64,000 nucleotides of DNA, from the NCBI GenBank assembly GCA_036504445.1, contig DASXVE010000024.1:124001-188000 (forward strand), in the 5' to 3' direction. The notes beneath the pieces were generated by a model. It made no database searches, was not told the DNA's origin, and worked only from the letters and a program-made list of their open reading frames with translations. The position numbers and the translations under genes are program-made. The DNA comes from Candidatus Aquicultor sp. Its GTDB lineage: Bacteria > Actinomycetota > Aquicultoria > Aquicultorales > Aquicultoraceae. Positions 1 through 64,000 of this stretch are shown here, one piece after another (within the stretch, counting starts at the first letter, position 1; each line of letters starts with the position of its first letter).

Positions 1-71
1 AGCGTTACGCCCGCGGGGAAATCAGCAAAGAAGAGTATGAAGGGCGCAGGAAAATACTGCTCGGCCAGTAG
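1..71 (+). CDS. C-terminal end of a SHOCT-domain protein (partial)
   Basis: The third frame reads RYARGEISKEEYEGRRKILLGQ in shortened form (RYARGEI..EEYEGRR) and then stops with TAG at 69-71. This is the typical short C-terminal SHOCT motif, a small helical oligomerisation module found at the ends of many small bacterial membrane proteins. The rest of the gene lies before the window. A second SHOCT protein with a near-identical end (RYARGEIDTEEF) is at 26906-27181. No function can be given beyond the domain. Confidence 0.6.
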   Translation, partial: RYARGEISKEEYEGRRKILLGQ

Positions 72-202
72 CACAAACCGGGGACGGACTTCAATATATC
101 TTGGCAAAACGCTGCGGTGTACTTTGGCAATCCACTACGGCCTGTGTTACAATCTGGAAGGTCACAAGGCTGTAGACTTAATGGATTAACAAGGTATGTT
201 GC

Positions 203-1252
203 GTGAAACTATCGATTGATGGAATTTCCAAGAAGAATCCTTCTCTTGCAAAGCTATTAACACCGAGAATACTTCGAAAAGCCGTTCAGCTCATTGTTGT
301 GGCTATTCTTATGCTTGCCGCCTGGCAGTTTTACGATTTCGTTGAGTACATCCGCTCGGGCGGCATAGGCCCAATTCCGAACAGGCCCCCGGCAGCTGAA
401 GGTTTGCTTCCCATAGCCGCGATTCTTGCATTTAAGGCGTTTCTCGCAATACGTGTAATCGACCCAATCCACCCCGCCGGTCTTATGATTTTCATCGCTA
501 CAATCGCTATAGCGTGGCTTTTCAGGCGGTCGCTCTGTTCGTGGATATGCCCGATCGGCACCCTTTCGGAGTATTTAGCCGCATTCGGGAGAAAAACCAT
601 GGGGCGAAACCTTACCATGCCCGAGTGGCTCGATATAGCTCTTTTAGCAATCAAATACGCCATACTGCTGTTTATCCTGCGCACCTTTATTTTGATGCCA
701 ACCGCCGAGGCGATTTCGTTTATGCAGCTACCGTTTTATGCCGTCTCGGATATTAAAATGTTTGATCTTTATCTTAACCTTAGCGTTACGGGGTTCGCGA
801 TCATTACGGCGCTCGTCGTGGGCTCGATCTTCATAAAGTCGTTTTGGTGCCGCTACCTGTGCCCGTACGGCGCGTTGCTGGGGATATTAGGTCTACTAAG
901 CCCGGTCGTGCTGACTAAAAACAATGAAACCTGCATCGATTGCGGGAAGTGTAATAAAGCATGCCCCAACAATGTTAATGTGCAAGGCAAGCGGGGCATC
1001 GTAGCAACTGCGGAGTGCATCGGCTGCACATCGTGCGTCAGCGTGTGCCCGACCAAAGGCACGCTCACTTTTAAACTCTTAGGTATCGTTCCGATTACAC
1101 CGATTGTGTTTGGGATTTCGGTAGTCGTGGTATTTTTCGGAATCATCGCCGCAGCACAACTAAGCGGGCACTGGGATACAAATCTGACTGTGGATGCCTA
1201 CCGCACGCTCGACCACATGATGTCGAATGCTGCAACAAATTTAGCTCCTTAA
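203..1252 (+). CDS. NapH/YccM-like membrane ferredoxin (4Fe-4S) protein
   Basis: A 349-residue membrane iron-sulfur protein starting at GTG. It has about five hydrophobic segments, two membrane-embedded CxxxCP motifs (CSWICP near residue 111 and CRYLCP near 215), and a cytoplasmic double ferredoxin module (CIDCGKCNKACP and CIGCTSCVSVCP), followed by a last membrane segment. This is the arrangement of the NapH/NosR/YccM family, which passes electrons between quinone and periplasmic or cytoplasmic redox partners. No partner reductase gene is adjacent, so the actual electron acceptor is unknown. It is followed after 73 bases by another small membrane protein. Confidence 0.85.
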   Translation: MKLSIDGISKKNPSLAKLLTPRILRKAVQLIVVAILMLAAWQFYDFVEYIRSGGIGPIPNRPPAAEGLLPIAAILAFKAFLAIRVIDPIHPAGLMIFIATIAIAWLFRRSLCSWICPIGTLSEYLAAFGRKTMGRNLTMPEWLDIALLAIKYAILLFILRTFILMPTAEAISFMQLPFYAVSDIKMFDLYLNLSVTGFAIITALVVGSIFIKSFWCRYLCPYGALLGILGLLSPVVLTKNNETCIDCGKCNKACPNNVNVQGKRGIVATAECIGCTSCVSVCPTKGTLTFKLLGIVPITPIVFGISVVVVFFGIIAAAQLSGHWDTNLTVDAYRTLDHMMSNAATNLAP

Positions 1253-1325
1253 TAAAAGAGGAAAACCCGTTGAAAACGGGAAAATATATAACAAGGTATG
1301 GTGCCCGTCTTTAAAGGAGGCTACC

Positions 1326-1820
1326 ATGAAAAACGAGGTAAATCAGGGTGCGCTTGCAGCAGGTGTAATTTTAATAATCGCCGGTATTTTCGCTTTACTT
1401 ATTAACTTCGGGCTTTTAAGCGGGGTTTCATTTTTAATCGCGCTCGGTGTAGCGTTCTTGGTTGCATTTGCGATTTGGCGTAACCTCGGGTTTCTTATCC
1501 CCGGCATGATCCTGTTGTGGTTGGGTATCGGCCTTACGATTACCGAACAATCAAGGCTTAATATTGCAAACGACGGCTCCATTATCGTAGCCGCCCTCGG
1601 CCTCGCGTTTATCTCGATCTATCTGCTCATGCCCCGTCGGCGCCATTGGTGGCCGCTTATACCGGGCGGCATCCTGCTGGTTATCGGTATCACCATCTTT
1701 CTCTTTGCGCAAAATATAATACCGTTTACCTTTATCCAGGTGATTAACGTTCTCTGGCCCGCCGCCATTATCATCCTTGGTATTTGGCTGGTTCTACGAC
1801 AACTGTATTTCCGCCGCTAG
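1326..1820 (+). CDS. Small multi-pass membrane protein, DUF5668-like
   Basis: A 164-residue, very hydrophobic protein with a strong ribosome binding site (AAAGGAGG, 5 bases before the ATG). It reads as about six short membrane segments rich in Gly, Ile and Leu, arranged as a repeated pattern (GVILIIAGIFALL, GMILLWLGIGL, GGILLVIGITIFL) separated by short polar turns such as PRRRHWW. The pattern resembles DUF5668/LiaF-type membrane modules. A role in envelope stress sensing is only a family-level guess. Confidence 0.7.
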   Translation: MKNEVNQGALAAGVILIIAGIFALLINFGLLSGVSFLIALGVAFLVAFAIWRNLGFLIPGMILLWLGIGLTITEQSRLNIANDGSIIVAALGLAFISIYLLMPRRRHWWPLIPGGILLVIGITIFLFAQNIIPFTFIQVINVLWPAAIIILGIWLVLRQLYFRR

Positions 1821-1907
1821 ATATAAACGAGGCTCAACAACAGCCGCGATTTGGAGTATTATATTGGAAGTATCATTACATCGGTATATAAGTGAGCATT
1901 CCCTCTT

Positions 1908-3326
1908 ATGACGTTAGGCGATATCTTTAACCAATACCCGTCAGGGATCATAACTATCTTAACCGCATTTGCTTTTCTGTGGCTTGCTCTTTACGTATTC
2001 CGCGTAAACCCCGATGACGGTGTATCCAGGCTTGCTTCCGCCGCCATGGTAACTGTCTTTCTTTATCTCTTAAGCAACTTCATGGTCAGCACCGCGACAA
2101 CCAAAGAACAAGTTATTGCATACCAGCGGATACTATGGTGGCTGCCGCTTGCTCCTGTTTTCTGGTTGCATATTTCTCAGAAAGCCACGGAGCCTCTCGC
2201 GTTTCGGGGCACTCTGCGGCATGCAATCGGTGCAGCGCTCAACGGTCTCAGGTCACCCGCGGCGCTCGGCGCACTCTACGGGTGCGCGGCGCTTTTTATC
2301 ATCGCAGGCATATTTACCGACAGTCTGTTTAAATTCAGCGCCCTGCAGGGCGCCATGTTACCCCTTCGCGGCAGAGGTGTTCCAACCGGCCCCGGCTACG
2401 TTTTGCTGGTTCTCTTTATCTTTCTCAATACCTCGATAGCATGGGTCAACTTCCTGGCACAGTGGTGGCTTGAAAGCAAAACAGCCATCGGTAGCGCCAC
2501 GTTTTTCTGGCGCGGCGTCAACGAGCTGGCGTTTAGCGGGATCCCGTTTTACCGTTCGCGATTCAGATCGGAGTTCTGGTGGTTAAGCCTTGGGGGAATC
2601 TTGTTCTGGATTGCGTCTGTGGGGCTCGTGATTGCAAGCACCACGGGCACCCACGGCAGCATTGTGACCGGAAATCGCGTGCTCGCTGTCGGCATAATCA
2701 TTGTTGCAATAGCGATTCTAAAACATAACGCACTGCTCAAGCGAGAGGCTCTCGAACGAGACGTGATCTACGCCTCACTCGGCGCATTGGGGATTGCAGG
2801 CATCTATGCAATAGCTGTCTTTACGGGCCAGAACACGATTCTTGGAGTGCCCATGCGAACGCTGGTTCTCATTACCGCGTTGGCTCTTACTACACACATG
2901 CTGGCCGATAATATTAAGCTGTGGTTTAGCAACGTAATCGGTACGCGAATCGGCCTCTTTTCGCGCGGGGATGTTGACGCGATGACCCAGCTCTACAGCC
3001 AGGTATCCCGGGTCAAACGCCGCCAGGCGCCGGTCGTCGAGCTCTTTGATGATGACAATGAAACAGCGCTGCAGCTGCTCGATATGCTAACGCCGCGGCA
3101 GCGCGAGATTATAACGCTTCGCGCAAAAGGGTTGTCGGACAAGCAAATCGCCGACACGCTCGAGATTAAGCTGCCGACGGTTCGTAAACACGTCGAAGAT
3201 ATCAAGTCGCGTATCGGCTCGCGTGACAAAGCCGATTGCGCCATTTATTGCGTGGTAACCGGCTTGCTGAGCAAAGAAGACCTCATCGATTGGTTTGATT
3301 CGCTTAACGTAAACGACCTTAATTAG
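1908..3326 (+). CDS. Membrane-anchored LuxR-family transcriptional regulator
   Basis: A 472-residue protein with an N-terminal half of about nine or ten hydrophobic segments and a C-terminal LuxR/FixJ-type helix-turn-helix (residues about 395-455: LTPRQREIITLRAKGLSDKQIAD, then TVRKHVEDIKSRI). The layout is a one-component membrane sensor that carries its own DNA-binding domain. No kinase or receiver domain is visible, so the signal is presumably sensed by the membrane part. There is no good Shine-Dalgarno before the ATG. Its targets are unknown; nearby candidates are the adjacent membrane-protein genes. Confidence 0.85.
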   Translation: MTLGDIFNQYPSGIITILTAFAFLWLALYVFRVNPDDGVSRLASAAMVTVFLYLLSNFMVSTATTKEQVIAYQRILWWLPLAPVFWLHISQKATEPLAFRGTLRHAIGAALNGLRSPAALGALYGCAALFIIAGIFTDSLFKFSALQGAMLPLRGRGVPTGPGYVLLVLFIFLNTSIAWVNFLAQWWLESKTAIGSATFFWRGVNELAFSGIPFYRSRFRSEFWWLSLGGILFWIASVGLVIASTTGTHGSIVTGNRVLAVGIIIVAIAILKHNALLKREALERDVIYASLGALGIAGIYAIAVFTGQNTILGVPMRTLVLITALALTTHMLADNIKLWFSNVIGTRIGLFSRGDVDAMTQLYSQVSRVKRRQAPVVELFDDDNETALQLLDMLTPRQREIITLRAKGLSDKQIADTLEIKLPTVRKHVEDIKSRIGSRDKADCAIYCVVTGLLSKEDLIDWFDSLNVNDLN

Positions 3327-3540
3327 TCTAGTTATTTCTGCGTATCTCCCCCATGTTTACCAGCACCTTCTCTCCACATCAGCACTTCTGATACCAGACA
3401 GGCGCAGTTCGGCGCCCTACACTAAAGCCAAGCAGCAACAACTCCGGCACACGTATGCGTATTTTTGTACCCCATATGCCTGGATGCCGGTTTTAATAAA
3501 GCGTATCAGCAACAGCAAGACGGTGGGAGGAGAGTTTAAC

Positions 3541-3888
3541 ATGGCGGTTGTTCACAAAAGGCTTGATACCGAAATTGATACAACTGGCTCGGCACAGTAC
3601 CAATCGGTGCAAATATGCATCGATCCTACATCGAGAAACCTGGATAAGACGATACAAGATGTTGTTCATATCAGCGCTGTGATATCTGAGCGTTTTCCTG
3701 CGGCACGGCTTCTCTCTATCACTGTGAACGACTACTTCGCGACGGTGCGGGCAAACCTACCGCATAAATCGGGCGCTGATGAGATGACCATCCGCCTCTA
3801 TGAGATTAACAAGATATGGAAGATCAGAGGAAGCGCTTTTTCGGATCAGAAGCGCTCGGGCAACAAGAAAAGAAAAGCCTACAGCTAA
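3541..3888 (+). CDS. Hypothetical small basic protein
   Basis: A 115-residue protein. The ATG at 3541 was chosen over an upstream in-frame start because GGGAGGAG lies just before it. It begins MAVVHKRLDTEIDTTG and ends with a basic tail (SDQKRSGNKKRKAYS). The middle has mixed alpha/beta character without a recognisable motif. I do not recognise the family. It stands alone between the LuxR-type regulator and an intrinsic terminator at 3997. Confidence 0.6.
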   Translation: MAVVHKRLDTEIDTTGSAQYQSVQICIDPTSRNLDKTIQDVVHISAVISERFPAARLLSITVNDYFATVRANLPHKSGADEMTIRLYEINKIWKIRGSAFSDQKRSGNKKRKAYS

Positions 3889-3996
3889 GCGCCTTCTTCC
3901 CTATAACCGTTATAATATCTTGCTGAAATATTGTAACAATAATTGCTTTGTCATACCCCTTATGGTATATTATAAGAGCATTCTGGCTGTATGTAT

Positions 3997-4024
3997 GCAG
4001 AAACCTCCATATGGAGGTTTCTGC
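3997..4024 (+). terminator. Perfect 14-bp hairpin, probable intrinsic terminator
   Basis: GCAGAAACCTCCAT followed directly by its reverse complement, then ATTTTA. It lies 109 bases after the small gene ending at 3888 and before the ABC genes. The short T-run makes it a moderate terminator. Confidence 0.6.
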
Positions 4025-4159
4025 ATTTTACGATAAATAATTACAACACCGAATCCCCGCCCACTGCCATCCCTTGCTATCTCTGGCGGTGACGAAAAAT
4101 TCGTCCGGCCACAGCATATCGTTCTCCCAACGGATTACTCTGTATCCTCAAAGCAACCT

Positions 4160-5119
4160 ATGCCCTATAATGAAACCATGAACGCACCGGCAATTGAAGC
4201 AACGCATATCAAACATGATTTTGCGCATGTAACAGCCCTTGATGACGTAACCATCTCGATCCGGCATGGCGCGGTGTTCGGTCTTCTCGGCCCAAATGGC
4301 GCCGGTAAGACCACAATGGTTCGCGTGCTGAACGGCATTATCACGCCAACCAGCGCCGGTTCGATTACCATCCTCGGCCTCGACCTTACAACAAATATCC
4401 AGGATATCCGGCAGCGCGTTGGGGTGCAAACCGACACCAACCTGTACGAGCGGCTTACCGCGCTCGATAATCTTCGTCTTTTCGGTGAGCTTTATGGTAT
4501 GTCGAACGAGAAAGCGATCGAACGGTCCAAAATACTGCTAGAACAATTTGAGCTTACGGATCGCACAAAAGCCAAAATCGAGACGTTCAGTAAAGGTATG
4601 CGGCAGAAGGTTTCAATCGCCCGCGCGTTAGTCAGCGACCCCGAACTCGTCTACCTCGACGAGCCGACGGCGGGTCTCGACCCTGAAGCTTCGTTCGAGT
4701 TGCTGCAGTATATCAAATCCGTCAGCAGCGATAGTTCAAAAACGTTTTTCATTGCGTCACACCGTCTCGAAGAGATGGAAGCGACCTGCGATATCGTTGC
4801 CGTCCTTAATAAGGGAAATATCCAGGCGGTCGGAGCCCCGCACGAGCTTGCGCGCAAGGTTTTTACCGATATCTGGGTAAACGTGCGGCTTTCGGGCGAC
4901 GGCGCACAACTTGATGCGGCTTTTCTTAAAGACAATATGCCGTTTGTCCTCGAAAGCGAGCGTGCAAACGGCGAAATCAGATTCAAGGTTGCAAGCAAAG
5001 AGAGCATTCCGGAGCTTATTCGCCGGCTAGCCAAACTCGATGTTGATATTTATGGTATTTTCGAGGACGAACCAACGCTGCAGGACGCATACCTCGCTCT
5101 GGTAAAGGAGACGAAGTAA
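4160..5119 (+). CDS. ABC-2 type transporter ATP-binding protein
   Basis: A 319-residue ABC ATPase with Walker A (GPNGAGKTT, near residue 47), signature (FSKGMRQK), Walker B plus catalytic glutamate (LVYLDEPTAGLDP) and a switch histidine (ASHRLEEM). The C-terminal extension of about 90 residues is typical of NatA/DrrA-type exporters. It overlaps by one base the permease gene that follows, so the pair forms one exporter of unknown substrate. An in-frame ATG at 4178 is an alternative start; neither has a clear ribosome binding site. Confidence 0.9.
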   Translation: MPYNETMNAPAIEATHIKHDFAHVTALDDVTISIRHGAVFGLLGPNGAGKTTMVRVLNGIITPTSAGSITILGLDLTTNIQDIRQRVGVQTDTNLYERLTALDNLRLFGELYGMSNEKAIERSKILLEQFELTDRTKAKIETFSKGMRQKVSIARALVSDPELVYLDEPTAGLDPEASFELLQYIKSVSSDSSKTFFIASHRLEEMEATCDIVAVLNKGNIQAVGAPHELARKVFTDIWVNVRLSGDGAQLDAAFLKDNMPFVLESERANGEIRFKVASKESIPELIRRLAKLDVDIYGIFEDEPTLQDAYLALVKETK

Positions 5120-5931
5120 TGAACGTTAAGCGGTCGCTAGCCATCATGAAGAAAGACCTGAAAGAGGCGTTCAGCAACAACCAGATAATGCTCCCGATGC
5201 TGCTTGTCCCATTAATCTTTGTCGGGATAATGCCAACGGTGATGATTTTAACCATGCGTTATGGCGCCAACAACCAGACGCAGCAATTCGTGCAGGCCGT
5301 TAAACATCTTCCGGCAGGCGCTATACCTTCCACAATCCATGGCCTTAACGAACAAATGGTATATTTCATGACAGTGTATCTTTTTGCAGCATTCTTCCTG
5401 CTTATACCGGTTATGGTGTCGATGATGATCTCGGCGAATAGTTTTGCCGGAGAGAAAGAGCGCAAAACGCTTGAAGGTATCCTCTATACGCCCGTTACCG
5501 ACCGCGAGCTTATCATGGGAAAGATAATGGCCTCGTTCGTCCCGGCGATGATCGTCTCGTGGATCTGCTTCGCACTCTATACGGTGGTCGTTAATGCGCT
5601 CGGGTTTCCAATCTTAAAAACCATCTTTTTCCCGACGCTTAACTGGTGGTTACTCATGGCGTGGGTAGTGCCGACAACATCGCTCCTCATCATTGGGATA
5701 ACGGTTATGATCTCCGCCCGCGTAAAGGGCTACCAGGAAGCCAACTCGATCGCCGGCGCGGTCGTTCTGCCCTTTGTCGGCTTTGTGGTGGCGCAAGCAT
5801 CCGGTGTAATGTATTTCAGCCTCGGCATTGTGTTCCTCGTCGGTCTCTTGTTTGCAATCATTGACGCCGTTATGCTCTGGATGCTCGTCGGCGCATTCCA
5901 CCGGGATAGGCTGGTGGCTTTTATTAAATAG
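5119..5931 (+). CDS. ABC-2 type transporter permease
   Basis: A 270-residue membrane protein with six predicted segments. It carries the sequence GEKERKTLEGILYTPVTDRELIMGK after the second segment, a hallmark of ABC-2 permeases (the NatB/CcmB-like EKE..TLE..L motif). Its ATG overlaps the TAA of the ATPase gene (TAATG), indicating translational coupling. The pair probably exports a small molecule or participates in Na+ or drug efflux; the substrate cannot be read from the sequence. Confidence 0.88.
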   Translation: MNVKRSLAIMKKDLKEAFSNNQIMLPMLLVPLIFVGIMPTVMILTMRYGANNQTQQFVQAVKHLPAGAIPSTIHGLNEQMVYFMTVYLFAAFFLLIPVMVSMMISANSFAGEKERKTLEGILYTPVTDRELIMGKIMASFVPAMIVSWICFALYTVVVNALGFPILKTIFFPTLNWWLLMAWVVPTTSLLIIGITVMISARVKGYQEANSIAGAVVLPFVGFVVAQASGVMYFSLGIVFLVGLLFAIIDAVMLWMLVGAFHRDRLVAFIK

Positions 5932-6120
5932 GCTGCAACAAAATATAATGCTTGCAAGTTGCCCTGCTGGAAATGGATACTCCACCCTGCAAATAAGTCC
6001 CTATTGCGTTTTTGTGCGCCTGCGCTACATAATAGTAAGAGCATCATCACACACGTACCGCACCACAAATAGGATCATATATATTCCAGTCGCTTAAATA
6101 AACGCCGCACGGAGGTTATT

Positions 6121-8868
6121 TTGAAACGTTCCAATATCATCGCACTCAGCTTAGCAGCACTGCTTTTTACAGTGTTCGTCGCATCATTTGCCGTAATTCA
6201 GCTGTTCACTGATTGGCTCTGGTTTAAGCAAATCGGCTACGTCTCGGTCTTTTCGAAGATACTCTCGGTTAATGTGCTGATAGCGCTCGTTGCCGGGCTG
6301 GCATTCTTCGTTTTCTTTTTCGCCAACGCGCTTATCGCCCGGCGCATCTCGCCGCCGCCAACCACGTGGCAACAGGCGCCTACCATAAACCCCATAAGCG
6401 GCAATGTGACCCTTATAAAAACGCCGGTTGGCATGCGCTACTTTGGACTGATCCTGTTTGCAGTATCGGCGATTTTCGCCCTTTTTGCAGGCATAAATGC
6501 GGCCGGTTCTTGGGACGCCGTGCTTAAATACTTGAACCAGGTGCCTTTCGGGGTAAAAGATCCGCTATTCGGCCTCGACGTCTCGTTTCATATGTTTTCG
6601 ATTCCGTTTTACCGGCTCTTGATCTCAATCGGATACCAGATGGTGATCTTCTCGACCATAATGGTTGCAGCAATATATGCGTTTAGCACGGGAATGGCTT
6701 ATCGCCCGGGGCTCGATAAACTAACGCCACACATAAAGGCACATCTATCGGTTCTCATCGGGCTGTTCTTCGCGCTGCTTGCGGTATCGTTCAAGTTCGG
6801 CACGTACGACCTCTTGCTCTCGCCCGCCGGCGTTATTTTCGGCGCAGGCTATACCGATATTCACGCGCGGATTCCCGCCTATACCATTCTGATGATCACC
6901 TCGCTGGTCACGGCAGCCCTCTTCCTGGTCAACATATATTTCAAAGGATGGAAGCTTCCTATCGCCGGCATGACCGTGATTGTAGCAGTCGGCGTGCTGG
7001 TTGGCGGCGTGTACCCTGCGTTTGTCCAGCAGTACTTGGTGTCGCCGAACGAAATCCAGAAAGAGACACCATATATCAAACAGTCAATCAAGTTTACGAA
7101 TTTGGCATATAACCTCAATGCGATTACCGAGAAGCCGTTTTCAGCGGAAGATACACTAGATAAGGCTGCCATGAACAGTGATAAGCAGACTATCGATAAC
7201 ATAAGGCTCTGGGATTGGCAGCCGCTTCTAAAGACGTTTAACCAGATCCAGAGCATACGCCTCTACTACGATTTCACCGATGTCGATGTCGACCGGTATG
7301 AGATCGACGGGAGGCTTCGGCAGGTCGGTATTGCGGCGCGTGAGCTTAATACTGCAAGCTTGCCGGACAACGCACGCACCTGGGTAAACGAGCACCTGGT
7401 CTATACGCACGGCTACGGTGTTGTGGCAAACAAGGTAAATGAATTAACCGACGACGGTTTACCGAAGCTCATCACGCAAGATATCCCGCCAAAGACCAGC
7501 ATAGCCGACCTTAAGGTTACGCGCCCCGAGATATACTTCGGCGAAACGCAGAATACGTCAAGCGATTTTATCATTACAAATACAAAGACCAAAGAATTTG
7601 ATTACCCCATGGGAAGCGGCAATAAATACACGACATACTCAGGTCAAGACGGTGTTGGCTTAAGCAGTATGGCGAACCGGTTAGCGTTCGCATGGCGCTT
7701 CGGCACGCTTAAACTGTTGCTCTCCGATTCGCTGACCGATAAGAGCCGGATTATGTTCTACCGCAACATAGAAGACCGCGTAAAGCGAATCGCACCGTTC
7801 CTGACGTATGAAGATGATCCATATATCGTCGTCGATAAAGGCAGGCTCTATTGGATGGTCGATGCCTATACAACGGCTTCGCGGTACCCGTATGCTCATC
7901 CATACGATGGTGATCGGAATTACATCCGCAACTCTGTTAAGGTGGTTGTCGACGCGTACAACGGTACGGTCAATTACTACGTGTTCGATCCGAGCGACCC
8001 CATAGTTAAAACATATCGCAAGATATTTCCAGAATTGTTCAAGGACGCGTCGCAGCTGCCTTCGGGCTTAAGAGCGCACATTCGTTACCCGGTCAAACTC
8101 TTTACAATCCAGAGCAAGACATTCGCGCAATTTCATATGGCCGACCCGCAGGTTTTCTACAACAAGGAAGATCTCTGGACGATCTCGCAAGAAGCGGTCG
8201 ACGGCACCAAGACACAGATTGAACCGTACTATATGGAAATGCGGCTGCCCAGCGAGAAGAATACTGAGTTTATGCTGCTTAACACCTTTACGCCGTCGAA
8301 TAAGGACAATATGATTGCGTGGTTTACCGCCAAGTGCAACCCGGACGAGTACGGCAAAATGCTCGTGTATACGTTCCCCAAACAAAAGCTGGTGTACGGG
8401 CCGATGCAAATCGAGGCGCGAATCAACCAGACGCCCGATATTTCCCAGCAGCTGTCGCTGTGGAACCAGCAGGGTTCGCGGGTTATCCGCGGCAATATCT
8501 TCGTGATACCGGTCAAGAATTCTATAATTTATGTCGAGCCGCTCTACCTACAATCGGAACAAACGGAATTACCACAGCTCAAGCGAGTTATAGTGGCGTA
8601 CGGCCCGAAGATCGCAATGGAGCCCGACCTGGCGACCGCGCTTGATGTCATCTTTGGTAAAAACGCCCAGCCGGCACAAGCAACAGGCGGCGGCACTACC
8701 GGTACACCGAGCGCACCCGCTTCAATCCGGGCTTTGATAGATCAGGCGGATCAGCTGTTTAACGACGCGCAGGCAAAACAACGCTCTGGTGATTGGGCAA
8801 GTTACGGCGAAGATATGAAGAAACTCGAAGCGGCACTCAGCGAACTGAAAGGTAAATCCGGGAAGTAA
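6121..8868 (+). CDS. UPF0182 family large membrane protein
   Basis: A 915-residue protein starting at TTG with a GGAGG sequence 5 bases upstream. The first 310 residues contain seven or so membrane segments with motifs typical of UPF0182/COG1615 (DWLWFKQIGY, FGLDVSFHMFSIPFYR, DIHARIPAY), followed by a large extracytoplasmic domain (PGTR-like blocks, KPLIT-type repeats, GSGNKYTTYSGQDGV). The C-terminal 60 residues are a Gly/Thr linker plus a short helical segment (IRALIDQADQLFNDAQAKQRSGDW). The family is abundant in Actinobacteria and also found in Cyanobacteria and some Firmicutes; its function is unknown. It appears monocistronic. Confidence 0.93.
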   Translation: MKRSNIIALSLAALLFTVFVASFAVIQLFTDWLWFKQIGYVSVFSKILSVNVLIALVAGLAFFVFFFANALIARRISPPPTTWQQAPTINPISGNVTLIKTPVGMRYFGLILFAVSAIFALFAGINAAGSWDAVLKYLNQVPFGVKDPLFGLDVSFHMFSIPFYRLLISIGYQMVIFSTIMVAAIYAFSTGMAYRPGLDKLTPHIKAHLSVLIGLFFALLAVSFKFGTYDLLLSPAGVIFGAGYTDIHARIPAYTILMITSLVTAALFLVNIYFKGWKLPIAGMTVIVAVGVLVGGVYPAFVQQYLVSPNEIQKETPYIKQSIKFTNLAYNLNAITEKPFSAEDTLDKAAMNSDKQTIDNIRLWDWQPLLKTFNQIQSIRLYYDFTDVDVDRYEIDGRLRQVGIAARELNTASLPDNARTWVNEHLVYTHGYGVVANKVNELTDDGLPKLITQDIPPKTSIADLKVTRPEIYFGETQNTSSDFIITNTKTKEFDYPMGSGNKYTTYSGQDGVGLSSMANRLAFAWRFGTLKLLLSDSLTDKSRIMFYRNIEDRVKRIAPFLTYEDDPYIVVDKGRLYWMVDAYTTASRYPYAHPYDGDRNYIRNSVKVVVDAYNGTVNYYVFDPSDPIVKTYRKIFPELFKDASQLPSGLRAHIRYPVKLFTIQSKTFAQFHMADPQVFYNKEDLWTISQEAVDGTKTQIEPYYMEMRLPSEKNTEFMLLNTFTPSNKDNMIAWFTAKCNPDEYGKMLVYTFPKQKLVYGPMQIEARINQTPDISQQLSLWNQQGSRVIRGNIFVIPVKNSIIYVEPLYLQSEQTELPQLKRVIVAYGPKIAMEPDLATALDVIFGKNAQPAQATGGGTTGTPSAPASIRALIDQADQLFNDAQAKQRSGDWASYGEDMKKLEAALSELKGKSGK

Positions 8869-8929
8869 CCGTAGCGTGTGCCGGTGTAGATATTTAGATG
8901 CACTGCAATGGTGCCGGAAATATAATAGG

Positions 8930-8950
8930 AGGCGGGCTTCACGCCCGCCT
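8930..8950. terminator. Hairpin between convergent genes
   Basis: AGGCGGGC and GCCCGCCT are separated by a short loop. The hairpin sits between the UPF0182 gene and the convergent gene ending at 8950, overlapping the stop codon of the latter. It can serve both strands, but there is no strong T-run. Confidence 0.5.
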
Positions 8951-9525
8951 TAGGTGCCGATCAGGATTATCTGTGCGTTCTCGTAATTGAGTAAACGTTC
9001 GTCCACAATATCGATCCAGTCCTCATCAAAAAGAATCTCAAGCGCCTCCGGGTATTCCGGTTCCTGCTCAGCGCCTGCATAATACGGATTAATGGTTTCC
9101 GGATGTTTGACTTTTACGATATAGGAAGCTTCAGGCATGATATTGAATGCTCGCTGCATTTCGTCGGGCTGTTCCGGGGGCTCGAGTACATATGCCAGCT
9201 CGGAACGATCGTCATGCACTGTAAGTCGATACCGTGCGGTACCGGCTGAATTTTTGGCGGGAATATCCGCCTGATTCCCGGTTATATAGTCAACGAACGC
9301 CCAGTTACGCTCAATCGACATTGCTGAATCGTCCGCAATCGCAGGTAAACATTTCTGCCCTACGACCAATTCCCGTACCAGCTTCTCTTTTTCAGGCTCG
9401 ACCGCATCGGGCACCATCACCAGGTAAAACCGATCGATATCTTCAAAGCTATTTGCTGCTTTGGAATCATCTTTTACCGTATAGGAGAAATAGAGCGCAC
9501 CGGTCTCGATTACCTTAGTCACCAT
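8950..9525 (-). CDS. Hypothetical acidic cytoplasmic protein
   Basis: A 191-residue protein. The start at 9525 (MVTKVIETGALYF) was preferred over one 36 bases upstream because CTGGAGGTGC lies just before it. It is acidic, with no signal peptide or membrane segment. The sequence contains MVPDAVEPEKEKLVRELVVGQKCLPAI and LTVHDDRSELAYVLEPPEQ, giving an alternating beta/alpha look. I do not recognise a family. It is separated from the upstream pfkA by its own hairpin. Confidence 0.65.
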   Translation of the reverse strand: MVTKVIETGALYFSYTVKDDSKAANSFEDIDRFYLVMVPDAVEPEKEKLVRELVVGQKCLPAIADDSAMSIERNWAFVDYITGNQADIPAKNSAGTARYRLTVHDDRSELAYVLEPPEQPDEMQRAFNIMPEASYIVKVKHPETINPYYAGAEQEPEYPEALEILFDEDWIDIVDERLLNYENAQIILIGT

Positions 9526-9595
9526 GGGAGCACCTCCAGTTATTACCTGTTGATTGCCCAAAATACGCCCGCAGTAAACATAAGCAAGCGCTGGT

Positions 9596-9642
9596 ATAAC
9601 CTATTATCGGAGATTCTTAGGAAACCTTCGACAATAGGTTAT
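9596..9642. terminator. Hairpin downstream of pfkA
   Basis: ATAACCTATT and AATAGGTTAT form a 10-bp outer stem that continues with TCG/CGA around a 20-base loop. It lies directly after the pfkA stop codon on the minus strand and before the next minus gene, so it is probably the pfkA terminator. Confidence 0.5.
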
Positions 9643-9666
9643 CCGTTTGTGTTTAGTAAAGCTTAA

Positions 9667-10638
9667 TTATCGCGCCAGGATATTGCTGAGCTGCCACAAC
9701 TCAAGATCGAGGGTTTTCGTGTTTGCGACTACTTCTTCGAACGGCGTATATGCGATACGGCCTTCGATCATTCCAACAAGTTTACTGCTGTCGCCTTCAA
9801 GCAGTAGTCTTACCGCCTCGACCCCGAAGCGGGTTGCAAGAATCCGGTCATACGCGGTCGGAATCCCGCCGCGCTGCACATGGCCGAGGATAGTAACGCG
9901 CAGTTCGTACCCAACCTCTTCGCCGTGCTCTCTGAAGTATTTGGTAATATGATCGGCGTTGTTTTGCGCGCCATCGGTAACAAGAACGATTGCGTGCCTC
10001 TTGCCGCGTTCGTATGCCGCACGCAGCTCGTCCGCAATCGTTGCGGGCTCTACTTCAAACTCGGGAGTAACAACGATTTCGGCGCCGCCTGCAAGGCCGG
10101 CCATTAATGCAAGGTAACCGTAATGACGGCCCATGACTTCAATGAGGAACGCCCGCGTATGGGATTCGGCTGTGGTCTTCAGCCGGTCTATCGATTCGAG
10201 GATGATGTTGAGCGCGGTATCCACGCCGATGGTTGTGTCCGAGCCGTAAAGATCGTTGTCGATAGTCGACGCCACGCCGGCCACGGGAAATCCTTTCGTT
10301 GAAAGCGCGTACGCTCCCTGCTGCGAACCGTTGCCCCCGATTACGATAAGGGCATCGATGCCGCGTGCCTGCAGATTCCCAATCGCCCGGTGCTGGGCGT
10401 CGTCGGTTCGAAATTCCCGGCTGCGGGCGGTGCCAAGAACCGTACCGCCGAGTTGCAAAATACCGCTCACTTCGCGGGCGGAGAGCGGTATAATATCGTC
10501 TTCGATCAAACCGGCATAACCGTTGCGAACGCCGAAAACCTCCAAACCCTTATCAATGCCGTACCGTGTGATCGCGCGAACAGCTGCGTTCATACCCGGG
10601 GCATCGCCACCACTGGTAACAACAGCAATGCGTTTCAT
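9667..10638 (-). CDS. pfkA: 6-phosphofructokinase
   Basis: A 323-residue ATP-type phosphofructokinase that phosphorylates fructose-6-phosphate in glycolysis. The start follows an AGGAGG sequence. Motifs in order: GGDAPGMN (N-terminal ATP loop), GGNGSQQGA, TIDNDLYGSD (catalytic aspartate region), EVMGRHYGYLALMAGLAGGAE (sugar phosphate site) and HVQRGG. The length matches bacterial PfkA (about 320). The second motif is GGNGS where E. coli has GGDGS, so the Mg2+-linked aspartate is replaced by asparagine. The absence of GGDD and of a lysine before TIDND argues against a pyrophosphate-dependent enzyme. Confidence 0.93.
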   Translation of the reverse strand: MKRIAVVTSGGDAPGMNAAVRAITRYGIDKGLEVFGVRNGYAGLIEDDIIPLSAREVSGILQLGGTVLGTARSREFRTDDAQHRAIGNLQARGIDALIVIGGNGSQQGAYALSTKGFPVAGVASTIDNDLYGSDTTIGVDTALNIILESIDRLKTTAESHTRAFLIEVMGRHYGYLALMAGLAGGAEIVVTPEFEVEPATIADELRAAYERGKRHAIVLVTDGAQNNADHITKYFREHGEEVGYELRVTILGHVQRGGIPTAYDRILATRFGVEAVRLLLEGDSSKLVGMIEGRIAYTPFEEVVANTKTLDLELWQLSNILAR

Positions 10639-10706
10639 AACAGCCTCCTATACTTCAACCTCTACTACAATAGCTTCTACTAGCTCGCTTAATTTGAACA
10701 ATATTT

Positions 10707-11171
10707 CTATAATGGCTTCAGTGTCGATAGTTTCAAAGCGTTAACTTCCATGAGATGATAGCAGCTAACAGCGTTTGTTGTTTCAATATCGCGGGCACTC
10801 CGCTGCACGGCCTTTTGATAGGCGAACGGCGTATCTTCAAACAGATTCATGCACACCTGGTCGCACACATCCCATGAATCGAAATCGCGAACCCAACATT
10901 CCATTTGCTCTTCTGTTACCCGCTTTGGCTCATCGACCATACTTGCCAGGATACGCGCTCCATGAATCTTACTCGCCCACAGCTCGGCTGCAAGCTCGTG
11001 GTTCTTGCCCGCACGTTTAGCCATCGCCCGGATAGTGGGAATCGACACACCGAGCGTGTTTTCGGGGTTAATTCCATAGTGGGCCATACCTTCAACCGCT
11101 TTCGGATTGGACAAACTTTTCAGTTCGTTGAGTAAAACAAGCGCCCTAGAGCGTATGCCAATAGCCGGCAT
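10707..11171 (-). CDS. AlkD-like DNA alkylation repair protein, C-terminally truncated
   Basis: A 154-residue protein matching the N-terminal two thirds of AlkD-type HEAT-repeat DNA glycosylases (VEGMAHYGINPENTLGVSIPTIRAMAKR, then DSWDVCDQVCMNLF, which holds the catalytic aspartate region). Family members usually reach about 220-235 residues; here the sequence runs into SARDIETTNAVSCYHLMEV and stops, and the expected FVKRAAF segment and following helices are missing. Only 69 bases separate the stop from pfkA, so the rest has been lost. It overlaps the end of the upstream metallo-hydrolase gene by 26 bases. Probably non-functional or altered. Confidence 0.7.
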   Translation of the reverse strand: MPAIGIRSRALVLLNELKSLSNPKAVEGMAHYGINPENTLGVSIPTIRAMAKRAGKNHELAAELWASKIHGARILASMVDEPKRVTEEQMECWVRDFDSWDVCDQVCMNLFEDTPFAYQKAVQRSARDIETTNAVSCYHLMEVNALKLSTLKPL

Positions 11172-12000
11172 GATTCTTTACGAAGAATCCGAGCAGCTTC
11201 TGCTGCATTAAACTCGCCAAAAACCCTTTTACTGTGGTAACAGCCAGCCAGTACTGCGCCGGGTTTTCGAATAGACCAAGCTCCGCCGAGACGGCAGCGA
11301 TAATCTCTTCGGTCGTGCAGGCTTCCTGCAGCGCGGCAAGGACGATCGTGGAAATCGCCTCGATGCGCTCGGTGTGGTATTGTATATGGCTGCGGCTCTC
11401 CGCTTTGGTTATCGGCCGGCCGTGCGCCGGCACAAGCACCTCAAAGTCGAGCGAGTCTATAAGTTCGAGCGAGCTTTTTACAAGCCCGACATCGATAGCG
11501 TACGGTAGCGGATGGCGTTCCCACAGCTCTTTTAGATAAAGCGCGTCGCCCGTAAAAAGAACGCCGTCTTCAGTTAAAAAACCTGAGTGACCTAACGAAT
11601 GCCCGGGAAGCGGTATGACCTGAATACCCGAATCATGCCACTGGTCGAGATAGGCATCGACCCGGCATCCTTCTCCGCGAAAGAGTTTCGTCACCATTTC
11701 ATCGGACGGCTTAGCCCATGAGAACATACCCCGAATATTAATTTCGGGGTTTTCGATGAGCGATACTTCCTCGCGCGACGCGACGATCCGCGCGCCCCGC
11801 CGGCGCAATACTGCGGCACTGGAGAAGTGATCGGCATGGCCGTGTGTTATGAGAACTTCGCGAATATCGAACCCGTCATAGATAGATTCTTCCGGGCCGG
11901 TATCAATAAGGCAACCACCTTTAAAGCCTGAATTAGCAAGCCCCGGGAAATAGTAGGTGTTCCCCGCAAGTAGTTTTGCCCCAACTTCTTCTTCTATCAT
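11146..12000 (-). CDS. Metallo-beta-lactamase fold hydrolase
   Basis: A 284-residue MBL-fold protein with the metal-binding motif THGHADHFSSA (HxHxDH, near residue 74), a second metal histidine in LPGHSLGHSGF, FTGDALY (bridging aspartate) and PAHGRPI (late histidine). A C-terminal helical region of about 70 residues follows, as in glyoxalase II-like or LACTB2-like hydrolases. The substrate is likely a thioester or related small ester, which the sequence does not settle. AAGGGG precedes the start. It overlaps the truncated AlkD-like gene, suggesting one transcription unit. Confidence 0.88.
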   Translation of the reverse strand: MIEEEVGAKLLAGNTYYFPGLANSGFKGGCLIDTGPEESIYDGFDIREVLITHGHADHFSSAAVLRRRGARIVASREEVSLIENPEINIRGMFSWAKPSDEMVTKLFRGEGCRVDAYLDQWHDSGIQVIPLPGHSLGHSGFLTEDGVLFTGDALYLKELWERHPLPYAIDVGLVKSSLELIDSLDFEVLVPAHGRPITKAESRSHIQYHTERIEAISTIVLAALQEACTTEEIIAAVSAELGLFENPAQYWLAVTTVKGFLASLMQQKLLGFFVKNHAGYWHTL

Positions 12001-12342
12001 AACAACCCCTTGGTTTTCCAGAAACCGCAGATACGCTTTGCGGTGCCATGCGACACGCCTCTATTCTGCGCTTCTTGACCTGCACTGTCAATTTGCCATA
12101 CGCGCTAAGAACAATACGCCGGTTTGCGCGCGCAGTCACATCGGATAGTCTTTTATCAACGGCAAGCGGGCAGCCATCTCGTAACAACTTAAGCTGATGC
12201 GTAACGCGACGCAGAAGCAGGTAATGGGCTGTTAGATCGACCACGCACAGATCGGATGTAATGCAAAAAGCCCTGTAGGGCGGTATTTGTAACAAAAGCG
12301 GTTACTATGGCTCAAGACGGTTTTTAAAATAACGGTAGGAGA
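12001..12342. other. Intergenic stretch of 342 bases
   Basis: No convincing gene. Minus-strand open frames here lack a ribosome binding site and family features. It holds a GCCCTGTAGGGC hairpin at 12270-12281 that ends with a T-run when read on the minus strand, terminating the upstream hydrolase gene. Confidence 0.6.
12265..12281 (-). terminator. Intrinsic terminator of the alpha/beta hydrolase gene
   Basis: Read on the minus strand, GCCCTACAGGGC is followed immediately by TTTTTGC, a short-stem intrinsic terminator about 60 bases after the stop codon at 12343. Confidence 0.6.
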
Positions 12343-13020
12343 CTATAAATAGTGTGTGAACCAATCCGTCGCAAGCCTTGATACTTCCTCGAGCGTTCCC
12401 GGCTCTTCAAAAAGATGGGTCGCCCCGGGAATGATCCTGAGTTCCTTCTCCGTGGTGGCTGGGAGTTTCTCAAGCGCCTGTTCGTTAAGCTTAATAACCT
12501 GGGGATCTTCACCACCGACAATCAAGAGCGTGGGCGCGGTAAGCCGGTTAAGCACGCGCCCGGCAAGATCAGGCCGGCCGCCCCGTGATACCACGGCATA
12601 GGTGGTGCGCGGCCGCGCGGCCGCCGCGATAAGTGCAGCTGCCGCCCCGGTACTCGCCCCAAAATATCCGATTTTTAAACCACGGGTGTCATCGCCGGCA
12701 ATCGCCCAATCGGTTGCGCCGATCAGCCGGTCGGCAAGCAGATCGATATTGAAGCGCAGTTCGGCGGTCATGATATCGATAGCTTCTTCTTGCTCGGTTA
12801 ATAGATCAAAGAGAAGCGTGCCCAGCCTGGCCTGCTGTAAGACTTCAGCCACAAATCTATTTCGGGGGCTCAGCCTGCTGCTGCCGCTTCCATGGGCAAA
12901 CAAAATCACGGCTCGGGCACCTTGAGGAAGTATAAGATCTCCTTTAAGCCATGTGCCGTCTATAGGTATTGTAACGTCTCGTCCGGCCGGGTTCGGTGGC
13001 CCCGGTGCTCTCATCGCCAT
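12343..13020 (-). CDS. Dienelactone-hydrolase-like alpha/beta hydrolase
   Basis: A 225-residue alpha/beta hydrolase. The ATG at 13020 is preferred because AAAGGAT lies about 10 bases upstream. Catalytic features are FAHGSGSSRLSPRNR (oxyanion region), the nucleophile elbow GASTGAAA, the acid in VGGEDPQV and the base in GATHLFEEPG. The family acts on esters, often annotated together with phosphoribosyltransferases; here it stands alone. A degraded MFS transporter gene lies directly upstream on the same strand. Confidence 0.85.
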   Translation of the reverse strand: MAMRAPGPPNPAGRDVTIPIDGTWLKGDLILPQGARAVILFAHGSGSSRLSPRNRFVAEVLQQARLGTLLFDLLTEQEEAIDIMTAELRFNIDLLADRLIGATDWAIAGDDTRGLKIGYFGASTGAAAALIAAAARPRTTYAVVSRGGRPDLAGRVLNRLTAPTLLIVGGEDPQVIKLNEQALEKLPATTEKELRIIPGATHLFEEPGTLEEVSRLATDWFTHYL

Positions 13021-13056
13021 ACGAGTTTTGTATCCTTTCAATTAAATTTACAAACG

Positions 13057-13687
13057 TCACTTGAATTGGTAAGACACAAAAATACCGAACGGGTTCTTAC
13101 GCCGCAGCATAACCGCGGACGCCTCACCGGCTAAATGTAAGGGCACTGATGAGAGGCTGGAATTGGTAAGCTGGGCTGATGTCGTACCGATGCCTATGCC
13201 GAACAGGGCAAACCCCGGTACGAGCGAAAGCCCGGCGACTGCCACATTGATTCGAAGCGACCATCGCCAAGAGTAATACGTCGTGAGGTAGCCCCCTGAC
13301 AGTGGCCCGGATACGGCCGCTGTGCCGGCCACCGACCGCCTCGATAGCGGCCTCGCCTATGAAGAGGATGGCCGCCGTTGTAGCAAGAGGCGATAAACGA
13401 ACCTACCGCAAAAGAACAATGCCGGTGCGAAAGACTTTTCTGCGCCCGATCATATCGCCAAGGCGACCCATCGTAATAAGAAGGGTCGCAATAATAAGGG
13501 CATACCCAGAGATCACCCGCTGCATTGCATCAAGCGTTGTATTTAAATCACGCAGGACATAGGGGACGGCGACATTTAATACCGCGTTATCGGTAATAAC
13601 GATAGCAAGACCCGCAGCAAGAAAAATCAGCGCAAACCATCGGTACCGATCCATATTAGATTGTGCTGAGTTTTGTCCTGTTCCCAT
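13057..13687 (-). pseudogene. Broken DHA2-type MFS drug transporter
   Basis: The first 94 residues (MDRYRWFALIFLAAGLAIVI, then LGDMIGRRKVFRTG) are a good N-terminal MFS start with the loop 2-3 signature. The frame is then lost near 13400. A second frame gives SGPLSGGYLTTYYSWRWSLRINV, which is the classical mid-protein motif of the EmrB/QacA family, and then jumps to PGFALFGIGIGTTSAQLTNS and a short tail. Most of the 450-500 residue protein is missing. At least one frameshift and two internal deletions are needed, so this is a pseudogene. Confidence 0.85.
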
Positions 13688-13849
13688 TTTTGATTTATTC
13701 CACTACTAGTGAGCTTCTCTAACGTCTCTGTCAAGCAGTATCAGCTGGTGGAATAAACGTATTCATATGCGACCTGCTGATTGTGCCGAGAAATGAGCGG
13801 GTATATAGTGCGACGTTACATTCCACGTATATATTTTGGAGGGATATTT

Positions 13850-14893
13850 GTGGCAACCATTTACAATGACATGACAAATAACGCTGATATCCAGCGCGAA
13901 CTCAACGAATGGACGCTTCCGCATGTCGAGAAAACTCAGGTAGCGCCCCAAGAACTTGCCAAGATAACCGCCGGTTATGCAATCGAGCAACATCAGTGGA
14001 CGGATTACCATCACTTTGCCAGTATGACTTCTAACCCGGACATCAAGCGGCTCTTTACCCAGATCGGCGCACAAGAGGAAGAACACCTCGCAATGATGGG
14101 CTCGCTCACCGACCCGGACACAACACCACTCGAAGCAAGCTTAGCGCTCGAAATGACAGCCGTCACCGGTTTTACCGAAGCCGCACAGGTCGAGCCGAAC
14201 CAAACTTGCAAAAGCGTCTATGACTATATTCTATACGACCACCTCACCCAGACAAAGGCGATAGCCGATATCGCTTCACAAGTCGGCACCAACCCGCAAG
14301 GCGTAATTAAAAACCATATCGAGGTTCGCAGGGGAAGACCGCTCGATAAGCAGTTTGTACCGACCGACGACCTTATGAAACCGCACCTGAATAAAGATGG
14401 TGATGATATCATGAGTTTTGTTAACCTGCATATGCTCCTTGCAGCCGAGGAGAGCTTACATAACGAACTGCAACTGTTCAGAAGGATGCTGCCGTCCTAC
14501 GTTGCACGGCGTCTTTACTCAATGATAAACGCTATCGAAACCCTTCACGCATCCATGTTGGAATCGCTCGATGACCCTAACGCCACACCGCTTGAGCGGG
14601 CGATGATAAATGAGATGGCGGAGATTCGCACACATCAACTCGGCGCGCATATGGCAAAAGATGCGAACGCAAAACGCGCCCATGAATACGCGCTTCGCCA
14701 GGACGAGCAACATTTAAGCTGGCTAAGAGACACATATAGTAACGTCGAGCACAAGGATTCAGCCAAGTACGCACCGAATATGCAAAAGCTCTTCGCACCG
14801 CCGCAGATGCCGGCCAACGATTATATAAACCAGGTCATGCAAACGCAGGTCAACATAATGCCTCGCGGCATGGGATTCGAGAAGGCCGCGTAA
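13850..14893 (+). CDS. Ferritin-like di-iron protein with two helical-bundle halves
   Basis: A 347-residue protein. The GTG at 13850 was chosen because GGAGGG lies 8 bases upstream. It reads as two consecutive four-helix bundles with ExxH-type metal motifs: EQHQWTDYHHFA and QEEEHLAMM in the first half, EESLHNELQ, ETLHASML and RQDEQHLSWL in the second. This suggests a rubrerythrin or ferritin-like protein in which a domain has been duplicated. Substrate could be peroxide, O2 or iron; the sequence does not decide. It stands alone with a strong terminator after it. Confidence 0.7.
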   Translation: MATIYNDMTNNADIQRELNEWTLPHVEKTQVAPQELAKITAGYAIEQHQWTDYHHFASMTSNPDIKRLFTQIGAQEEEHLAMMGSLTDPDTTPLEASLALEMTAVTGFTEAAQVEPNQTCKSVYDYILYDHLTQTKAIADIASQVGTNPQGVIKNHIEVRRGRPLDKQFVPTDDLMKPHLNKDGDDIMSFVNLHMLLAAEESLHNELQLFRRMLPSYVARRLYSMINAIETLHASMLESLDDPNATPLERAMINEMAEIRTHQLGAHMAKDANAKRAHEYALRQDEQHLSWLRDTYSNVEHKDSAKYAPNMQKLFAPPQMPANDYINQVMQTQVNIMPRGMGFEKAA

Positions 14894-14916
14894 GGTTTTT
14901 GCCTATGTAGCGTAAA

Positions 14917-14954
14917 GGTTAAATGCGGCCGGAGTTTTCCGGCCGCATTTAACC
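14917..14954 (+). terminator. Strong 17-bp hairpin terminator
   Basis: GGTTAAATGCGGCCGGA pairs perfectly with its complement around a 4-base GTTT loop, 24 bases after the ferritin-like gene. There is no long T-run, but the stem is very stable. Confidence 0.75.
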
Positions 14955-15038
14955 TGTTTTCATGCGGTTGTCCAAGAGAACTGCACTTGACCCTGCTCAA
15001 CCCTTCATGCATACTTTAGGCTAGAAGTGAATAAAGCG

Positions 15039-15046
15039 TATTTTTG
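15039..15046. repeat. 8-bp target site duplication, left copy
   Basis: TATTTTTG immediately outside the left inverted repeat. The identical octamer lies immediately outside the right repeat at 18425-18432. Eight or nine bases is the duplication length known for IS1-family transposition. Confidence 0.85.
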
Positions 15047-15066
15047 GGTAGTGGGTCAGTTTGAAT
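15047..15066 (+). repeat. Left terminal inverted repeat of the IS1-family transposon
   Basis: GGTAGTGGGTCAGTTTGAAT, the exact reverse complement of 18405-18424. It begins with GGT, as do the ends of IS1 itself. Identity to the other end stops after 20 bases. Confidence 0.9.
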
Positions 15067-15113
15067 CAAGAAATATTTTAACGCCCTGGAAAATGTGGTA
15101 ATATAGATGTATT

Positions 15114-15374
15114 ATGCATGACCGCTCAAGAAAGAAGCGGCCGGTGGACTTAAACCGTCTCGCCGCCGACATTGTAAACGATGCCACAGAAGAAGAAAAG
15201 CGCATTCCTGAGCCCGGTCAGGAGAAAAATGCTGCTGCCGTCGAACTCGGACGCAGAGGTGGCTTAAAGGGCGGCAAAGCGAGAGCTGAAAAGCTCACCC
15301 CTGAACAGAGGCAGGAGATAGCTAAGAGGGCTGCTGCTGCTCGGTGGGGGAAAAAACCGCCCACCGATGATTAA
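15114..15374 (+). CDS. Small basic KGG-type protein (transposon passenger)
   Basis: An 86-residue protein. After a polar N-terminus it contains AAAVELGRRGGLKGGKARAEKLTPEQRQEIAKRAAAARWGK, a Gly/Lys/Ala-rich segment seen in small stress-type or nucleic-acid-binding bacterial proteins. A plausible -10 box (TAATAT) lies 9 bases before the start and no Shine-Dalgarno is visible, so it may be read from a near-leaderless transcript starting just inside the left transposon end. Its last 4 bases overlap the convergent dinD gene. Function unknown. Confidence 0.7.
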   Translation: MHDRSRKKRPVDLNRLAADIVNDATEEEKRIPEPGQEKNAAAVELGRRGGLKGGKARAEKLTPEQRQEIAKRAAAARWGKKPPTDD

Positions 15375-16189
15375 TCATGCAGTTCTTTGGTCTCTTGTTT
15401 TAATTTACGCTCGATTTCCTTTATCGGCGGTTCGATAGGTAGTTTTTCAGGCATGGTGCCACCAATCTTTTGGATTGCCCTGCGAACTTCTTCACCGACC
15501 TCGCGATGAGTGCGAATTGCTTGCGGTTCGTTGTTTACCTTATCGCGTACCAATCTATCTTCGGTCTGTGTAATGCGGAACTCGTTCGCAGCTAATTCGG
15601 TCCGTCCTATCCGGTCGAGGAGCTGGTCTTTTTTATCGAGCTTCTTAAACGCTTTAAGGTCGGTAAGACTCATACCACCATACAGCCCGCGATATCCGGC
15701 ATCTTGGAAAACCCCATACATCTTAACTCCGGCGTCCTTCGCTGCTCGTTTTAATTTGTTGTTAGCGTCCTTTACTCGATTACGGAGAAGTAGCCTTCGC
15801 TCCTCTTCGGTTAGTTTTTCCTGTATCTCTTGCCTTCTGGTCTGTACTGCGAAATATGTTTGCGCCTTCGCTATCTCGATGTTCTGTGGGTTACCGTTCA
15901 TAGCGATTAGATAGCAAGCATATCTATTTAGATAATAATCCTGTACCTGTACCTTCGCACCACTTCCTACTGTAACCATTTTGGTGGTCTCACCGAAATG
16001 CTCGTTGATGTCTTCCCCCACGCCTTCGCATGCCTTCATTGCTTTCTCAATAACATTCTTAAAATATCGCCACTCTGGATATTTTAAAATCTTCATGAGC
16101 TCTCTCGCCATCCAGTACTCGGTTCCTTTTTTTGATATTTGCATAGCTTCCTTTAGTGTTGCGGTAGTGCCGTCAAGCTCTTCGTCCAT
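15371..16189 (-). CDS. dinD: DNA damage-inducible protein D (BRO-N like)
   Basis: A 272-residue DinD homologue with a good ribosome binding site (AGGAGG). Recognisable blocks are YWMARELMKILKYPEWRYFKNVIEKA in the BRO-N-like N-terminal domain, DYYLNRYACYLIAMNGNP, AKAQTYFAVQTRRQE, VKMYGVFQDAGYRGLYGGMS and GRTELAANEFRITQTEDRL. In E. coli DinD is SOS-induced and inhibits RecA-mediated strand exchange. Here it is cargo of a transposon. A LexA box was not identified. It converges with the KGG-type gene and diverges from the winged-helix gene. Confidence 0.9.
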   Translation of the reverse strand: MDEELDGTTATLKEAMQISKKGTEYWMARELMKILKYPEWRYFKNVIEKAMKACEGVGEDINEHFGETTKMVTVGSGAKVQVQDYYLNRYACYLIAMNGNPQNIEIAKAQTYFAVQTRRQEIQEKLTEEERRLLLRNRVKDANNKLKRAAKDAGVKMYGVFQDAGYRGLYGGMSLTDLKAFKKLDKKDQLLDRIGRTELAANEFRITQTEDRLVRDKVNNEPQAIRTHREVGEEVRRAIQKIGGTMPEKLPIEPPIKEIERKLKQETKELHD

Positions 16190-16322
16190 AGAACTTTTCC
16201 TCCTATTCTAGAGCCAGTTGTAGATGAAGTGTTAATATTTCCTTCAAATAGTACCACACTTTTTCGCTTGCTACCATAAATCCCTTATGATACGCTCAAG
16301 AAAAAAGTGAAGGGAGTTCAAT

Positions 16323-16802
16323 ATGGGCGTCAGGGAAAAACTTGAGGATAGAATTAAGAGAAAAGAACAGGAAATTCAAGACTATCAGATCAAGATTGCC
16401 GAGGCAAACGCTTACTTACAGGGCTTACAAGAAGCCTTAAAGCTGCTACCTAAGGACTATATGAATGGGAATGGTTCAGAAGAAATAGTATTGAGAAAAG
16501 GTAGTGCTGTTCAGAAAACCCAAGAATTTCTTAAAGAGCAGGGAAAACCCATGCATATCATGGATATTCTTAGAGGCATTGGTAAAGAACCAAACAGCAA
16601 TGAGAGAACTTCTCTTAGCGGTTCCTTGGGCCTTTATGTTAGAAAAAATCAGATATTTGCTAGACCTGAACCAAATACATTTGGCCTGATAGAATGGGAG
16701 GATGACCCCGATTTTGAAGAACTGGAACAGTCTGAGGATTTCAGCCCAGGAGGCGAAGAAGTACCACAAGATAGCTCACTTTATGATGATTGCCCCTTTT
16801 AA
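16323..16802 (+). CDS. Coiled-coil plus winged-helix protein (transposon passenger)
   Basis: A 159-residue protein with AGGGAG 6-7 bases before its ATG. Residues 1-45 are a charged coiled coil (REKLEDRIKRKEQEIQDYQ). Residues 60-120 resemble a HARE-HTH/winged helix (KTQEFLKEQGKPMHIMDILRGI, then TSLSGSLGLYVRKNQIF and GLIEW). The tail is strongly acidic (DDPDFEELEQSEDFS). It may bind DNA or regulate the adjacent divergent dinD, but that is inference from position only. Confidence 0.7.
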   Translation: MGVREKLEDRIKRKEQEIQDYQIKIAEANAYLQGLQEALKLLPKDYMNGNGSEEIVLRKGSAVQKTQEFLKEQGKPMHIMDILRGIGKEPNSNERTSLSGSLGLYVRKNQIFARPEPNTFGLIEWEDDPDFEELEQSEDFSPGGEEVPQDSSLYDDCPF

Positions 16803-16886
16803 GTAGTAGTGTTTTAGAAGAAAACAAGTAAAAAGAAGTAATATAAGGTATTTACTTTGCTTAACCGCTCAAGTATAATGGTCAGT

Positions 16887-17723
16887 ATGAACAAGCTATC
16901 CGTTGAGAAACGAGTACAAGTAATTAAATGCCTTGTCGAAGGTACAAGCATTAGGGGCACGGTTCGCATAACCGGCGTCGCTAAGAACACCGTCGCCAAA
17001 TTACTTGTCGATCTCGGTGAAGGTTGCTCGATCTATCAAGACGCGATTATGCATGATCTCAAATGCAGGCGCCTGCAATTCGACGAGATTTGGAGCTTTG
17101 TTTATTCCAAGCAGAAAAACATACCCGAAGAACACCGGGGCGAATTTGGTTACGGCGACGTGTGGACGTGGGTTGCTATGGACGCCGATACGAAGCTCGT
17201 TGTTTCTTTCTTAGTCGGGGAGCGCAACAGTAAAGACGCTAAGGCGTTTGTTTCTGATGTGGCTTCACGGTTGCGCTACAAGGTTCAGCTTACTACAGAC
17301 GGCTACAAGCCATATCTGGAAGCGGTTGAAGATAGTTTCGGTGGCGATATTGACTACGCGGTGCTGCATAAGATTTACGGCGTCGAACCTGAAACACAGA
17401 AGCGGTATTCACCGGCTAAATGCCTCGGAACCGATGTGCAGGTCGTGGCAGGCAACCCCGACAAAGCCCACGTCTCGACCTCGTATGTAGAGCGCCAAAA
17501 CTTGACGATGCGCATGGGTATGAGAAGGTTTACGAGACTTACTAACGCCTTCTCAAAGAAAGCAGAGAATCTAGCACATGCGGTTAGCCTTCACTTCATG
17601 TATTACGACTTCGCTAGACCACATAAAAGCCTCTCGAAGCAGTACCCAACCACGCCAGCTATGGCCGCTGGAATCGCAGACCATGTTTGGACGGTTGAAG
17701 AACTAGCCAGCCTTATGGAATAG
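16887..17723 (+). CDS. IS1-family transposase, single ORF
   Basis: A 278-residue transposase. An N-terminal helix-turn-helix (VIKCLVEGTSIRGTVRITGV) is followed by a zinc-less DDE core: QFDEIWSFV (first D), TTDGYKPYLEAVE (second D) and HVSTSYVERQNLTMRMGMRRFTRL (E). The end (HFMYYDFARPHKSL) is typical of this class. Unlike IS1 itself there is no programmed frameshift; one frame encodes everything. The 8-bp target duplication flanking the element at 15047-18424 agrees with the family. The ATG at 16887 was taken because the homologous N-terminus begins at MNKL. Confidence 0.92.
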   Translation: MNKLSVEKRVQVIKCLVEGTSIRGTVRITGVAKNTVAKLLVDLGEGCSIYQDAIMHDLKCRRLQFDEIWSFVYSKQKNIPEEHRGEFGYGDVWTWVAMDADTKLVVSFLVGERNSKDAKAFVSDVASRLRYKVQLTTDGYKPYLEAVEDSFGGDIDYAVLHKIYGVEPETQKRYSPAKCLGTDVQVVAGNPDKAHVSTSYVERQNLTMRMGMRRFTRLTNAFSKKAENLAHAVSLHFMYYDFARPHKSLSKQYPTTPAMAAGIADHVWTVEELASLME

Positions 17724-17780
17724 ACGCTAGCTAAAAATATAGTACAATGGTTTTATTCCACAAGAAAAGAGGTGAATAAT

Positions 17781-17960
17781 GTGGCTCAAGTTGGTACAAG
17801 GGTTAAGGTAGGTTCGTTAGCACCAGAAACTGGTCGATACAAACACACCGCTTGCCCGAACACAATTATCCTTAACAAGGGTAATAAGGTCCCGCCCTGC
17901 AGTATGCATAACTGCCCAAATAGTGGCGCCGACTGGATTCTGCAGTCTATCCTCACATAG
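17781..17960 (+). CDS. YjzC-like small cysteine-containing protein (transposon passenger)
   Basis: A 59-residue protein starting at GTG with GAGGTGA 5 bases upstream. It has the pattern VKVGSLAPETGRYKHTACP, followed by LNKGNKVPPC and HNCPNSGADW. The G-x-x-A-P-x-x-G-x-Y start resembles YjzC-type small proteins, and the spaced cysteines suggest a zinc ribbon. Its 3' end overlaps the convergent gene at 17953 by 8 bases. Function unknown. Confidence 0.65.
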   Translation: MAQVGTRVKVGSLAPETGRYKHTACPNTIILNKGNKVPPCSMHNCPNSGADWILQSILT

Positions 17961-18318
17961 ACACAGAATCAACGAAACCATGGTCATGTAGGTACTGAGA
18001 AATTTCGTAATCTGAGTATCCAAATAGTTTGCCTGTAGACCACACGTCTAGCAGGCTAGGTGGTCCAGAAGACTGCCTAGCCCGCATCTCTTCATATAAC
18101 AGCAAAACAAAATCGTATTTATAAATAAGGATGGTCGCCCAGCCATCTTCAACCTCGGTTATAGCAGAACAACCCTCTTGATTAACTACAGCTAAGACGG
18201 CTTCACCTAATTCATCTTTAACCGTTATGGAAGCGGCGAGTTTTGCTCCTGCAAAAACCTGCTGCGAGTACACTAACGCTTGTGCCTCTGCATCTATTCT
18301 TTCCCGTTCTGTTATCAT
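17953..18318 (-). CDS. Hypothetical protein (transposon passenger)
   Basis: A 121-residue protein; the ATG at 18318 (MITERERIDAEAQALVYSQQ) was chosen over one 33 bases upstream as better fitting a soluble start. It reads as mixed alpha/beta with DGWATILIYKYDFVLLLYEEMRAR and a C-terminal helical part (GYSDYEISQYLHDHGF). I do not recognise it. It lies at the right end of the transposon, transcribed inward from the right repeat. The stop is TGA. Confidence 0.55.
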   Translation of the reverse strand: MITERERIDAEAQALVYSQQVFAGAKLAASITVKDELGEAVLAVVNQEGCSAITEVEDGWATILIYKYDFVLLLYEEMRARQSSGPPSLLDVWSTGKLFGYSDYEISQYLHDHGFVDSVSM

Positions 18319-18404
18319 TATTATCACCACTTGATATATCGTATTACCCACTTGGCCGCTTTAACCAAACCGATAAACTACCACTAAGTTTACAGTTCAT
18401 TCCA

Positions 18405-18424
18405 ATTCAAACTGACCCACTACC
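18405..18424 (-). repeat. Right terminal inverted repeat of the IS1-family transposon
   Basis: ATTCAAACTGACCCACTACC, the exact reverse complement of the left end at 15047-15066. Confidence 0.9.
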
Positions 18425-18432
18425 TATTTTTG
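18425..18432. repeat. 8-bp target site duplication, right copy
   Basis: TATTTTTG, identical to 15039-15046. Confidence 0.85.
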
Positions 18433-18552
18433 TTTTAAAATGTATCCCCCCCAAGGTTAAGGCGAACCTTTTAGTTGTGCCAATTACAGGCAGATCTGCC
18501 TTTATGCTTATTGCGAGAAGCGATTTTTCGAGGGAGTAAGGATTGCTGACAC

Positions 18553-18827
18553 ATGCTATCGATTTTCCCCGCCCAAACCGAAGAAGATATCGGCCAGGCA
18601 CGAGAATTGTTTCTGCGCTATGCCCTGCAAAGCGATGAATGCACCTGATTCAGCGATTTTCAACGCGAACTCAGGGAGTTGCCAGGCGAATATTCAAAAC
18701 CGATAGGCCAATTGCTCCTAGCGCAATGTGATGATGTATTTGTGGGTTGCATAGCGCTTAGAAAAATCGACGAGACTCCTGTGAGATGAAGCGCCTCTAT
18801 GTCGAACCAGGATACCGCCGTATATAG
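18553..18827 (+). pseudogene. Remnant of a GNAT-family acetyltransferase
   Basis: The frame starts MLSIFPAQTEEDIGQARELF, meets TGA after 31 residues, continues FQRELRELPGEYSKPIGQLLLAQ and VGCIALRKIDET, then needs a +1 shift to read CEMKRLYVEPGYRRI before a TAG. The last block is GNAT motif A (MKRLYVxPxYRGxGIG), in which the acetyl-CoA loop is cut off. One in-frame stop, one frameshift and loss of the C-terminal third make this a pseudogene. The remaining 200 bases before livK show nothing recognisable. Confidence 0.85.
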
Positions 18828-19055
18828 TAACGGCATTCCCACCAACACCGCACATTTGATGGTATCGCTCGTGTAGCACTTATAAGCGATTGATTTATTT
18901 ACGCCTGACAGTAAATAAGAGAAGGAATCGCTCTCCCATAAGATGAATATTGAATGTAACAGTTTTGTAACGAAGCCATAATGGGGTAAGGGGGTATTTA
19001 ATAGGCGGATTATGATAGAGAGCTATCGGTTGTTAGATTCGAGAGGAGGGTCCAT

Positions 19056-20231
19056 TTGAAAAAGTATTTATTAGTTATCTTATTAACAATTGTACTCGCG
19101 GTCGCACTCGGTGTTAGCGGATGCGCGAAGAACACACAACAGGCTGCTGATACCAAATCTGCAGGGTCTACAGCGCAAGAATTCATAATCGTCAATCATA
19201 CCTCACTAACCGGTGGACTAGCTGACTGTGGTTTTGCCGCTAAGACCGGTGTCGACCTTGCTGCAAAAGATCTTGGCAGCACCGTTAAGATCGGCGGCAA
19301 GGAATACAAGGTCAAGGTTCTAACCATGGATGATAAGGGTGAGACCGGTGAAGCCGCCGTCGTAGCCCAGAACGCCATCGACAAAGGTGCGGTCGGCGTT
19401 ATCGGTTGCCTGACCAGCGGTAACACCAATGCTGCGCTTCCGGTTTACAAGAAAGAAGACATCGCGATGATCTCGCCGTCGTCGACTCGCCCCGACCTTA
19501 CCGATGTCGGCCACACCAACTTCTTCCGCACCTGCCTGAGAGACGATCTCCAGGGCAAAGTCATCGGTGACTGGGCTGCCGCAAATGGCTACAAGAAAGT
19601 CACAGTCGTGGATGATAGCGGCGACTATGCCAAAGCGCTCGGCGATGTTGTTGAGAAAACCCTTAAAGACAAAGGTGTCAGCGTAAAACGCGAGCATGCA
19701 ACCGACGACAAGCAAGACAACTTCTCGGCACAGATCGGCAACATCAAAGCCTTCGGCAGCAAGTGCGTCATCTTTACCGGTTATCACCGCCAAGCAGGTC
19801 TGCTACGCAAGCAAATGATCGAAGCCAACCTTAAGAAAGTCGCATTCATGGGCGGCGACGGCGCTAAGTCGGAAGAGCTCTTTAAAGAGGCCGGCGGCAA
19901 GAAAAATGTCGAAGGCATGATGGTCACATTCGGCCTCGACAGAAGCCAGATGTCCGGCTATGACAAATTCCAGAAAGAATACAAGGATACTACCGGCAAA
20001 GATCCTGGCCCATATGCAGAAAACGCATACGATGCGTTTGGCATGCTTATAGGGGCAATGAAAGATGCCGGCACGACCGACGGCAAAGCAGTCATCGCAT
20101 CACTGAAGAAGATTAAATACAAAGGTATCATCGGTGAGTTCAGCTTTGCCAAGAAGGGCGACATCCAGATCAAGGGTGGCGTTTCTCAGTTCGTTATCAA
20201 AGATGGAAAGTTTGTTCCGGTAGCTAAGTAA
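19056..20231 (+). CDS. livK: Branched-chain amino acid-type ABC substrate-binding lipoprotein
   Basis: A 391-residue periplasmic-binding protein (Leu/Ile/Val-type, Peripla_BP_6). It starts at TTG after GGAGGG. The signal peptide ends in the lipobox LGVSGC near residue 23, so it is a membrane-anchored lipoprotein. Family blocks visible include AKTGVDLAAKDLGSTVKIGG, NAALPVYKKEDIAMISPSSTRPDL, FRTCLRDDLQGKVIGDWAA and YAENAYDAFGMLIGAMKDAG. It is intact, whereas the permease and ATPase genes after it are all broken, so it no longer has its cognate transporter here. A strong terminator follows. Confidence 0.92.
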   Translation: MKKYLLVILLTIVLAVALGVSGCAKNTQQAADTKSAGSTAQEFIIVNHTSLTGGLADCGFAAKTGVDLAAKDLGSTVKIGGKEYKVKVLTMDDKGETGEAAVVAQNAIDKGAVGVIGCLTSGNTNAALPVYKKEDIAMISPSSTRPDLTDVGHTNFFRTCLRDDLQGKVIGDWAAANGYKKVTVVDDSGDYAKALGDVVEKTLKDKGVSVKREHATDDKQDNFSAQIGNIKAFGSKCVIFTGYHRQAGLLRKQMIEANLKKVAFMGGDGAKSEELFKEAGGKKNVEGMMVTFGLDRSQMSGYDKFQKEYKDTTGKDPGPYAENAYDAFGMLIGAMKDAGTTDGKAVIASLKKIKYKGIIGEFSFAKKGDIQIKGGVSQFVIKDGKFVPVAK

Positions 20232-20265
20232 GCAAGTTCGGAGCACCGGCTTTGTATAAGTAAGA

Positions 20266-20304
20266 CGCCGCAAAGAGGGGGCGTAAAAACCCCTCTTTGC
20301 GGCG
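20266..20304 (+). terminator. 15-bp hairpin after livK
   Basis: CGCCGCAAAGAGGGG and CCCCTCTTTGCGGCG pair perfectly around a 9-base loop. It lies between livK and the livH remnant, typical of attenuation between a highly expressed binding protein gene and its permease genes. Confidence 0.75.
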
Positions 20305-20328
20305 AATTTATTACTTGAAAGGGACACA

Positions 20329-21290
20329 TTGAATCCATCAGATTTTTTAGAACTTGCAATTAACGGCATAACATTCGGCATGATATACGCGCTTATTGCA
20401 CCCGGCTATAGTATCATCTACGGCGTCCTTAAGATTATCAACTTCGCGCATAGCGAAATTTTTGCAATCGGCAGCTTGCTCGGTGCGACATTCTTCACCC
20501 TTTTCGGCGTAACCGATTCAACGTCTCTATACCTGATACTTATCTATGTCTTTCTTGCGTTCATATTATCGATGTTATTTACCGCGATAGCGGGCTTTGT
20601 GCTTGAGATTATCGCCTATCGGCCGCTGAGGAACGCCCCGCGCCATCGGCGCGTCGATTTTCCTGCAAAACCTGCTGATGCTTATCTACGGCACCGGCCC
20701 GGTACCAATTTTGCCGGCCGACAAGCAACTCTCATTCGTTTCCGGTGGTTTTACATTGTTCGGCGCTGGCCGCTGTCGGCGGAATCGGTAGTATCCAGGG
20801 TGCCATGCTCGGCGCCCTGCTACTCGGCGTCGCGGAAGTATTCGGCGTCGGTTTACCGTTTAGCATACTAAGCTATATAGCGGCCGTGGGGCTCGCTGTC
20901 GGCTTGGTGTATCAGTATTGGATTCTTCCCCGTAAACCGCTTGAAGTTGAGCTTTACGATGAGAGCGAGAAAGCTCTCTCGCAAGAAGAAAAGAAACGGC
21001 GGCGCAAACGCATCAGAACAGCCTACTATGGTGGCTGGATAACCGGCCTTAAAGCGTATCTCACCGAGAAGCAGGATGCCGTAGTAAAGCTACATGGCTT
21101 ACGATCAGCGAAAATCAGCGCTGCGAATACCGTATTGCTCTTGTTTATTATTGTAGGTTTGACCGGCCTGTCCAGTTTCCAGATCCCGACCCAGTGGCAA
21201 GACGTAACCGCTTTCGTAATTTTGATGGTGGTTCTCATCTTTAAGCCATCGTGCCTTATGGGCGAGCGAATCCCCGGTGCTCTTCGGCTA
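20329..21290 (+). pseudogene. livH: Decayed livH-type branched-chain amino acid permease
   Basis: The N-terminus is good (LAINGITFGMIYALIAPGYS, then INFAHSEIFAIGS) and runs to RPLRNAPR near 20640, where the frame shifts by one. The next frame reads IGASIFLQNLLMLIYGTGPVPIL and SFVSGGFTLFG. A second jump then joins directly to LAAVGGIGSIQGAMLGALLLGVAEVFG, a segment that in intact LivH lies about 90 residues further on. A late piece reads DVTAFVILMVVLIFKPSCLMGER, the usual LivH end. So there are frameshifts plus an internal deletion. Confidence 0.85.
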
Positions 21291-21934
21291 CACGATCGAT
21301 ACAAACGCGAAGTTTTACTACCTGGCGTTTGCCGTCATCCTTATATGCATCTGGATCATTCGCAACCTGAAGGACTCGAAGCTCGGGCGCGCTTAACGCC
21401 CTGCGAGAAGATGAGCTTGCCGCGCAATGCTCGGGCATTAACATGGCGCAGGTTAAGCTGCTTTCATTTATGCTCGGCTCGCTGTTTGCAGGCTTCTCCG
21501 GATCGATATTTGCCGGGTTGCAAGCTTTTGTAAACCCGGTGACCTTTGGTTTTATGATCTCGGTTATCGTAGTCAGTATGGTAGTTTTAGGCGGCATGGG
21601 CAGCATCCCCGGTGTTATCGTCGGTGCTATCGCGCTCGATAGCTTGCCCGAGATCATCAGGCACACATTTTCCGATTGGTTGCCTGCGGTCTTTGGCGAG
21701 GGCTTCTATAGCTCATGGCCGCAGCAGCTGCAAGACTTTTTCCTCAACTTCGATACCTATCGCATGCTGATCTTCGGCGGGCTTTTGGTGGCTGTGATGA
21801 TATTTAGGCCTGAAGGCATTATCCCTAACAGCTACCGCCGAAAAGAGCTGCACGATATGGATTCGCATACGGTTGAAGAAGCCTCCATGGTGATGTTCGA
21901 CCTGGAGCAAGGGCGAGAGGAGCTGAACAGCTAG
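21273..21934 (+). pseudogene. livM: Decayed livM-type branched-chain amino acid permease
   Basis: Sequence starts in mid-protein (FGYTIDTNAKFYYLAFAVIL, near 21280), fused to the end of livH, so about the first 140 residues are missing. After SKLGRA an extra base gives TAA; in the next frame it continues ALREDELAAQCSGINMAQVKLLSFMLGSLFAGFSGS and runs cleanly to the end at 21934 through VVLGGMGSIPGVIVGAIAL and IFRPEGIIPNSYRR, all typical LivM sequence. Confidence 0.85.
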
Positions 21935-22343
21935 CGATTGCTCTACTTGAAACTCGAAAATTAACAAAACGTTTCGGCGGTCTAACCGCTGTTAAAGCGT
22001 TTGATTTCCATATTGATGAAGGTGAAATAGTTAAGCATAATCGGCCCGAACGGCTCGGGAAAGACGACGTTTTTCAACGTTATCAGCGGCCTGTATAAGC
22101 CTGGCGGCGGCGAGATATTGTTTAACGGTGAAAACATGGTCGGTCTGCATACGAAGCTACGCTCGGGTGTTGTAGCATCACTTATTAAGCTTCCGCATGT
22201 GCGCCGAGCAAAACGCCAACATGGCGCTCTCTATCGCAAATCGCGGGTACGTGCTGCAGACAGGCAGCATCGTTATGCAGGGCGACGCCAAAGAGCTGCT
22301 CGCAAGCGAAGAGGTTCGGAAGGCTTATTTGGGAGAAGCGTAA
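21935..22343 (+). pseudogene. Fused remnant of livG and livF ATPase genes
   Basis: The first part is LivG: ETRKLTKRFGGLTAVKAFDF, then after a one-base shift [24 protein letters not shown] and [10 protein letters not shown] (Walker A intact). Shortly after LIKLPHV it joins to the C-terminal end of Liv[21 protein letters not shown] and [10 protein letters not shown]. More than 350 residues, including signature and Walker B motifs of both ATPases, have been lost at one junction. Neither ATPase can function. Confidence 0.85.
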
Positions 22344-22378
22344 AAACCTGGCGGCAACTACGCTAATAGAAATAAACC

Positions 22379-22403
22379 AAAGGGGAGCATATAACTCCCT
22401 TTT
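22379..22403. terminator. Bidirectional terminator between the liv remnants and the hydrogenase operon
   Basis: AAAGGGGAG and CTCCCTTTTTT form a short stem with A-run and T-run on opposite sides, so it can end transcription from both directions. It lies after the livF remnant and about 90 bases beyond the last hydrogenase operon gene. Confidence 0.7.
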
Positions 22404-22492
22404 TTAGTTCCTGTACACGCCGGCTATAAAGCCTGCGCTCTTGCTTCATCCTCGCAAACAATCGTCTTACGCCTGCTGATCACCCTCGAACA

Positions 22493-23140
22493 TTACGCCT
22501 TCTCCTTAGCCGGTGAAGTATCCTGGGCGCGCCACCAAAACATCAGCGGGAACTGCTTGATGTCTTCGGCAAGCACCAGATAAATATGCACCGCGATGGT
22601 AATGATGAATATCCAGGTAATAAAGTAGTGACCGATCCTCATCCAATTCAATCCGCCGAGCGCATTAGTCAGCGGTGAGAAAAAGCTCATCGTCGGTTCC
22701 CACAACGCGAACCCGGTAATCGCTTGCAATATGATAAGAATCAGCCAGAAGACATACGTCCCCTTTTGTAAGGGATTATACTTGGCTGTTGCCGGGTGCG
22801 TCCTGCGAAGGAATAAGTAGTACCGGATTGTTTGGCCGAACTTGCCCCGGTTTTGCGCCTGCGGCAGGAAGAACCTGTAATCGCGCTCTTTAACATGGCT
22901 ACCCTGCGATGCCGATCCGTGCCCGAAGAACGCCCAGTATACGCGAATGATCGCCACGTAAATCAGCACGAAGGCAAAAATGAAGTGCAGTTGCCGCTCG
23001 ACCGCCATGCTGCCATTGAAAAAGGACGAGTGAATATAAAAGCCCGTAAAGATAAGAATAGCCATCGATATGAGATGCGTCCAGTGCATGATAACCGCGG
23101 GCAGCGGATGCTCTTGCCGTGTTGTTCGCTCACCTGACAT
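22493..23140 (-). CDS. Hydrogenase-associated cytochrome b subunit
   Basis: A 215-residue membrane cytochrome b of the HyaC/HydC type. The ATG at 23140 follows AGGGGTG. Four membrane segments carry the expected haem histidines (VIMHWTHLISMAILIFTGFYIHS, FIFAFVLIYVAIIRVYW, WMRIGHYFITWIFIITIAVHIYL). It anchors the periplasmic hydrogenase to the membrane and passes electrons to the quinone pool. It is the last gene of the operon, 12 bases after the true end of the large-subunit gene at 23153. Confidence 0.9.
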   Translation of the reverse strand: MSGERTTRQEHPLPAVIMHWTHLISMAILIFTGFYIHSSFFNGSMAVERQLHFIFAFVLIYVAIIRVYWAFFGHGSASQGSHVKERDYRFFLPQAQNRGKFGQTIRYYLFLRRTHPATAKYNPLQKGTYVFWLILIILQAITGFALWEPTMSFFSPLTNALGGLNWMRIGHYFITWIFIITIAVHIYLVLAEDIKQFPLMFWWRAQDTSPAKEKA

Positions 23141-23152
23141 TCTCAATCACCC

Positions 23153-24784
23153 CTAACCGACCTGGAACTTGAGAACTCTGTTATGCTCCGGTTCAATCAC
23201 GTGAACCGCACAAGCCATTCACGGGTCGAACGTGTGCACAACCCGCAGTATCTCAAGCGGCTTCGTTGGGTCCACAACCGGCATACCGACGAGTGCTTCT
23301 TCGACTGGGCCGCGAACGCCCTTGTCATCGCGTGGGCTCAAATTCCAGTTCGACGCCGGAACCGCCGCGTAAGCGCCGATCTTACCGTTCGCGATTCTCA
23401 TATAGTGCGAAAGCGCACCGCGCGGAGCATCCCAGGCGCCTACACCCGTACCGGTGCTCGGAACCGCCTTATCGGTAAATACATCGGTCTTACCGGCTTT
23501 GACGTTATTGAGAAGATCATTGCTCCAGCGAACAGCGTTATCCGCATTAATCTTGGCCTTTATAACACGAGCCGCGATACGGCCGAGATTCGACATCAAA
23601 AGATCGACCCTGCCCGGTACGCCGAGCGTCTTGAGCGTTGAATCCACCAGCGTCTTGGCTTCCGGCCGCCCGGCAAGATATGAAACGAGCACCTGGGCGA
23701 GCGGCCCGACTTCCATCGGGCGATTGTCGCTGCCATAGCGGGCTGCCTGCGTCCAATCGTACTTCTTAACGGGAAGAGCTTTGCCTTCAAGCGGCGGGAG
23801 TGCCGGGTCTTTCTGGAACAACTCTTGACCCGCATCGAGCGGGTGTTTACCGGCGCCTTGGCTGTCGGCATAGAACGAGCTCTTGGTAAACATCTTTACC
23901 TGATCCGGATCGACTTTCTCAAGCGCTAGTTTCCGATCAAAAATCGCGCCCCGCGGGAAGAGCCTGTCCTCCGGATTTTGGCTTGCCTCATCGAGAACAC
24001 CCCATGATAAATAATTGCCAACACCCTGGCCGTTGGTCGCCAGGTCTTTATAGAATGGTGCAATCGTCAACAGATCGGGCAACATAACGCTATCGATGAA
24101 GGTCTGAATATCTTGCATCGCGGTTTGGTAGGAGATAATATCCTCTACCCGAGGAAGCATCGTCACCCCGCCCGCCGCGTTATTCATAATCATTGGAAAC
24201 TTGCCGCCCATAAGCGCCGTTGCCTCGTTTGCCCGCTGCTGTATCTCGATAGACGAAAGATAGTGCGCTGTGAGTTCGAGATCAAGCTCGGCCGGCAGTT
24301 TATACGCCGGATGATCCCAGAACATATTTGCAAACGGCCCGAGTTGTCCGGATTTCACGACCGCCATAACCCGGTCCTGGACCGCTTTTAGCGCCGGTGT
24401 TGCCGCTTTGGCGTTGAGCGCGTTGGGCACATTAACGTAATCGAACGCATTGAGGATATAGAACCAGAGGATATGATCGTACGCGATCTGGGCCGCTTCC
24501 ATCATGTTGCGGACCAGGCGCGCGTTGTCCGTTACTTTCTCGATACCCATGGCATGCTCGGCTGCCATAGCGGATGCGGTCCCGTGCGGTGTCGGGCAAA
24601 CACCGCAGATTCTCTGTGCGAAATGCCACGAGTCGCGCGGGTCGCGACCCTTCATGAATATCTCAAATCCCCGGAAGAGGGTGGCGGTGTTCCACGCATC
24701 GGTCACTTTCCCGTTTTCTACAACCGCAGTTATGCGCAGATGCCCCTCGATTCTCGTAACTGGATCGATAACTACTTTTGCCAT
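23153..24784 (-). CDS. [NiFeSe] hydrogenase large subunit, selenocysteine-containing
   Basis: Reading stops formally at a TGA (23219-23221) after 521 residues, but the same frame continues MACAVHVIEPEHNRVLKFQVG to TAG at 23153. The TGA therefore replaces the first cysteine of the C-terminal Ni-binding motif DPCxxCxxH, giving DP-U-MACAVH; residue 522 of 543 would be selenocysteine. The N-terminal Ni motif RICGVCPTPHG is intact, as are HLRITAVVENG, GPFANMFWDHP and DAPRGALSHY. The 15 residues after the histidine are the usual cleaved extension. A SECIS-like hairpin follows the TGA. The start overlaps the small-subunit stop (TAATG). A truncation at the TGA would remove two Ni ligands, which makes a true stop very unlikely given the conserved sequence behind it. 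Confidence 0.88.
23181..23213 (-). promoter_or_regulatory. Candidate bacterial SECIS element after the hydrogenase TGA
   Basis: On the minus strand CGGTTCA (23208-23202) pairs with TGAACCG (23195-23189) around the loop CGTGAT (23201-23196). A lower stem TTGTG/CATAA (with a G-T pair) extends it across a 3-base bulge. The loop begins 17 bases after the TGA and has G in its second position, which fits the general rules for bacterial SECIS hairpins (loop about 16-37 bases after UGA with a G among the first two loop bases). The fold was judged by eye, without energy calculation. Confidence 0.65.
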
Positions 24785-25923
24785 TATTTTTTGCCCCCCT
24801 TCGGTTTATATGTCTTTTCCCCGCCCGGTTCTTTTTCAGGAGGGCCGCCGTGGCCTAACCGGCCGGTTGCCGCCTGGCCGATAAAGTGTGCGCCAAGACC
24901 GACCGCCGTTGCAACACCCAGAACTTCACCGATTGTCGTTGTCGATATGCCCGCTACCGGTGGGTGTACGTCGGCAACCTCTTGTGTAAACGGAGTAAGG
25001 TTGTCCCAGAAGCTGGGCTCGGCACAGCCGATGCATGGCCCGTTATGGACGCACCAGCTAATGTGGCCGTTCCACCGGGTAACCGGGCATGGAGCAAACG
25101 TCTTCGGCCCCTTGCAGCCGACTTTGAACCAGCAAAATTCCTTTTGCGTATTGGCGTCGCCAAAGGTTTCGACAAACTCGCCCGCCTCGAAATGAGCACG
25201 GCGCTCGCAGTTGTCGTGAACCGTTTGCCCGTAGAGAAATAGTGGTCGTCCTATGGAATCAAGGTCTGGAAGTTTGTTGAAGTGCAGTACATATACCAGC
25301 GTCGCCAGCATATCCTCCGCATTACCCGGGCACCGCGCGATATTGATAACAGTCGGGTTTGCGATTCCCGCCTTTTTGAGCGCCTCGGTCGTGCCGACCG
25401 CCCCGGTCGGGTTCGGTGCGGCCGCCTGGATATTCCCATAGCAAGCGCAGTTTCCGATAGCGATTGTAGCCTTCGCCTTTTTGTACGTTGCCGCAAAAAT
25501 CTCTTGAGCGGTCTTACCATGAACAGTGATTGCCTTAGGAACCCCTTCGGCAACCGCACCTTCAACTACATAGTAGAAGCCGCCGGCATTGACCGTCTCG
25601 TCAAAACTCTTTTCTGCCTGGTCGCCTGCAGGAGCCATAGCAGTTTCCAGGTAATTGAGCGAAATATCCCGAAGGATTAAGTTCGCTACATCCGGCGTCC
25701 TGCTCTGTAAGAGACTAACCGCGCAGCCGGTGCATTCCATGAACTGCGACCAAATAACCGCAGGGCGCTTTGCGAGTGCATCGAGGGCTTCGGCGATCTG
25801 CGGCGCCGCCGCCTCCCCCGCCCCGATAATCACGGCAAGCGTCGTGCAATACTTCAGAAAATCTCGCCGCGAGATACCGGGAAAAGATGGTATCTTTCCG
25901 TCCAATATATTCCACCCCCCCAT
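24784..25923 (-). CDS. [NiFeSe]-type hydrogenase small subunit
   Basis: A 379-residue iron-sulfur subunit with a twin-arginine signal (SRRDFLKYCTTLAVIIGAGEAA) for export of the folded heterodimer. Proximal-cluster ligands are in ECTGCAVSLL, NCACYG and RCPGN; the distal cluster uses VHDNCERR and CWFKVGCKG. The medial-cluster region reads APCPVTRWN, ISWCVHNGPCIGC, with cysteine where three-iron-type enzymes have proline, so three [4Fe-4S] clusters are expected. The end has a membrane helix (TTIGEVLGVATAVGLGAHFIG) and a basic tail. The ATG at 25923 was taken; a TTG at 25905 preceded by GGGGGGTGG is a real alternative. No extra proximal cysteines of the O2-tolerant type are present. Confidence 0.93.
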   Translation of the reverse strand: MGGWNILDGKIPSFPGISRRDFLKYCTTLAVIIGAGEAAAPQIAEALDALAKRPAVIWSQFMECTGCAVSLLQSRTPDVANLILRDISLNYLETAMAPAGDQAEKSFDETVNAGGFYYVVEGAVAEGVPKAITVHGKTAQEIFAATYKKAKATIAIGNCACYGNIQAAAPNPTGAVGTTEALKKAGIANPTVINIARCPGNAEDMLATLVYVLHFNKLPDLDSIGRPLFLYGQTVHDNCERRAHFEAGEFVETFGDANTQKEFCWFKVGCKGPKTFAPCPVTRWNGHISWCVHNGPCIGCAEPSFWDNLTPFTQEVADVHPPVAGISTTTIGEVLGVATAVGLGAHFIGQAATGRLGHGGPPEKEPGGEKTYKPKGGKK

Positions 25924-26130
25924 TAAGATAAGTCCGCTCCGAAGACGCCCTTTTATACCTAGAAACTTTGCCCGGCATAAGTGGGCCACCTAAGAATGTA
26001 GTTGGTCGCTATATACCCACTCAGTCTGTTTTTCAACACATTCTCGAGATGCTTTAAAGTATGTGGCAAGGCATAATGTTGTGGAGCTAGCAGGCGCTTT
26101 TCAAGTAAAATTCGCAGTAAAGAGCAGGGG

Positions 26131-26622
26131 TTAGAGCGTGATACCAAATACCTCCAGCTCTTCGAGTACGAGTTCGCACACCCGGTTCATTGATGCTGCA
26201 ACAGGCTCGGTGAGAATACAATCGTTCTCACGCACATCGCCCACTTGGATGCCAAAGACGACGACCTTAGGGCTAACCCCCATAAGCCTCGTATTGGTAA
26301 TCAGATAAGAGACACCCATGCCGTGAGTATTGGTCGACCTAAGGTTGGTAATTCCCGCCTCGTCAGGATCGAATTTGAACATGGTTCCCGGCGCCACACC
26401 ATTACCTGCATCGATCGCGTCGATAACGATGACAACATCGGATTCAAGAAAATGTCTGATAAGACCCATCCCTGCGGTACCGCCGGTAACCACATTAACG
26501 CCGTGCGAAGAAAGGACGGGAAGCAGGGCCTCTGCTACCGCAATGCCTATACCATCATCACCCATCAGCATGTTTCCAATGCCGATTACGCTGATTTTCG
26601 GCGCCTGCTTCCCATTAGCCAT
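26131..26622 (-). CDS. Hydrogenase maturation endopeptidase (HyaD/HybD family)
   Basis: A 163-residue protease that removes the C-terminal extension of the hydrogenase large subunit after metal insertion. Family features: GIGNMLMGDDGIGIAVAEAL (metal-binding Glu/Asp region), VVIVIDAIDAGNGVAPGT (second aspartate) and THGMGVSYLI (histidine ligand). AAGGGGG precedes the start. It is the first gene of the hydrogenase operon, 207 bases before the small-subunit start. It would have to recognise a selenocysteine-type C-terminus here. Confidence 0.9.
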   Translation of the reverse strand: MANGKQAPKISVIGIGNMLMGDDGIGIAVAEALLPVLSSHGVNVVTGGTAGMGLIRHFLESDVVIVIDAIDAGNGVAPGTMFKFDPDEAGITNLRSTNTHGMGVSYLITNTRLMGVSPKVVVFGIQVGDVRENDCILTEPVAASMNRVCELVLEELEVFGITL

Positions 26623-26809
26623 ATATGTACCCCCTTGCGATGCTGTATATTAGTCAGTCGCCAGCGTAACTTAGACGAGAATTCCGCGAGCAGGTACGCT
26701 GCTCATTGCGCGGCCTGCCGCTTATATACCCCTGTCGCACGGTTTTTCAACCTACGCGTAAAGTACGCTCTTTTAAATACCGGCTATCGGTAAACGTTAT
26801 GGGAAAATG

Positions 26810-26836
26810 AAACAGCAGGCCTTTGGCCTGCTGTTT
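26810..26836. terminator. 12-bp perfect hairpin
   Basis: AAACAGCAGGCC, loop TTT, GGCCTGCTGTTT. It lies between the hydrogenase operon start (minus) and the end of the SHOCT gene (minus), and so most likely ends the SHOCT gene transcript. Confidence 0.75.
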
Positions 26837-26905
26837 CCTAGGGGGTTTTCATGAGAGCTACCGTGAAAGCTCTTTGCGTATATTACTGCATGAGGTTCTC
26901 GTATA

Positions 26906-27181
26906 TTACTGCGTAAGTTCTTTCTTCCTTGCTGCGAACTCTTCCGTATCTATCTCTCCTCGGGCATATCTTTCTTTTAATATCTCGAGCGCCTTAGATT
27001 CACCGCCCGGTGCTACCGGTGCGGCGGGATGGCGCCCGCTGTACACACGTGCGGCATAAATAATTGCGCCGATGATGAGAGCCCAGAAAAGAAGCATTGA
27101 GATCATCATGACTAATCCTCCAATCTCAAAACCGCCCGGTGCTCCTTCAAAACCGTGCATCGCATAACCAAAACCGTGCAT
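26906..27181 (-). CDS. Small SHOCT-domain membrane protein
   Basis: A 91-residue protein with AGGAA immediately before the ATG and a better AAAAGGAAG upstream. A His/Met/Gly-rich start (MHGFGYAMHGFEGAPGG) is followed by one membrane helix (MMISMLLFWALIIGAIIYAA) and a C-terminal SHOCT motif (ALEILKERYARGEIDTEEFAARKKEL). Such proteins are common in anaerobic Gram-positive genomes, often near metal or redox genes; function unknown. Confidence 0.85.
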   Translation of the reverse strand: MHGFGYAMHGFEGAPGGFEIGGLVMMISMLLFWALIIGAIIYAARVYSGRHPAAPVAPGGESKALEILKERYARGEIDTEEFAARKKELTQ

Positions 27182-27314
27182 TTCCTATCACACTTCCTTT
27201 TAAAACGGTTAAGACGAATAATGCCGTCTCGTTATCTATTACTTTATGCTTTGTATATGAAGAAGATGTGAAGACGAAGTGTAGAGGTTGTGAATAATGT
27301 GCTTGCTTAAAGAA

Positions 27315-28157
27315 TTATTCGCGTGACCAAATGAGGACGACCGGTTCATCGGCTATCTGTAAGAGCTCTTTTACGATTGGCGCACGCTGCTCCTCAAAGT
27401 GCCCATGCCAGCCGATGGCGATAAGGTCGTCGCCGTTTTCTAAAGCAAAACTATTCATTACCTGGGCGGGGGACCCCTCTCGTTCAAACAAACGCAAGTC
27501 AATCCCTGGCGGACGGTGTTTATAGAAGCGCTCGACAAATTCCGAAGCCCATGCCGGCCAATCGTAGCGCGGGTGATCGAGATACTGGGGGATAACAAGC
27601 GTACCCGGCTCAACCGGGCGTTTCTCTCCCATAACGCCGATGTTGAGTACGTCGACCTCAGCGCCCGTAAGCTCCGCGAGCCGGAACACTTGGTCCATTA
27701 CTGCAGCTGCCGTCGGTGTACCGTCTTGCGGCACGACCATTTTACGCGGCGTCCAGGAAGCGTCGGGGATGAATTTCATGTCTGGGCGAATAACCATCAC
27801 TGGGTCGACGGCGCGGGTGACAACACCAAACGTTTTGCTTCCAACCAGGTGCTCCGGATTATATGAGTAGCCATGACTCGACATCACTATCATCTTCGTA
27901 TCTACGCCAGCGGCAAAACGCAACACACCATCGACAACATCCGACCCGATAATCTGGTGCAGTGAGAAATCCTTGATGTTGAGCTGTCCGAGTTTAAGAT
28001 GCTCTATAAGCTCCATCTCGGAGAGCGGCTCACCGGTGACATGTACGATGTAAAGCACCGCGTTCATAATGCGCGCCATTGCTTGTGCTGCACCAAGTGC
28101 GTTTGTAGCGATTCCCGATCCATCAAGCGGCACAATTACCGCCGGTCTCTCTCTCAT
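27315..28157 (-). CDS. Universal stress protein with two UspA domains
   Basis: A 280-residue tandem UspA protein. The ATG at 28157 is preferred because AAGGGGAG lies just before it. The first half begins RPAVIVPLDGSGIATNALGAAQA and ends in MIVMSSHGYS and KTFGVVTRAVDPVMVIRP. The second begins RKMVVPQDGTPTAAAVMDQVF and ends DLIAIGWHGHFEEQRAPIVKELLQIADEPVVLIW. The ATP-loop G-x2-G-x9-G(S/T) is incomplete in both halves. It lies 8 bases after the stop of the HAD-GH65 gene, so the two are probably cotranscribed. Confidence 0.88.
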   Translation of the reverse strand: MRERPAVIVPLDGSGIATNALGAAQAMARIMNAVLYIVHVTGEPLSEMELIEHLKLGQLNIKDFSLHQIIGSDVVDGVLRFAAGVDTKMIVMSSHGYSYNPEHLVGSKTFGVVTRAVDPVMVIRPDMKFIPDASWTPRKMVVPQDGTPTAAAVMDQVFRLAELTGAEVDVLNIGVMGEKRPVEPGTLVIPQYLDHPRYDWPAWASEFVERFYKHRPPGIDLRLFEREGSPAQVMNSFALENGDDLIAIGWHGHFEEQRAPIVKELLQIADEPVVLIWSRE

Positions 28158-28165
28158 AACTCCCC

Positions 28166-31100
28166 TTAGTCTTGAGTAAACTCCTGCCATGCGCTGACAT
28201 CCCATACCGCCCTATATACCGAATTTGACACCAGCTCCTTAGGCGGTCTTCCAAGTATCCCGACCACCGGTGGGGTACCGCTGCCTATGGTAAGTTTGAT
28301 TCGCCGCTCGCGCTCGACATCAAAGTGCAGCTCTGTTCCTCTGTAAACCAATGTAAAGGTCAGGCGCTTCCATTGTGCGGGAATCTTTGGATAAACATAA
28401 AGGCCATCATCATGCATATGCACTCCGCCAAACCCCATAATAATCTGCTGCCATAAACCGCCAAGTGCGGCGCCGTGCACGCCACCGGCGGCATTACCCA
28501 TATTATTTGATAGATCAATTGTACCGGCCTGGTGAAAATAACGCATAGCGAGCGCCTCAAGCCCGAGCCTGGCAGCAACAAGCCCGTAAATGCTGGGTGA
28601 AAGCGAGCTGCCGTGTGCGGTACGCCGTTCGTAATACTGATAATTTTCCTTTATGACTTGCTCGCTAAACTCATTGTCTAAGAGATACAAAAGCAGCACG
28701 ACATCGGCCTGCTTAACGAGCCTGGACGCTGCGGTTTCTTCCCGCCCGAGAATGGTGTCGAGCGGCGCCGTATGCGGTTCAAAAGCGTATACATCTATAT
28801 CCTTGAGCTTGAAATACCCTTCAAATTGCTCGATAATATTGCTGCCCTCATTCATATCACTGTACATGCGCGTCGCAACATCATCCCAGCGTACAAGCTC
28901 GGCATTGTCAAAGCTGACCTGATTCTTAAGCCCAAGCCATGCTTCCGGATGATGCGTTTTCATATATTCAACAGCATCGGCGGCGGCGCGGATATTCCAT
29001 GCAGCCATCAGATTGGTGTAAATGCTATCATTTACGATCTCGTGGTACTCATCCGGACCTTCAACATTGTAAATGTGGTAAACGCCATCCTTCTTCTCAG
29101 CTCGACTAGCCCAGAAACGCGCTGTCTCTATTAAAATCTCGGCGCCCGCGGAAACAAAGAAGTCGTCATCACGTGTGGATGTCCAGTACGTCCATACGCC
29201 GTATGCAACCGCCGAGTTGATATGCTGCTCCATCTTCCCTGAGAGAATCAAGATGACCTCTCCGGTAGGGGCGATAACGTATTCGGGCGTCATCTCCTCG
29301 CCCGTACTTGTCGATTCCCAGGCGTATAAAGCGCCCTTAAGGCTGAGCTCTTTTGCCTCTTTTCGTGCCCCGGAAAGTGTGTGGTAACGATACATAAGCA
29401 GAGCTCGTGCCGTCGGCGGATGTGTATAAATAAAGAACGGGAGCATGAATACTTCGGTATCCCAAAAGACGTGCCCTTTGTAGATGGTGCCGGTCAGTGT
29501 ACGTGCGCTGATCGAAACACGCCCATCAAACGGAGTTCCCGCGATTATCAGATGGTACGCGGCAAAATTCGCCCAAAGCTGTGCCTCCTCATCGCCTTCA
29601 ATCGTGATAGCGGCGACATCCCACCGGCTCAACCATTCGTCGATACTTTCTAAAAACAACTCATTAAAGCCGCACTTCGCAAACTCGAGTACTTGTTGGC
29701 TTGCCATGCGCACCGGCTCATTTACATCGCGCGTAGTGTAAATGCTCACGAATTTCTCGATCTCGACAGCTTGCCCTACGTCGGCCTGCCAACGCCAATC
29801 CTCGCTCACGCCGTACGCATCCGTAAACGTTAGATATGCGGGGGACACCGTACCCTGTGCAACCCTACTGAACTGCGCCTGCGCTATGGTGATATCGGAT
29901 TGCCGGGTCTTCGTCGTAATCAACACGCCTCTGCCGTCGCTCAATGTTCGCATCTCACCCGGTTTAAGCAAGATATCGGCACGTTGACAAACCTCGATTC
30001 CGGTTTCAACCCGTATCTCGCCGCGGTAGTTCTCCGGCTCTACTATGATCTTCATGGCGAATGCATGCGGGTTCGCAAGCGATGCAAAGCGCACGGTATG
30101 TACCCGGGTGATTTTACCGCCGTCACCGCGGTGCCGCCAGAATCGCCACATGGCGCCCTTTTTCATATCCAACATGCGGCGGTGCTCTATAACATTTCGT
30201 CCATTATCGAGCGCAAGCTGCTTACCGTCGACATATATCTTGCCGTACACCCAATCGGGAACAAGCACCAGCTCTTCGATTTCGCCCGGGGCCGTGCGAT
30301 CGAATACCCCCGCTAAGAGCGTCCCCGGTTCAGATTCAGGGCGTCGCTCCTCAAGCGAGCCCCGCGTACCTAAATACCCGTTTCCAATAGTAAATAGCGA
30401 TTCAATTTCGTGTTCTCTAAGCGGCTCGTATCCGTCATTGGTAAGTAAAAACGCCGGGTCTTCGGTAAGCGAAAGTTTACGCTGTAGCTCGACCTGGCCT
30501 CTAATAATTTCCAGAAAACACGCCGGTCCACCGCCGGTATGCAAAATACCTTCAGGAACACCGTTCGGCTCCTTGCCTACCGAGACATAGGTTATGCCGG
30601 GAATGTCCTTGAAGTATGTCCGGAAATCGCTTCCCTCAAAACCGGCGATCGGCCCAAACTCATCGCCAAGGACAAGGATATCCGTAAAGGGGATATTCCG
30701 CTTCTTGGCCAGATCGTTTATCACCCACATCATCGAGTCTGATTTATCGGTCAGCCCCACCTCGACGTGTTTGACATCGCTCGTAAGCCTCGCGTCATTA
30801 AGACCGAACTCACGCGAATACTTCTCGGCTAAACCGTACGCACCCTTAATCCCTTCAAGATACCCAGAATTTTTCAGCCGCTCTTCGGTCTTGACAAGCA
30901 ACTCGCCGATTTGCGATTTGGGAGGATTCTCCCACTCCGGGATAAGGTCGATCTTTCGCCGGTTGAGGCGATTGTACACTATATCGATTGGTATATTTGT
31001 CTTGCTCTCGATATCGTGTTTTACCGCTTCGGCGACTTTGCTGAGGAGCTCTTCCTCTTTATCCGTCGCTTCACGGCGATAGAGAAGCACCGGTTCGGAA

Positions 31101-31384
31101 TAGTCATCGAACCCGAAAACCTCCGACCCGCGATTGGTACAAATAAACAGGTTTTTCTTGTGCGGGCCGTTAATAAGTGAGCTGAACTGGCGATTGATGT
31201 TGCCAAAGTTAGTCCCCGTAATAACAACGATATAGACCCCAAATTTCAGAAGCTCTTCCAGAGTATGAGCGACTTCAGTGGCATCAACACTTCGATTTTC
31301 AACAGCTGTCCCATCCCAGTCAAACGCTATTATTTTATAGGGATGTTTCTCAATCTGTGGGAATTTGTTTAAGCACGTACTCAA
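28166..31384 (-). CDS. HAD phosphatase fused to GH65 disaccharide phosphorylase/hydrolase
   Basis: A 1072-residue fusion starting at TTG. Residues 1-290 are a HAD-IIB domain: motif I AFDWDGTAVENR, motif II VVITGTN, and motif IV LVLGDEFGPIAGFEGSD. Residues 320-1060 are a GH65 enzyme: LFTIGNGYLGTRGSLEE at the N-terminal domain, HVFWDTEVFMLPFF, VEGPDEYHEIVNDSIYTN with the catalytic glutamate, and HAAALGG-like GVHGAALGGLWQQIIMGFGG. The combination should split a glucose disaccharide such as trehalose or its phosphate and dephosphorylate a sugar phosphate. Order resembles mycobacterial OtsB1 rather than the GH65-phosphoglucomutase fusions. Exact substrate not determined by sequence. Confidence 0.88.
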   Translation of the reverse strand: MSTCLNKFPQIEKHPYKIIAFDWDGTAVENRSVDATEVAHTLEELLKFGVYIVVITGTNFGNINRQFSSLINGPHKKNLFICTNRGSEVFGFDDYSEPVLLYRREATDKEEELLSKVAEAVKHDIESKTNIPIDIVYNRLNRRKIDLIPEWENPPKSQIGELLVKTEERLKNSGYLEGIKGAYGLAEKYSREFGLNDARLTSDVKHVEVGLTDKSDSMMWVINDLAKKRNIPFTDILVLGDEFGPIAGFEGSDFRTYFKDIPGITYVSVGKEPNGVPEGILHTGGGPACFLEIIRGQVELQRKLSLTEDPAFLLTNDGYEPLREHEIESLFTIGNGYLGTRGSLEERRPESEPGTLLAGVFDRTAPGEIEELVLVPDWVYGKIYVDGKQLALDNGRNVIEHRRMLDMKKGAMWRFWRHRGDGGKITRVHTVRFASLANPHAFAMKIIVEPENYRGEIRVETGIEVCQRADILLKPGEMRTLSDGRGVLITTKTRQSDITIAQAQFSRVAQGTVSPAYLTFTDAYGVSEDWRWQADVGQAVEIEKFVSIYTTRDVNEPVRMASQQVLEFAKCGFNELFLESIDEWLSRWDVAAITIEGDEEAQLWANFAAYHLIIAGTPFDGRVSISARTLTGTIYKGHVFWDTEVFMLPFFIYTHPPTARALLMYRYHTLSGARKEAKELSLKGALYAWESTSTGEEMTPEYVIAPTGEVILILSGKMEQHINSAVAYGVWTYWTSTRDDDFFVSAGAEILIETARFWASRAEKKDGVYHIYNVEGPDEYHEIVNDSIYTNLMAAWNIRAAADAVEYMKTHHPEAWLGLKNQVSFDNAELVRWDDVATRMYSDMNEGSNIIEQFEGYFKLKDIDVYAFEPHTAPLDTILGREETAASRLVKQADVVLLLYLLDNEFSEQVIKENYQYYERRTAHGSSLSPSIYGLVAARLGLEALAMRYFHQAGTIDLSNNMGNAAGGVHGAALGGLWQQIIMGFGGVHMHDDGLYVYPKIPAQWKRLTFTLVYRGTELHFDVERERRIKLTIGSGTPPVVGILGRPPKELVSNSVYRAVWDVSAWQEFTQD

Positions 31385-31800
31385 CGCGTGTACCCCGCTC
31401 CTTAGTTGATGTCATCAATATTACTATCCTTACCCAAATATGGCGGCCTTATACCGCCGTTTGGGTTACAGCCTGCCCCAGAAACGGTTGTTCGCAACTG
31501 CCGCCATTTCCAGCCGGAAATCATAAGGCATTATAGTAATGTATCCAAGTGTCTATATAAAGTGCAAGCGCGAAAATAAAGAATCTATCAGGTATTATAT
31601 GCCTCATCGAAAAACCCGTATAACATGTATGCATTTAAGCAGTAGATGTGGATATGTAGCGTGATCCGCTGATGAGGCAAACCCGGAATACATTGGCCAT
31701 CAAGGAGAACATCTAATGGCTATGGTATGAGAGGGTAAAGCTATGGCGCAGAACTAAATGCCTAAAAGAGATAGCATACCGAACAATAGCTAATATAGCA
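31385..31800. other. Intergenic stretch of 416 bases with hairpins
   Basis: No gene seen. Read on the minus strand it contains a TATAAT box (31538-31533) upstream of the HAD-GH65 gene, then a composite hairpin at 31466-31432 (ACCCAAA..TTTGGGT enclosing GGCGG..CCGCC) in what would be the 5' leader. Further out, GCCTCATC (31601-31608) and GATGAGGC (31671-31678) form an 8-bp inverted repeat around 62 bases. These have no assigned function. Confidence 0.5.
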
Positions 31801-33807
31801 CTAAGCGGCAGGGTGCTGGCTAGAACTGACAATAATCTTGTTTCTACCCGTTTTCTTCGCCCGATAGAGAGCCATATCGGCTTCCTTTATAACCTGCTGG
31901 CCGCTCCTTTCCTCACCGGCATCGGCAAAAGCGATACCGATACTGACAGAGTTATAAATCTCATTGCCCTCGTAAACGCAGGGCTGCTGTTCGATTGATG
32001 TCCTTATTCGCTCGGCAACAACCACAGCATCGTGCAACTCAATTTGCTCAAGCAACACGATAAACTCGTCGCCCGCGAAGCGAACAACAACATCATGCAA
32101 ACGCTTATCCTGGATGATAATGCGGACTACGTGCTGCAAGACCGCGTCTCCCGCAAGATGCCCGTATGTATCGTTGATGCCTTTAAAGTTATCGATATCA
32201 AGAATCATGCAAGCGTAAGCGACTTTAGGATCTCTGCGATTCGCAAATTCTCCTTCAAAGTGCTCATCTAGGTAACGGCGGTTATAGACGCCGGTAAGCA
32301 TATCCGTATAGCTGAGCGTTTCAAAATGCGACTTGACTTCTTCCGATTGAGACAACTGCTCAAGCAACAGGTTGAGCTCATAGTTCTTGGCATCGAGCTG
32401 TTTGTTTTGTGATATCAGCTCTTCGGTAAGAGCTACTTGCTCTTCCTCACGGTCGCGCAATGCCAGAATCATTTTGTTGAACGATGCAGAGAGATCACCG
32501 ATCTCATCACGGCTCCCGACCTCGAGCAACTGGTTATAATCGCCGTGTGCCACCCGTTTGGCGCCCTTCGACAATTCGACAAGCGGTTTACCGGTTCTTC
32601 TTGAATAATAGAGTGCGAGCAGCACGGAGCCGAATAGTATTAAGAGCGCCAACGCTATAACTTCTCGGATAAGAGTATTTGCTACTGCCATCATCTGCTC
32701 ATTTGTCTGTTTAATATCCGCAAGAATCTCTTGTTCCGAAACAACCAGGCAAATGATAAAGCTCGTGTTGGCTATCCGATGCAGGTAGACGAATTTTGGC
32801 TCATGATTGATGGTTGTGCGCACCAGAAATGGTTTCTGCGATTTAGTCTTTGCCATGACTTGATAAAACGCACTATTCTTATCTTTTAGGAGATTAAGCC
32901 CATCGGGTTTCATACCTTTGCGCCACCCCAGGTCTTTGGCGGCACGCTCCGGGAATCCAAGTACATCACCAGACGTATTAGCAAGAAACGCGTATCCGAA
33001 TTTACCGACCTTGAGGTTGAGAATTCCATCGACGATCTGCTTCGTTGTTATATCGAGAGCTGCAACGCCCATCATTTTGTTGTGTACATATACCGGTGAG
33101 CAGACCGAGAACATCCAACCATTTCCGCCTGGATCGAAATAGACATCGGTCCATTTCGTTAAGCGCTCCGGGTCATGTTTTGAATCTACGACATAGTAGA
33201 ACGGGTATTCCGGCCAGTTGCCGAAAGGATCAAGAACGCCTGCCTCCACAGCTTCAACAATTGACGGACCATGGTTCGACATAAAACCGCGGACTACCGA
33301 GTCGCGGGTTACATAGTAACTGTAAACTACCTCGGAGTGTTGTTTTGAAATTTGCTTAAGTGTTGGTAAAAGCTCGTTGAGCGAATCAACTTCCCGCTTA
33401 AAGCCTGGGGTAAGCTTATTGCGACCGCTGACATAGAGATCCCCCTCTGTGTCGGCGTTACTGTCGCCATAATATACACCGCTTTTGTCATGAATAATTT
33501 TGCCGACCGGGTAGGTAGGTTTCCACGGACGGGGCCTCAAGTATAACGATTCAACCGATTGGCGAAGCAATTGGGTTTCACTTGCCAATGCGTCCATTTT
33601 AAGCTCGACATAATCGGCTTGTTGGTTCGATAGGCGCCCCATCATCATTTTAGCCCTAACAACTAGCGCTTGCGAAGAGGCAGAAATAAAAGAGTGCCTA
33701 ATATAATCAATGCGATTCGCAAAGATTAAAGTTATAGCAGTCGCCGGGATGAAGCATGCTAGCAGAATAATTACAGTAAGTTTTGTCCGTATACTGTTAA
33801 TTTGCAT
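31801..33807 (-). CDS. Membrane diguanylate cyclase with Cache sensor, HAMP and GGDEF domains
   Basis: A 668-residue signalling enzyme making cyclic di-GMP. The ATG at 33807 (MQINSIRTK) is preferred, with GGAG 7 bases upstream. Layout: membrane helix (TVIILLACFIPATAITLIF), extracytoplasmic double-Cache region of about 330 residues, second membrane helix, HAMP (SRRTGKPLVELSKGAKRVAHGD), coiled coil, GGDEF. The active motif is AGDEF (RFAGDEFIVLL), a common active variant, and an inhibitory I-site RLHD lies five residues before it. The periplasmic Cache domain suggests sensing of a small extracellular ligand. Confidence 0.9.
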   Translation of the reverse strand: MQINSIRTKLTVIILLACFIPATAITLIFANRIDYIRHSFISASSQALVVRAKMMMGRLSNQQADYVELKMDALASETQLLRQSVESLYLRPRPWKPTYPVGKIIHDKSGVYYGDSNADTEGDLYVSGRNKLTPGFKREVDSLNELLPTLKQISKQHSEVVYSYYVTRDSVVRGFMSNHGPSIVEAVEAGVLDPFGNWPEYPFYYVVDSKHDPERLTKWTDVYFDPGGNGWMFSVCSPVYVHNKMMGVAALDITTKQIVDGILNLKVGKFGYAFLANTSGDVLGFPERAAKDLGWRKGMKPDGLNLLKDKNSAFYQVMAKTKSQKPFLVRTTINHEPKFVYLHRIANTSFIICLVVSEQEILADIKQTNEQMMAVANTLIREVIALALLILFGSVLLALYYSRRTGKPLVELSKGAKRVAHGDYNQLLEVGSRDEIGDLSASFNKMILALRDREEEQVALTEELISQNKQLDAKNYELNLLLEQLSQSEEVKSHFETLSYTDMLTGVYNRRYLDEHFEGEFANRRDPKVAYACMILDIDNFKGINDTYGHLAGDAVLQHVVRIIIQDKRLHDVVVRFAGDEFIVLLEQIELHDAVVVAERIRTSIEQQPCVYEGNEIYNSVSIGIAFADAGEERSGQQVIKEADMALYRAKKTGRNKIIVSSSQHPAA

Positions 33808-33887
33808 ATTTTCTCCGATGGTAATTACATATGCATTACCACGTATATCGGACAAAAATGCTTAAGCTTAAGGAGTTTTAGGTAAAG

Positions 33888-33952
33888 TCCCGCTGTAGCC
33901 AAGGCCTTTAAGAACGAAACTTTGGAGAGCGTTTGCTACAGCAGAGGCGGGA
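33888..33952 (-). other. Candidate structured leader RNA upstream of the diguanylate cyclase
   Basis: TCCCGC/GCGGGA (outer) and GCTGTAGC/GCTACAGC (inner) can form nested stems with an internal CCAA(A)G/CTTTGG helix. Read on the minus strand this lies 80 to 145 bases before the diguanylate cyclase start. It contains GCAAAC, CCAAAG and GGCUACAGCGGG blocks loosely reminiscent of cyclic-di-GMP-I riboswitch parts, but the GACGCAAAGC core is not present as such. Treated only as a structured element. Confidence 0.3.
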
Positions 33953-33964
33953 ATCGTAGTGTTA

Positions 33965-34093
33965 ACTGCACGCACAGCAGGAAAAGTTGGGAGTGCGCTC
34001 GACTCCCTTAGTAAGAAATAGGTGGCGAGCTTCAGCCGTGATCTCTGCTTTACGCGCCTGAGAAGATTTTCTGATGCGAATCATACGGGCCAT
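33965..34093 (-). pseudogene. N-terminal remnant of a TetR-family regulator
   Basis: A 42-residue frame beginning MARMIRIRKSSQARKAEITAEARHLF and ending in KGVERTPNFSCCACS. The first 35 residues are the standard start of a TetR helix-turn-helix (RKAEI..AAxxLFxxKGYExT), after which homology ends abruptly. It starts 3 bases after the stop of the methyltransferase gene, in the position of a cotranscribed regulator. Confidence 0.6.
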
Positions 34094-34096
34094 CCG

Positions 34097-34669
34097 TCAC
34101 TCCGGTTTCGTAAACATGCCGGTAAATACATCGCCAAATAGCCTGGTATGGCTTATGGATGACGAAATTTCATGTAAGCCCGCTCGGGCCATAATGCTTT
34201 TGACCTCATCCGCAATTATACCATGAGTATCGCTCATCGGTTCACGTATATAGATCGCGCCGTTATCTGCAAGCGTTTGGGAAAGTGCTCGTACTGTTTC
34301 GGCGCGCAGTTGCGGCTCAATGTCATGTAGGACAAAATGGATAACTATCGCATCAAACGAGCGCCCTTGAAGCGTACCCTGTATGACATCGCCAAGCATG
34401 AAGTCTACATTAGGATAATGCTGCAACCGCCGTTTTGCTGTCTTCGTCCAGGCGTCGGATACATCCGCACATGTAAGGTGCCCTCCGTCCATCAAAAGGT
34501 TGGGCGCCAAATAGCGCCCGGCAACACCGGACCCGGCCCCAAAATCAAGCACACACTCATTTCCCTTAAGCATGAGACTCTGTATGTATTGTTTATACAA
34601 AGGGGCCACGATAGGCTCGAGGGCAAGAGTTAGCAAAACCTCGCCGGTGCCAGGCTCTTTATTGCTCAT
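34097..34669 (-). CDS. Class I SAM-dependent methyltransferase
   Basis: A 190-residue methyltransferase. The ATG at 34669 was selected (GGTGGAG 11 bases upstream). The SAM motif I is VLDFGAGSGVAGRYLA, followed by LTCADVSDAW (motif I acidic strand end), FMLGDVIQGTL and FDAIVIHFVLHDI (motif II region). The substrate is unknown; the fold matches small-molecule methyltransferases of the UbiE/Methyltransf_11 or _25 type. Its TGA stop is followed at once by a TetR remnant. Confidence 0.88.
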   Translation of the reverse strand: MSNKEPGTGEVLLTLALEPIVAPLYKQYIQSLMLKGNECVLDFGAGSGVAGRYLAPNLLMDGGHLTCADVSDAWTKTAKRRLQHYPNVDFMLGDVIQGTLQGRSFDAIVIHFVLHDIEPQLRAETVRALSQTLADNGAIYIREPMSDTHGIIADEVKSIMARAGLHEISSSISHTRLFGDVFTGMFTKPE

Positions 34670-34871
34670 ATGTTCGTTAACTCCACCTTCGGCTACGCGC
34701 ATATTACTTTACCGATACCCAATTCAATATAAATTAATGCCATACATACCCTACAATCCCTCGAATCTTATTAAACCGAGTGTTGTTCAAAGCCGGGCGA
34801 TTAGGGGAACGTATGCATATACGACGCGAAGCTCGCTTAAAGCTCTATAGCCGGTAGGTGGGATAGTAATT

Positions 34872-35849
34872 ATGACGCATGCAAGGCACAGGCTCTTTAT
34901 GATACTGGTTTGCAGTATCTTTGGGATATCTTTGATGGCGATCGCTTTATGGTTTACCCTTTCGTTTGTTTCAAGTGCCCTCTTCGCTAAACCTGCAAGA
35001 GCGGCTGCAAAAACGATGAGTGGCTCTTATGTGCGCATCAAAGGCAACACTATTCACTACGTAAAAGCGGGCCAAGGCCCCCCTATTGTGCTCGTGCACG
35101 GATTCGGCGCGTGGAGCTTTACCTGGCGTAAGAATATCAAACCTCTGTCAAAGCATTTTACCGTATACGCGATCGACCTTTTAGGCTTTGGTTTAAGTGA
35201 CAAGCCTAAAGATGGCCCGTACTCAGTAGAAGCCCAAGCAAGCTTGGTGGCCGCATTCATGCGGAAAATGGGTCTGAAAGATGTGACGTTAATCGGCAAC
35301 TCGCTCGGCGGAGAAATTGCCCTTCTAACCGCCTCGCGCTATCCGGATACCGTATCGTCGTTGGTTTTGATTGACAGCACCGGATACCGGAGAACCCCCG
35401 ATATTCCTGCCTGGGCGCCCCGACCCCTTCTAAGAGCCGGCTTAAAAGTGCTGCTTGTAAACCGGTTGCGGGTTATAAATACGCTGCGTCTTGCTTATTA
35501 TAACAAGCGCCTGATAAGCGGGGATGTTGTTGACGGCTACTACCTGCCGGTGAGGACGCACGGCGTCACTGAAGCCTTAACCGCAATGGCCGCGCAGCTA
35601 AAAATCGGCTATGCGAAAAACGAAATTGCCGGAATCGATAAACCGGTGCTCATCATCTGGGGAGAACACGATGAGATTATCCCGCTAGTAGACGCCTATA
35701 AGTTTCACGCTGCTTTGCGGTATTCGCAGGTGATGGTTATTAAGGATTCAGGCCACGTCCCGCAGGAAGAAACCCCCGATACGTTAAACCGTCTGATCAC
35801 CGAGTTTCTCGCAGAGCCGGCCCAAGAGCGGCGTGCCCGAGAAAGGTAG
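34872..35849 (+). CDS. Membrane-anchored alpha/beta hydrolase
   Basis: A 325-residue protein with an N-terminal membrane helix (FMILVCSIFGISLMAIALWF). The hydrolase domain shows VLVHGFGAWSFTWRKN, the nucleophile elbow LIGNSLGGEIAL, the acid in IIWGEHDEIIPL and the base in IKDSGHVPQEE, so the triad is complete. The closest families are haloalkane/epoxide-type and meta-cleavage hydrolases; the substrate is not evident. A GGTGGG sequence precedes the ATG. It converges with endonuclease IV, with no spacing between stop codons. Confidence 0.88.
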   Translation: MTHARHRLFMILVCSIFGISLMAIALWFTLSFVSSALFAKPARAAAKTMSGSYVRIKGNTIHYVKAGQGPPIVLVHGFGAWSFTWRKNIKPLSKHFTVYAIDLLGFGLSDKPKDGPYSVEAQASLVAAFMRKMGLKDVTLIGNSLGGEIALLTASRYPDTVSSLVLIDSTGYRRTPDIPAWAPRPLLRAGLKVLLVNRLRVINTLRLAYYNKRLISGDVVDGYYLPVRTHGVTEALTAMAAQLKIGYAKNEIAGIDKPVLIIWGEHDEIIPLVDAYKFHAALRYSQVMVIKDSGHVPQEETPDTLNRLITEFLAEPAQERRARER

Positions 35850-36689
35850 TTAAGGGGCTAAGCCGCGCACGAAAGCCAGGTTCGCTTTGATGGCGCCGTC
35901 TTCACGCCCCGGCAGCTCAAGTACTTTGGGAACATTTACGAAATGACGGTCAGTCAGTAACGCACGAAACATATCAAGCCCGATTTCACCTTCACCGACA
36001 TACGCATGGCGGTCATGATGCGAACCAAGCTTCGTTTTGGAATCGTTTATATGCACGACTCCTATCGCATCAAGGCCGACGGATTCATCGAAACGGCGCG
36101 TTACCTGCTCGTACCCACCGGTCCCCGAGATATCGTACCCGGCAGCAAAAACGTGCGCCACGTCGAAGCATACGCCCACGTGGCTTCGGCTTTCGATACC
36201 CTGCAGAATCTCGGCGAGCTCATCAAATGTAGAACCAAGGACCGATCCCTGCCCCGCCATTGTCTCAATAAGAATTATCGGTGAATGCGTACCGGCATCC
36301 GCCAGGACGGTATTCAGCGCCTCGATAACCCGCTGTACCCCATCGGCCCTGCTCGTACCGCGCGCGCTCCCGGGATGCAATATCAGCAACGGTACTTCGA
36401 GTTCCACCGCTGTTTGTATCTCGGCGTGCAGCCGGTTGACCGACTTTTGCCACATCGCAGGTTCCGGCGACGCCACATTTACCAAAAACGGAACATGCGA
36501 GATTACTTGTTTTACATTGCTTGTGCGCCATGCCTGCAAGAAAGCTAACCGCGCCTCTTCCGAGAGGCGCGGTGTATCCCAGCGCCGGGACATAGTTAGA
36601 TAAATCTGCAGGCACTCGCATCCCCAATCGGCGGCGTATTTAAAAGCGTTGTGCAAGCCACCTATGGTGGGAACAGTTGCTCCGAGCAT
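35850..36689 (-). CDS. nfo: Endonuclease IV (AP endonuclease)
   Basis: A 279-residue AP endonuclease that cuts 5' of abasic sites in base excision repair. Family motifs: FLVNVASPEPAMWQKSVNRL, LLILHPGSARGTSRADGVQRV (first metal histidine), IILIETMAGQGSVLGSTFDEL (metal glutamate), VGVCFDVAHVFAAGYDI (aspartate and histidine ligands), VVHINDSKTKLGSHHDRHAYVGEGEIG and VLELPG for ELP-type end. AAGGGA precedes the start. Ligand set appears complete. Confidence 0.93.
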   Translation of the reverse strand: MLGATVPTIGGLHNAFKYAADWGCECLQIYLTMSRRWDTPRLSEEARLAFLQAWRTSNVKQVISHVPFLVNVASPEPAMWQKSVNRLHAEIQTAVELEVPLLILHPGSARGTSRADGVQRVIEALNTVLADAGTHSPIILIETMAGQGSVLGSTFDELAEILQGIESRSHVGVCFDVAHVFAAGYDISGTGGYEQVTRRFDESVGLDAIGVVHINDSKTKLGSHHDRHAYVGEGEIGLDMFRALLTDRHFVNVPKVLELPGREDGAIKANLAFVRGLAP

Positions 36690-36731
36690 TAAAATCCCTT
36701 CGAAAATTCTTCGACAGTTAATAAACGCCGT

Positions 36732-37382
36732 CTACTTCAATAAACTCTGCACGTTGCGATCGAGCATTGCTTTGCTGCACGAGCCGACAATCTTCTTTAC
36801 CGTTGCGCCGTTTTTATTCACGAAGAAGAGTGTCGGCACGCCGTCTATCTTAGTCGTCTTGAGCATGGCTTTGCCCGCTTTTGTATCGATATCGTAGATC
36901 GCAAACGGGATTCGCTCTGAATAAGTCGCTTTTGCCTTCTCCACGAGAGGCTTCGTCTCCGCGCACGACGGTCACCAGTTCGCAGTAAACACAATCACCT
37001 TCGGACCCCGATCAAGACGCTTGAGTGCCGCTTTCGCGTTGCTGTGGCGAGGGTTGAACTTCACGGCTTCCCGATATTTACTTGCGGCCACCACATATTT
37101 CTTGAGCCCCTCATACGATGTGCCAAGCTGATAATAGAGATTGGCGTTGTTTTTGAGTAGCTTAACCGCTTTAGTAAAATTCGTAACTGCCTTAGCGTAA
37201 TTCTTCTGCTTGTTCATGACAACGCCCTGGTTATATAGAGCCAACCCTTGTTTTGTCGAAGCCGAAACTGATGCCGCACGCGCCGTCGGCGGTTTTGAGA
37301 TAAGAGGCGCCGGTAATTGCAGCGAAAAACTTGTGATAATAAAGAGGGCTACTAGAGTAGCCGTAGTTCGGATGTGTTTCAT
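36732..37382 (-). CDS. Exported TPR-thioredoxin protein with a putative selenocysteine (UxxC)
   Basis: A frame of 217 codons interrupted by one TGA at 36972-36974. The ATG at 37382 follows a perfect AAGGAG. The signal peptide (MKHIRTTATLVALFIITSFS, cleavage near ARA-A) is followed by two TPR repeats (ALYNQGVVMNKQKNYAKAVTNF and LYYQLGTSYEGLKKYVVAA) and a thioredoxin domain: VIVFTANW-U-PSCAETKPLVEKA, then IDGVPTLFFVNKNG with the cis-proline. The TGA stands exactly for the first cysteine of WCxxC, giving residue 137 of 216 as selenocysteine. Downstream sequence is fully conserved, so a nonsense mutation is unlikely. It probably acts as a thiol oxidoreductase outside the membrane. Confidence 0.82.
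36934..36963 (-). promoter_or_regulatory. Candidate SECIS hairpins after the thioredoxin TGA
   Basis: Two mutually exclusive hairpins are possible. One pairs CGCG(G)AGA with TCTCGTG around a CGAAGCC loop beginning 17 bases after the TGA (one bulged G, one G-T pair). The other pairs GCCTCTC with GAG(A)AGGC around a GTG loop beginning 28 bases after it. Both satisfy the general spacing and G-in-loop rule. Judged by eye only. Confidence 0.45.
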
Positions 37383-37488
37383 AGGGTTCTCCTTTGCAGT
37401 AAACGGTATTACTGTAATTCGACCTTCGAATACAATACCACAGGGCTTATAAGCTGGCAAAACCGATGGATCGCCATACGAAGGCAGG

Positions 37489-38784
37489 CTAGGCAGCCGA
37501 TGGGTACGTGCTCGGTGGGCCGCCGGCGACGGCTTCTATGGGGAGCGGATGAACGGCCGAGACGGTATCGATAAACAGAAATGCGTCATACCGCTCGCCA
37601 ATGATCGTGGGCACGTAATTGCCGAATTCGGCGTTTGGGTCATAGATGACGCCGATTTCGCGATGGTCTCTCGTTTCTCGTGCAGCCTCAGAGCCGTTCT
37701 CTTGCGAAAAAAGCAGGAGACGATCTTGCATGCTGTCATCATGAAGTAGAGCCTCCCAGCTATCCCTGATCGCCGGCGGTGCGGTCATCTGCTGCAAGGG
37801 CCTATTCCAATCGGCGGCGGCGAGCACATTGCCCTGATAAAAGCCCGAGCCGACAATACATGTGTCCGCCGGGGAAAGGCTACCTCGTACAATTTGCCCT
37901 AAGCTCACTCTATCGGTATCGACCGCATCCGTTGCCCGCACGTCGCCGGCATGCATATCATGCGCCCAAATAACACCCTTCGGTCCGCTCGGTTTGCCTG
38001 CATAAAAGTTCAGAAGGTTAAAAAATATATGCGCCATGTGCTCTTCGCGAACGTTCCAGGAATCCGGACTTTCTTGCGCCGTATCTCTATAATAGCGCTC
38101 AGCATGCACCGCGCTCAGTGCATTTTGCCGGGCGCTCAACGCTTCTTCAGAATCACCGGCTAACTCAGACGGCGGTAAGTGCTCGAGAGTAAACAGCACA
38201 TTTGAAAGCGCTTCACGGCACAATGCCGGTACTGCCTCCGTCGTCCAGGGGTAACGGTCGATCTCATCCCTAAATGGCAGGAGGCACTCGTACGCGTGGC
38301 GTGCATCGTGCGGCCTATCCGGTATACTATCCGCCAGGTATTCCGTTGCGCTACTTAACGAGTCCCATAAGTTGGAGAGATCAATCCCATAGAAGCCGAC
38401 TTGTGTATCTACCGGACGTTCGCTGTTAAAACGGGCAAGCCATTCAATAAACTGCAGCGTCTCACTATTCGCCCACATCCAGGTCGGCCAACGGTTAAAT
38501 GCAGCTATCGCCGCGCGTGCTGTGCCATGCGCGCCCGGCATACCCTTAACGAAGCGGTTTATCTGGTAGCAACTCGGCCAATCGGCTTCAATGGCGACAA
38601 ACGAGAATCCCTTCTCTTCGATAAGTCGCCTGGTAATATGCGCCCGCCAGCGGAGCGGCTCGCTTGCGCCGTGAGACGCTGTGCCAATCAACACGGCCGC
38701 CGCACCGCCCACGCGCTCAAGCAACGGGTTGAGGTCGCGTTTTGTTGATAGGGAATGCGAAAACTGCTCTAGTCTACTATCCAT
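37489..38784 (-). CDS. Erythromycin esterase family protein
   Basis: A 431-residue protein of the erythromycin esterase/succinoglycan biosynthesis family. Visible blocks: AVLIGTASHGASEPLRWRAHI, FSFVAIEADWPSCYQINRFV, VGFYGIDLSNLW, NVREEHMAHIFFNLL, KGVIWAHDMHAGDVRA and FGNYVPTIIGERYDAFLFID. In resistance esterases the first block is GExxHGxxE; here the glutamate is threonine (GTASHG), so the classical catalytic arrangement is incomplete and macrolide resistance should not be assumed. No Shine-Dalgarno is visible before the ATG. Confidence 0.85.
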   Translation of the reverse strand: MDSRLEQFSHSLSTKRDLNPLLERVGGAAAVLIGTASHGASEPLRWRAHITRRLIEEKGFSFVAIEADWPSCYQINRFVKGMPGAHGTARAAIAAFNRWPTWMWANSETLQFIEWLARFNSERPVDTQVGFYGIDLSNLWDSLSSATEYLADSIPDRPHDARHAYECLLPFRDEIDRYPWTTEAVPALCREALSNVLFTLEHLPPSELAGDSEEALSARQNALSAVHAERYYRDTAQESPDSWNVREEHMAHIFFNLLNFYAGKPSGPKGVIWAHDMHAGDVRATDAVDTDRVSLGQIVRGSLSPADTCIVGSGFYQGNVLAAADWNRPLQQMTAPPAIRDSWEALLHDDSMQDRLLLFSQENGSEAARETRDHREIGVIYDPNAEFGNYVPTIIGERYDAFLFIDTVSAVHPLPIEAVAGGPPSTYPSAA

Positions 38785-38842
38785 AAACTAAAGATACCCA
38801 AAACGGGTGCGCGGTAATGCTCGACCATTTTGGTAAATAGCC

Positions 38843-38888
38843 ATGCCGCTTTGCACGATATCCGAACGGACGGCTTGCAAAGCGGCAT
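38843..38888. terminator. 13-bp hairpin after the alanine-rich gene
   Basis: ATGCCGCTTTGCA and its complement enclose 20 bases, with TTTT following on the plus strand. It lies between the end of the alanine-rich protein gene and the start of the erythromycin esterase-like gene, both on the minus strand. Confidence 0.55.
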
Positions 38889-38939
38889 TTTAAACAGGGG
38901 TCCCGAGATATAATTTTCTCTTATGCGTCGGTTGGCTTT

Positions 38940-39956
38940 TTAAGCTTGTCCGCCCTCACCTTCCTCGGCGGCGGCAGTTCCGGCTTCTTTGGCAGCTTCT
39001 GCCGCCGCCTTGGCTGCTTGCACTGCTGCTTCAGCAGCTTCCAGTGCTGCTTCCGCTGCCTCTACCGTTGTTCCTACCGTATCTACTGCCTCGCCGACCG
39101 CTTCTACTGTCGTGCCTACTGCGTCTACCGTTGTCCCTACGGTTTCTACCGCTGTCCCAACTGCTTCTACTGCCGTACCTGCCGCTTCTATTGCGGTCCC
39201 GGCTGCTTCTACTGCTTCCGCCGGTTGCACTGCCTCTGCCGCCTCTTCCGGTTTTTCTACCGCTTTGGCTTCATCTGCTGCGGTCTTGGCATCTTCTGCA
39301 GCTGCTTCTGCCGTCTCAGCTGCCGCCTTGGCTGCGTCCGCTGCTGCCTCTGCCTCTGCGGGCGCCTGTGCTTCCTCTGCCGCTTCGGCTTCTTTGGCTG
39401 CTTCTACCGCTGCTTTAGTTGCTTCTACCGCTGCCTCTGCCGCATCCGCTGCCGCTTCTGATGCCTCTGGTTCTTTAACCTCTGCCGCTGCTTCTGCCGC
39501 CTCGGCTGCCGCTTTAGTTGCCTCTGCCGCTGATTCGGCTGCATCTGCCGCTGCTTCTGCCGCTACCTCAACCGCTTCGGTGATTTCCATGGCTGCTGCT
39601 TCCGCCGGTTTCACTCCATACATTACTTTCCAGAAGCGCTTCTTCATTGCCATGGCTTTTTTTGCGCCTTCCATCTTGGCTTTTTTGCGTTCTTCCGCAA
39701 ATTCTACGAGCTCATCGGCGAGCTTATCCAACTCAGCCCCATGTTTTTGATCGAGCTTGTCCACGATCTTTTTGATCAGCAACTTCTTTTTAGCTTTACC
39801 GATCAGGTCGAGCATGACTTCCTTGCCATGTTCGACGCCCATCTCCCCCGGTTTCATGCCCATGCCGTGCTTCATGGCGCCATGCATCTCGCCACACTCA
39901 GGGCATTCATGCATACCGCCTATCGATTCATAGCCCATTTCCTTTCCAGCACCCAC
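38940..39956 (-). CDS. Alanine-rich repetitive helical protein with Cys/His N-terminus
   Basis: A 338-residue protein with a strong GAGGAG upstream. Residues 1-45 are Gly/Met/His-rich with CPECGEMHG, a possible zinc knuckle. Residues 45-115 are a charged helical part (LIGKAKKKLLIKKIVDKLDQKHG). Residues 120-338 are almost only Ala, Glu, Val, Lys and Thr in short repeats: AAAEAAEAA, then a block of about seven copies of a 7-residue unit of the form VEAVGTA/TVDAVGTT (residues 255-305). It has no signal peptide. The long antisense frames across it are composition artefacts. A histone-like or structural role is possible but unproven. Confidence 0.75.
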   Translation of the reverse strand: MGAGKEMGYESIGGMHECPECGEMHGAMKHGMGMKPGEMGVEHGKEVMLDLIGKAKKKLLIKKIVDKLDQKHGAELDKLADELVEFAEERKKAKMEGAKKAMAMKKRFWKVMYGVKPAEAAAMEITEAVEVAAEAAADAAESAAEATKAAAEAAEAAAEVKEPEASEAAADAAEAAVEATKAAVEAAKEAEAAEEAQAPAEAEAAADAAKAAAETAEAAAEDAKTAADEAKAVEKPEEAAEAVQPAEAVEAAGTAIEAAGTAVEAVGTAVETVGTTVDAVGTTVEAVGEAVDTVGTTVEAAEAALEAAEAAVQAAKAAAEAAKEAGTAAAEEGEGGQA

Positions 39957-39978
39957 AATTACTCCTCCTCGTCTTGAA

Positions 39979-40014
39979 AACTTCGGGCTCCCAGTTTTCT
40001 GGGAGCCCGAAGTT
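39979..40014 (-). terminator. 16-bp hairpin terminator of the bactofilin operon
   Basis: AACTTCGGGCTCCCAG, loop TTTT, and its perfect complement; read on the minus strand it ends with TTTTCAAG. It lies 36 bases after the bactofilin stop codon. Confidence 0.8.
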
Positions 40015-40049
40015 GATTGCCAATAGACGAGGTTTTTAAACGCTTCGCA

Positions 40050-40796
40050 CTACTCCGCGATATCTATTTTTTTCGCTTCCTTTACCCTGGTATCCGATGC
40101 CTGTTCGTAGTTTTCTTTATATTCAACCAGCTCAATTTCACAGTCCTGACCGATATGCACACTGTTGCCTCTCACAACATTCGCTTTAGTTGATTCAAGA
40201 TAAATCGTGTCGCCCTCAATCGTATCGGCGGTCAACATAGTTTTAAACGACGGCTTAAAAACCGATTTTATAAACTGCGAGAAACCAAAATCGTTTCCGC
40301 GCTTCACGGAAATGTTTTCACCGCCGATTTCTCGCGCCTGGCAAGGGCCGTACATTTTGACTTCGATTGTGCCCGCATTCAGCAGACCATCGATTGTAAA
40401 CGCGCCGTCTGCAGCAAACGTTTCAGCTTCACAGTCGCTTCTTATCGTTATAGCGCCTCTCGCCCTTAGCTCTTCAAGCGCAACACGCCCGCCGATGGTG
40501 GCGCTGCCATCAACTTTAACGGCTTTGCCCGATACCGCTCCGCCGATATCCGCCGAGCCTGCGACGCGAAACGATTCGGTCTCTAAATTTCCCCTCAGAG
40601 AAAGCGTACCGTGAATAGCGCCCGTTTGTGCTTGAATATTACCGGCGCCGTCAAACGAGCCTTTAATTGCAAGGTCGATGCAATCGATATCACCATTAAC
40701 CGAGCCGGCGCCGTTTATCTTTACATTCCTGTACATACCGCCGGAGGCGCTGCCGGCGCCGGAAATCTTTAGGTCGTTCCTGTTTTCATTCTCCAT
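40050..40796 (-). CDS. Bactofilin-like polymer-forming protein (YhbE/YhbF type)
   Basis: A 248-residue protein built of beta-helix repeats (ISGAGSASGGMYRNVKINGAGSVNGDIDCIDLAIKGSF, AGSADIGGAVSGKAVKVDGSATIGGRV and so on), as in bactofilins of the Bacillus YhbE/YhbF type. A central insert (FGFSQFIKSVFKPSFKT) is followed by further repeats (TADTIEGDTIYLESTKANVVRG) and an acidic tail. Bactofilins self-assemble into cytoskeletal filaments. It follows the YhbD-like gene by 13 bases, the same partnership as in Bacillus. Confidence 0.85.
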   Translation of the reverse strand: MENENRNDLKISGAGSASGGMYRNVKINGAGSVNGDIDCIDLAIKGSFDGAGNIQAQTGAIHGTLSLRGNLETESFRVAGSADIGGAVSGKAVKVDGSATIGGRVALEELRARGAITIRSDCEAETFAADGAFTIDGLLNAGTIEVKMYGPCQAREIGGENISVKRGNDFGFSQFIKSVFKPSFKTMLTADTIEGDTIYLESTKANVVRGNSVHIGQDCEIELVEYKENYEQASDTRVKEAKKIDIAE

Positions 40797-40809
40797 TATC
40801 GCAACCTCC

Positions 40810-41433
40810 TTAGGTTAGCTTAATTTTTAGCTCTTCAATAGCAGCGGCTATGTTTACCCTCGTCACCAAGCGTGCGCCGATTTCAAAATATATCTCGCAC
40901 GGACTCGAAATGAGGCAGCATGTCGCAATGCCGAGCTTGCGAACAAAAACCAGCTCACAGGTTCGGCCCTCAAACGTGCGATAATTGTCCTCTAGCGCCC
41001 GCAGTATGATTTTTCCTTCATCCGTACTGATATCGCCCGTCTGCAACACCTTTTCAAGCACATAGGCATAGAGAATATCCTCGAACGAGAACACGTCTAG
41101 TGAGCCGTGCTGCTCAACGAAGACATCAAGTATCATCCGTGAGACAATGCCCGAGCTTACAAGTTCTTCCTTCTGCAGTATGATCTCGGCGAGATTAGGT
41201 GAGAAGATATCCGCCAGATCGTCGAGCGATAGATCTTCCTTCATATTCTTGATTTTGTCGACTCGCGCTAATATCCGGTCATGCGGGAAGAACGTCTCTT
41301 GCCCTGTAAACGTGGCTTTTCTGATAAACCAATCTTCAGGAATAAGTTTCTTGCGCTTCCAGCGATAGAGCTGCCCGTACGATATACCGGCAAGCTCCAG
41401 CAGCTCCTTTTTTGAGATTAAATCTTGTTCCAT
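40810..41433 (-). CDS. YhbD-like DUF4004 protein with MerR-type HTH
   Basis: A 207-residue protein. The ATG at 41433 is chosen because GGAGGTG lies 7 bases upstream. Its N-terminus is a MerR-like helix-turn-helix (ISKKELLELAGISYGQLYRWKRKKLIPEDWF, then TGQETFFPHDRILARVDKIKNM). The rest is mixed alpha/beta with CCLISSPCEIYFEIG near the end. This is the arrangement of Bacillus YhbD, which is encoded next to bactofilin genes. Likely regulates or partners the adjacent bactofilin. Confidence 0.82.
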   Translation of the reverse strand: MEQDLISKKELLELAGISYGQLYRWKRKKLIPEDWFIRKATFTGQETFFPHDRILARVDKIKNMKEDLSLDDLADIFSPNLAEIILQKEELVSSGIVSRMILDVFVEQHGSLDVFSFEDILYAYVLEKVLQTGDISTDEGKIILRALEDNYRTFEGRTCELVFVRKLGIATCCLISSPCEIYFEIGARLVTRVNIAAAIEELKIKLT

Positions 41434-41574
41434 ACGTTCCACCTCCCCTAAAAACTAGTGCATCCTAATCGGTAGAGTAACATAACACTGTTACGCTGTA
41501 AACTACATACTCAAGTGTCTCTGCAATTTGCGGATTTTTTAATGCTTACCCGTTCAGAGAAAGCATCTCTAAGC

Positions 41575-42321
41575 TTATGCTTGCACTCTTTGGAAGAGGA
41601 GTCCTCCGGCAACCACAAATACCAGTGCGGTAATCCCCAGTACCAGGAAATCCACGCCCAAGCCGAAATGCGATACGTTTACAAGCGCTCCGCGTATGGC
41701 ATCCACCCCATACGAAAGCGGGTTGATGTTCGTGATCAGAACCAGCGCCGCTGGAAGGCCGGCCAGCGGGAACAGTGCCCCCGATAAGAAGAACAAGGGC
41801 TGTATGAGAAAGTTCATGATGAGCTGGAACCCCTGCATGTCTTCAAGCACAGAGGCTATCGCCGTGCCGAGTGCGGTAAAAACGATCGCCAGCAAAAGCA
41901 TAAACCCGATGGCGATTAGTACGTCGGGCACACCATTCACCTTAAATCCCGCAATAAACGATACGAGAAGCACAAATATGCCCTGGAAGACACCTACGGT
42001 TGCGCCGCCGATTGTCCGGCCGATCATAATATTGAACCTGGATACGGGGGCAACCAGAGTCTCTTTCAAGAACCCGAATTGCTTGTCCCAGATAACTTCA
42101 ATGCCGTTAAACATAGAGGTGAACAGGATGGTCATCGCGATAATCCCCGGAACCAGGAATTGGATATAGTTGCCTTGACCCGCCTTCTGAAATATAGCCC
42201 CAAAACCGTAGCCGAGTGCAAACAGAAACAAGAGGGGCTGGCCGAGTGCACCGACTATTCGCGACCTCGACCTGAAATAGCGCTTTACCTGCCGCAACCA
42301 CAAGATATAGATCGTATCCAT
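41575..42321 (-). CDS. ABC-2 type drug exporter permease (DrrB-like)
   Basis: A 248-residue membrane protein with six segments; the ATG at 42321 follows GGGGGCGG and lies directly behind the ATPase stop. Features: WLRQVKRYFRSRSRIVGALGQPLLFLFALGYGFG, an ABC-2 motif DKQFGFLKETLVAPVSRFNIMIGR, and the late block LPAALVLITNINPLSYGVDAIRGAL typical of DrrB/NodJ permeases. With the ATPase it forms an exporter of drugs or lipids. Confidence 0.9.
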   Translation of the reverse strand: MDTIYILWLRQVKRYFRSRSRIVGALGQPLLFLFALGYGFGAIFQKAGQGNYIQFLVPGIIAMTILFTSMFNGIEVIWDKQFGFLKETLVAPVSRFNIMIGRTIGGATVGVFQGIFVLLVSFIAGFKVNGVPDVLIAIGFMLLLAIVFTALGTAIASVLEDMQGFQLIMNFLIQPLFFLSGALFPLAGLPAALVLITNINPLSYGVDAIRGALVNVSHFGLGVDFLVLGITALVFVVAGGLLFQRVQA

Positions 42322-42323
42322 GC

Positions 42324-43124
42324 TTACCGCCCCCTTCCTGCCCACATTCTTCGCGCTTCCCGCATATGGTCGAGCCCGCTTGCGTCTTCGTCTCGGATAG
42401 CTTTTCCGGTAAATGCGAGAAACGCGTCCTCAAGAGTGGGTGTATTGGTTTGCCGCTTCAATTCTTCGGGGGTTCCCTGGGCTACGATCTTGCCGCGATC
42501 GATAATGGCAACGCGGTTCGCCGTTCTCTCGGCTTCTTCCATGAGATGCGTTGTAAGAAACACCGTAATTTGCTCTTGCTCGTTTAGGTTTTTGACGTGC
42601 TCCCAAATCAGGTATCTCGTCTGTGGATCGAGCCCGAGCGTCGGCTCGTCCAGAAACAGTACCCTCGGATGGTGCAACAGCCCGCGCGCTATCTCAAGGC
42701 GCCGTTTCATGCCGCCGGAGAAGTTCTTTACGTAATCATCCTTTCGCTCCCAGAGCTGCACGAATTGCAAAAGTTCCATAATCCGTGATTCGCGAATGTC
42801 TCGCGGCATCTTATATAGAACCGCATGAAAATGCATATTCTCATATGCGGTTAACTCCCCGTCTAAGCTAGGGTCTTGAAAGACGATACCGAATGAGCGT
42901 CGTGCTTCGTTTTGCTCGGTCACCGGATTATACCCATCAAGCAATATCTTGCCGCTCGTCGGTGTTAGCAGCGTTGTCAGCATCTTTATCGTCGTCGTTT
43001 TACCGGCCCCATTCGGCCCCAAGAATGCAAATATTTCACCTTTCTCAACATCAAAGCTTATGTCGTCCACCGCGACAAAATTACCAAATTTCTTGGTAAG
43101 GTTTCTAACCTCAATCATGCTCAT
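42324..43124 (-). CDS. ABC-2 type drug exporter ATPase (DrrA-like)
   Basis: A 266-residue ABC ATPase. The ATG at 43124 follows AAGGTGA. Walker A GPNGAGKTT, Q-loop FGIVFQDPSLD, signature FSGGMKRRLEIARGL, Walker B LFLDEPTLGLDP and switch LTTHLMEEAE are all present. The C-terminal sequence TNTPTLEDAFLAFTGKAIRDED is the DrrA-type regulatory tail. The permease gene follows within 2 bases. Confidence 0.92.
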   Translation of the reverse strand: MSMIEVRNLTKKFGNFVAVDDISFDVEKGEIFAFLGPNGAGKTTTIKMLTTLLTPTSGKILLDGYNPVTEQNEARRSFGIVFQDPSLDGELTAYENMHFHAVLYKMPRDIRESRIMELLQFVQLWERKDDYVKNFSGGMKRRLEIARGLLHHPRVLFLDEPTLGLDPQTRYLIWEHVKNLNEQEQITVFLTTHLMEEAERTANRVAIIDRGKIVAQGTPEELKRQTNTPTLEDAFLAFTGKAIRDEDASGLDHMREARRMWAGRGR

Positions 43125-43328
43125 TTTCCGATCACCTTCATAATTCATCCGCTTTCCTTGGGTCACTGAATAATTTTTTGCTGAGAATCGTGAAATTCTC
43201 AGCATTTTCTCAAACTTTTATACCCGTTCGCTTGTACTAATATTTAGCTTGGCTTTTTGCACGCTACCGGTAGGACACCCGGGTGCCCGTGCCGTTATCG
43301 CATTTTACTTACATAGCGGGAGATGACT

Positions 43329-45266
43329 ATGAACGTTTTACGCATTATCAACACACGAAGGCGGTTGTTCGCGGCCGGCTCACTTGTCCTGGTACTTATG
43401 ATCAGTTGGTGGCTGATAGCACGTGGGAAAAGCGACCAAACCCAATATCAAACCTCTCAGGTCGAACGGGGAATGATTATCTCCTCAATCAGTTCATCAG
43501 GGCAGATATCGTCTGCCAACGACGTACCGATCAGCACGCAGGCTACCGGCATTGTAAGGGCCGTCTACGTAAAGGATGGCGATACGGTAGAGGCCGGCCA
43601 AAAGATCATGGATATCAAGCTCGATGCTGACGGGCGAAAGACAAAAGCCCAAGCATGGGCTTCATATCTGGCAGCAAAAAGTACGGTGGAAAATGCAGTC
43701 GGCAATCAGCTTCAAGCTAAGAAAGACGCGGGGAGCGCCGGCAACGATGTGAGCAACGCAAATCAATCAAAGCTCCAATCGCTGCAAGGCATCCAGCAAG
43801 CGCAGTCACAGCTGGTTGCAGCACAAGCCACCTGGAACAAAGTGAGCAATTCTTCGGCGACTGAAGCCGATAAACAGCTGAAACTGCGAAGCTTAGAAGC
43901 TGCCCAAACAGCGCTGTCGCTCGCCCAGCAACAGTACGACTCCTTTGATTCCGACAACGCAAAAACCACGAGCCAGAATCTGTTGTCGCTACAGCGCGAC
44001 GCGCAGCAAGCCCAATCCGCGCTCATGCAAGCGCAAAACGCATATAATCAGGCAGCCGACGCCACCGACACGACCACAGATGCGTTGCAGTCAAAGTTCT
44101 ATGCACTCCAATCAGCCCAAACGGCATTATCAATCGCTCAGCAGAAGTATGACGACGCAAGCGCGGGCAACAGTTCGAGCGAACAGCAATCAAAACTTCA
44201 GCTGCAACGGGCTGTACAGCAGGCTCAGGCGGCGCTCATCACCGCACAACAAGACTATACCGATGCGCAAGACCCGTCGGTGAGCCAGGCTGACAAACAA
44301 TCCAAACTCTACAGCCTTGAGGCCGCCCAAACGGCGCTCACGCTCGCCCAGCAGAAATATAACAGCACAGGTGCCGATATAGCATCTGCATCATATAGCG
44401 GTCCTATTGCGAAACAAAAGGTAAAAAGCAGCAACACTGCGTTGCTCAAGGCGCAAGCGGATCTCAGCTCGGCTTTGGAAGATTATCAATCCACGCTGGG
44501 CACTGTCGTTGCCCCGGCCGGTGGCAAAATCAGCGATCTCATGGTTACGAAGGGCATGGTGCTCTCATCAAGCAGTGGCAGTAGCGGTTCTTCAAACAGC
44601 GGCTCGTCCGGTGGACAAGGACAATCGGGCGGCAGCAGTGTGAGCGGCTCGGGCTCAAGCGGCCAAACAGTCGCACATATTTCGGTAAGCACTAATCCGA
44701 TAGCATCGGTAAACCTGACCGAGATAGATGTCGGCAAAGTAAAAGTGGGTCAGAAGGTCACACTCACGCTCGACGCCTTCTCCGATAAAACATTTACCGG
44801 CAAAGTGCTCGGCATCAACCGCAGCGGCTCGGTCAGTTCCGGCGTTACCAATTATCCCGTATCAATTCTCTTCGATACGCTTCAGGAAAGTATTCTGCCC
44901 AACATGGCGGTCAGCGCAAATATCATTACCCAGACCAAAGACAACGTACTGATGGTTCCGGTTGCTGCGGTAAAAACAGTAAACGGCCAGTCAACGCTGC
45001 AGATACTTAAGAACGGTCAACCGCAAACGCTATCAGTAGAGACCGGCATTTCATCGGATTCGCAGATAGAAATAATTTCAGGGGTCACCGAGGGCGAGAA
45101 CGTTGTTACCAGCATAATCAGCCCCGCAACACAAGCGGCAAGCACCTCGGGCGGCTCATCGTCTTCACCGTTTAGCGGTGGTTTCGGTGGCGGTAACAGA
45201 GGTGGCGGTATGGGCGGTGCCATGGGTGGCGCTATGCGTGGAAGAGGAGGTAGTGGTGGGGACTAG
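43329..45266 (+). CDS. MacA-like periplasmic adaptor with expanded coiled-coil
   Basis: A 645-residue membrane-fusion protein; E. coli MacA has 371. The ATG at 43329 follows GGGAG. After a membrane helix (LFAAGSLVLVLMISWWLIA) come the lipoyl half (ISTQATGIVRAVYVKDGDTVEAGQ), a coiled coil made of at least three copies of an AAQTALxLAQQxYDS unit separated by Gln/Ser-rich linkers, the second lipoyl half, a Gly/Ser linker of about 40 residues, the beta-barrel (VNLTEIDVGKVKVGQKVTLTLDAF) and a Gly-rich tail (GGFGGGNRGGGMGG). It is the first gene of an operon with a MacB-type ATPase and permease. Confidence 0.9.
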   Translation: MNVLRIINTRRRLFAAGSLVLVLMISWWLIARGKSDQTQYQTSQVERGMIISSISSSGQISSANDVPISTQATGIVRAVYVKDGDTVEAGQKIMDIKLDADGRKTKAQAWASYLAAKSTVENAVGNQLQAKKDAGSAGNDVSNANQSKLQSLQGIQQAQSQLVAAQATWNKVSNSSATEADKQLKLRSLEAAQTALSLAQQQYDSFDSDNAKTTSQNLLSLQRDAQQAQSALMQAQNAYNQAADATDTTTDALQSKFYALQSAQTALSIAQQKYDDASAGNSSSEQQSKLQLQRAVQQAQAALITAQQDYTDAQDPSVSQADKQSKLYSLEAAQTALTLAQQKYNSTGADIASASYSGPIAKQKVKSSNTALLKAQADLSSALEDYQSTLGTVVAPAGGKISDLMVTKGMVLSSSSGSSGSSNSGSSGGQGQSGGSSVSGSGSSGQTVAHISVSTNPIASVNLTEIDVGKVKVGQKVTLTLDAFSDKTFTGKVLGINRSGSVSSGVTNYPVSILFDTLQESILPNMAVSANIITQTKDNVLMVPVAAVKTVNGQSTLQILKNGQPQTLSVETGISSDSQIEIISGVTEGENVVTSIISPATQAASTSGGSSSSPFSGGFGGGNRGGGMGGAMGGAMRGRGGSGGD

Positions 45267-45999
45267 CATTGCCTATGGAAAACCTATCATACAAGTGTCC
45301 CATCTCTCGAAAATCTATTCGAACGATTCCGTAGAGACGGTTGCCCTTGCCGATGTCTCGTTCCAGGTGCACCGTGGCGAATTCGTGGCAATTATCGGCC
45401 CGTCGGGAAGCGGCAAATCAACGCTGATGCACATCCTCGGCGCTCTCGATACACCGACAACAGGCACTTATATAATCGACGGCAAAGATATCGGCAACCT
45501 CTCACGCGATGAGCTTGCGAAGATCAGAAATAGAAGAATTGGCTTTGTATTTCAAGCGTATAACCTGCTTGCCCGGACAACGGCCTTGAAAAACGTCATG
45601 GTGCCGATGGCATACGCGCGCATTCCAAAACAAGAGCGTGTCAAGCGTGCGACCGCCCTGCTCGAGATGGTAGGGCTTGGCGACAGGCTCGAGCATACTT
45701 CAAACCAGCTCTCCGGGGGCCAGCAGCAGCGCGTGGCAATCGCCCGTTCGATGGCGATGAACCCGGCCCTTATCCTTGCCGATGAACCGACCGGTAACCT
45801 GGCGTCGGCGCAGAGCGAAGAGGTCATCGGCATTTTTCACGAACTAAACGACCGTGGGCACACGATTATAATGATTACGCACGAACCGGATATCGCCGCG
45901 CACGCGAAGAGAATTGTAATGGTTCAGGATGGCAAAATCGTACAGGATTACATAAACCGCGAACAAAAGCGCGGTCCGGTAAGTAAGGAGCGCCGGTAA
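45256..45999 (+). CDS. MacB-type ABC ATPase
   Basis: A 247-residue ATPase of the LolD/MacB class. The GTG at 45256 lies 5 bases after GAGGAGG and overlaps the end of the adaptor gene by 11 bases. Motifs: [53 protein letters not shown] and [11 protein letters not shown]. It powers the transport by mechanotransmission with the following permease. E. coli MacB has both parts in one chain; here they are separate genes, as in most Gram-positive bacteria. Confidence 0.92.
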
Positions 46000-47234
46000 T
46001 GGAGTTCTTTGAAACAGTAGCAACCGCGCTCGAGGCGCTTCGACTCAATAAAATGCGCACGGCACTGGCAACACTCGGTATCGTTATCGGCATTGGCGCG
46101 GTTATCGCCCTGATCTCGCTCGGGCAAGCTACCCAGGCATCGGTGCAAACACAGATCCAATCTCTGGGTTCCAACCTGCTTACAGTAATGCCCGGTGCAC
46201 AAAATAGCGGCGGGGTGCGGGGTGCTATGGGCGGCGGCACAACGCTGACAATGGAAGATGCAAAGGCCATAGAGCAGGCGGCAACAACACAAAACCAGAT
46301 AACAACGGTCTCGAAGGTATCCCCTGAGTACAGCGCGCGCGGGCAGGTTATCGCCGGCAGAAACAATACCAATACGCAAATCTATGGCGTTACACCGATC
46401 TATGCCGAGGTACGCAAAGTAACTATGGCTTCAGGTCGATTCATTACGCAATCAGATGTTGACGGCATGCAGAAGGTCGCAGTCCTCGGCCCTACGGCGG
46501 CGAGCAACTTGTTCGATTCAGCGGAGAGCGCGGTCGGTCAAACCTTGCGCATCAACGGTATCGCGTTTCGAATCGTCGGTCTGACGACCGCCAAAGGCGG
46601 CAGCGGCTTCTCAAACCCGGACGATATGATTTTCATCCCGGTTACGACAGCCATGAAGGTGGTCGCCGGCGTAAATTACCTGAGCACCATCTCAATCGAG
46701 GCGAAAAGCGCCGACGTCATGGACCAGGCCCGCGACCAGGTCGGTTACTTCTTGCTTGCACGGCATAAAATATCCGACCCCTACTCGGCCGATTTTCGCA
46801 TTATGTCACAGCAAGATATCCTCGGTGCGGTCTCACAGGTAACGGGCACATTTACCACCCTTCTTGCGGGAATTGCGATGATTTCCCTGCTTGTCGGAGG
46901 TATCGGTATTATGAACGTTATGCTGATTACCGTTATCGAGCGCACGCGTGAGATAGGGCTTCGCAAGTCGCTCGGGGCGCGCGACCGGGACGTCGTCACG
47001 CAATTCCTCGCTGAAGCGGTAATTCTTACCGTCGTCGGCGGTTTCTTAGGGATGATGATCGGAATCGGGCTCTCGTACGCAATTTCGACATTAATGGGAT
47101 TACCGTTCACGGTTTCACTCTCATCCGTGGTGCTCGCGATCGGCGTATCGGGAGCGATAGGAATCATATTCGGCTTTTACCCGGCACAAAAAGCGGCACG
47201 TCTCTCTCCGATTGAGGCATTGCGCTTTGAATAA
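45999..47234 (+). CDS. MacB-type ABC permease with FtsX domain
   Basis: A 411-residue permease: N-terminal membrane helix region (LRLNKMRTALATLGIVIGIGAVIALISL), a large extracytoplasmic MacB periplasmic core domain (GSNLLTVMPGAQNSGGVRG and so on), and three C-terminal membrane segments (SLLVGGIGIMNVMLITVIERTREIGLRKSLGAR is the FtsX signature). The start overlaps the ATPase stop (TAATG). With adaptor and ATPase it should export peptides or macrolide-like compounds. Confidence 0.92.
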   Translation: MEFFETVATALEALRLNKMRTALATLGIVIGIGAVIALISLGQATQASVQTQIQSLGSNLLTVMPGAQNSGGVRGAMGGGTTLTMEDAKAIEQAATTQNQITTVSKVSPEYSARGQVIAGRNNTNTQIYGVTPIYAEVRKVTMASGRFITQSDVDGMQKVAVLGPTAASNLFDSAESAVGQTLRINGIAFRIVGLTTAKGGSGFSNPDDMIFIPVTTAMKVVAGVNYLSTISIEAKSADVMDQARDQVGYFLLARHKISDPYSADFRIMSQQDILGAVSQVTGTFTTLLAGIAMISLLVGGIGIMNVMLITVIERTREIGLRKSLGARDRDVVTQFLAEAVILTVVGGFLGMMIGIGLSYAISTLMGLPFTVSLSSVVLAIGVSGAIGIIFGFYPAQKAARLSPIEALRFE

Positions 47235-47275
47235 TTAGCAAAAAGATAGAACGAAAATTTGAGGAGGCAATACGT

Positions 47276-47752
47276 ATGCAAAAACAGGGTTCCCTTATAG
47301 CAATCATGGTAGTGCTTGTGCTGCTTGCCGGCGGGGGCGGCTTCTACGGCGGTATGCAGTACCAGAAATCGCAGATGCCATCGTTTGCACAAGGTGGTCA
47401 GAACGGGCAACGCGGGCAAGGTGGTCAGGGCGGCACGGGGCGCTTCTTTGGCGGTCAAGGCGGTAGGCCTGTATCCGGTGAGGTAATCAGCCAGGATAGC
47501 AGCAGCATCACAGTCAAAATGCAGGACGGCAGCACTAAGATCGTTATGCTTTCGGGTACCACGTCAATCAGTAAGTTTGCAAAGGGAACAAAAACCGATA
47601 TTAAGAAGGGCGAGCGCGTCATGGCGTTCGGCAAAGAGAATTCAGACGGCAGCATCACAGCAAATATGGTTCAAATTGGCGGCCCGAGACCGCAAGGCGC
47701 CGGTGCGCAAGGCGGCAATTCGCAGGGGAATAACGCGCAGCGCAGTAACTAA
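47276..47752 (+). CDS. Secreted DUF5666-like protein with Gly/Gln-rich linkers
   Basis: A 158-residue protein with a single N-terminal membrane anchor (LIAIMVVLVLLAGGGGFYGGMQY) after GGAGGC. A Gly/Gln-rich linker (GGQNGQRGQGGQGGTGRF) leads to a small OB-like beta domain (VSGEVISQDSSSITVKMQDGSTKIVML, then ISKFAKGTKTDIKKGERVMAFG), which matches DUF5666, and ends in another Gly/Gln tail. It is 41 bases after the MacB permease and probably belongs to that operon. Confidence 0.8.
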   Translation: MQKQGSLIAIMVVLVLLAGGGGFYGGMQYQKSQMPSFAQGGQNGQRGQGGQGGTGRFFGGQGGRPVSGEVISQDSSSITVKMQDGSTKIVMLSGTTSISKFAKGTKTDIKKGERVMAFGKENSDGSITANMVQIGGPRPQGAGAQGGNSQGNNAQRSN

Positions 47753-47819
47753 TTCCAACTTTTGCTTGTGCTCGCTATAGTATATATAGTGAGGATAAGT
47801 CTTATGTTGGAGGATCGGT

Positions 47820-48356
47820 TTGCGGAACACAGATGCCGAGCTCGTGCGGCGAATTCATAATAAAGAAACAAACGCCGAGGCCTTTGCCGAGCTCGTGCGG
47901 CGGTATGAGAAACGCGTATTCGGTATGGTATACCGGTTGCTCGAAGATCCAAACGACGCGAGCGATGTAACGCAGGAGGCATTCCTACGGGCATACGCAA
48001 AGCTCGGCAGCTTCGACCCGGAGCGTCCGTTCATGCCGTGGCTTGCCACTATTGCACTGAACTTAGCGCGCAACAGTCTGAAAAGCTCATGGGCAAAGCG
48101 GCAAACCCTTGATGAATCTGCGCCGTCGATCGTGGACGATTTTGAGCGCATTGAACTGCTCGACGAAGTGCAGACAGCGTTACAGCACCTGACCGCCGAA
48201 CAACGCGAAGTTATTATTCTTCGGCACGTAGCCGACTTGACATACGAACAGATCGCGTCCGTTACGGGAGAAAAGGTATCGACGGTAAAAAGTCGCTTGT
48301 TTGAGGCACGAAAACGTATTGAAGCCCTCGAACTGCGTAAGGAGGCACGGCTATGA
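47820..48356 (+). CDS. ECF-type RNA polymerase sigma factor
   Basis: A 178-residue sigma-70 family factor starting at TTG behind GGAGGA. Region 2 is FAELVRRYEKRVFGMVYRLLEDPNDASDVTQEAFLRAY; region 4 is LTAEQREVIILRHVADLTYEQIASVTGEKVSTVKSRLFEARKRI. It overlaps the anti-sigma gene that follows (ATGA). It will direct transcription of an envelope-stress regulon; its own operon includes a membrane bactofilin-like protein. Confidence 0.93.
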   Translation: MRNTDAELVRRIHNKETNAEAFAELVRRYEKRVFGMVYRLLEDPNDASDVTQEAFLRAYAKLGSFDPERPFMPWLATIALNLARNSLKSSWAKRQTLDESAPSIVDDFERIELLDEVQTALQHLTAEQREVIILRHVADLTYEQIASVTGEKVSTVKSRLFEARKRIEALELRKEARL

Positions 48357-48823
48357 AATGCCCAACAGAACACGATCTGCAAATGTTAGCGGATAACGCG
48401 TTAGACTGCCCCACCCATGACGAAATCGCATTGCACGTGCGGGAATGCAAAGACTGTTGCGTACGTTATGACGAAATTTGTTCGGTTATCGCATTTCTTG
48501 AGAACGAAGTGGAACCGGCATTACCGGCTAACTTTGCGGTCCATGTTGCAGCGCAAGCGATCGAGCAGCACGTAGCCCATTTGAAATATTTGCGAAATAT
48601 CGCCGCCATCGCAATTTTGATTACGATGTCGCTTTTGCTGGAATCGGCGTTTAATAGCTCTTTTGGAACGGTGCTTGATGTGCTAAATTATGATCTCATA
48701 ACGCTCGAGCTGCCGGCGGTATATATTCTGGCGGTTGTGATGCTGGCGATCTTTGTTTTTGCCATAGATGCGATCATGTACCAGCGGTTTGCCCGGTATA
48801 CGCTGGTGCGAAAGGAGAGATAA
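48353..48823 (+). CDS. Anti-sigma factor with zinc-finger motif
   Basis: A 156-residue protein with an N-terminal ZAS motif (HDEIALHVRECKDCCVRYDEI: HxxxCxxC) that binds the cognate sigma factor, followed by two membrane segments (NIAAIAILITMSLLLES and LPAVYILAVVMLAIFVFAIDAIMY). It is translationally coupled to the sigma gene and keeps it inactive at the membrane until a signal arrives. Confidence 0.9.
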   Translation: MKCPTEHDLQMLADNALDCPTHDEIALHVRECKDCCVRYDEICSVIAFLENEVEPALPANFAVHVAAQAIEQHVAHLKYLRNIAAIAILITMSLLLESAFNSSFGTVLDVLNYDLITLELPAVYILAVVMLAIFVFAIDAIMYQRFARYTLVRKER

Positions 48824-49752
48824 TGAGTCGTAAGATAGTTATTGTATTACTATTAAGTGCCGCTCTTGTTGTTGTAGCTGTCGGCCCCCTGCTGACGCGA
48901 AATCACTTTGCGATGACATCTCGGGGGAAACCGCTGACAATTGTTGCCAACAAAACCGTAAACGGCGACGTTTTAGTTGCTAACGCCGATGCGCGAATCG
49001 CCGGAACGGTAAACGGCTCAGTTATCGTGCGGCACGGTGATATGTTTGTCGAAAAGACCGGGTGCATCGGGCACGATGCTGTAGCAATTGGCGGAAAACT
49101 GCACATAGAGAAAGGCGCTCAGATTGGGGGAAAACGAGTTGTGGCCGAGCACTCCGTCTTCGGCGGTCCGCTTGGTGGCCACGGTCGGCTGAACGACCCT
49201 CACCGATCCGGTGTGAACGGTCCGCTTGACGGGCATAGACCGCCGCCAGGCTTTGGCCCGCGAGGTTTCGGCGTGAGCGGGCCGCCCACATTTATGATCA
49301 TACAACTGCTTCTGCTCGGTATCTTTATTGGTATTGCCATGCTGCTGGTAAAAGGGAAAAATAGCCTTTTGGACAGTCTGAACACTACCATCGACGATAG
49401 AATGCTCGGCGTTATTCTTGCCGGTGTTGTTGCGCATTTCGTGTTGTTGTTCGCATTCCGCTCTGCCGGTGCTTATGTAGGCTTTCCCTTTGCGGCTATA
49501 GCCGGCCTTCTTTTAAACGCAATTATGTTGGCTACAGCCATTATCCCCGCCCAGGTGTTCGGGATGTACTTGTCGCGGCTGTGCCGGTTTGATGCAAGCC
49601 CAATTCAGAACATCGCGATCGGTGCTACTGCGATCGTCTTAGGCATCTTGCTTCCGTTTATCGGGCGATTTTTCCTCATCGGGTTCTCAACAATCGGCAT
49701 TGGTAGTTTGATTGTTATGACATCGAGCCCAACCTCATCCGGTACTCACTAA
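48823..49752 (+). CDS. Membrane protein with bactofilin-like repeats
   Basis: A 309-residue protein that overlaps the anti-sigma stop. A signal-anchor (IVIVLLLSAALVVVAVGPLL) is followed by a short beta-helix (IVANKTVNGDVLVANADARIAGTVNGSVIVRHGDMFVEKTGCIGHDAVAIGGKLHIEKGAQIGG in parts), a Pro/Gly/His linker and about five membrane segments. Similar proteins are often encoded with ECF sigma factors and are annotated as polymer-forming cytoskeletal proteins. It overlaps the convergent radical-SAM gene by 38 bases. Confidence 0.82.
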   Translation: MSRKIVIVLLLSAALVVVAVGPLLTRNHFAMTSRGKPLTIVANKTVNGDVLVANADARIAGTVNGSVIVRHGDMFVEKTGCIGHDAVAIGGKLHIEKGAQIGGKRVVAEHSVFGGPLGGHGRLNDPHRSGVNGPLDGHRPPPGFGPRGFGVSGPPTFMIIQLLLLGIFIGIAMLLVKGKNSLLDSLNTTIDDRMLGVILAGVVAHFVLLFAFRSAGAYVGFPFAAIAGLLLNAIMLATAIIPAQVFGMYLSRLCRFDASPIQNIAIGATAIVLGILLPFIGRFFLIGFSTIGIGSLIVMTSSPTSSGTH

Positions 49753-51262
49753 AAGCAGGGTCCTTGAGAAAGTCCCGAACCCGCCTCCTGCCGACGGCGA
49801 GCAGGCTCCACTGCACCAATTTATATTCAAGATGGAAGCGCAGCCACCAGTAGAGCCGTTTGCCCAATACCAGCTGTCGCAAATACTGTTTCTGCCCGGG
49901 GTTTAAGAAGCGGAAACGAAACAGCAGCCCGGTTATAAACGCTTTTGCTACCCGGCCTGCTGAGTAGAACCGCCGGTACTCTCGAATAACTGCGTTTTGC
50001 ATCTCAATCGGATCCGTATTGTCGGATCGCAATGTAATATGCATACCATCGTAATAAGATAGGTCTTTAAGATCGGTAAACATAATTCGATCCTCTGCTT
50101 CATGCTGCGCCGTCTTTATCGTTCCCGGTAGGGGTGTTTCAAACAGGTATTGAAGCGTCGACAGGTATCTTATCGCAAAATCGCCGTTCTTGCGTATTGT
50201 TTCAAGCGTATCATTGGCTAATGCAATGAGCATACCATGGATAATCAAACCGTAGCGGCGCATGATCTTTAGCGCCCGCGCCATCGTCTTAGAATCGATA
50301 TTTTTATGCATATCATCGAGATTTCCGTCATCGGCAGACTCAACCCCTACACAGACTATCGTTGATGCGGCTACTTTCTTAAGTAATTTGAGCAGCTCCC
50401 GGTCGACACTGCCATCCTTATTAAACACAACGTCCGCCCTGAGCTGAACAACAAGATGCCGCATAAAGCCCGCATCAATCGCCATCCGAAGAAACTGCTT
50501 GAACGAGGTTTTGTTGCCGGCCGCATTATCATCTATAAGAAAAACGACCGGGCGTCCTGTTTCCTGGGCGTTCATCGCTTCCTGGACGGCCTGCTCGTCT
50601 TCCCGCACAACATAGCGCGGCCATATCTGCCAAACTTCACAAAAGTCACAGCGCTGCGGGCACCCGCGCGACCGCCATACCGACCCGACCGTGCATTTTT
50701 CCGCCTTGTGGACCAGGGAATGGTCGGTTATCGGGAGTTTGTTCACCGCCTCCTTGGTAAGCTGGACGCTTCGCTCGCAATTGTGCACAACTCCGTCTTC
50801 CAGCCAGCTTACTCCTCTAATATCTGAAATCGGACCGCTCTCCAGCGCCTCTAAAAACTCCAAAATCACCTGCTCGCCCTCACCGCGCACCACGTAATCT
50901 ACGCCGAGCCGTAAGCTCCGTTCAGGGTTACAGGTTGGTTCCGGGCCACCGAGCACTATCACGGCCGATGGATTTGCTTGACGAGCTTTCTCAATAAGTA
51001 ACGCCGTTCGGGGCAGCGTGCAGGTTATCGAAGAAAACCCGATAACCTGGGCTTCTTTTACATAATCCCAGTCAATAGAATCTTTACCGCTAACGTCTTC
51101 GATAAAGGCTTTGACGCTGTAGCCGGCGTTATTGACGACGGACGCCAGAACCGTGACGCCGCGGCCCATGGCAACGTGGGAATAAATGTTAAGGCCCGGG
51201 GAGCCTGCCTCGATAAGGGCTACTTGCTTGATGCGCGTTCCTGTTTCAGCTTGCAAGCTCAT
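49715..51262 (-). CDS. B12-binding radical SAM protein
   Basis: A 515-residue enzyme with a GGAGG site. The N-terminal cobalamin-binding domain is recognisable (VALIEAGSPGLNIYSHVAMGRGVTVLASVVNNAGYSV, VIVLGGPEPTCNPE, DYVVRGEGE). The radical-SAM cluster motif is SRGCPQRCDFCEVW (CxxxCxxC, near residue 215), followed by VVFLIDDNAAGNKTSFKQFL and VGVESADDGNLDDMHKN. Proteins of this class methylate or rearrange unactivated carbons in lipids, cofactors or natural products; no partner genes reveal the substrate. Confidence 0.9.
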   Translation of the reverse strand: MSLQAETGTRIKQVALIEAGSPGLNIYSHVAMGRGVTVLASVVNNAGYSVKAFIEDVSGKDSIDWDYVKEAQVIGFSSITCTLPRTALLIEKARQANPSAVIVLGGPEPTCNPERSLRLGVDYVVRGEGEQVILEFLEALESGPISDIRGVSWLEDGVVHNCERSVQLTKEAVNKLPITDHSLVHKAEKCTVGSVWRSRGCPQRCDFCEVWQIWPRYVVREDEQAVQEAMNAQETGRPVVFLIDDNAAGNKTSFKQFLRMAIDAGFMRHLVVQLRADVVFNKDGSVDRELLKLLKKVAASTIVCVGVESADDGNLDDMHKNIDSKTMARALKIMRRYGLIIHGMLIALANDTLETIRKNGDFAIRYLSTLQYLFETPLPGTIKTAQHEAEDRIMFTDLKDLSYYDGMHITLRSDNTDPIEMQNAVIREYRRFYSAGRVAKAFITGLLFRFRFLNPGQKQYLRQLVLGKRLYWWLRFHLEYKLVQWSLLAVGRRRVRDFLKDPAFSEYRMRLGSMS

Positions 51263-51583
51263 ACTATCCTCCGACTGTATTCCGTAATAATTCGACAGTG
51301 ATTTGAGTTGTTACTAATATAACCAAGCATCACGCATATTAATCTAATTATTGTAAGCATCTTACTACATGAGCGTATCTTATATAGATACCAGTGGCAA
51401 ACGAGGGGCTCGAAATAGGATCTAGAGGGATTAAGACGGTGTTTATGGCACGCTCGAGCTATCCAACAGCCGTTCGCGGAACTGCATTGTGTGCAGGTTG
51501 AGGCGCACGATAATCGTGTAATGAAAACGCCCCGTGCACGCGCCGGGCTTTTTATTTTTATACGTTAAGCATTTAACCAGCTA
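51263..51583. other. Intergenic stretch of 321 bases
   Basis: No gene seen. Contains the promoter region of the radical-SAM gene (reading left) and a GC-rich hairpin at 51529-51548 near the end of the NatB-like gene. Confidence 0.6.
51529..51553. terminator. GC-rich hairpin with T-run
   Basis: GCCC..GGGC with inner GTGC/GCGC pairs, then TTTTT on the plus strand and CGTTTTC on the minus strand. Just beyond the stop codon of the NatB-like permease gene on the minus strand. Confidence 0.6.
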
Positions 51584-52861
51584 CTAACGACGTTTCAAAG
51601 AGAGCTTCATCGTCAAAATCATATCCGAAGCGAAAATACGGCTTGCGATGTAAACAAGTACGGCAAAGAAAGCCGCCTCGTAAGCAATCCCATATAGAAC
51701 AGCTAGATAGTTCCCAAAGAAGAGGCTTGGTGTAGCAAGAAACGTATGACTAAATGGGATGGCGTAAACCAGGTACCTAAGCCATGGGGAGATTGTGTTG
51801 ATATCCATGAAGAGCACTAAGACATAGGGCAGAACGACGACTATTATAAGCGGCATTACCAGAGATTGAGCGCTTCGGACGTTTTCGGCAAGCGCGCCAA
51901 GGATAAGGGCTACCGACAGAGCACAGAGTATGCTAAAGAAGAGGGAAACGCCGAGAAGCATATACCCGGTTGGCGTTAAAACAAGCCCCAGTTGTTCGAT
52001 AGCACGGCTTGCCACCACACCCCCGGAGTTCGCGCCGACACTGCCGGCTATTCCCGTCATGTAGTACCTAAAGCTAAACATATAGATCACGGCAGCAACA
52101 AGAGCCAGCAGGCCGGATGCAACCATTTTTGCGAACGCCAGCGTCGCCCTGCTTATAGGCGCCGAAAGCAGTGTCTCAAGCGTCTTATTCTCTTTTTCGG
52201 AAGCAACCGCTGCCGCTATCATCTGAGCCGCAAGAATAATAACGATAAAGAGAATCACCGGGATGAAGGTGCTCTGCGACATTATGAAGCCGGTAACCTG
52301 CTCAAGGCCGATTGCGGCCGTTTTATCGCCGACAACCACACTCGGCATTACTTTTACCGGGTTCTTAAACCGCTGCGGATCGCTTCGCGGGGCAGCCGAA
52401 GCTATGATCTGGTCGCTAATATAGTTATTAATTACGGCCGTGGCTTGCGCTGAAGTACCGGCACCCAAGCGCACAAACGAGAGGCTGCCCACAATACTAT
52501 AGACCTTAATTTGAGAAAACTTAGCACCGGCCACGTCTTTGCCGAACCCTGCCGGGAACACGATAACAACCGTTCCCTGGTTAGCTTGCGTTTCTTTGAT
52601 GACCGAATTGACGTCCTGGTTTCTGTAAACACGCACGTTGAGATTCGATTCCGAAAGCGCAGCAATAGCCGCCTTGGAAGTGGCTGAATTATCCTGGTCA
52701 AGCACAAAGACGCTTTGTCTGGCTGCCGCCTTCTTTCCTTCTTGGCCGACGACGCTGCCCATAAACATGAAAAGAAGAACCGTAAAGAGCAGCGGAGCTA
52801 TCGTCTGGAGGGTTAAAAGCTCTTTAACCTCTTTTTTTAAAAGCACTAAAAATTTTCTCAT
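51584..52861 (-). CDS. NatB-like ABC-2 permease
   Basis: A 425-residue permease: N-terminal helix (TIAPLLFTVLLFMFMGSVVG), a large extracytoplasmic domain of about 180 residues (AARQSVFVLDQDNSATSKAAIAALSES), and six membrane segments. The motif ASEKENKTLETLLSAPISRATLAFAKM is the NatB/ABC-2_3 signature. The start overlaps the upstream ATPase stop by 4 bases. Together the pair resembles the NatAB Na+ exporter of Bacillus, but ion specificity is not shown. Confidence 0.9.
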   Translation of the reverse strand: MRKFLVLLKKEVKELLTLQTIAPLLFTVLLFMFMGSVVGQEGKKAAARQSVFVLDQDNSATSKAAIAALSESNLNVRVYRNQDVNSVIKETQANQGTVVIVFPAGFGKDVAGAKFSQIKVYSIVGSLSFVRLGAGTSAQATAVINNYISDQIIASAAPRSDPQRFKNPVKVMPSVVVGDKTAAIGLEQVTGFIMSQSTFIPVILFIVIILAAQMIAAAVASEKENKTLETLLSAPISRATLAFAKMVASGLLALVAAVIYMFSFRYYMTGIAGSVGANSGGVVASRAIEQLGLVLTPTGYMLLGVSLFFSILCALSVALILGALAENVRSAQSLVMPLIIVVVLPYVLVLFMDINTISPWLRYLVYAIPFSHTFLATPSLFFGNYLAVLYGIAYEAAFFAVLVYIASRIFASDMILTMKLSLKRR

Positions 52862-53580
52862 CGGGCAACCTCGGCGAAGACTTCCTCTAAGTTGTTCGCG
52901 TTATATTTTTCTTTGAGTTCTGTTGACGTTCCGGTGTCATGAATGATTCCACGGTCAATGATCGCAACCCTATCGGAGAGGTACTCTATTTCGAGCATAT
53001 TATGGCTTGAGAGCAATACCGACATTCCCATCTGCGTAAATTGCCTGATGGTATTACGAATCTCTAGAGCGTTTATTACATCAAGACCGCTTGTCGGTTC
53101 GTCGAGAATGGCGAGCTTTGGCCTGGTCATCAGTGCCCTGGCCAAAAGCAGCTTGCGCATCATGCCTTTACTATACGTACCGATTTTGTTGTTTAGCCTA
53201 TCACCGAGGCCGGTGATACCGGCCGCCATCTTCATCGCCTCATCCTGGGATTTCTTGTCGGCGATAAAGAGTTCGGACATGAAACGCAGATAGTAACTAC
53301 CGGTAAGGTTTTTGTATGCCCCCGCGTCTTCGGGCAGGTAGCTTATGGCTTCACGAACCTGCTCGGCATTGTCCACGATATCTAGACCCGCTACCTTTAC
53401 AGAGCCGGCCGAGGGGTGCAGGATAGTGGCGATGATTCGCAGCGTCGTTGTCTTTCCGGCGCCGTTCGGTCCTATTAAGGCAAAGATTTCATTTTTCTTG
53501 ACATCAAAGCTAATGCCCATAAGAGCTTCAAACGCGCCGTAGTTCTTCTTTAGGTTTTCAACCTGTAAGACTTCATTCAT
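52858..53580 (-). CDS. NatA-like ABC ATPase
   Basis: A 240-residue ATPase, start taken at the ATG at 53580 with AGGA 8 bases upstream. Walker A GPNGAGKTT, SYLPEDAGAYKNLTG in the Q-loop region, signature YSKGMMRKLLLARAL, Walker B LAILDEPTSGLD, switch SSHNMLEIEYL. Coupled to the NatB-like permease gene. Confidence 0.92.
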   Translation of the reverse strand: MNEVLQVENLKKNYGAFEALMGISFDVKKNEIFALIGPNGAGKTTTLRIIATILHPSAGSVKVAGLDIVDNAEQVREAISYLPEDAGAYKNLTGSYYLRFMSELFIADKKSQDEAMKMAAGITGLGDRLNNKIGTYSKGMMRKLLLARALMTRPKLAILDEPTSGLDVINALEIRNTIRQFTQMGMSVLLSSHNMLEIEYLSDRVAIIDRGIIHDTGTSTELKEKYNANNLEEVFAEVAR

Positions 53581-53894
53581 GCTCTTCATCCTAATAACTG
53601 TAGGTTAGCTTTACTGTTAACGCCACGTGCAGTCTTCAATGCACTGTCTGTCTCTAGAAGGTTCTATACAGCACGTAACAATCCCTGTCGCAAATTATAG
53701 TCAATCCCAATTGCACGGAAAAGCCAACAGGATTAGGGCTGCAACCGGTAATTAGCCAGGCACCTTTGAGGTGATGGCAAGATGAGACACGGCTTTATGT
53801 ATATCACGTTCCGGTTACGTGTTTCAGAGAGCCGGGTATCAAGAATGTTGTTGCTTAGCCTTCCCAGCATCGAGACCGGGGGCGGTAGAATCGG

Positions 53895-54374
53895 CGAATG
53901 ATACAGGATTTTCACCTGTCTCTCGAATATTTATCGTGACTGCTAGTATCATAATCGTTGGAGCTGGCATTAAAGCTGCAAATCCGGTCCTAGCACCTAT
54001 AGTTTGGCAGGTTTTTGGCGATTATTATTGCCGCCGTTCTACGCTGGCCGCAGAGAAAGAGCCTCTCATTCTTTGTTTCAGTGCTTCTCTTAATTCTTGG
54101 CATTATAATAGTAGGCGTTGTGCTCATATTGTTTCTTTATGCCGAGTTTAACCAAGTCCAGGCTAAACTGCTAAGCCTCACACCTCTTACGGTCATCGTC
54201 TCCTTTGTCGTGTGGGCTTACCTGTTTGGCATGCTCGGCGGTCTATTCTCAGTACCGCTTACGCTGGCGGTAGAAGCGGTTCTCGGGGCTTATCCAGGAA
54301 CACGCTGGATTGCAGATGCGATGGTTGAGGAAGAGGGGGCCCCACACCCGGAAGCTCCTCAAGAAGCTGCGTAA
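53895..54374 (+). pseudogene. Decayed AI-2E family transporter
   Basis: The start reads NDTGFSPVSRIFIVTASIIIVGAGIKAANPVLAPIV, the typical N-terminus of AI-2E/YdiK-type membrane proteins. A frameshift near 54010 leads into AIIIAAVLRWPQRKSLSFFVSVLLLIL; this is followed almost directly by TPLTVIVSFVVWAYLFGMLGGLFSVPLTL, which belongs to the last quarter of the protein. Roughly 200 residues between them are missing. The C-terminus (EEEGAPHPEAPQEA) is complete. Confidence 0.82.
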
Positions 54375-54476
54375 ATATGTAAATCGTCCTTGCGGTCTTC
54401 ACTAGCTCAATCTCGATTATCCTTGCCTTAGCTCTTGCCCTGCAAAAGAGTACTTAGCCCATTATGTATGCTGCGT

Positions 54477-56063
54477 CTATGTGCTAGATGTTGTGCTCGT
54501 CGGGGCCGGGCCCCTCGATACCACTATCGTGGCGGTTGAACCGCTGTTAGCTAAGCTTCCCGCCGTCGGTGCTTGCGTAATAACTCCTCCTGCCGGAACC
54601 GTATCGTTAAAGGCTTGGTTGACCCTCACAATAAATCCCGCAGCCTGCAACGTCGACGTTGCAGCAGCCTGGCTCTGCCCGACCACATTCGGCACCGTTA
54701 CTTGAAGGATAGTTGTGGACGTGGTGCTCGAGGTAGTTGTGCTCGACGGTGTTGGGCCTTCTGATACCGTAATGGTTACCATAGAGCCGGGGTTTGCCGA
54801 TGCCCCCGCTATAGGCGACTGCGATATGACGCTGCCGGTCGGGACTGTGTCACTGAAGGCTTGAACCGTCTTCACGGTAAACCCGGCAGCCTGCAAACTC
54901 GTTGCCGCATCGGTTTCGGTTTGCCCGGTTACATCGGGAACAGCCACCGGTTGTGGCCCCTCTGAGACGGTTAGATCGATCGCTGAACCTAACCGCGCAT
55001 TTGTACCCCCTCCGGGTGTTTGCTTTAAAACGATTCCCGGCTGAACCGTCGTTGTTGCAAGCTGCGATATGTTGCCAACGGAGAACCCGGCGTTATTGAT
55101 TGTGCTTTCAGCCTGCGTTTGCGTTTCGCCGATAACGTTAGGTATGGTGCCGGTACGTCCGATTATTGCATACGCTGCCCCCGCGATAAGCAGCACCAGG
55201 GCGATTGCCCCAATGACCCACGGCCAGATAGGCCGCCTGGGTGGCGTGCTCGGAATTTCCTGCTCTTCAATAAACCTGTCAAGATCCTGGCGCATTTCCT
55301 CGGCCGACCTGTAGCGATCGGTTGGCTGCTTCGCCATGGCGCGCAGGATAATGGCTTCCAGCGTTGCCGGGATACCTGCGTTGATCTGCCGTAGCCTCAC
55401 CGGAATAGTATCGACCTGCATAGCGGCAGTATCCCTGGCAGTATCTCCTCTAAACGGTACCGTGCCGGTGGTAAGTTCATAAAGCACGACACCGAGTGAA
55501 TAGACATCCGATGCCGGGGATGGAAGGTACCCTTGTGCTTGCTCCGGGCTGATATAATCAGCGGTTTCTGGCAGTGCGCCGCCAGAAGCAATAGTGTCAT
55601 ATGTTATAGCCCCAAAACCAAAATCAACCACTTTGATATGATTCTGAGGCGTTCGTATGATATTTTGCGGTTTAATATCGCCATGCACAACATCTCTGGC
55701 ATGCGTAGCGGAGAGGGCGTCACATGCCCGGGCGGCATATGAGGCGGCTGTGACGGGCCCGAGACGCCCATCGTCTACGAGAACCGTCTTTAAATCACTT
55801 CCCGGGACGTATTCTCGCGCCACCCAGCACTCAGCGCCTTCCCTGCCGGAACCATACACGCGACCCACGTTTGCGTGAGAAATCTCTGCTAGTACCGCGG
55901 CATCCCTCAAGAGCCGGTCCTGGACATCGGTCTGCATGAGCACTATCGTTTTGAGTACAATAGGCGCGCCGCTTTCATCGGCCCCCGTGTAGGTTTCCTT
56001 ACCGTCAAAAACAGCAATTTTTTCAGTTGCACGGTATCTGCCACCGAATATCACATCATCCAT
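54477..56063 (-). CDS. PASTA-domain Ser/Thr protein kinase (PknB-like)
   Basis: A 528-residue kinase. Catalytic motifs: VLKTI (ATP lysine), HGDIKPQNI (catalytic loop with HGD in place of HRD), VVDFGFG (DFG), ADYISPEQAQG (APE-equivalent), DVYSLGVVLYELTTG. The glycine-rich loop is degenerate (KIAVFDGKETYTG rather than GxGxxG). One membrane helix (IWPWVIGAIALVLLIAGAAYAI) leads to three PASTA repeats (IPNVIGETQTQAESTINNAGF, VPDVTGQTETDAATSLQAAGF, VPNVVGQSQAAATSTLQAAGF) separated by Ser/Thr linkers. PASTA kinases sense peptidoglycan fragments and control growth and division; no division genes are adjacent. Confidence 0.92.
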   Translation of the reverse strand: MDDVIFGGRYRATEKIAVFDGKETYTGADESGAPIVLKTIVLMQTDVQDRLLRDAAVLAEISHANVGRVYGSGREGAECWVAREYVPGSDLKTVLVDDGRLGPVTAASYAARACDALSATHARDVVHGDIKPQNIIRTPQNHIKVVDFGFGAITYDTIASGGALPETADYISPEQAQGYLPSPASDVYSLGVVLYELTTGTVPFRGDTARDTAAMQVDTIPVRLRQINAGIPATLEAIILRAMAKQPTDRYRSAEEMRQDLDRFIEEQEIPSTPPRRPIWPWVIGAIALVLLIAGAAYAIIGRTGTIPNVIGETQTQAESTINNAGFSVGNISQLATTTVQPGIVLKQTPGGGTNARLGSAIDLTVSEGPQPVAVPDVTGQTETDAATSLQAAGFTVKTVQAFSDTVPTGSVISQSPIAGASANPGSMVTITVSEGPTPSSTTTSSTTSTTILQVTVPNVVGQSQAAATSTLQAAGFIVRVNQAFNDTVPAGGVITQAPTAGSLANSGSTATIVVSRGPAPTSTTSST

Positions 56064-56392
56064 GTGCCACTCCTTCCACCGGCCTCTATTCCACCAGCGC
56101 GCTGTGCCGGTCGCTTTTCGAGCGTTATTACTTATTACTACCCAAAAAGACCGTGGGGCCTTAATTGGGTTTGGAAGTAGAATCGAGGCGGAACAGTAGC
56201 TATTGGTTTTCTGGTGAGTTTAATTTGATTGACCGAGGTTACCGGCAGCGATCACCGGACTCAGCTACCTCCGATATTCCCATAAAAGGATGCACCTAGC
56301 CGCTTCCGCTGTACTCAAGCATAAGTCTGAATTCTTGTACCGATTGGCTACCAACTGTGCGCTTGATACTTAACCATGTGCTGGCTATTCAG
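56064..56392. other. Intergenic stretch of 329 bases
   Basis: Upstream region of the PASTA kinase gene. I see no gene, no strong hairpin and no repeat. It is followed by two gene remnants at 56393-56831. Confidence 0.5.
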
Positions 56393-56505
56393 TTATAGCT
56401 CTTGCCTGATGATCGCATAGAATTTATCTTTCGCCTCACGTTCAAGCCAGGGATAATGCCCGCACTTTTGCAGCAGAGGATAATCCTCTGGCCAGAAAAT
56501 CATCT
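56393..56505 (-). pseudogene. C-terminal scrap of an alpha/beta hydrolase
   Basis: Minus strand reads MIFWPEDYPLLQKCGHYPW and then LEREAKDKFYAIIRQEL before TAA. CGHYPWLE is the catalytic-histidine end of proline-iminopeptidase-type hydrolases (GHYPHLE). Nothing of the preceding 200 residues is present; the remnant abuts another fragment in opposite orientation. Confidence 0.55.
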
Positions 56506-56525
56506 TCTACGGATCGGCAAATGAG

Positions 56526-56831
56526 ATGTCCGTTGAGTTTGCGCAGCTCTCGGTCGTCCAAACTGCCGGGATGGATGCGCAGCTCAAGGCAACCGGTTAT
56601 ACGGCCGCAAAGCTGTTCAACGATAGCAAAGCCCAAGCCAAAACCACACAGGATATTCCTGGTATCGGGGATTCCGCTTACTGGTTCGGCAACCTCGAGC
56701 AAGAACCGGCCGGCGTTCATGTCCTTAAGGGAGACGTCGAGCTTAATGTAAGCGCAACCTTAAAAGACAAGCAGGCCACACTTGAAGCCGAGAAGAAACT
56801 AGCGGCAATAGTAGCCGGGCGGTTGCCGTAA
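56526..56831 (+). pseudogene. C-terminal fragment of a secreted or lipoprotein-like protein
   Basis: A 101-residue frame (MSVEFAQLSVVQTAGMDAQL, then IPGIGDSAYWFGNLEQEPAGVHVLKGDVELNVSA and AEKKLAAIVAGRLP). The pattern GIGDxAYW followed by a short beta stretch is typical of the last domain of DUF3558-like secreted proteins. Frame remains open upstream (QKIIFYGSANEM) but without start, signal peptide or ribosome binding site, so I regard it as a truncated remnant. Confidence 0.5.
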
Positions 56832-56879
56832 TTTGCGTTACAAACGGATAGTTTGCATAAATACAATAGAGACTTAATT

Positions 56880-56909
56880 AACACAGGGAGGCGTACGCCT
56901 CCCTGTGTT
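56880..56909. terminator. 13-bp bidirectional hairpin
   Basis: AACACAGGGAGGC, loop GTAC, GCCTCCCTGTGTT. It lies between the fragment ending at 56831 and the convergent cytochrome gene ending at 56952. Confidence 0.75.
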
Positions 56910-56951
56910 GCATCTAATCTTTATCTTACATCGGGTGCATTTGCCCCTGCC

Positions 56952-57536
56952 TTACGGTGGCGGCAGTGTGGGATGGGTTCGCACGAAATCCGCCGGATGG
57001 CACGTATTGCATTTCGTGGAAGCATCTTCGCTTCGTTTATGGCAATCAATGCAAACCGACATCTTGATTCAGGTCCGATATCCATTGAATACCCCGTGGC
57101 TGATCCTGTTGTGGCAATACGCGCAGGTGAGGCCCTCCTCAAGGTGTTGCGGGTGCACAAAGATGAGCGTTTTGGTCGTTACGCGTGCCGGGGGCTTATG
57201 GCATGGCGTGCAAACAGATGACGGCATCGTCTTACTAAGCTGACTGTCCTTGTTTATCGGTTTCTGGTATGTGTTCGTAAAATGATAGTAGACCTCGCTC
57301 AGCGCCTGTACCTTACTGATAACAAAATTAACCGGCCGCGGGTTAAGATAGCACGCTTCACAATCGACTTTACTGTGAAAGGAAACTCGCCAGGCATTAT
57401 AGCCGCTGTTCATCTCGTGGCATGTGTTGCAAAAGCGTGGGTTCGATGTCGCAAACATAGCGGTGACAAGAAGCGCAACAACCACGACAATTACACTACC
57501 TACGATTACTAGTAGACGGCGTGAGCCAGATTTCAT
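56952..57536 (-). pseudogene. Multiheme c-type cytochrome (NapC/NirT-like) with two damaging changes
   Basis: The 195-codon frame starts with a membrane anchor (LLVIVGSVIVVVVALLVTAMF) and contains six heme-type motifs: CNTCH, CEACY, CTPCH, CAYCH, and after an in-frame TGA (57069-57071) CIDCH and CNTCH. NapC/NirT cytochromes pass electrons from quinol to periplasmic reductases. The second motif has Tyr (TAT) for the haem-ligating His (CAT). The TGA stands between GYRT and IKMSVCIDCH, where an ordinary residue such as Arg (CGA) would be expected. Both changes are single C-to-T transitions, so a decaying gene is likelier than recoding. GTGAGG precedes the start. Confidence 0.75.
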
Positions 57537-57682
57537 ATAGCGACCTCACGGGATTAAAGTTACTTATTTTTTACCCAAAACTGCGAAACGCAAAGCGCTT
57601 GTATTGTTTGTTGCCGGGCGGAAAGCTAGGTGCCCGTCAAAGAAAAATGCTGGTAACCATGCTGTGTGCTAGAGGCACAAAG

Positions 57683-57704
57683 CATGGTCGTGGACACGAC
57701 CATG
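57683..57704. repeat. Perfect inverted repeat in the cytochrome upstream region
   Basis: CATGGTCGTG, GA, CACGACCATG. It may be a regulator site or a hairpin; it lies about 150 bases before the cytochrome start and 250 before the marR-type gene. Confidence 0.5.
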
Positions 57705-57872
57705 ACTAACAGCTTAAGCCTTGGATTCAATGCTCTACTCTTTTCATACTTCGTCAGTATGGTAATCATACGTGCTTCGATAGATAAAAAAAACGTCTAA
57801 AGATTCAATATATGTGCGGCCAGCTCATGCCTCTTGAGCTGATTTGTATCTTGACGAACCGTATCTCTTAAA

Positions 57873-57913
57873 ATATTATTTAAAGACTAAATAGTTTATT
57901 TAGTAAATAATAT
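57873..57913. promoter_or_regulatory. Nested AT-rich palindrome, probable MarR operator
   Basis: An outer 10-bp inverted repeat (ATATTATTTA and TAAATAATAT) encloses an inner 17-bp palindrome (CTAAATA, GTT, TATTTAG; 57887-57903). MarR proteins bind 16-20 bp palindromes of this kind over their own promoters. It lies 39 bases before the GTG start of the marR-type gene, overlapping the expected promoter. Confidence 0.6.
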
Positions 57914-57951
57914 ATTAATGTTTCGCATGATATATCTTCAAAGGTAAAAGA

Positions 57952-58476
57952 GTGAATAAAGAACAGACTATGCAACACGCCTACGAACTTGCACACGCAT
58001 TAAAAACATTTCGGCGTACAACCTTAATAGTAAGAGATAATTCGGGCTTGAAGAATGCCGAGAAGTTCTTTCTGTTGCTTCTAGCCAGCCTTAACAACGG
58101 GGCTCCGGTGAAGCCTTCAGAAGCCGCGAAAGAATTAAATGTGACCTTGGCGGCCGTGACCCATTATATTAATTCGCTCGAAGGACAAGGTTTAGTGGTT
58201 AGAACGCCATCGCCCGATGATAGGCGAGTCGTTCTTGTCAGCCTTTCCGAGCGGGGTAAGGAAACCGTCGATAGTCTTAGAAAAATCCACCTAGAAGAAA
58301 TCCGTGGAATTGTGGAGTATCTCGGTGACAAGGATAGCGCTGCATTCGTCGCCTTAATTACAAAAATTACTGAGTACGTAAAACAAACCGGCGCTGCCAA
58401 AGAAAGTTTGGAGCATGAAGGCAAAGTTAAGCAGCACATATGCTCGCACAACAATGAAACCTCTACAATTGGATAA
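57952..58476 (+). CDS. MarR-family transcriptional regulator
   Basis: A 174-residue regulator starting at GTG. The winged helix is visible: LLLLASLNNGAPVKPSEAAKELNVTLAAVTHYINSLEGQGLVVRTPSPDDRRVVLVSLSERGKETV in parts, with the DDRR wing. The C-terminal 30 residues (KESLEHEGKVKQHICSHNNETSTIG) are an added tail with Cys and His. It is followed after 49 bases by two ABC exporter genes, so it probably represses them and releases on binding a toxic compound. Confidence 0.9.
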   Translation: MNKEQTMQHAYELAHALKTFRRTTLIVRDNSGLKNAEKFFLLLLASLNNGAPVKPSEAAKELNVTLAAVTHYINSLEGQGLVVRTPSPDDRRVVLVSLSERGKETVDSLRKIHLEEIRGIVEYLGDKDSAAFVALITKITEYVKQTGAAKESLEHEGKVKQHICSHNNETSTIG

Positions 58477-58525
58477 CTTATTCGAAGTTGGTAAGCAAGG
58501 TTAATTAATAGGAGTAAAGCGCACA

Positions 58526-60316
58526 ATGCTGAGATTAGTAAAATATCTGAAACCATACACAATGGCTGTTGTCGCACTTTTTGTTTTAGTGTTTGCCCAG
58601 GTAATGGCAGATTTACAGTTACCGGATTACATGGCCAAAATCGTGAACCATGGTATCGTCGGAGAAAATACAAGCCTTATCCTTACCACAGGCTTTTGGA
58701 TGCTGCTCATCTCCCTGCTGGGCGCGGCATGTTCTATCGGTGTCGGTTTCCTGGCGGCGCGGATCGCAACCGGCTTTTCGATGAACCTGCGCGAGAAGGT
58801 CTTTTCAAGGGTAGAGAGTTTCTCGCTCACTGAATTTGATAAGTTCTCAACGGCGTCCCTTATAACACGCTCAACCAACGATATCCAGCAAATACAAATG
58901 GTGCTGATCATGTTGTTCAGAATGGTGCTTGCGGCGCCCATCATGGGTATCGGCGCCATATTTAAAGCGTACGGCATGGCTCCGTCGATGACCTGGATCA
59001 TCGCTCTCTCGGTTACCATAATTATCGGGATGATGGTGCTTCTGTTCTCTATTGCCATGCCGAAATTTAAGCTCCTCCAAAAACTGGTTGATAAGCTTAA
59101 TTTAGTGACGCGGGAAAACCTAACAGGGCTTCGCGTCATCAGGGCTTTTAATACCGAAGAACACGAGCAAGAAAAATTCGAGCGGGCCAATACCGAACTT
59201 ACGAGAATCAACCTATTCGTAAACCGCTTAATGGTCGTTATGCAGCCGATGATGATGCTTCTGCTTAACTTTACCTCGATCGGCATCGTGTGGATCGGAT
59301 CGCATATGATAGGTACCGGGAATCTTTTGATCGGCGACATGATAGCTTTTATGCAGTATGCCATGCAAGTCATTTGGTCCTTCTTAATGATTTCGCTCAT
59401 ATTTATAATGGTTCCGCGCGCCTCGGTGTCCGGGCAACGAGTGGCCGAAGTTATAGAGACCGAACCGGCCATTAACGACCCGTACAATCCGGTTGCTTTT
59501 GCTGAAGATAAAAAAGGCGTTGTCGAGTTTAACAACGTGACATTCTCGTATCCCGGCGCCGATAGCCCGGTTTTACAAAATATTTCATTTACGGCATACC
59601 CTGGGGAAACTACCGCATTTATCGGCAGTACCGGAAGCGGAAAGTCGACGCTGGTTAACCTTATCCCCCGTTTCTATGATGTAACCGCCGGCCAGGTGCT
59701 CGTGGATGGCGTCGATATCCGTGAAGTAAAGCAAGAACGTCTTCGCGAGAAAATCGGCTACGTACCGCAAAAGGGAGTTTTGTTCTCAGGAACGATAAGC
59801 AGCAATATCTCGTACGGTTCGCCGGAAGCTTTGGATGAAGAGGTACGCAAAGCTTCAAATACCGCCCAAGCCGATGAATTCATCGAGCAGCTTGAAGAGC
59901 ATTTCGAAACGCCGATTTCGCAGGGTGGCATCAATGTCTCCGGCGGTCAAAAGCAGCGCCTCTCAATTGCCAGAGCGCTGATTATAAAGCCGGATATCTA
60001 CATATTTGACGATAGCTTTTCGGCACTCGATTTTAAAACAGACGCCGCATTACGAGAAGCGCTCAGCGCTGAGACACAGAATTCGACAGTGCTCATCGTC
60101 GCGCAAAGGATAAGCACAATCATGAATGCCGACAAGATTATCGTCCTTGACGAAGGCAAAGTCGTAGGCATAGGCCGGCATAAAGAGCTGCTGAAAGACT
60201 GCAGCGTTTATGAAGAGATTGCATCGTCGCAGTTATCTGAAGAAGAATTAGCCGGCAGCATAGTTAATAGCGATAACGGCAAACAATCACAGCTTGTGGA
60301 GAAGGATTTAGTATGA
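58526..60316 (+). CDS. Heterodimeric ABC exporter, subunit with degenerate catalytic site
   Basis: A 596-residue half-transporter with six membrane segments and an ATPase domain. Walker A GSTGSGKST, signature INVSGGQKQRLSIARAL, Walker B IYIFDDSFSALD: the catalytic glutamate after Walker B is aspartate (DD-S), as in the degenerate site of heterodimeric exporters such as BmrC/LmrC/TM287. It overlaps the next gene by 4 bases (ATGA) and forms a heterodimer with its product. Confidence 0.93.
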   Translation: MLRLVKYLKPYTMAVVALFVLVFAQVMADLQLPDYMAKIVNHGIVGENTSLILTTGFWMLLISLLGAACSIGVGFLAARIATGFSMNLREKVFSRVESFSLTEFDKFSTASLITRSTNDIQQIQMVLIMLFRMVLAAPIMGIGAIFKAYGMAPSMTWIIALSVTIIIGMMVLLFSIAMPKFKLLQKLVDKLNLVTRENLTGLRVIRAFNTEEHEQEKFERANTELTRINLFVNRLMVVMQPMMMLLLNFTSIGIVWIGSHMIGTGNLLIGDMIAFMQYAMQVIWSFLMISLIFIMVPRASVSGQRVAEVIETEPAINDPYNPVAFAEDKKGVVEFNNVTFSYPGADSPVLQNISFTAYPGETTAFIGSTGSGKSTLVNLIPRFYDVTAGQVLVDGVDIREVKQERLREKIGYVPQKGVLFSGTISSNISYGSPEALDEEVRKASNTAQADEFIEQLEEHFETPISQGGINVSGGQKQRLSIARALIIKPDIYIFDDSFSALDFKTDAALREALSAETQNSTVLIVAQRISTIMNADKIIVLDEGKVVGIGRHKELLKDCSVYEEIASSQLSEEELAGSIVNSDNGKQSQLVEKDLV

Positions 60317-62382
60317 GCGATAGAAACACTGAAACCACACAACAACCTTTAGGGCCTCGCGGCAAAGGCGGTCCGGGTAGTGCCGGGGCTGGGCCTGGCA
60401 GAGGACCATTTGGCGGAGGCTTCGGCGGCGGCCATATGATGGCGGGCGGGAAAGCCAAAGACTTCAAGGGCACTATGGGTAGCCTCATACAATATATGCG
60501 GCCATTTTGGGCTTCAATAATTCTTGTGCTCGTTTTTGCGATAGCAAGTACCGGCTTTGCAATTGTGAGCCCCCGAATACTTGGAGATATGACCAACCAG
60601 GTCGTCAAAGACTACACCAACATCGTCATCTACGATCAGGTTACCTCGAAGCTACCGAAGGGTGTGTCGATTCCCCCCGGCACAACCGGCGCGGATATCA
60701 TAAAACAAGCACCACCGGCCGTGCTTAAGAAGATACCGGCCGACAAACTCAATAAAATTAAAACGCTCGATTTTTCCAAGCGTCCGAGTATCAATTTTAA
60801 TAAAATTGCGGATTACGCCCTGCTTTTGATCGGCTTATTTGTGTTGAGCGCGCTCTTCGGCTACATCCAGGGTTGGATTATGTCGAGCGTGTCGCAGAAA
60901 ACATCGTATAATTTCCGGCAAGACATATCCGCAAAAATTAACCGCATGCCGCTTAAATACTTCGACACACAAAAACACGGCGACGTGCTGAGTCGCGTTA
61001 CGAACGATGTAGATACCGTGAACCAGACGCTCAATCAAAGCCTGACCCAGATCGTGACCTCGATCACCATGATTATCGGTATCGTGGGAATGATGTTCTC
61101 GATAAGCTGGCTTTTGACGCTGGTCACGTTCCTGATTCTTCCACTCAGCTTCGGCTTTATCGGCGCGGTTGTTAAGAGGTCGCAAAAGCACTTTAAGAAT
61201 CAACAAGTAACGCTTGGAAAAATCAACGGGCACGTCGAAGAAATGTACGCCGGGCATAAAATCGTTAAGGCCTTTAACGGCGAAAAACGCTCCGTCGAAG
61301 ATTTTCAGGCTATCAACAAAGAGCTTTACGGCAGCGCGTGGAAATCGCAGTTCCTCTCCGGTCTCATGTGGCCGATTATGAACTTTATCGGCAACCTGGG
61401 ATACGTCGGCGTTGCCGTGCTGGGCGGCTGGCTTGCAGTGCGAGGCACTATCAATATCGGTGATATCCAGGCGTTCATTCAATACGTGCGTCAATTCAAC
61501 CAACCGGTAGCACAGATGGCAAACGTTGCCAACGTGCTGCAATCAACCGCAGCTTCAGCCGAGCGCGTCTTTGAGTTCCTCGGCGAAGACGAAGAGATCC
61601 CGGAAACCGAAAGGCCTGTTGAGCTTGCAAAAGTTAACGGTGGCGTGGAATTCGACAACGTTGTATTTGGCTATGACCCGGAAAAAACCGTCATCAAAGG
61701 CTTCCGCGCAAATATAGAACCGGGTCAAAGAGTGGCGATTGTCGGCCCGACCGGCGCCGGTAAAACAACACTGGTTAACCTGCTGATGCGCTTCTACGAT
61801 GTCGATAAAGGCTCGATCAAGATTGACGGTGTCGACATCCGCGACATGAAGCGTGCTGATTTAAGAAGTATCTTTGGAATGGTCTTACAGGATACCTGGC
61901 TCTTTAACGGCACCATCAAGGAAAACATCGCATATGGCAACCTCAATGCGACCAATGATGAGATTATTGCCGCGGCTAAGGCTGCCCACGTCGACCATTT
62001 CGTACATTCGCTGCCGAGCGGCTATGATATGGTTCTCAACGAAGAGGCGGATAATATCTCGCAAGGTGAAAAGCAGCTTCTCACGATAGCTCGAGCCATG
62101 CTAGCAGGTCCACCGATTCTGATTCTCGATGAGGCCACAAGCTCGGTCGATACGCGAACCGAATTGCTCATACAAAAAGCGATGGACAGTCTTATGAAAG
62201 ACAGAACGAGCTTTGTTATCGCACACAGGCTGTCGACCATTAGAGATGCCGATTTAATACTCGTCATTGATGATGGCAATATCGTTGAACAGGGCAATCA
62301 CGATGAACTGCTCTTAGCAAACGGGTTTTATGCTTCACTGTACAACAGCCAGTTTGCAGTAGCCTCTGTAGCGATGGCGTAA
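60313..62382 (+). CDS. Heterodimeric ABC exporter, catalytic subunit
   Basis: A 689-residue half-transporter. A Gly/Pro-rich N-terminal extension of about 55 residues (GPRGKGGPGSAGAGPGRGPF) precedes six membrane segments. Between segments 1 and 2 there is an extracytoplasmic insert of about 75 residues (LPKGVSIPPGTTGADIIKQAPPAVLKKIPADKLNKIK), as in BmrD/LmrD-type subunits. ATPase motifs are canonical: GPTGAGKTT, NISQGEKQLLTIARAM, ILILDEATSSVDTRTE. With the preceding subunit it exports drugs or lipids under MarR control. Confidence 0.93.
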   Translation: MSDRNTETTQQPLGPRGKGGPGSAGAGPGRGPFGGGFGGGHMMAGGKAKDFKGTMGSLIQYMRPFWASIILVLVFAIASTGFAIVSPRILGDMTNQVVKDYTNIVIYDQVTSKLPKGVSIPPGTTGADIIKQAPPAVLKKIPADKLNKIKTLDFSKRPSINFNKIADYALLLIGLFVLSALFGYIQGWIMSSVSQKTSYNFRQDISAKINRMPLKYFDTQKHGDVLSRVTNDVDTVNQTLNQSLTQIVTSITMIIGIVGMMFSISWLLTLVTFLILPLSFGFIGAVVKRSQKHFKNQQVTLGKINGHVEEMYAGHKIVKAFNGEKRSVEDFQAINKELYGSAWKSQFLSGLMWPIMNFIGNLGYVGVAVLGGWLAVRGTINIGDIQAFIQYVRQFNQPVAQMANVANVLQSTAASAERVFEFLGEDEEIPETERPVELAKVNGGVEFDNVVFGYDPEKTVIKGFRANIEPGQRVAIVGPTGAGKTTLVNLLMRFYDVDKGSIKIDGVDIRDMKRADLRSIFGMVLQDTWLFNGTIKENIAYGNLNATNDEIIAAAKAAHVDHFVHSLPSGYDMVLNEEADNISQGEKQLLTIARAMLAGPPILILDEATSSVDTRTELLIQKAMDSLMKDRTSFVIAHRLSTIRDADLILVIDDGNIVEQGNHDELLLANGFYASLYNSQFAVASVAMA

Positions 62383-62575
62383 CTGCCGTTTCCTGGTTTG
62401 TCCTAAGACTCCTGATATCTAAAACAGGCCAGCGACCAGAAAGAAGGCCCGAATACGGTCATATACAGCAGGTACAGCACGTTGTATGCCCGCTCGATGA
62501 CGTAAATTCCATAAGCATAAGAAGCCGAGGATGCCGAAGATTGCAATTTGTTTCTAACGCAATGTCTCTTAATAA

Positions 62576-62607
62576 AAGAATAGCGGCTCTTTTAAGCCGC
62601 TATTCTT
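62576..62607. terminator. 13-bp hairpin between convergent genes
   Basis: AAGAATAGCGGCT, loop CTTTTA, AGCCGCTATTCTT. It lies between the ABC exporter gene and the convergent FtsX-type permease gene. The 180 bases before it may contain a membrane-protein scrap on the minus strand (VIERAYNVLYLLYMTVFG), too short to name. Confidence 0.75.
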
Positions 62608-62638
62608 GATCCACCCGTATTTGCTTTTATGTAAACGT

Positions 62639-64000
62639 TTATTCGTACTGCAGCGCCGAGACAATATTGAGCCGTGCCGCATGCCGGGCAGGCCCGAGAG
62701 CCGCCACGACACCAATCAAAAGCCCAACAGCTACAGTAAGCAAAATACCGGCGTACGGAAAGAAGTACGGCAACTGAAAACCGCTGACGTTCATCGCGCT
62801 AACCAGTATATAGCCCAACCACAAGCCTGAAAGAATTCCGAACGAAATGCCGACAATCGAGAGCAAAATGCTTTCGGCGACAACCAGCTTCCGCACCTGG
62901 CGACGGGTGGCGCCAATAGCGCGCAGCATCCCGATCTCACGCGTGCGCTCCAGCACGTTGATACCCAGTGTATTCAACAGCGCGATGAGCGATGGGACTG
63001 CAAACATCAACATTAAAACGTAGAAGGACATGAGTGAGCCGTCTATAGTCCTCTTCTGAGTGGCGCGAAACTCCTTGATGGAGAACAGGGTGAACGCCGG
63101 ATAATCTTTTACAGTACGCTGCAGGGAGGCCTTCACCTGCGCCGGGTTTGCCCCCGCTTTCCGGTTCGCCATGATGAGTAAATCGGTGATCTCGTTGAAA
63201 TCGCGCTTAAGGTTAGCCTGCGAAATATAGCCGGTGGCGATCTTGGCATTAAGGTAGTCCATTCCGATTCCAACTACCTTGTACGTTTCGGGCCCCTGCG
63301 GCGTTTGTAACGTTACATTCTGGCCCACCTTTACACCCTTCCGGCTCGCAAAAATACCGTTTGCAATCATCGTGCGCCCCGTCGCCAGTTCATGATAGGC
63401 AGAGGCGGGGTCGCCTGCCGAAAATTCGAGACCCGACGATTTCGGATACTCAACCGGGTCGACGCCGATGACCTGAAGTTCGGCCGAACCGGCCTTCGCG
63501 GTCGCTACACGTATCGTGGTTACCGCCTCGATGCCGGGTACGCTTTGAATTTTCTTTTTAAGGCTGGGTCCGGCCCCAACATTGCCGCTTCCGAGCACCA
63601 GCGCTTGCGGCATTAGAATATAATCCGAGCGCAAGCTCTTATCGATATATGTCGTAAATCCCGCCGATAGCGTTGCTATCATGCCGGCAAGCGCAACGAT
63701 AATCGCTAAACCTATCATCAGTGCCGAAGCCGTAATAGCGGCGCGTTTTGGATGTCGTGCCACATTGCCCTCGGCGATCTGCCCTTCCCGTGCAAAGGCG
63801 ATTGCAAACAGCCGCGCAAAGAGCGATGAAATAGGCTTTACCAGTGCCGGTCCTACAAGCACCAGACCGGCAAGAAACAACAAGGCGCCTAACGATGCCA
63901 GACCGAGGTTCCGTGAAACCAGGCCCACTACGGCGATACCTATTAATACGATACCGGCAATAACGCCCCTGCTAATTTGCTTGCGCTCGGTCTCCGCCGT
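62639..64000 (-). CDS. FtsX-domain ABC permease, C-terminal part (runs off the window)
   Basis: The frame is open to the window edge (TAETERKQISRGVIAGIVLIGIAVVGL upstream of any start), giving at least 453 residues. Two membrane pairs are followed by a long extracytoplasmic MacB-like core (VPGIEAVTTIRVATAKAGSAELQVIGVDP) and a last FtsX domain (TLGINVLERTREIGMLRAIGATRRQVRKLVVAESILLSIVGISFG, ending VVAALGPARHAARLNIVSALQYE). It is the second half of a large two-FtsX permease of the antimicrobial-peptide or lipoprotein export type. The cognate ATPase gene should lie beyond the window. Confidence 0.88.
   Translation of the reverse strand, partial: TAETERKQISRGVIAGIVLIGIAVVGLVSRNLGLASLGALLFLAGLVLVGPALVKPISSLFARLFAIAFAREGQIAEGNVARHPKRAAITASALMIGLAIIVALAGMIATLSAGFTTYIDKSLRSDYILMPQALVLGSGNVGAGPSLKKKIQSVPGIEAVTTIRVATAKAGSAELQVIGVDPVEYPKSSGLEFSAGDPASAYHELATGRTMIANGIFASRKGVKVGQNVTLQTPQGPETYKVVGIGMDYLNAKIATGYISQANLKRDFNEITDLLIMANRKAGANPAQVKASLQRTVKDYPAFTLFSIKEFRATQKRTIDGSLMSFYVLMLMFAVPSLIALLNTLGINVLERTREIGMLRAIGATRRQVRKLVVAESILLSIVGISFGILSGLWLGYILVSAMNVSGFQLPYFFPYAGILLTVAVGLLIGVVAALGPARHAARLNIVSALQYE

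Follow-up and report, generated by a model that had tools for sequence, protein, structure and literature searches.

A predicted TPR-thioredoxin selenoprotein exported by Candidatus Aquicultor, with a tentative link to cytochrome c maturation

The 64,000-nucleotide stretch of the Candidatus Aquicultor sp. genome analysed here (the window; contig DASXVE010000024.1, positions 124,001 to 188,000) contains a gene that almost certainly encodes a selenoprotein, with selenocysteine (Sec) predicted at the attacking position of a thioredoxin active site. Four independent lines of evidence agree on Sec at this codon: the Sec machinery of the genome, homologues that carry a TGA at the same site, a hairpin past the codon, and other TGA-containing genes in which the TGA falls at known Sec sites. 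Taken as a whole, the best explanation, and one that we hold to be likely, is that of an exported Sec-dependent thiol-disulfide reductase docked through its TPR repeats, for which apocytochromes c would be the likeliest group of clients.

Results

A single reading frame is interrupted by one TGA

The initial annotation gave the coordinates of the gene correctly but left its strand unstated. Its coding strand is the minus strand, from 37382 to 36732 (Table 1), and translation of the plus strand over the same interval was rejected as meaningless. When TGA is translated as Sec (U), a single frame of 216 residues with one TGA and a normal stop is obtained, the product of which reads MKHIRTTATLVALFIITSFSLQL...TARAASVSAS...(TPR)...PKVIVFTANW-U-PSC-AETKPLVEKA...DGVPTLFF...LLK-stop. 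This translation bears out the earlier description of a thioredoxin domain that is interrupted by TGA directly after FTANW and whose frame continues intact to the stop. Past the TGA, the coding log-odds is +0.22 per codon in the gene's frame, whereas the two alternative frames give -0.42 and -0.13.

The layout of signal peptide, TPR and thioredoxin that had been proposed for this protein is also upheld, with the signal peptide predicted by reading the sequence and both domains identified by Pfam in the read-through protein: TPR_2 (3.3e-11, 42.8 bits, cut-off 27) and Thioredoxin (PF00085, residues 124-212; 2.1e-14, 53.8 bits, cut-off 23.5). In the AlphaFold2 model the thioredoxin domain has a pLDDT >90, and its Foldseek matches are thioredoxins. 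The helices of the TPR region span residues 41-58, 62-76, 90-109 and 113-123, with a confidence below that of the thioredoxin domain, while the signal-peptide segment is disordered and of low confidence.

The gene is flanked by an erythromycin-esterase-like gene and by nfo, which starts 42 nt past its stop and is possibly co-transcribed with it. A scan of the window against Rfam at gathering scores returned no matches.

Table 1. Features of the TPR-thioredoxin gene and its downstream neighbour (positions in the window).
Feature	Position	Strand	Basis
Complete predicted selenoprotein gene, exported TPR-thioredoxin, 216 aa, one Sec (U137)	36732..37382	-	translation with TGA=U; Pfam
Shine-Dalgarno-like AAGGAG (AAAGGAG), few bases 5' of ATG at 37382	37389..37394	-	sequence
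Predicted N-terminal signal peptide, h-region ATLVALFIITSFSL, possible cleavage after ARA/ARAA	37272..37382	-	read from sequence
Two TPR repeats and capping helix, about aa 45-120	37023..37250	-	Pfam, model helices
Thioredoxin domain, aa 124-212	36747..37013	-	Pfam, AlphaFold2, Foldseek
Predicted Sec codon UGA, position 1 of W-U-P-S-C	36972..36974	-	same site in 26 further homologous domains
Resolving Cys140 of U-P-S-C	36963..36965	-	invariant in thioredoxin alignment A4
SECIS-type hairpin GCCUCUC-GUG-GAGA(A)GGC, apical loop GUG 27 nt past UGA	36934..36951	-	fold, covariation
cis-Pro183 of the thioredoxin fold	36834..36836	-	invariant in thioredoxin alignment A4
nfo (deoxyribonuclease IV), downstream neighbour	35850..36689	-	NCBIfam TIGR00587, 263 bits

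The genome encodes a complete Sec machinery

In this genome, which is 100% complete and comprises 34 contigs, selA, selB, selD and a tRNA-Sec gene (76.6 bits, UCA anticodon) all occur in one cluster, and SelD itself contains a TGA, its active site being SGUAAKMGPG. The initial annotation had argued for a Sec-decoding host and had called for a search for selABCD. Its claim is supported by this gene cluster, and also by the 26 homologues with a TGA at the same site and the covarying hairpin described below.

In-frame TGA codons also occur in other genes. A group-1 NiFe hydrogenase large subunit in the window (23153-24784, minus strand) has a TGA at 23221..23219 within HTFDP-U-MACAVH, followed by a C-terminal stretch of 22 residues, and scores 506 bits against NF033181 (cut-off 600). 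Judged from its sequence, this enzyme is a [NiFeSe]-type selenoprotein, and it is most likely the other gene with a TGA at a catalytic cysteine to which the initial annotation had referred. Elsewhere in the genome, a peroxiredoxin carries SPV-U-TSE (G000:C32:41894; L057) and a thioredoxin-like protein carries FWTYS-U-INC (G000:C9:19577-19825; L060). A NapC/NirT-type multiheme cytochrome in the window (56955-57563, minus strand) has an in-frame TGA near 57069, in RT-U-IKMSVCIDCHK, with two heme motifs after it; because no Cys is aligned with this codon in a related gene, a nonsense mutation or an error is likelier here than Sec.

A second tRNA-Sec-like tRNA is encoded on contig C9 (G000:C9:6865-6955, plus strand; L003 1501-1595). 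It matches RF01852 at 50.7 bits, above the cut-off, and has a GCA (Cys) anticodon, U73 and an encoded CCA, a normal tRNA-Cys being encoded separately on contig C3. This tRNA looks like a selC* tRNA-Cys (PMC7609411), and GCA tRNAs of the same selC*-like kind were found by ARAGORN at 12 further loci of the class, each in a different genome; this lineage is not named in the list of phyla given by that review.

Sec-thioredoxins form a family with a conserved hairpin

Across the class and phylum there are 27 distinct thioredoxin domains of this kind, that of the window included, each with one in-frame TGA that is always the first residue of UxxC. The placement of the TGA at this residue only, in all 27, substantiates the earlier proposal that it takes the place of the attacking Cys of WCxxC. 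Alignment A4 covers the thioredoxin domain only, with the TPR part excluded. In the tree, one branch parts the Sec from the Cys domains (support 84/61, based on a small number of columns). The window gene and the second Sec-thioredoxin of its genome come out as a pair (90/58, with long branches).

Sec-thioredoxins are common in this lineage and occur in many genomes of the class; most of them are small lipoproteins or membrane-anchored proteins. One cluster conserved in the family consists of trxA, a Sec-thioredoxin lipoprotein and a CsoR-type repressor (for example L042, 2709-4287), preceded by genes for a flavin reductase and a cytochrome c, and it is also found on contig C3 of the host genome. 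Since the family orthologue of the Sec-thioredoxin sits in this trxA/CsoR cluster, on C3 as well, the window gene is an extra paralogue.

The bSECIS model describes a hairpin whose loop lies 16-37 nt past the UGA and has a G at its first or second position (PMC13188914), and the window gene agrees with it in both loop (GUG) and distance (27 nt). For the analysis of covariation, the 51 nt 3' of each UGA were aligned without gaps in 26 sequences. The family hairpin pairs columns 27-30 with 34-37 and has a lower extension at columns 24-26. Its loop reads GUN, the G and U being invariant, and lies 26-27 nt past the UGA. Compensatory pairs are found at both 27:37 (CG 11, GC 10, UA 3) and 28:36 (AU 12, CG 10, GC 2), and the covariation score of the hairpin is 0.63, compared with 0.17 in shuffled versions, none of 500 reaching the observed value, and with 0.19 or less when the hairpin is slid. 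In canonical trxA sequences, taken from these genomes and a small number of additional ones, these two pairs form in 11% and 0%, respectively.

Fold energies are -6.5 kcal/mol for the minimal hairpin and -12.4 kcal/mol for a 44-nt element, the published limit being at most -7.5. Relative to synonymous recodings the stability of the window hairpin is not unusual (P = 0.38); for all 27 genes the same test gives a median P of 0.08, with 12 at or below 0.05. Because the window hairpin is not significant by itself, the evidence for a SECIS element is that of covariation across the family. This hairpin also shapes the protein, in that the Leu or Ile before a conserved Val and the Glu or Asp after it co-vary with preservation of the stem, L-V-E and I-V-D alternating in a way that keeps the RNA stem.

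The fusion of a Sec-thioredoxin to TPR repeats appears to be new

Thioredoxins with UxxC are an already listed selenoprotein family (PMC13188914, PMC9312934), and proteins with TPR and thioredoxin but without Sec are known (CnoX and plant TDX); the new element is a Sec-thioredoxin fused to TPR. The initial annotation did not recognise this architecture as a described one, and as far as can be tested it is indeed new: among 396 genomes of the phylum (36 of the class), only this one has TPR and thioredoxin in a single frame, and the term TPR is absent from the 2026 inventory of prokaryotic selenoproteins (PMC13188914). Literature searches for a TPR selenoprotein found none, and a search with the full protein against 85,000 named genomes, which possibly do not include the window's own record, gave plain Bacteroidota thioredoxins and nothing else. 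In another family of the phylum (genome G204), a probably membrane-anchored protein joins a rhodanese, in place of TPR, to a similar Sec-thioredoxin domain (L082, 1468-2070, minus strand; YTDW-U-PTC-RKMAPVVDRL), which suggests that the Sec-thioredoxin module is prone to fusion.

Plant TDX has its domains in the order TPR then thioredoxin. OsTDX (PMC6471494) resembles the window protein in combining these domains, but it is eukaryotic, uses Cys and has another TPR set. CnoX/YbbN (PMC8129009) likewise holds thioredoxin and TPR in one protein; however, it is cytosolic, has thioredoxin first and TPR last, carries SxxC or CxxC and has no Sec. The bacterial selenoprotein thioredoxins (PF00085, UxxC; PMC13188914, PMC9312934) share with the window protein the thioredoxin fold, Sec for the attacking Cys and a bSECIS past the UGA, but whereas those of the TrxA type are cytosolic, the window protein is predicted to be exported, has U-P-x-C and carries its thioredoxin domain behind two TPRs. 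Membership in CnoX was rejected on the reversed domain order and the predicted signal peptide, and SaoT and TsoB were rejected on score (NF040730, 17.1 versus 65; NF045694, 22.2 versus 805).

In E. coli CcmG the active site is WCPTC. The window protein was rejected as a member of CcmG/DsbE (TIGR00385, 20.1 bits against a cut-off of 123), from which it differs also in having Sec rather than Cys and in being encoded outside the ccm cluster. System I comprises an exported thioredoxin reductant, CcmG/DsbE, and a TPR apocytochrome binder, CcmI/NrfG (PMC3601427), and the functions of these two could share one chain in the window protein.

Relatives of the TPR segment are encoded beside multiheme cytochromes

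The best matches of the TPR segment are membrane-anchored TPR proteins of 222-252 residues, the closest being in a sister genome at 42% identity. In one family (f1) the genes for these parent proteins adjoin an NHL propeller gene and, in several genomes, multiheme cytochromes as well; in other families of the class they adjoin cytochromes with 9 or 14 CxxCH motifs. A conserved locus with a membrane TPR protein and an NHL propeller (L114, L115, L117 and L118), which in L114 and L118 includes multiheme cytochrome-like proteins, is possibly an extracellular cytochrome assembly system. PF23914 (CcmH/CycH TPR) scores 26.7-40.2 bits on the parent TPR proteins, below its cut-off of 42, and does not match the TPRs of the window protein.

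The ccm cluster of the genome (L121; G000:C25:213000-229500) encodes CcmA, B, C, E and F and a second CcmC-like protein beside heme biosynthesis genes. CcmG, CcmH and CcmI were not found in this cluster, no CcmH was detected genome-wide by Pfam, and an AhpC-TSA search of the genome returned no CcmG-like Cys protein. The CcmE of this genome ends in CPSKY, and a CPSKY CcmE marks cytochrome c maturation System I*, which has been described as having no CcmG and often no CcmH (PMC3601427). System II was rejected because the sole ResB match is the CcmF gene. The exported thioredoxins that were found in the genome are Sec proteins, and a CcdA-like (DsbD_TM) gene on contig C29 adjoins NapC-type cytochromes. 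The TPR-thioredoxin gene showed no genetic linkage to ccm genes or to genes for cytochromes.

Discussion

Proposed function and alternative explanations

We propose that the signal peptide directs export of the protein, which would act outside the cytoplasm. With the UGA read as Sec, the selenolate of U137 would attack client disulfides and C140 would resolve the resulting selenenylsulfide. Cytoplasmic TrxA would supply the reducing power, relayed to the Sec-thioredoxin by a membrane carrier of the CcdA type (the DsbD_TM protein of C29), and the TPR pair would dock the thioredoxin domain on client or membrane partners. That the protein is an exported thiol-disulfide reductase is quite probable. 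Apocytochromes as its clients are a more doubtful proposition, suggested by the TPR family encoded beside multiheme cytochromes and by a ccm cluster that lacks CcmG and CcmH. It is unlikely, though conceivable, that exported Sec-thioredoxins serve System I* as its missing reductant of apocytochrome c, and that the window gene joins such a reductant, in a single selenoprotein, to a TPR adaptor for multiheme cytochromes that resembles CcmI/NrfG.

A selenoprotein of broader purpose has nearly an even chance of being correct: a general exported thiol-disulfide or peroxide reductase, active in oxidative-stress defence or as the reductant for exported peroxidases or Msr, whose TPRs would serve oligomerisation or membrane docking with no special cytochrome link. 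Sec-thioredoxin lipoproteins in many genomes of the class irrespective of a TPR partner, the setting between trxA and a CsoR-type repressor in the family, which suggests redox or sulfur/metal stress, and the Sec-peroxiredoxin of the same genome all speak for such a role, whereas the TPR part is specifically like the TPR protein encoded by multiheme cytochromes. The relatives of the TPRs, being cytochrome-linked rather than YbbN-like, also weigh against a CnoX-like chaperedoxin, in which TPR would have holdase activity towards unfolded exported proteins while thioredoxin would shield their cysteines through mixed (seleno)disulfides. Both domain types are as in CnoX (PMC8129009), but the opposite domain order, the presence of only two TPRs, the signal peptide and the Sec active site make this reading improbable.

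Least probable by far, and in our estimation barely credible, is a pseudogene, namely a Cys gene in which the TGA arose by nonsense mutation or by an error of sequencing and from which only the TPR part is made. The window's NapC-type cytochrome gene, with an in-frame TGA that is not aligned with Cys, lends this idea some substance; it is opposed by the TGA at the same residue in 27 homologous domains, the covarying hairpin, the full Sec machinery and the undamaged frame past the TGA.

Implications

Automatic annotation would stop at the UGA and report a short TPR protein, so exported Sec-thioredoxins are probably mis-annotated throughout this lineage. As for the organism, the TPR-Sec-thioredoxin that we favour may assist in the preparation of the cell's many heme proteins. 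If the link to cytochromes is true, the thiol reductant that System I* uses in cytochrome-rich anaerobes would have a candidate open to testing, and the same link would provide a reason for the expenditure of selenium outside the cytoplasm.
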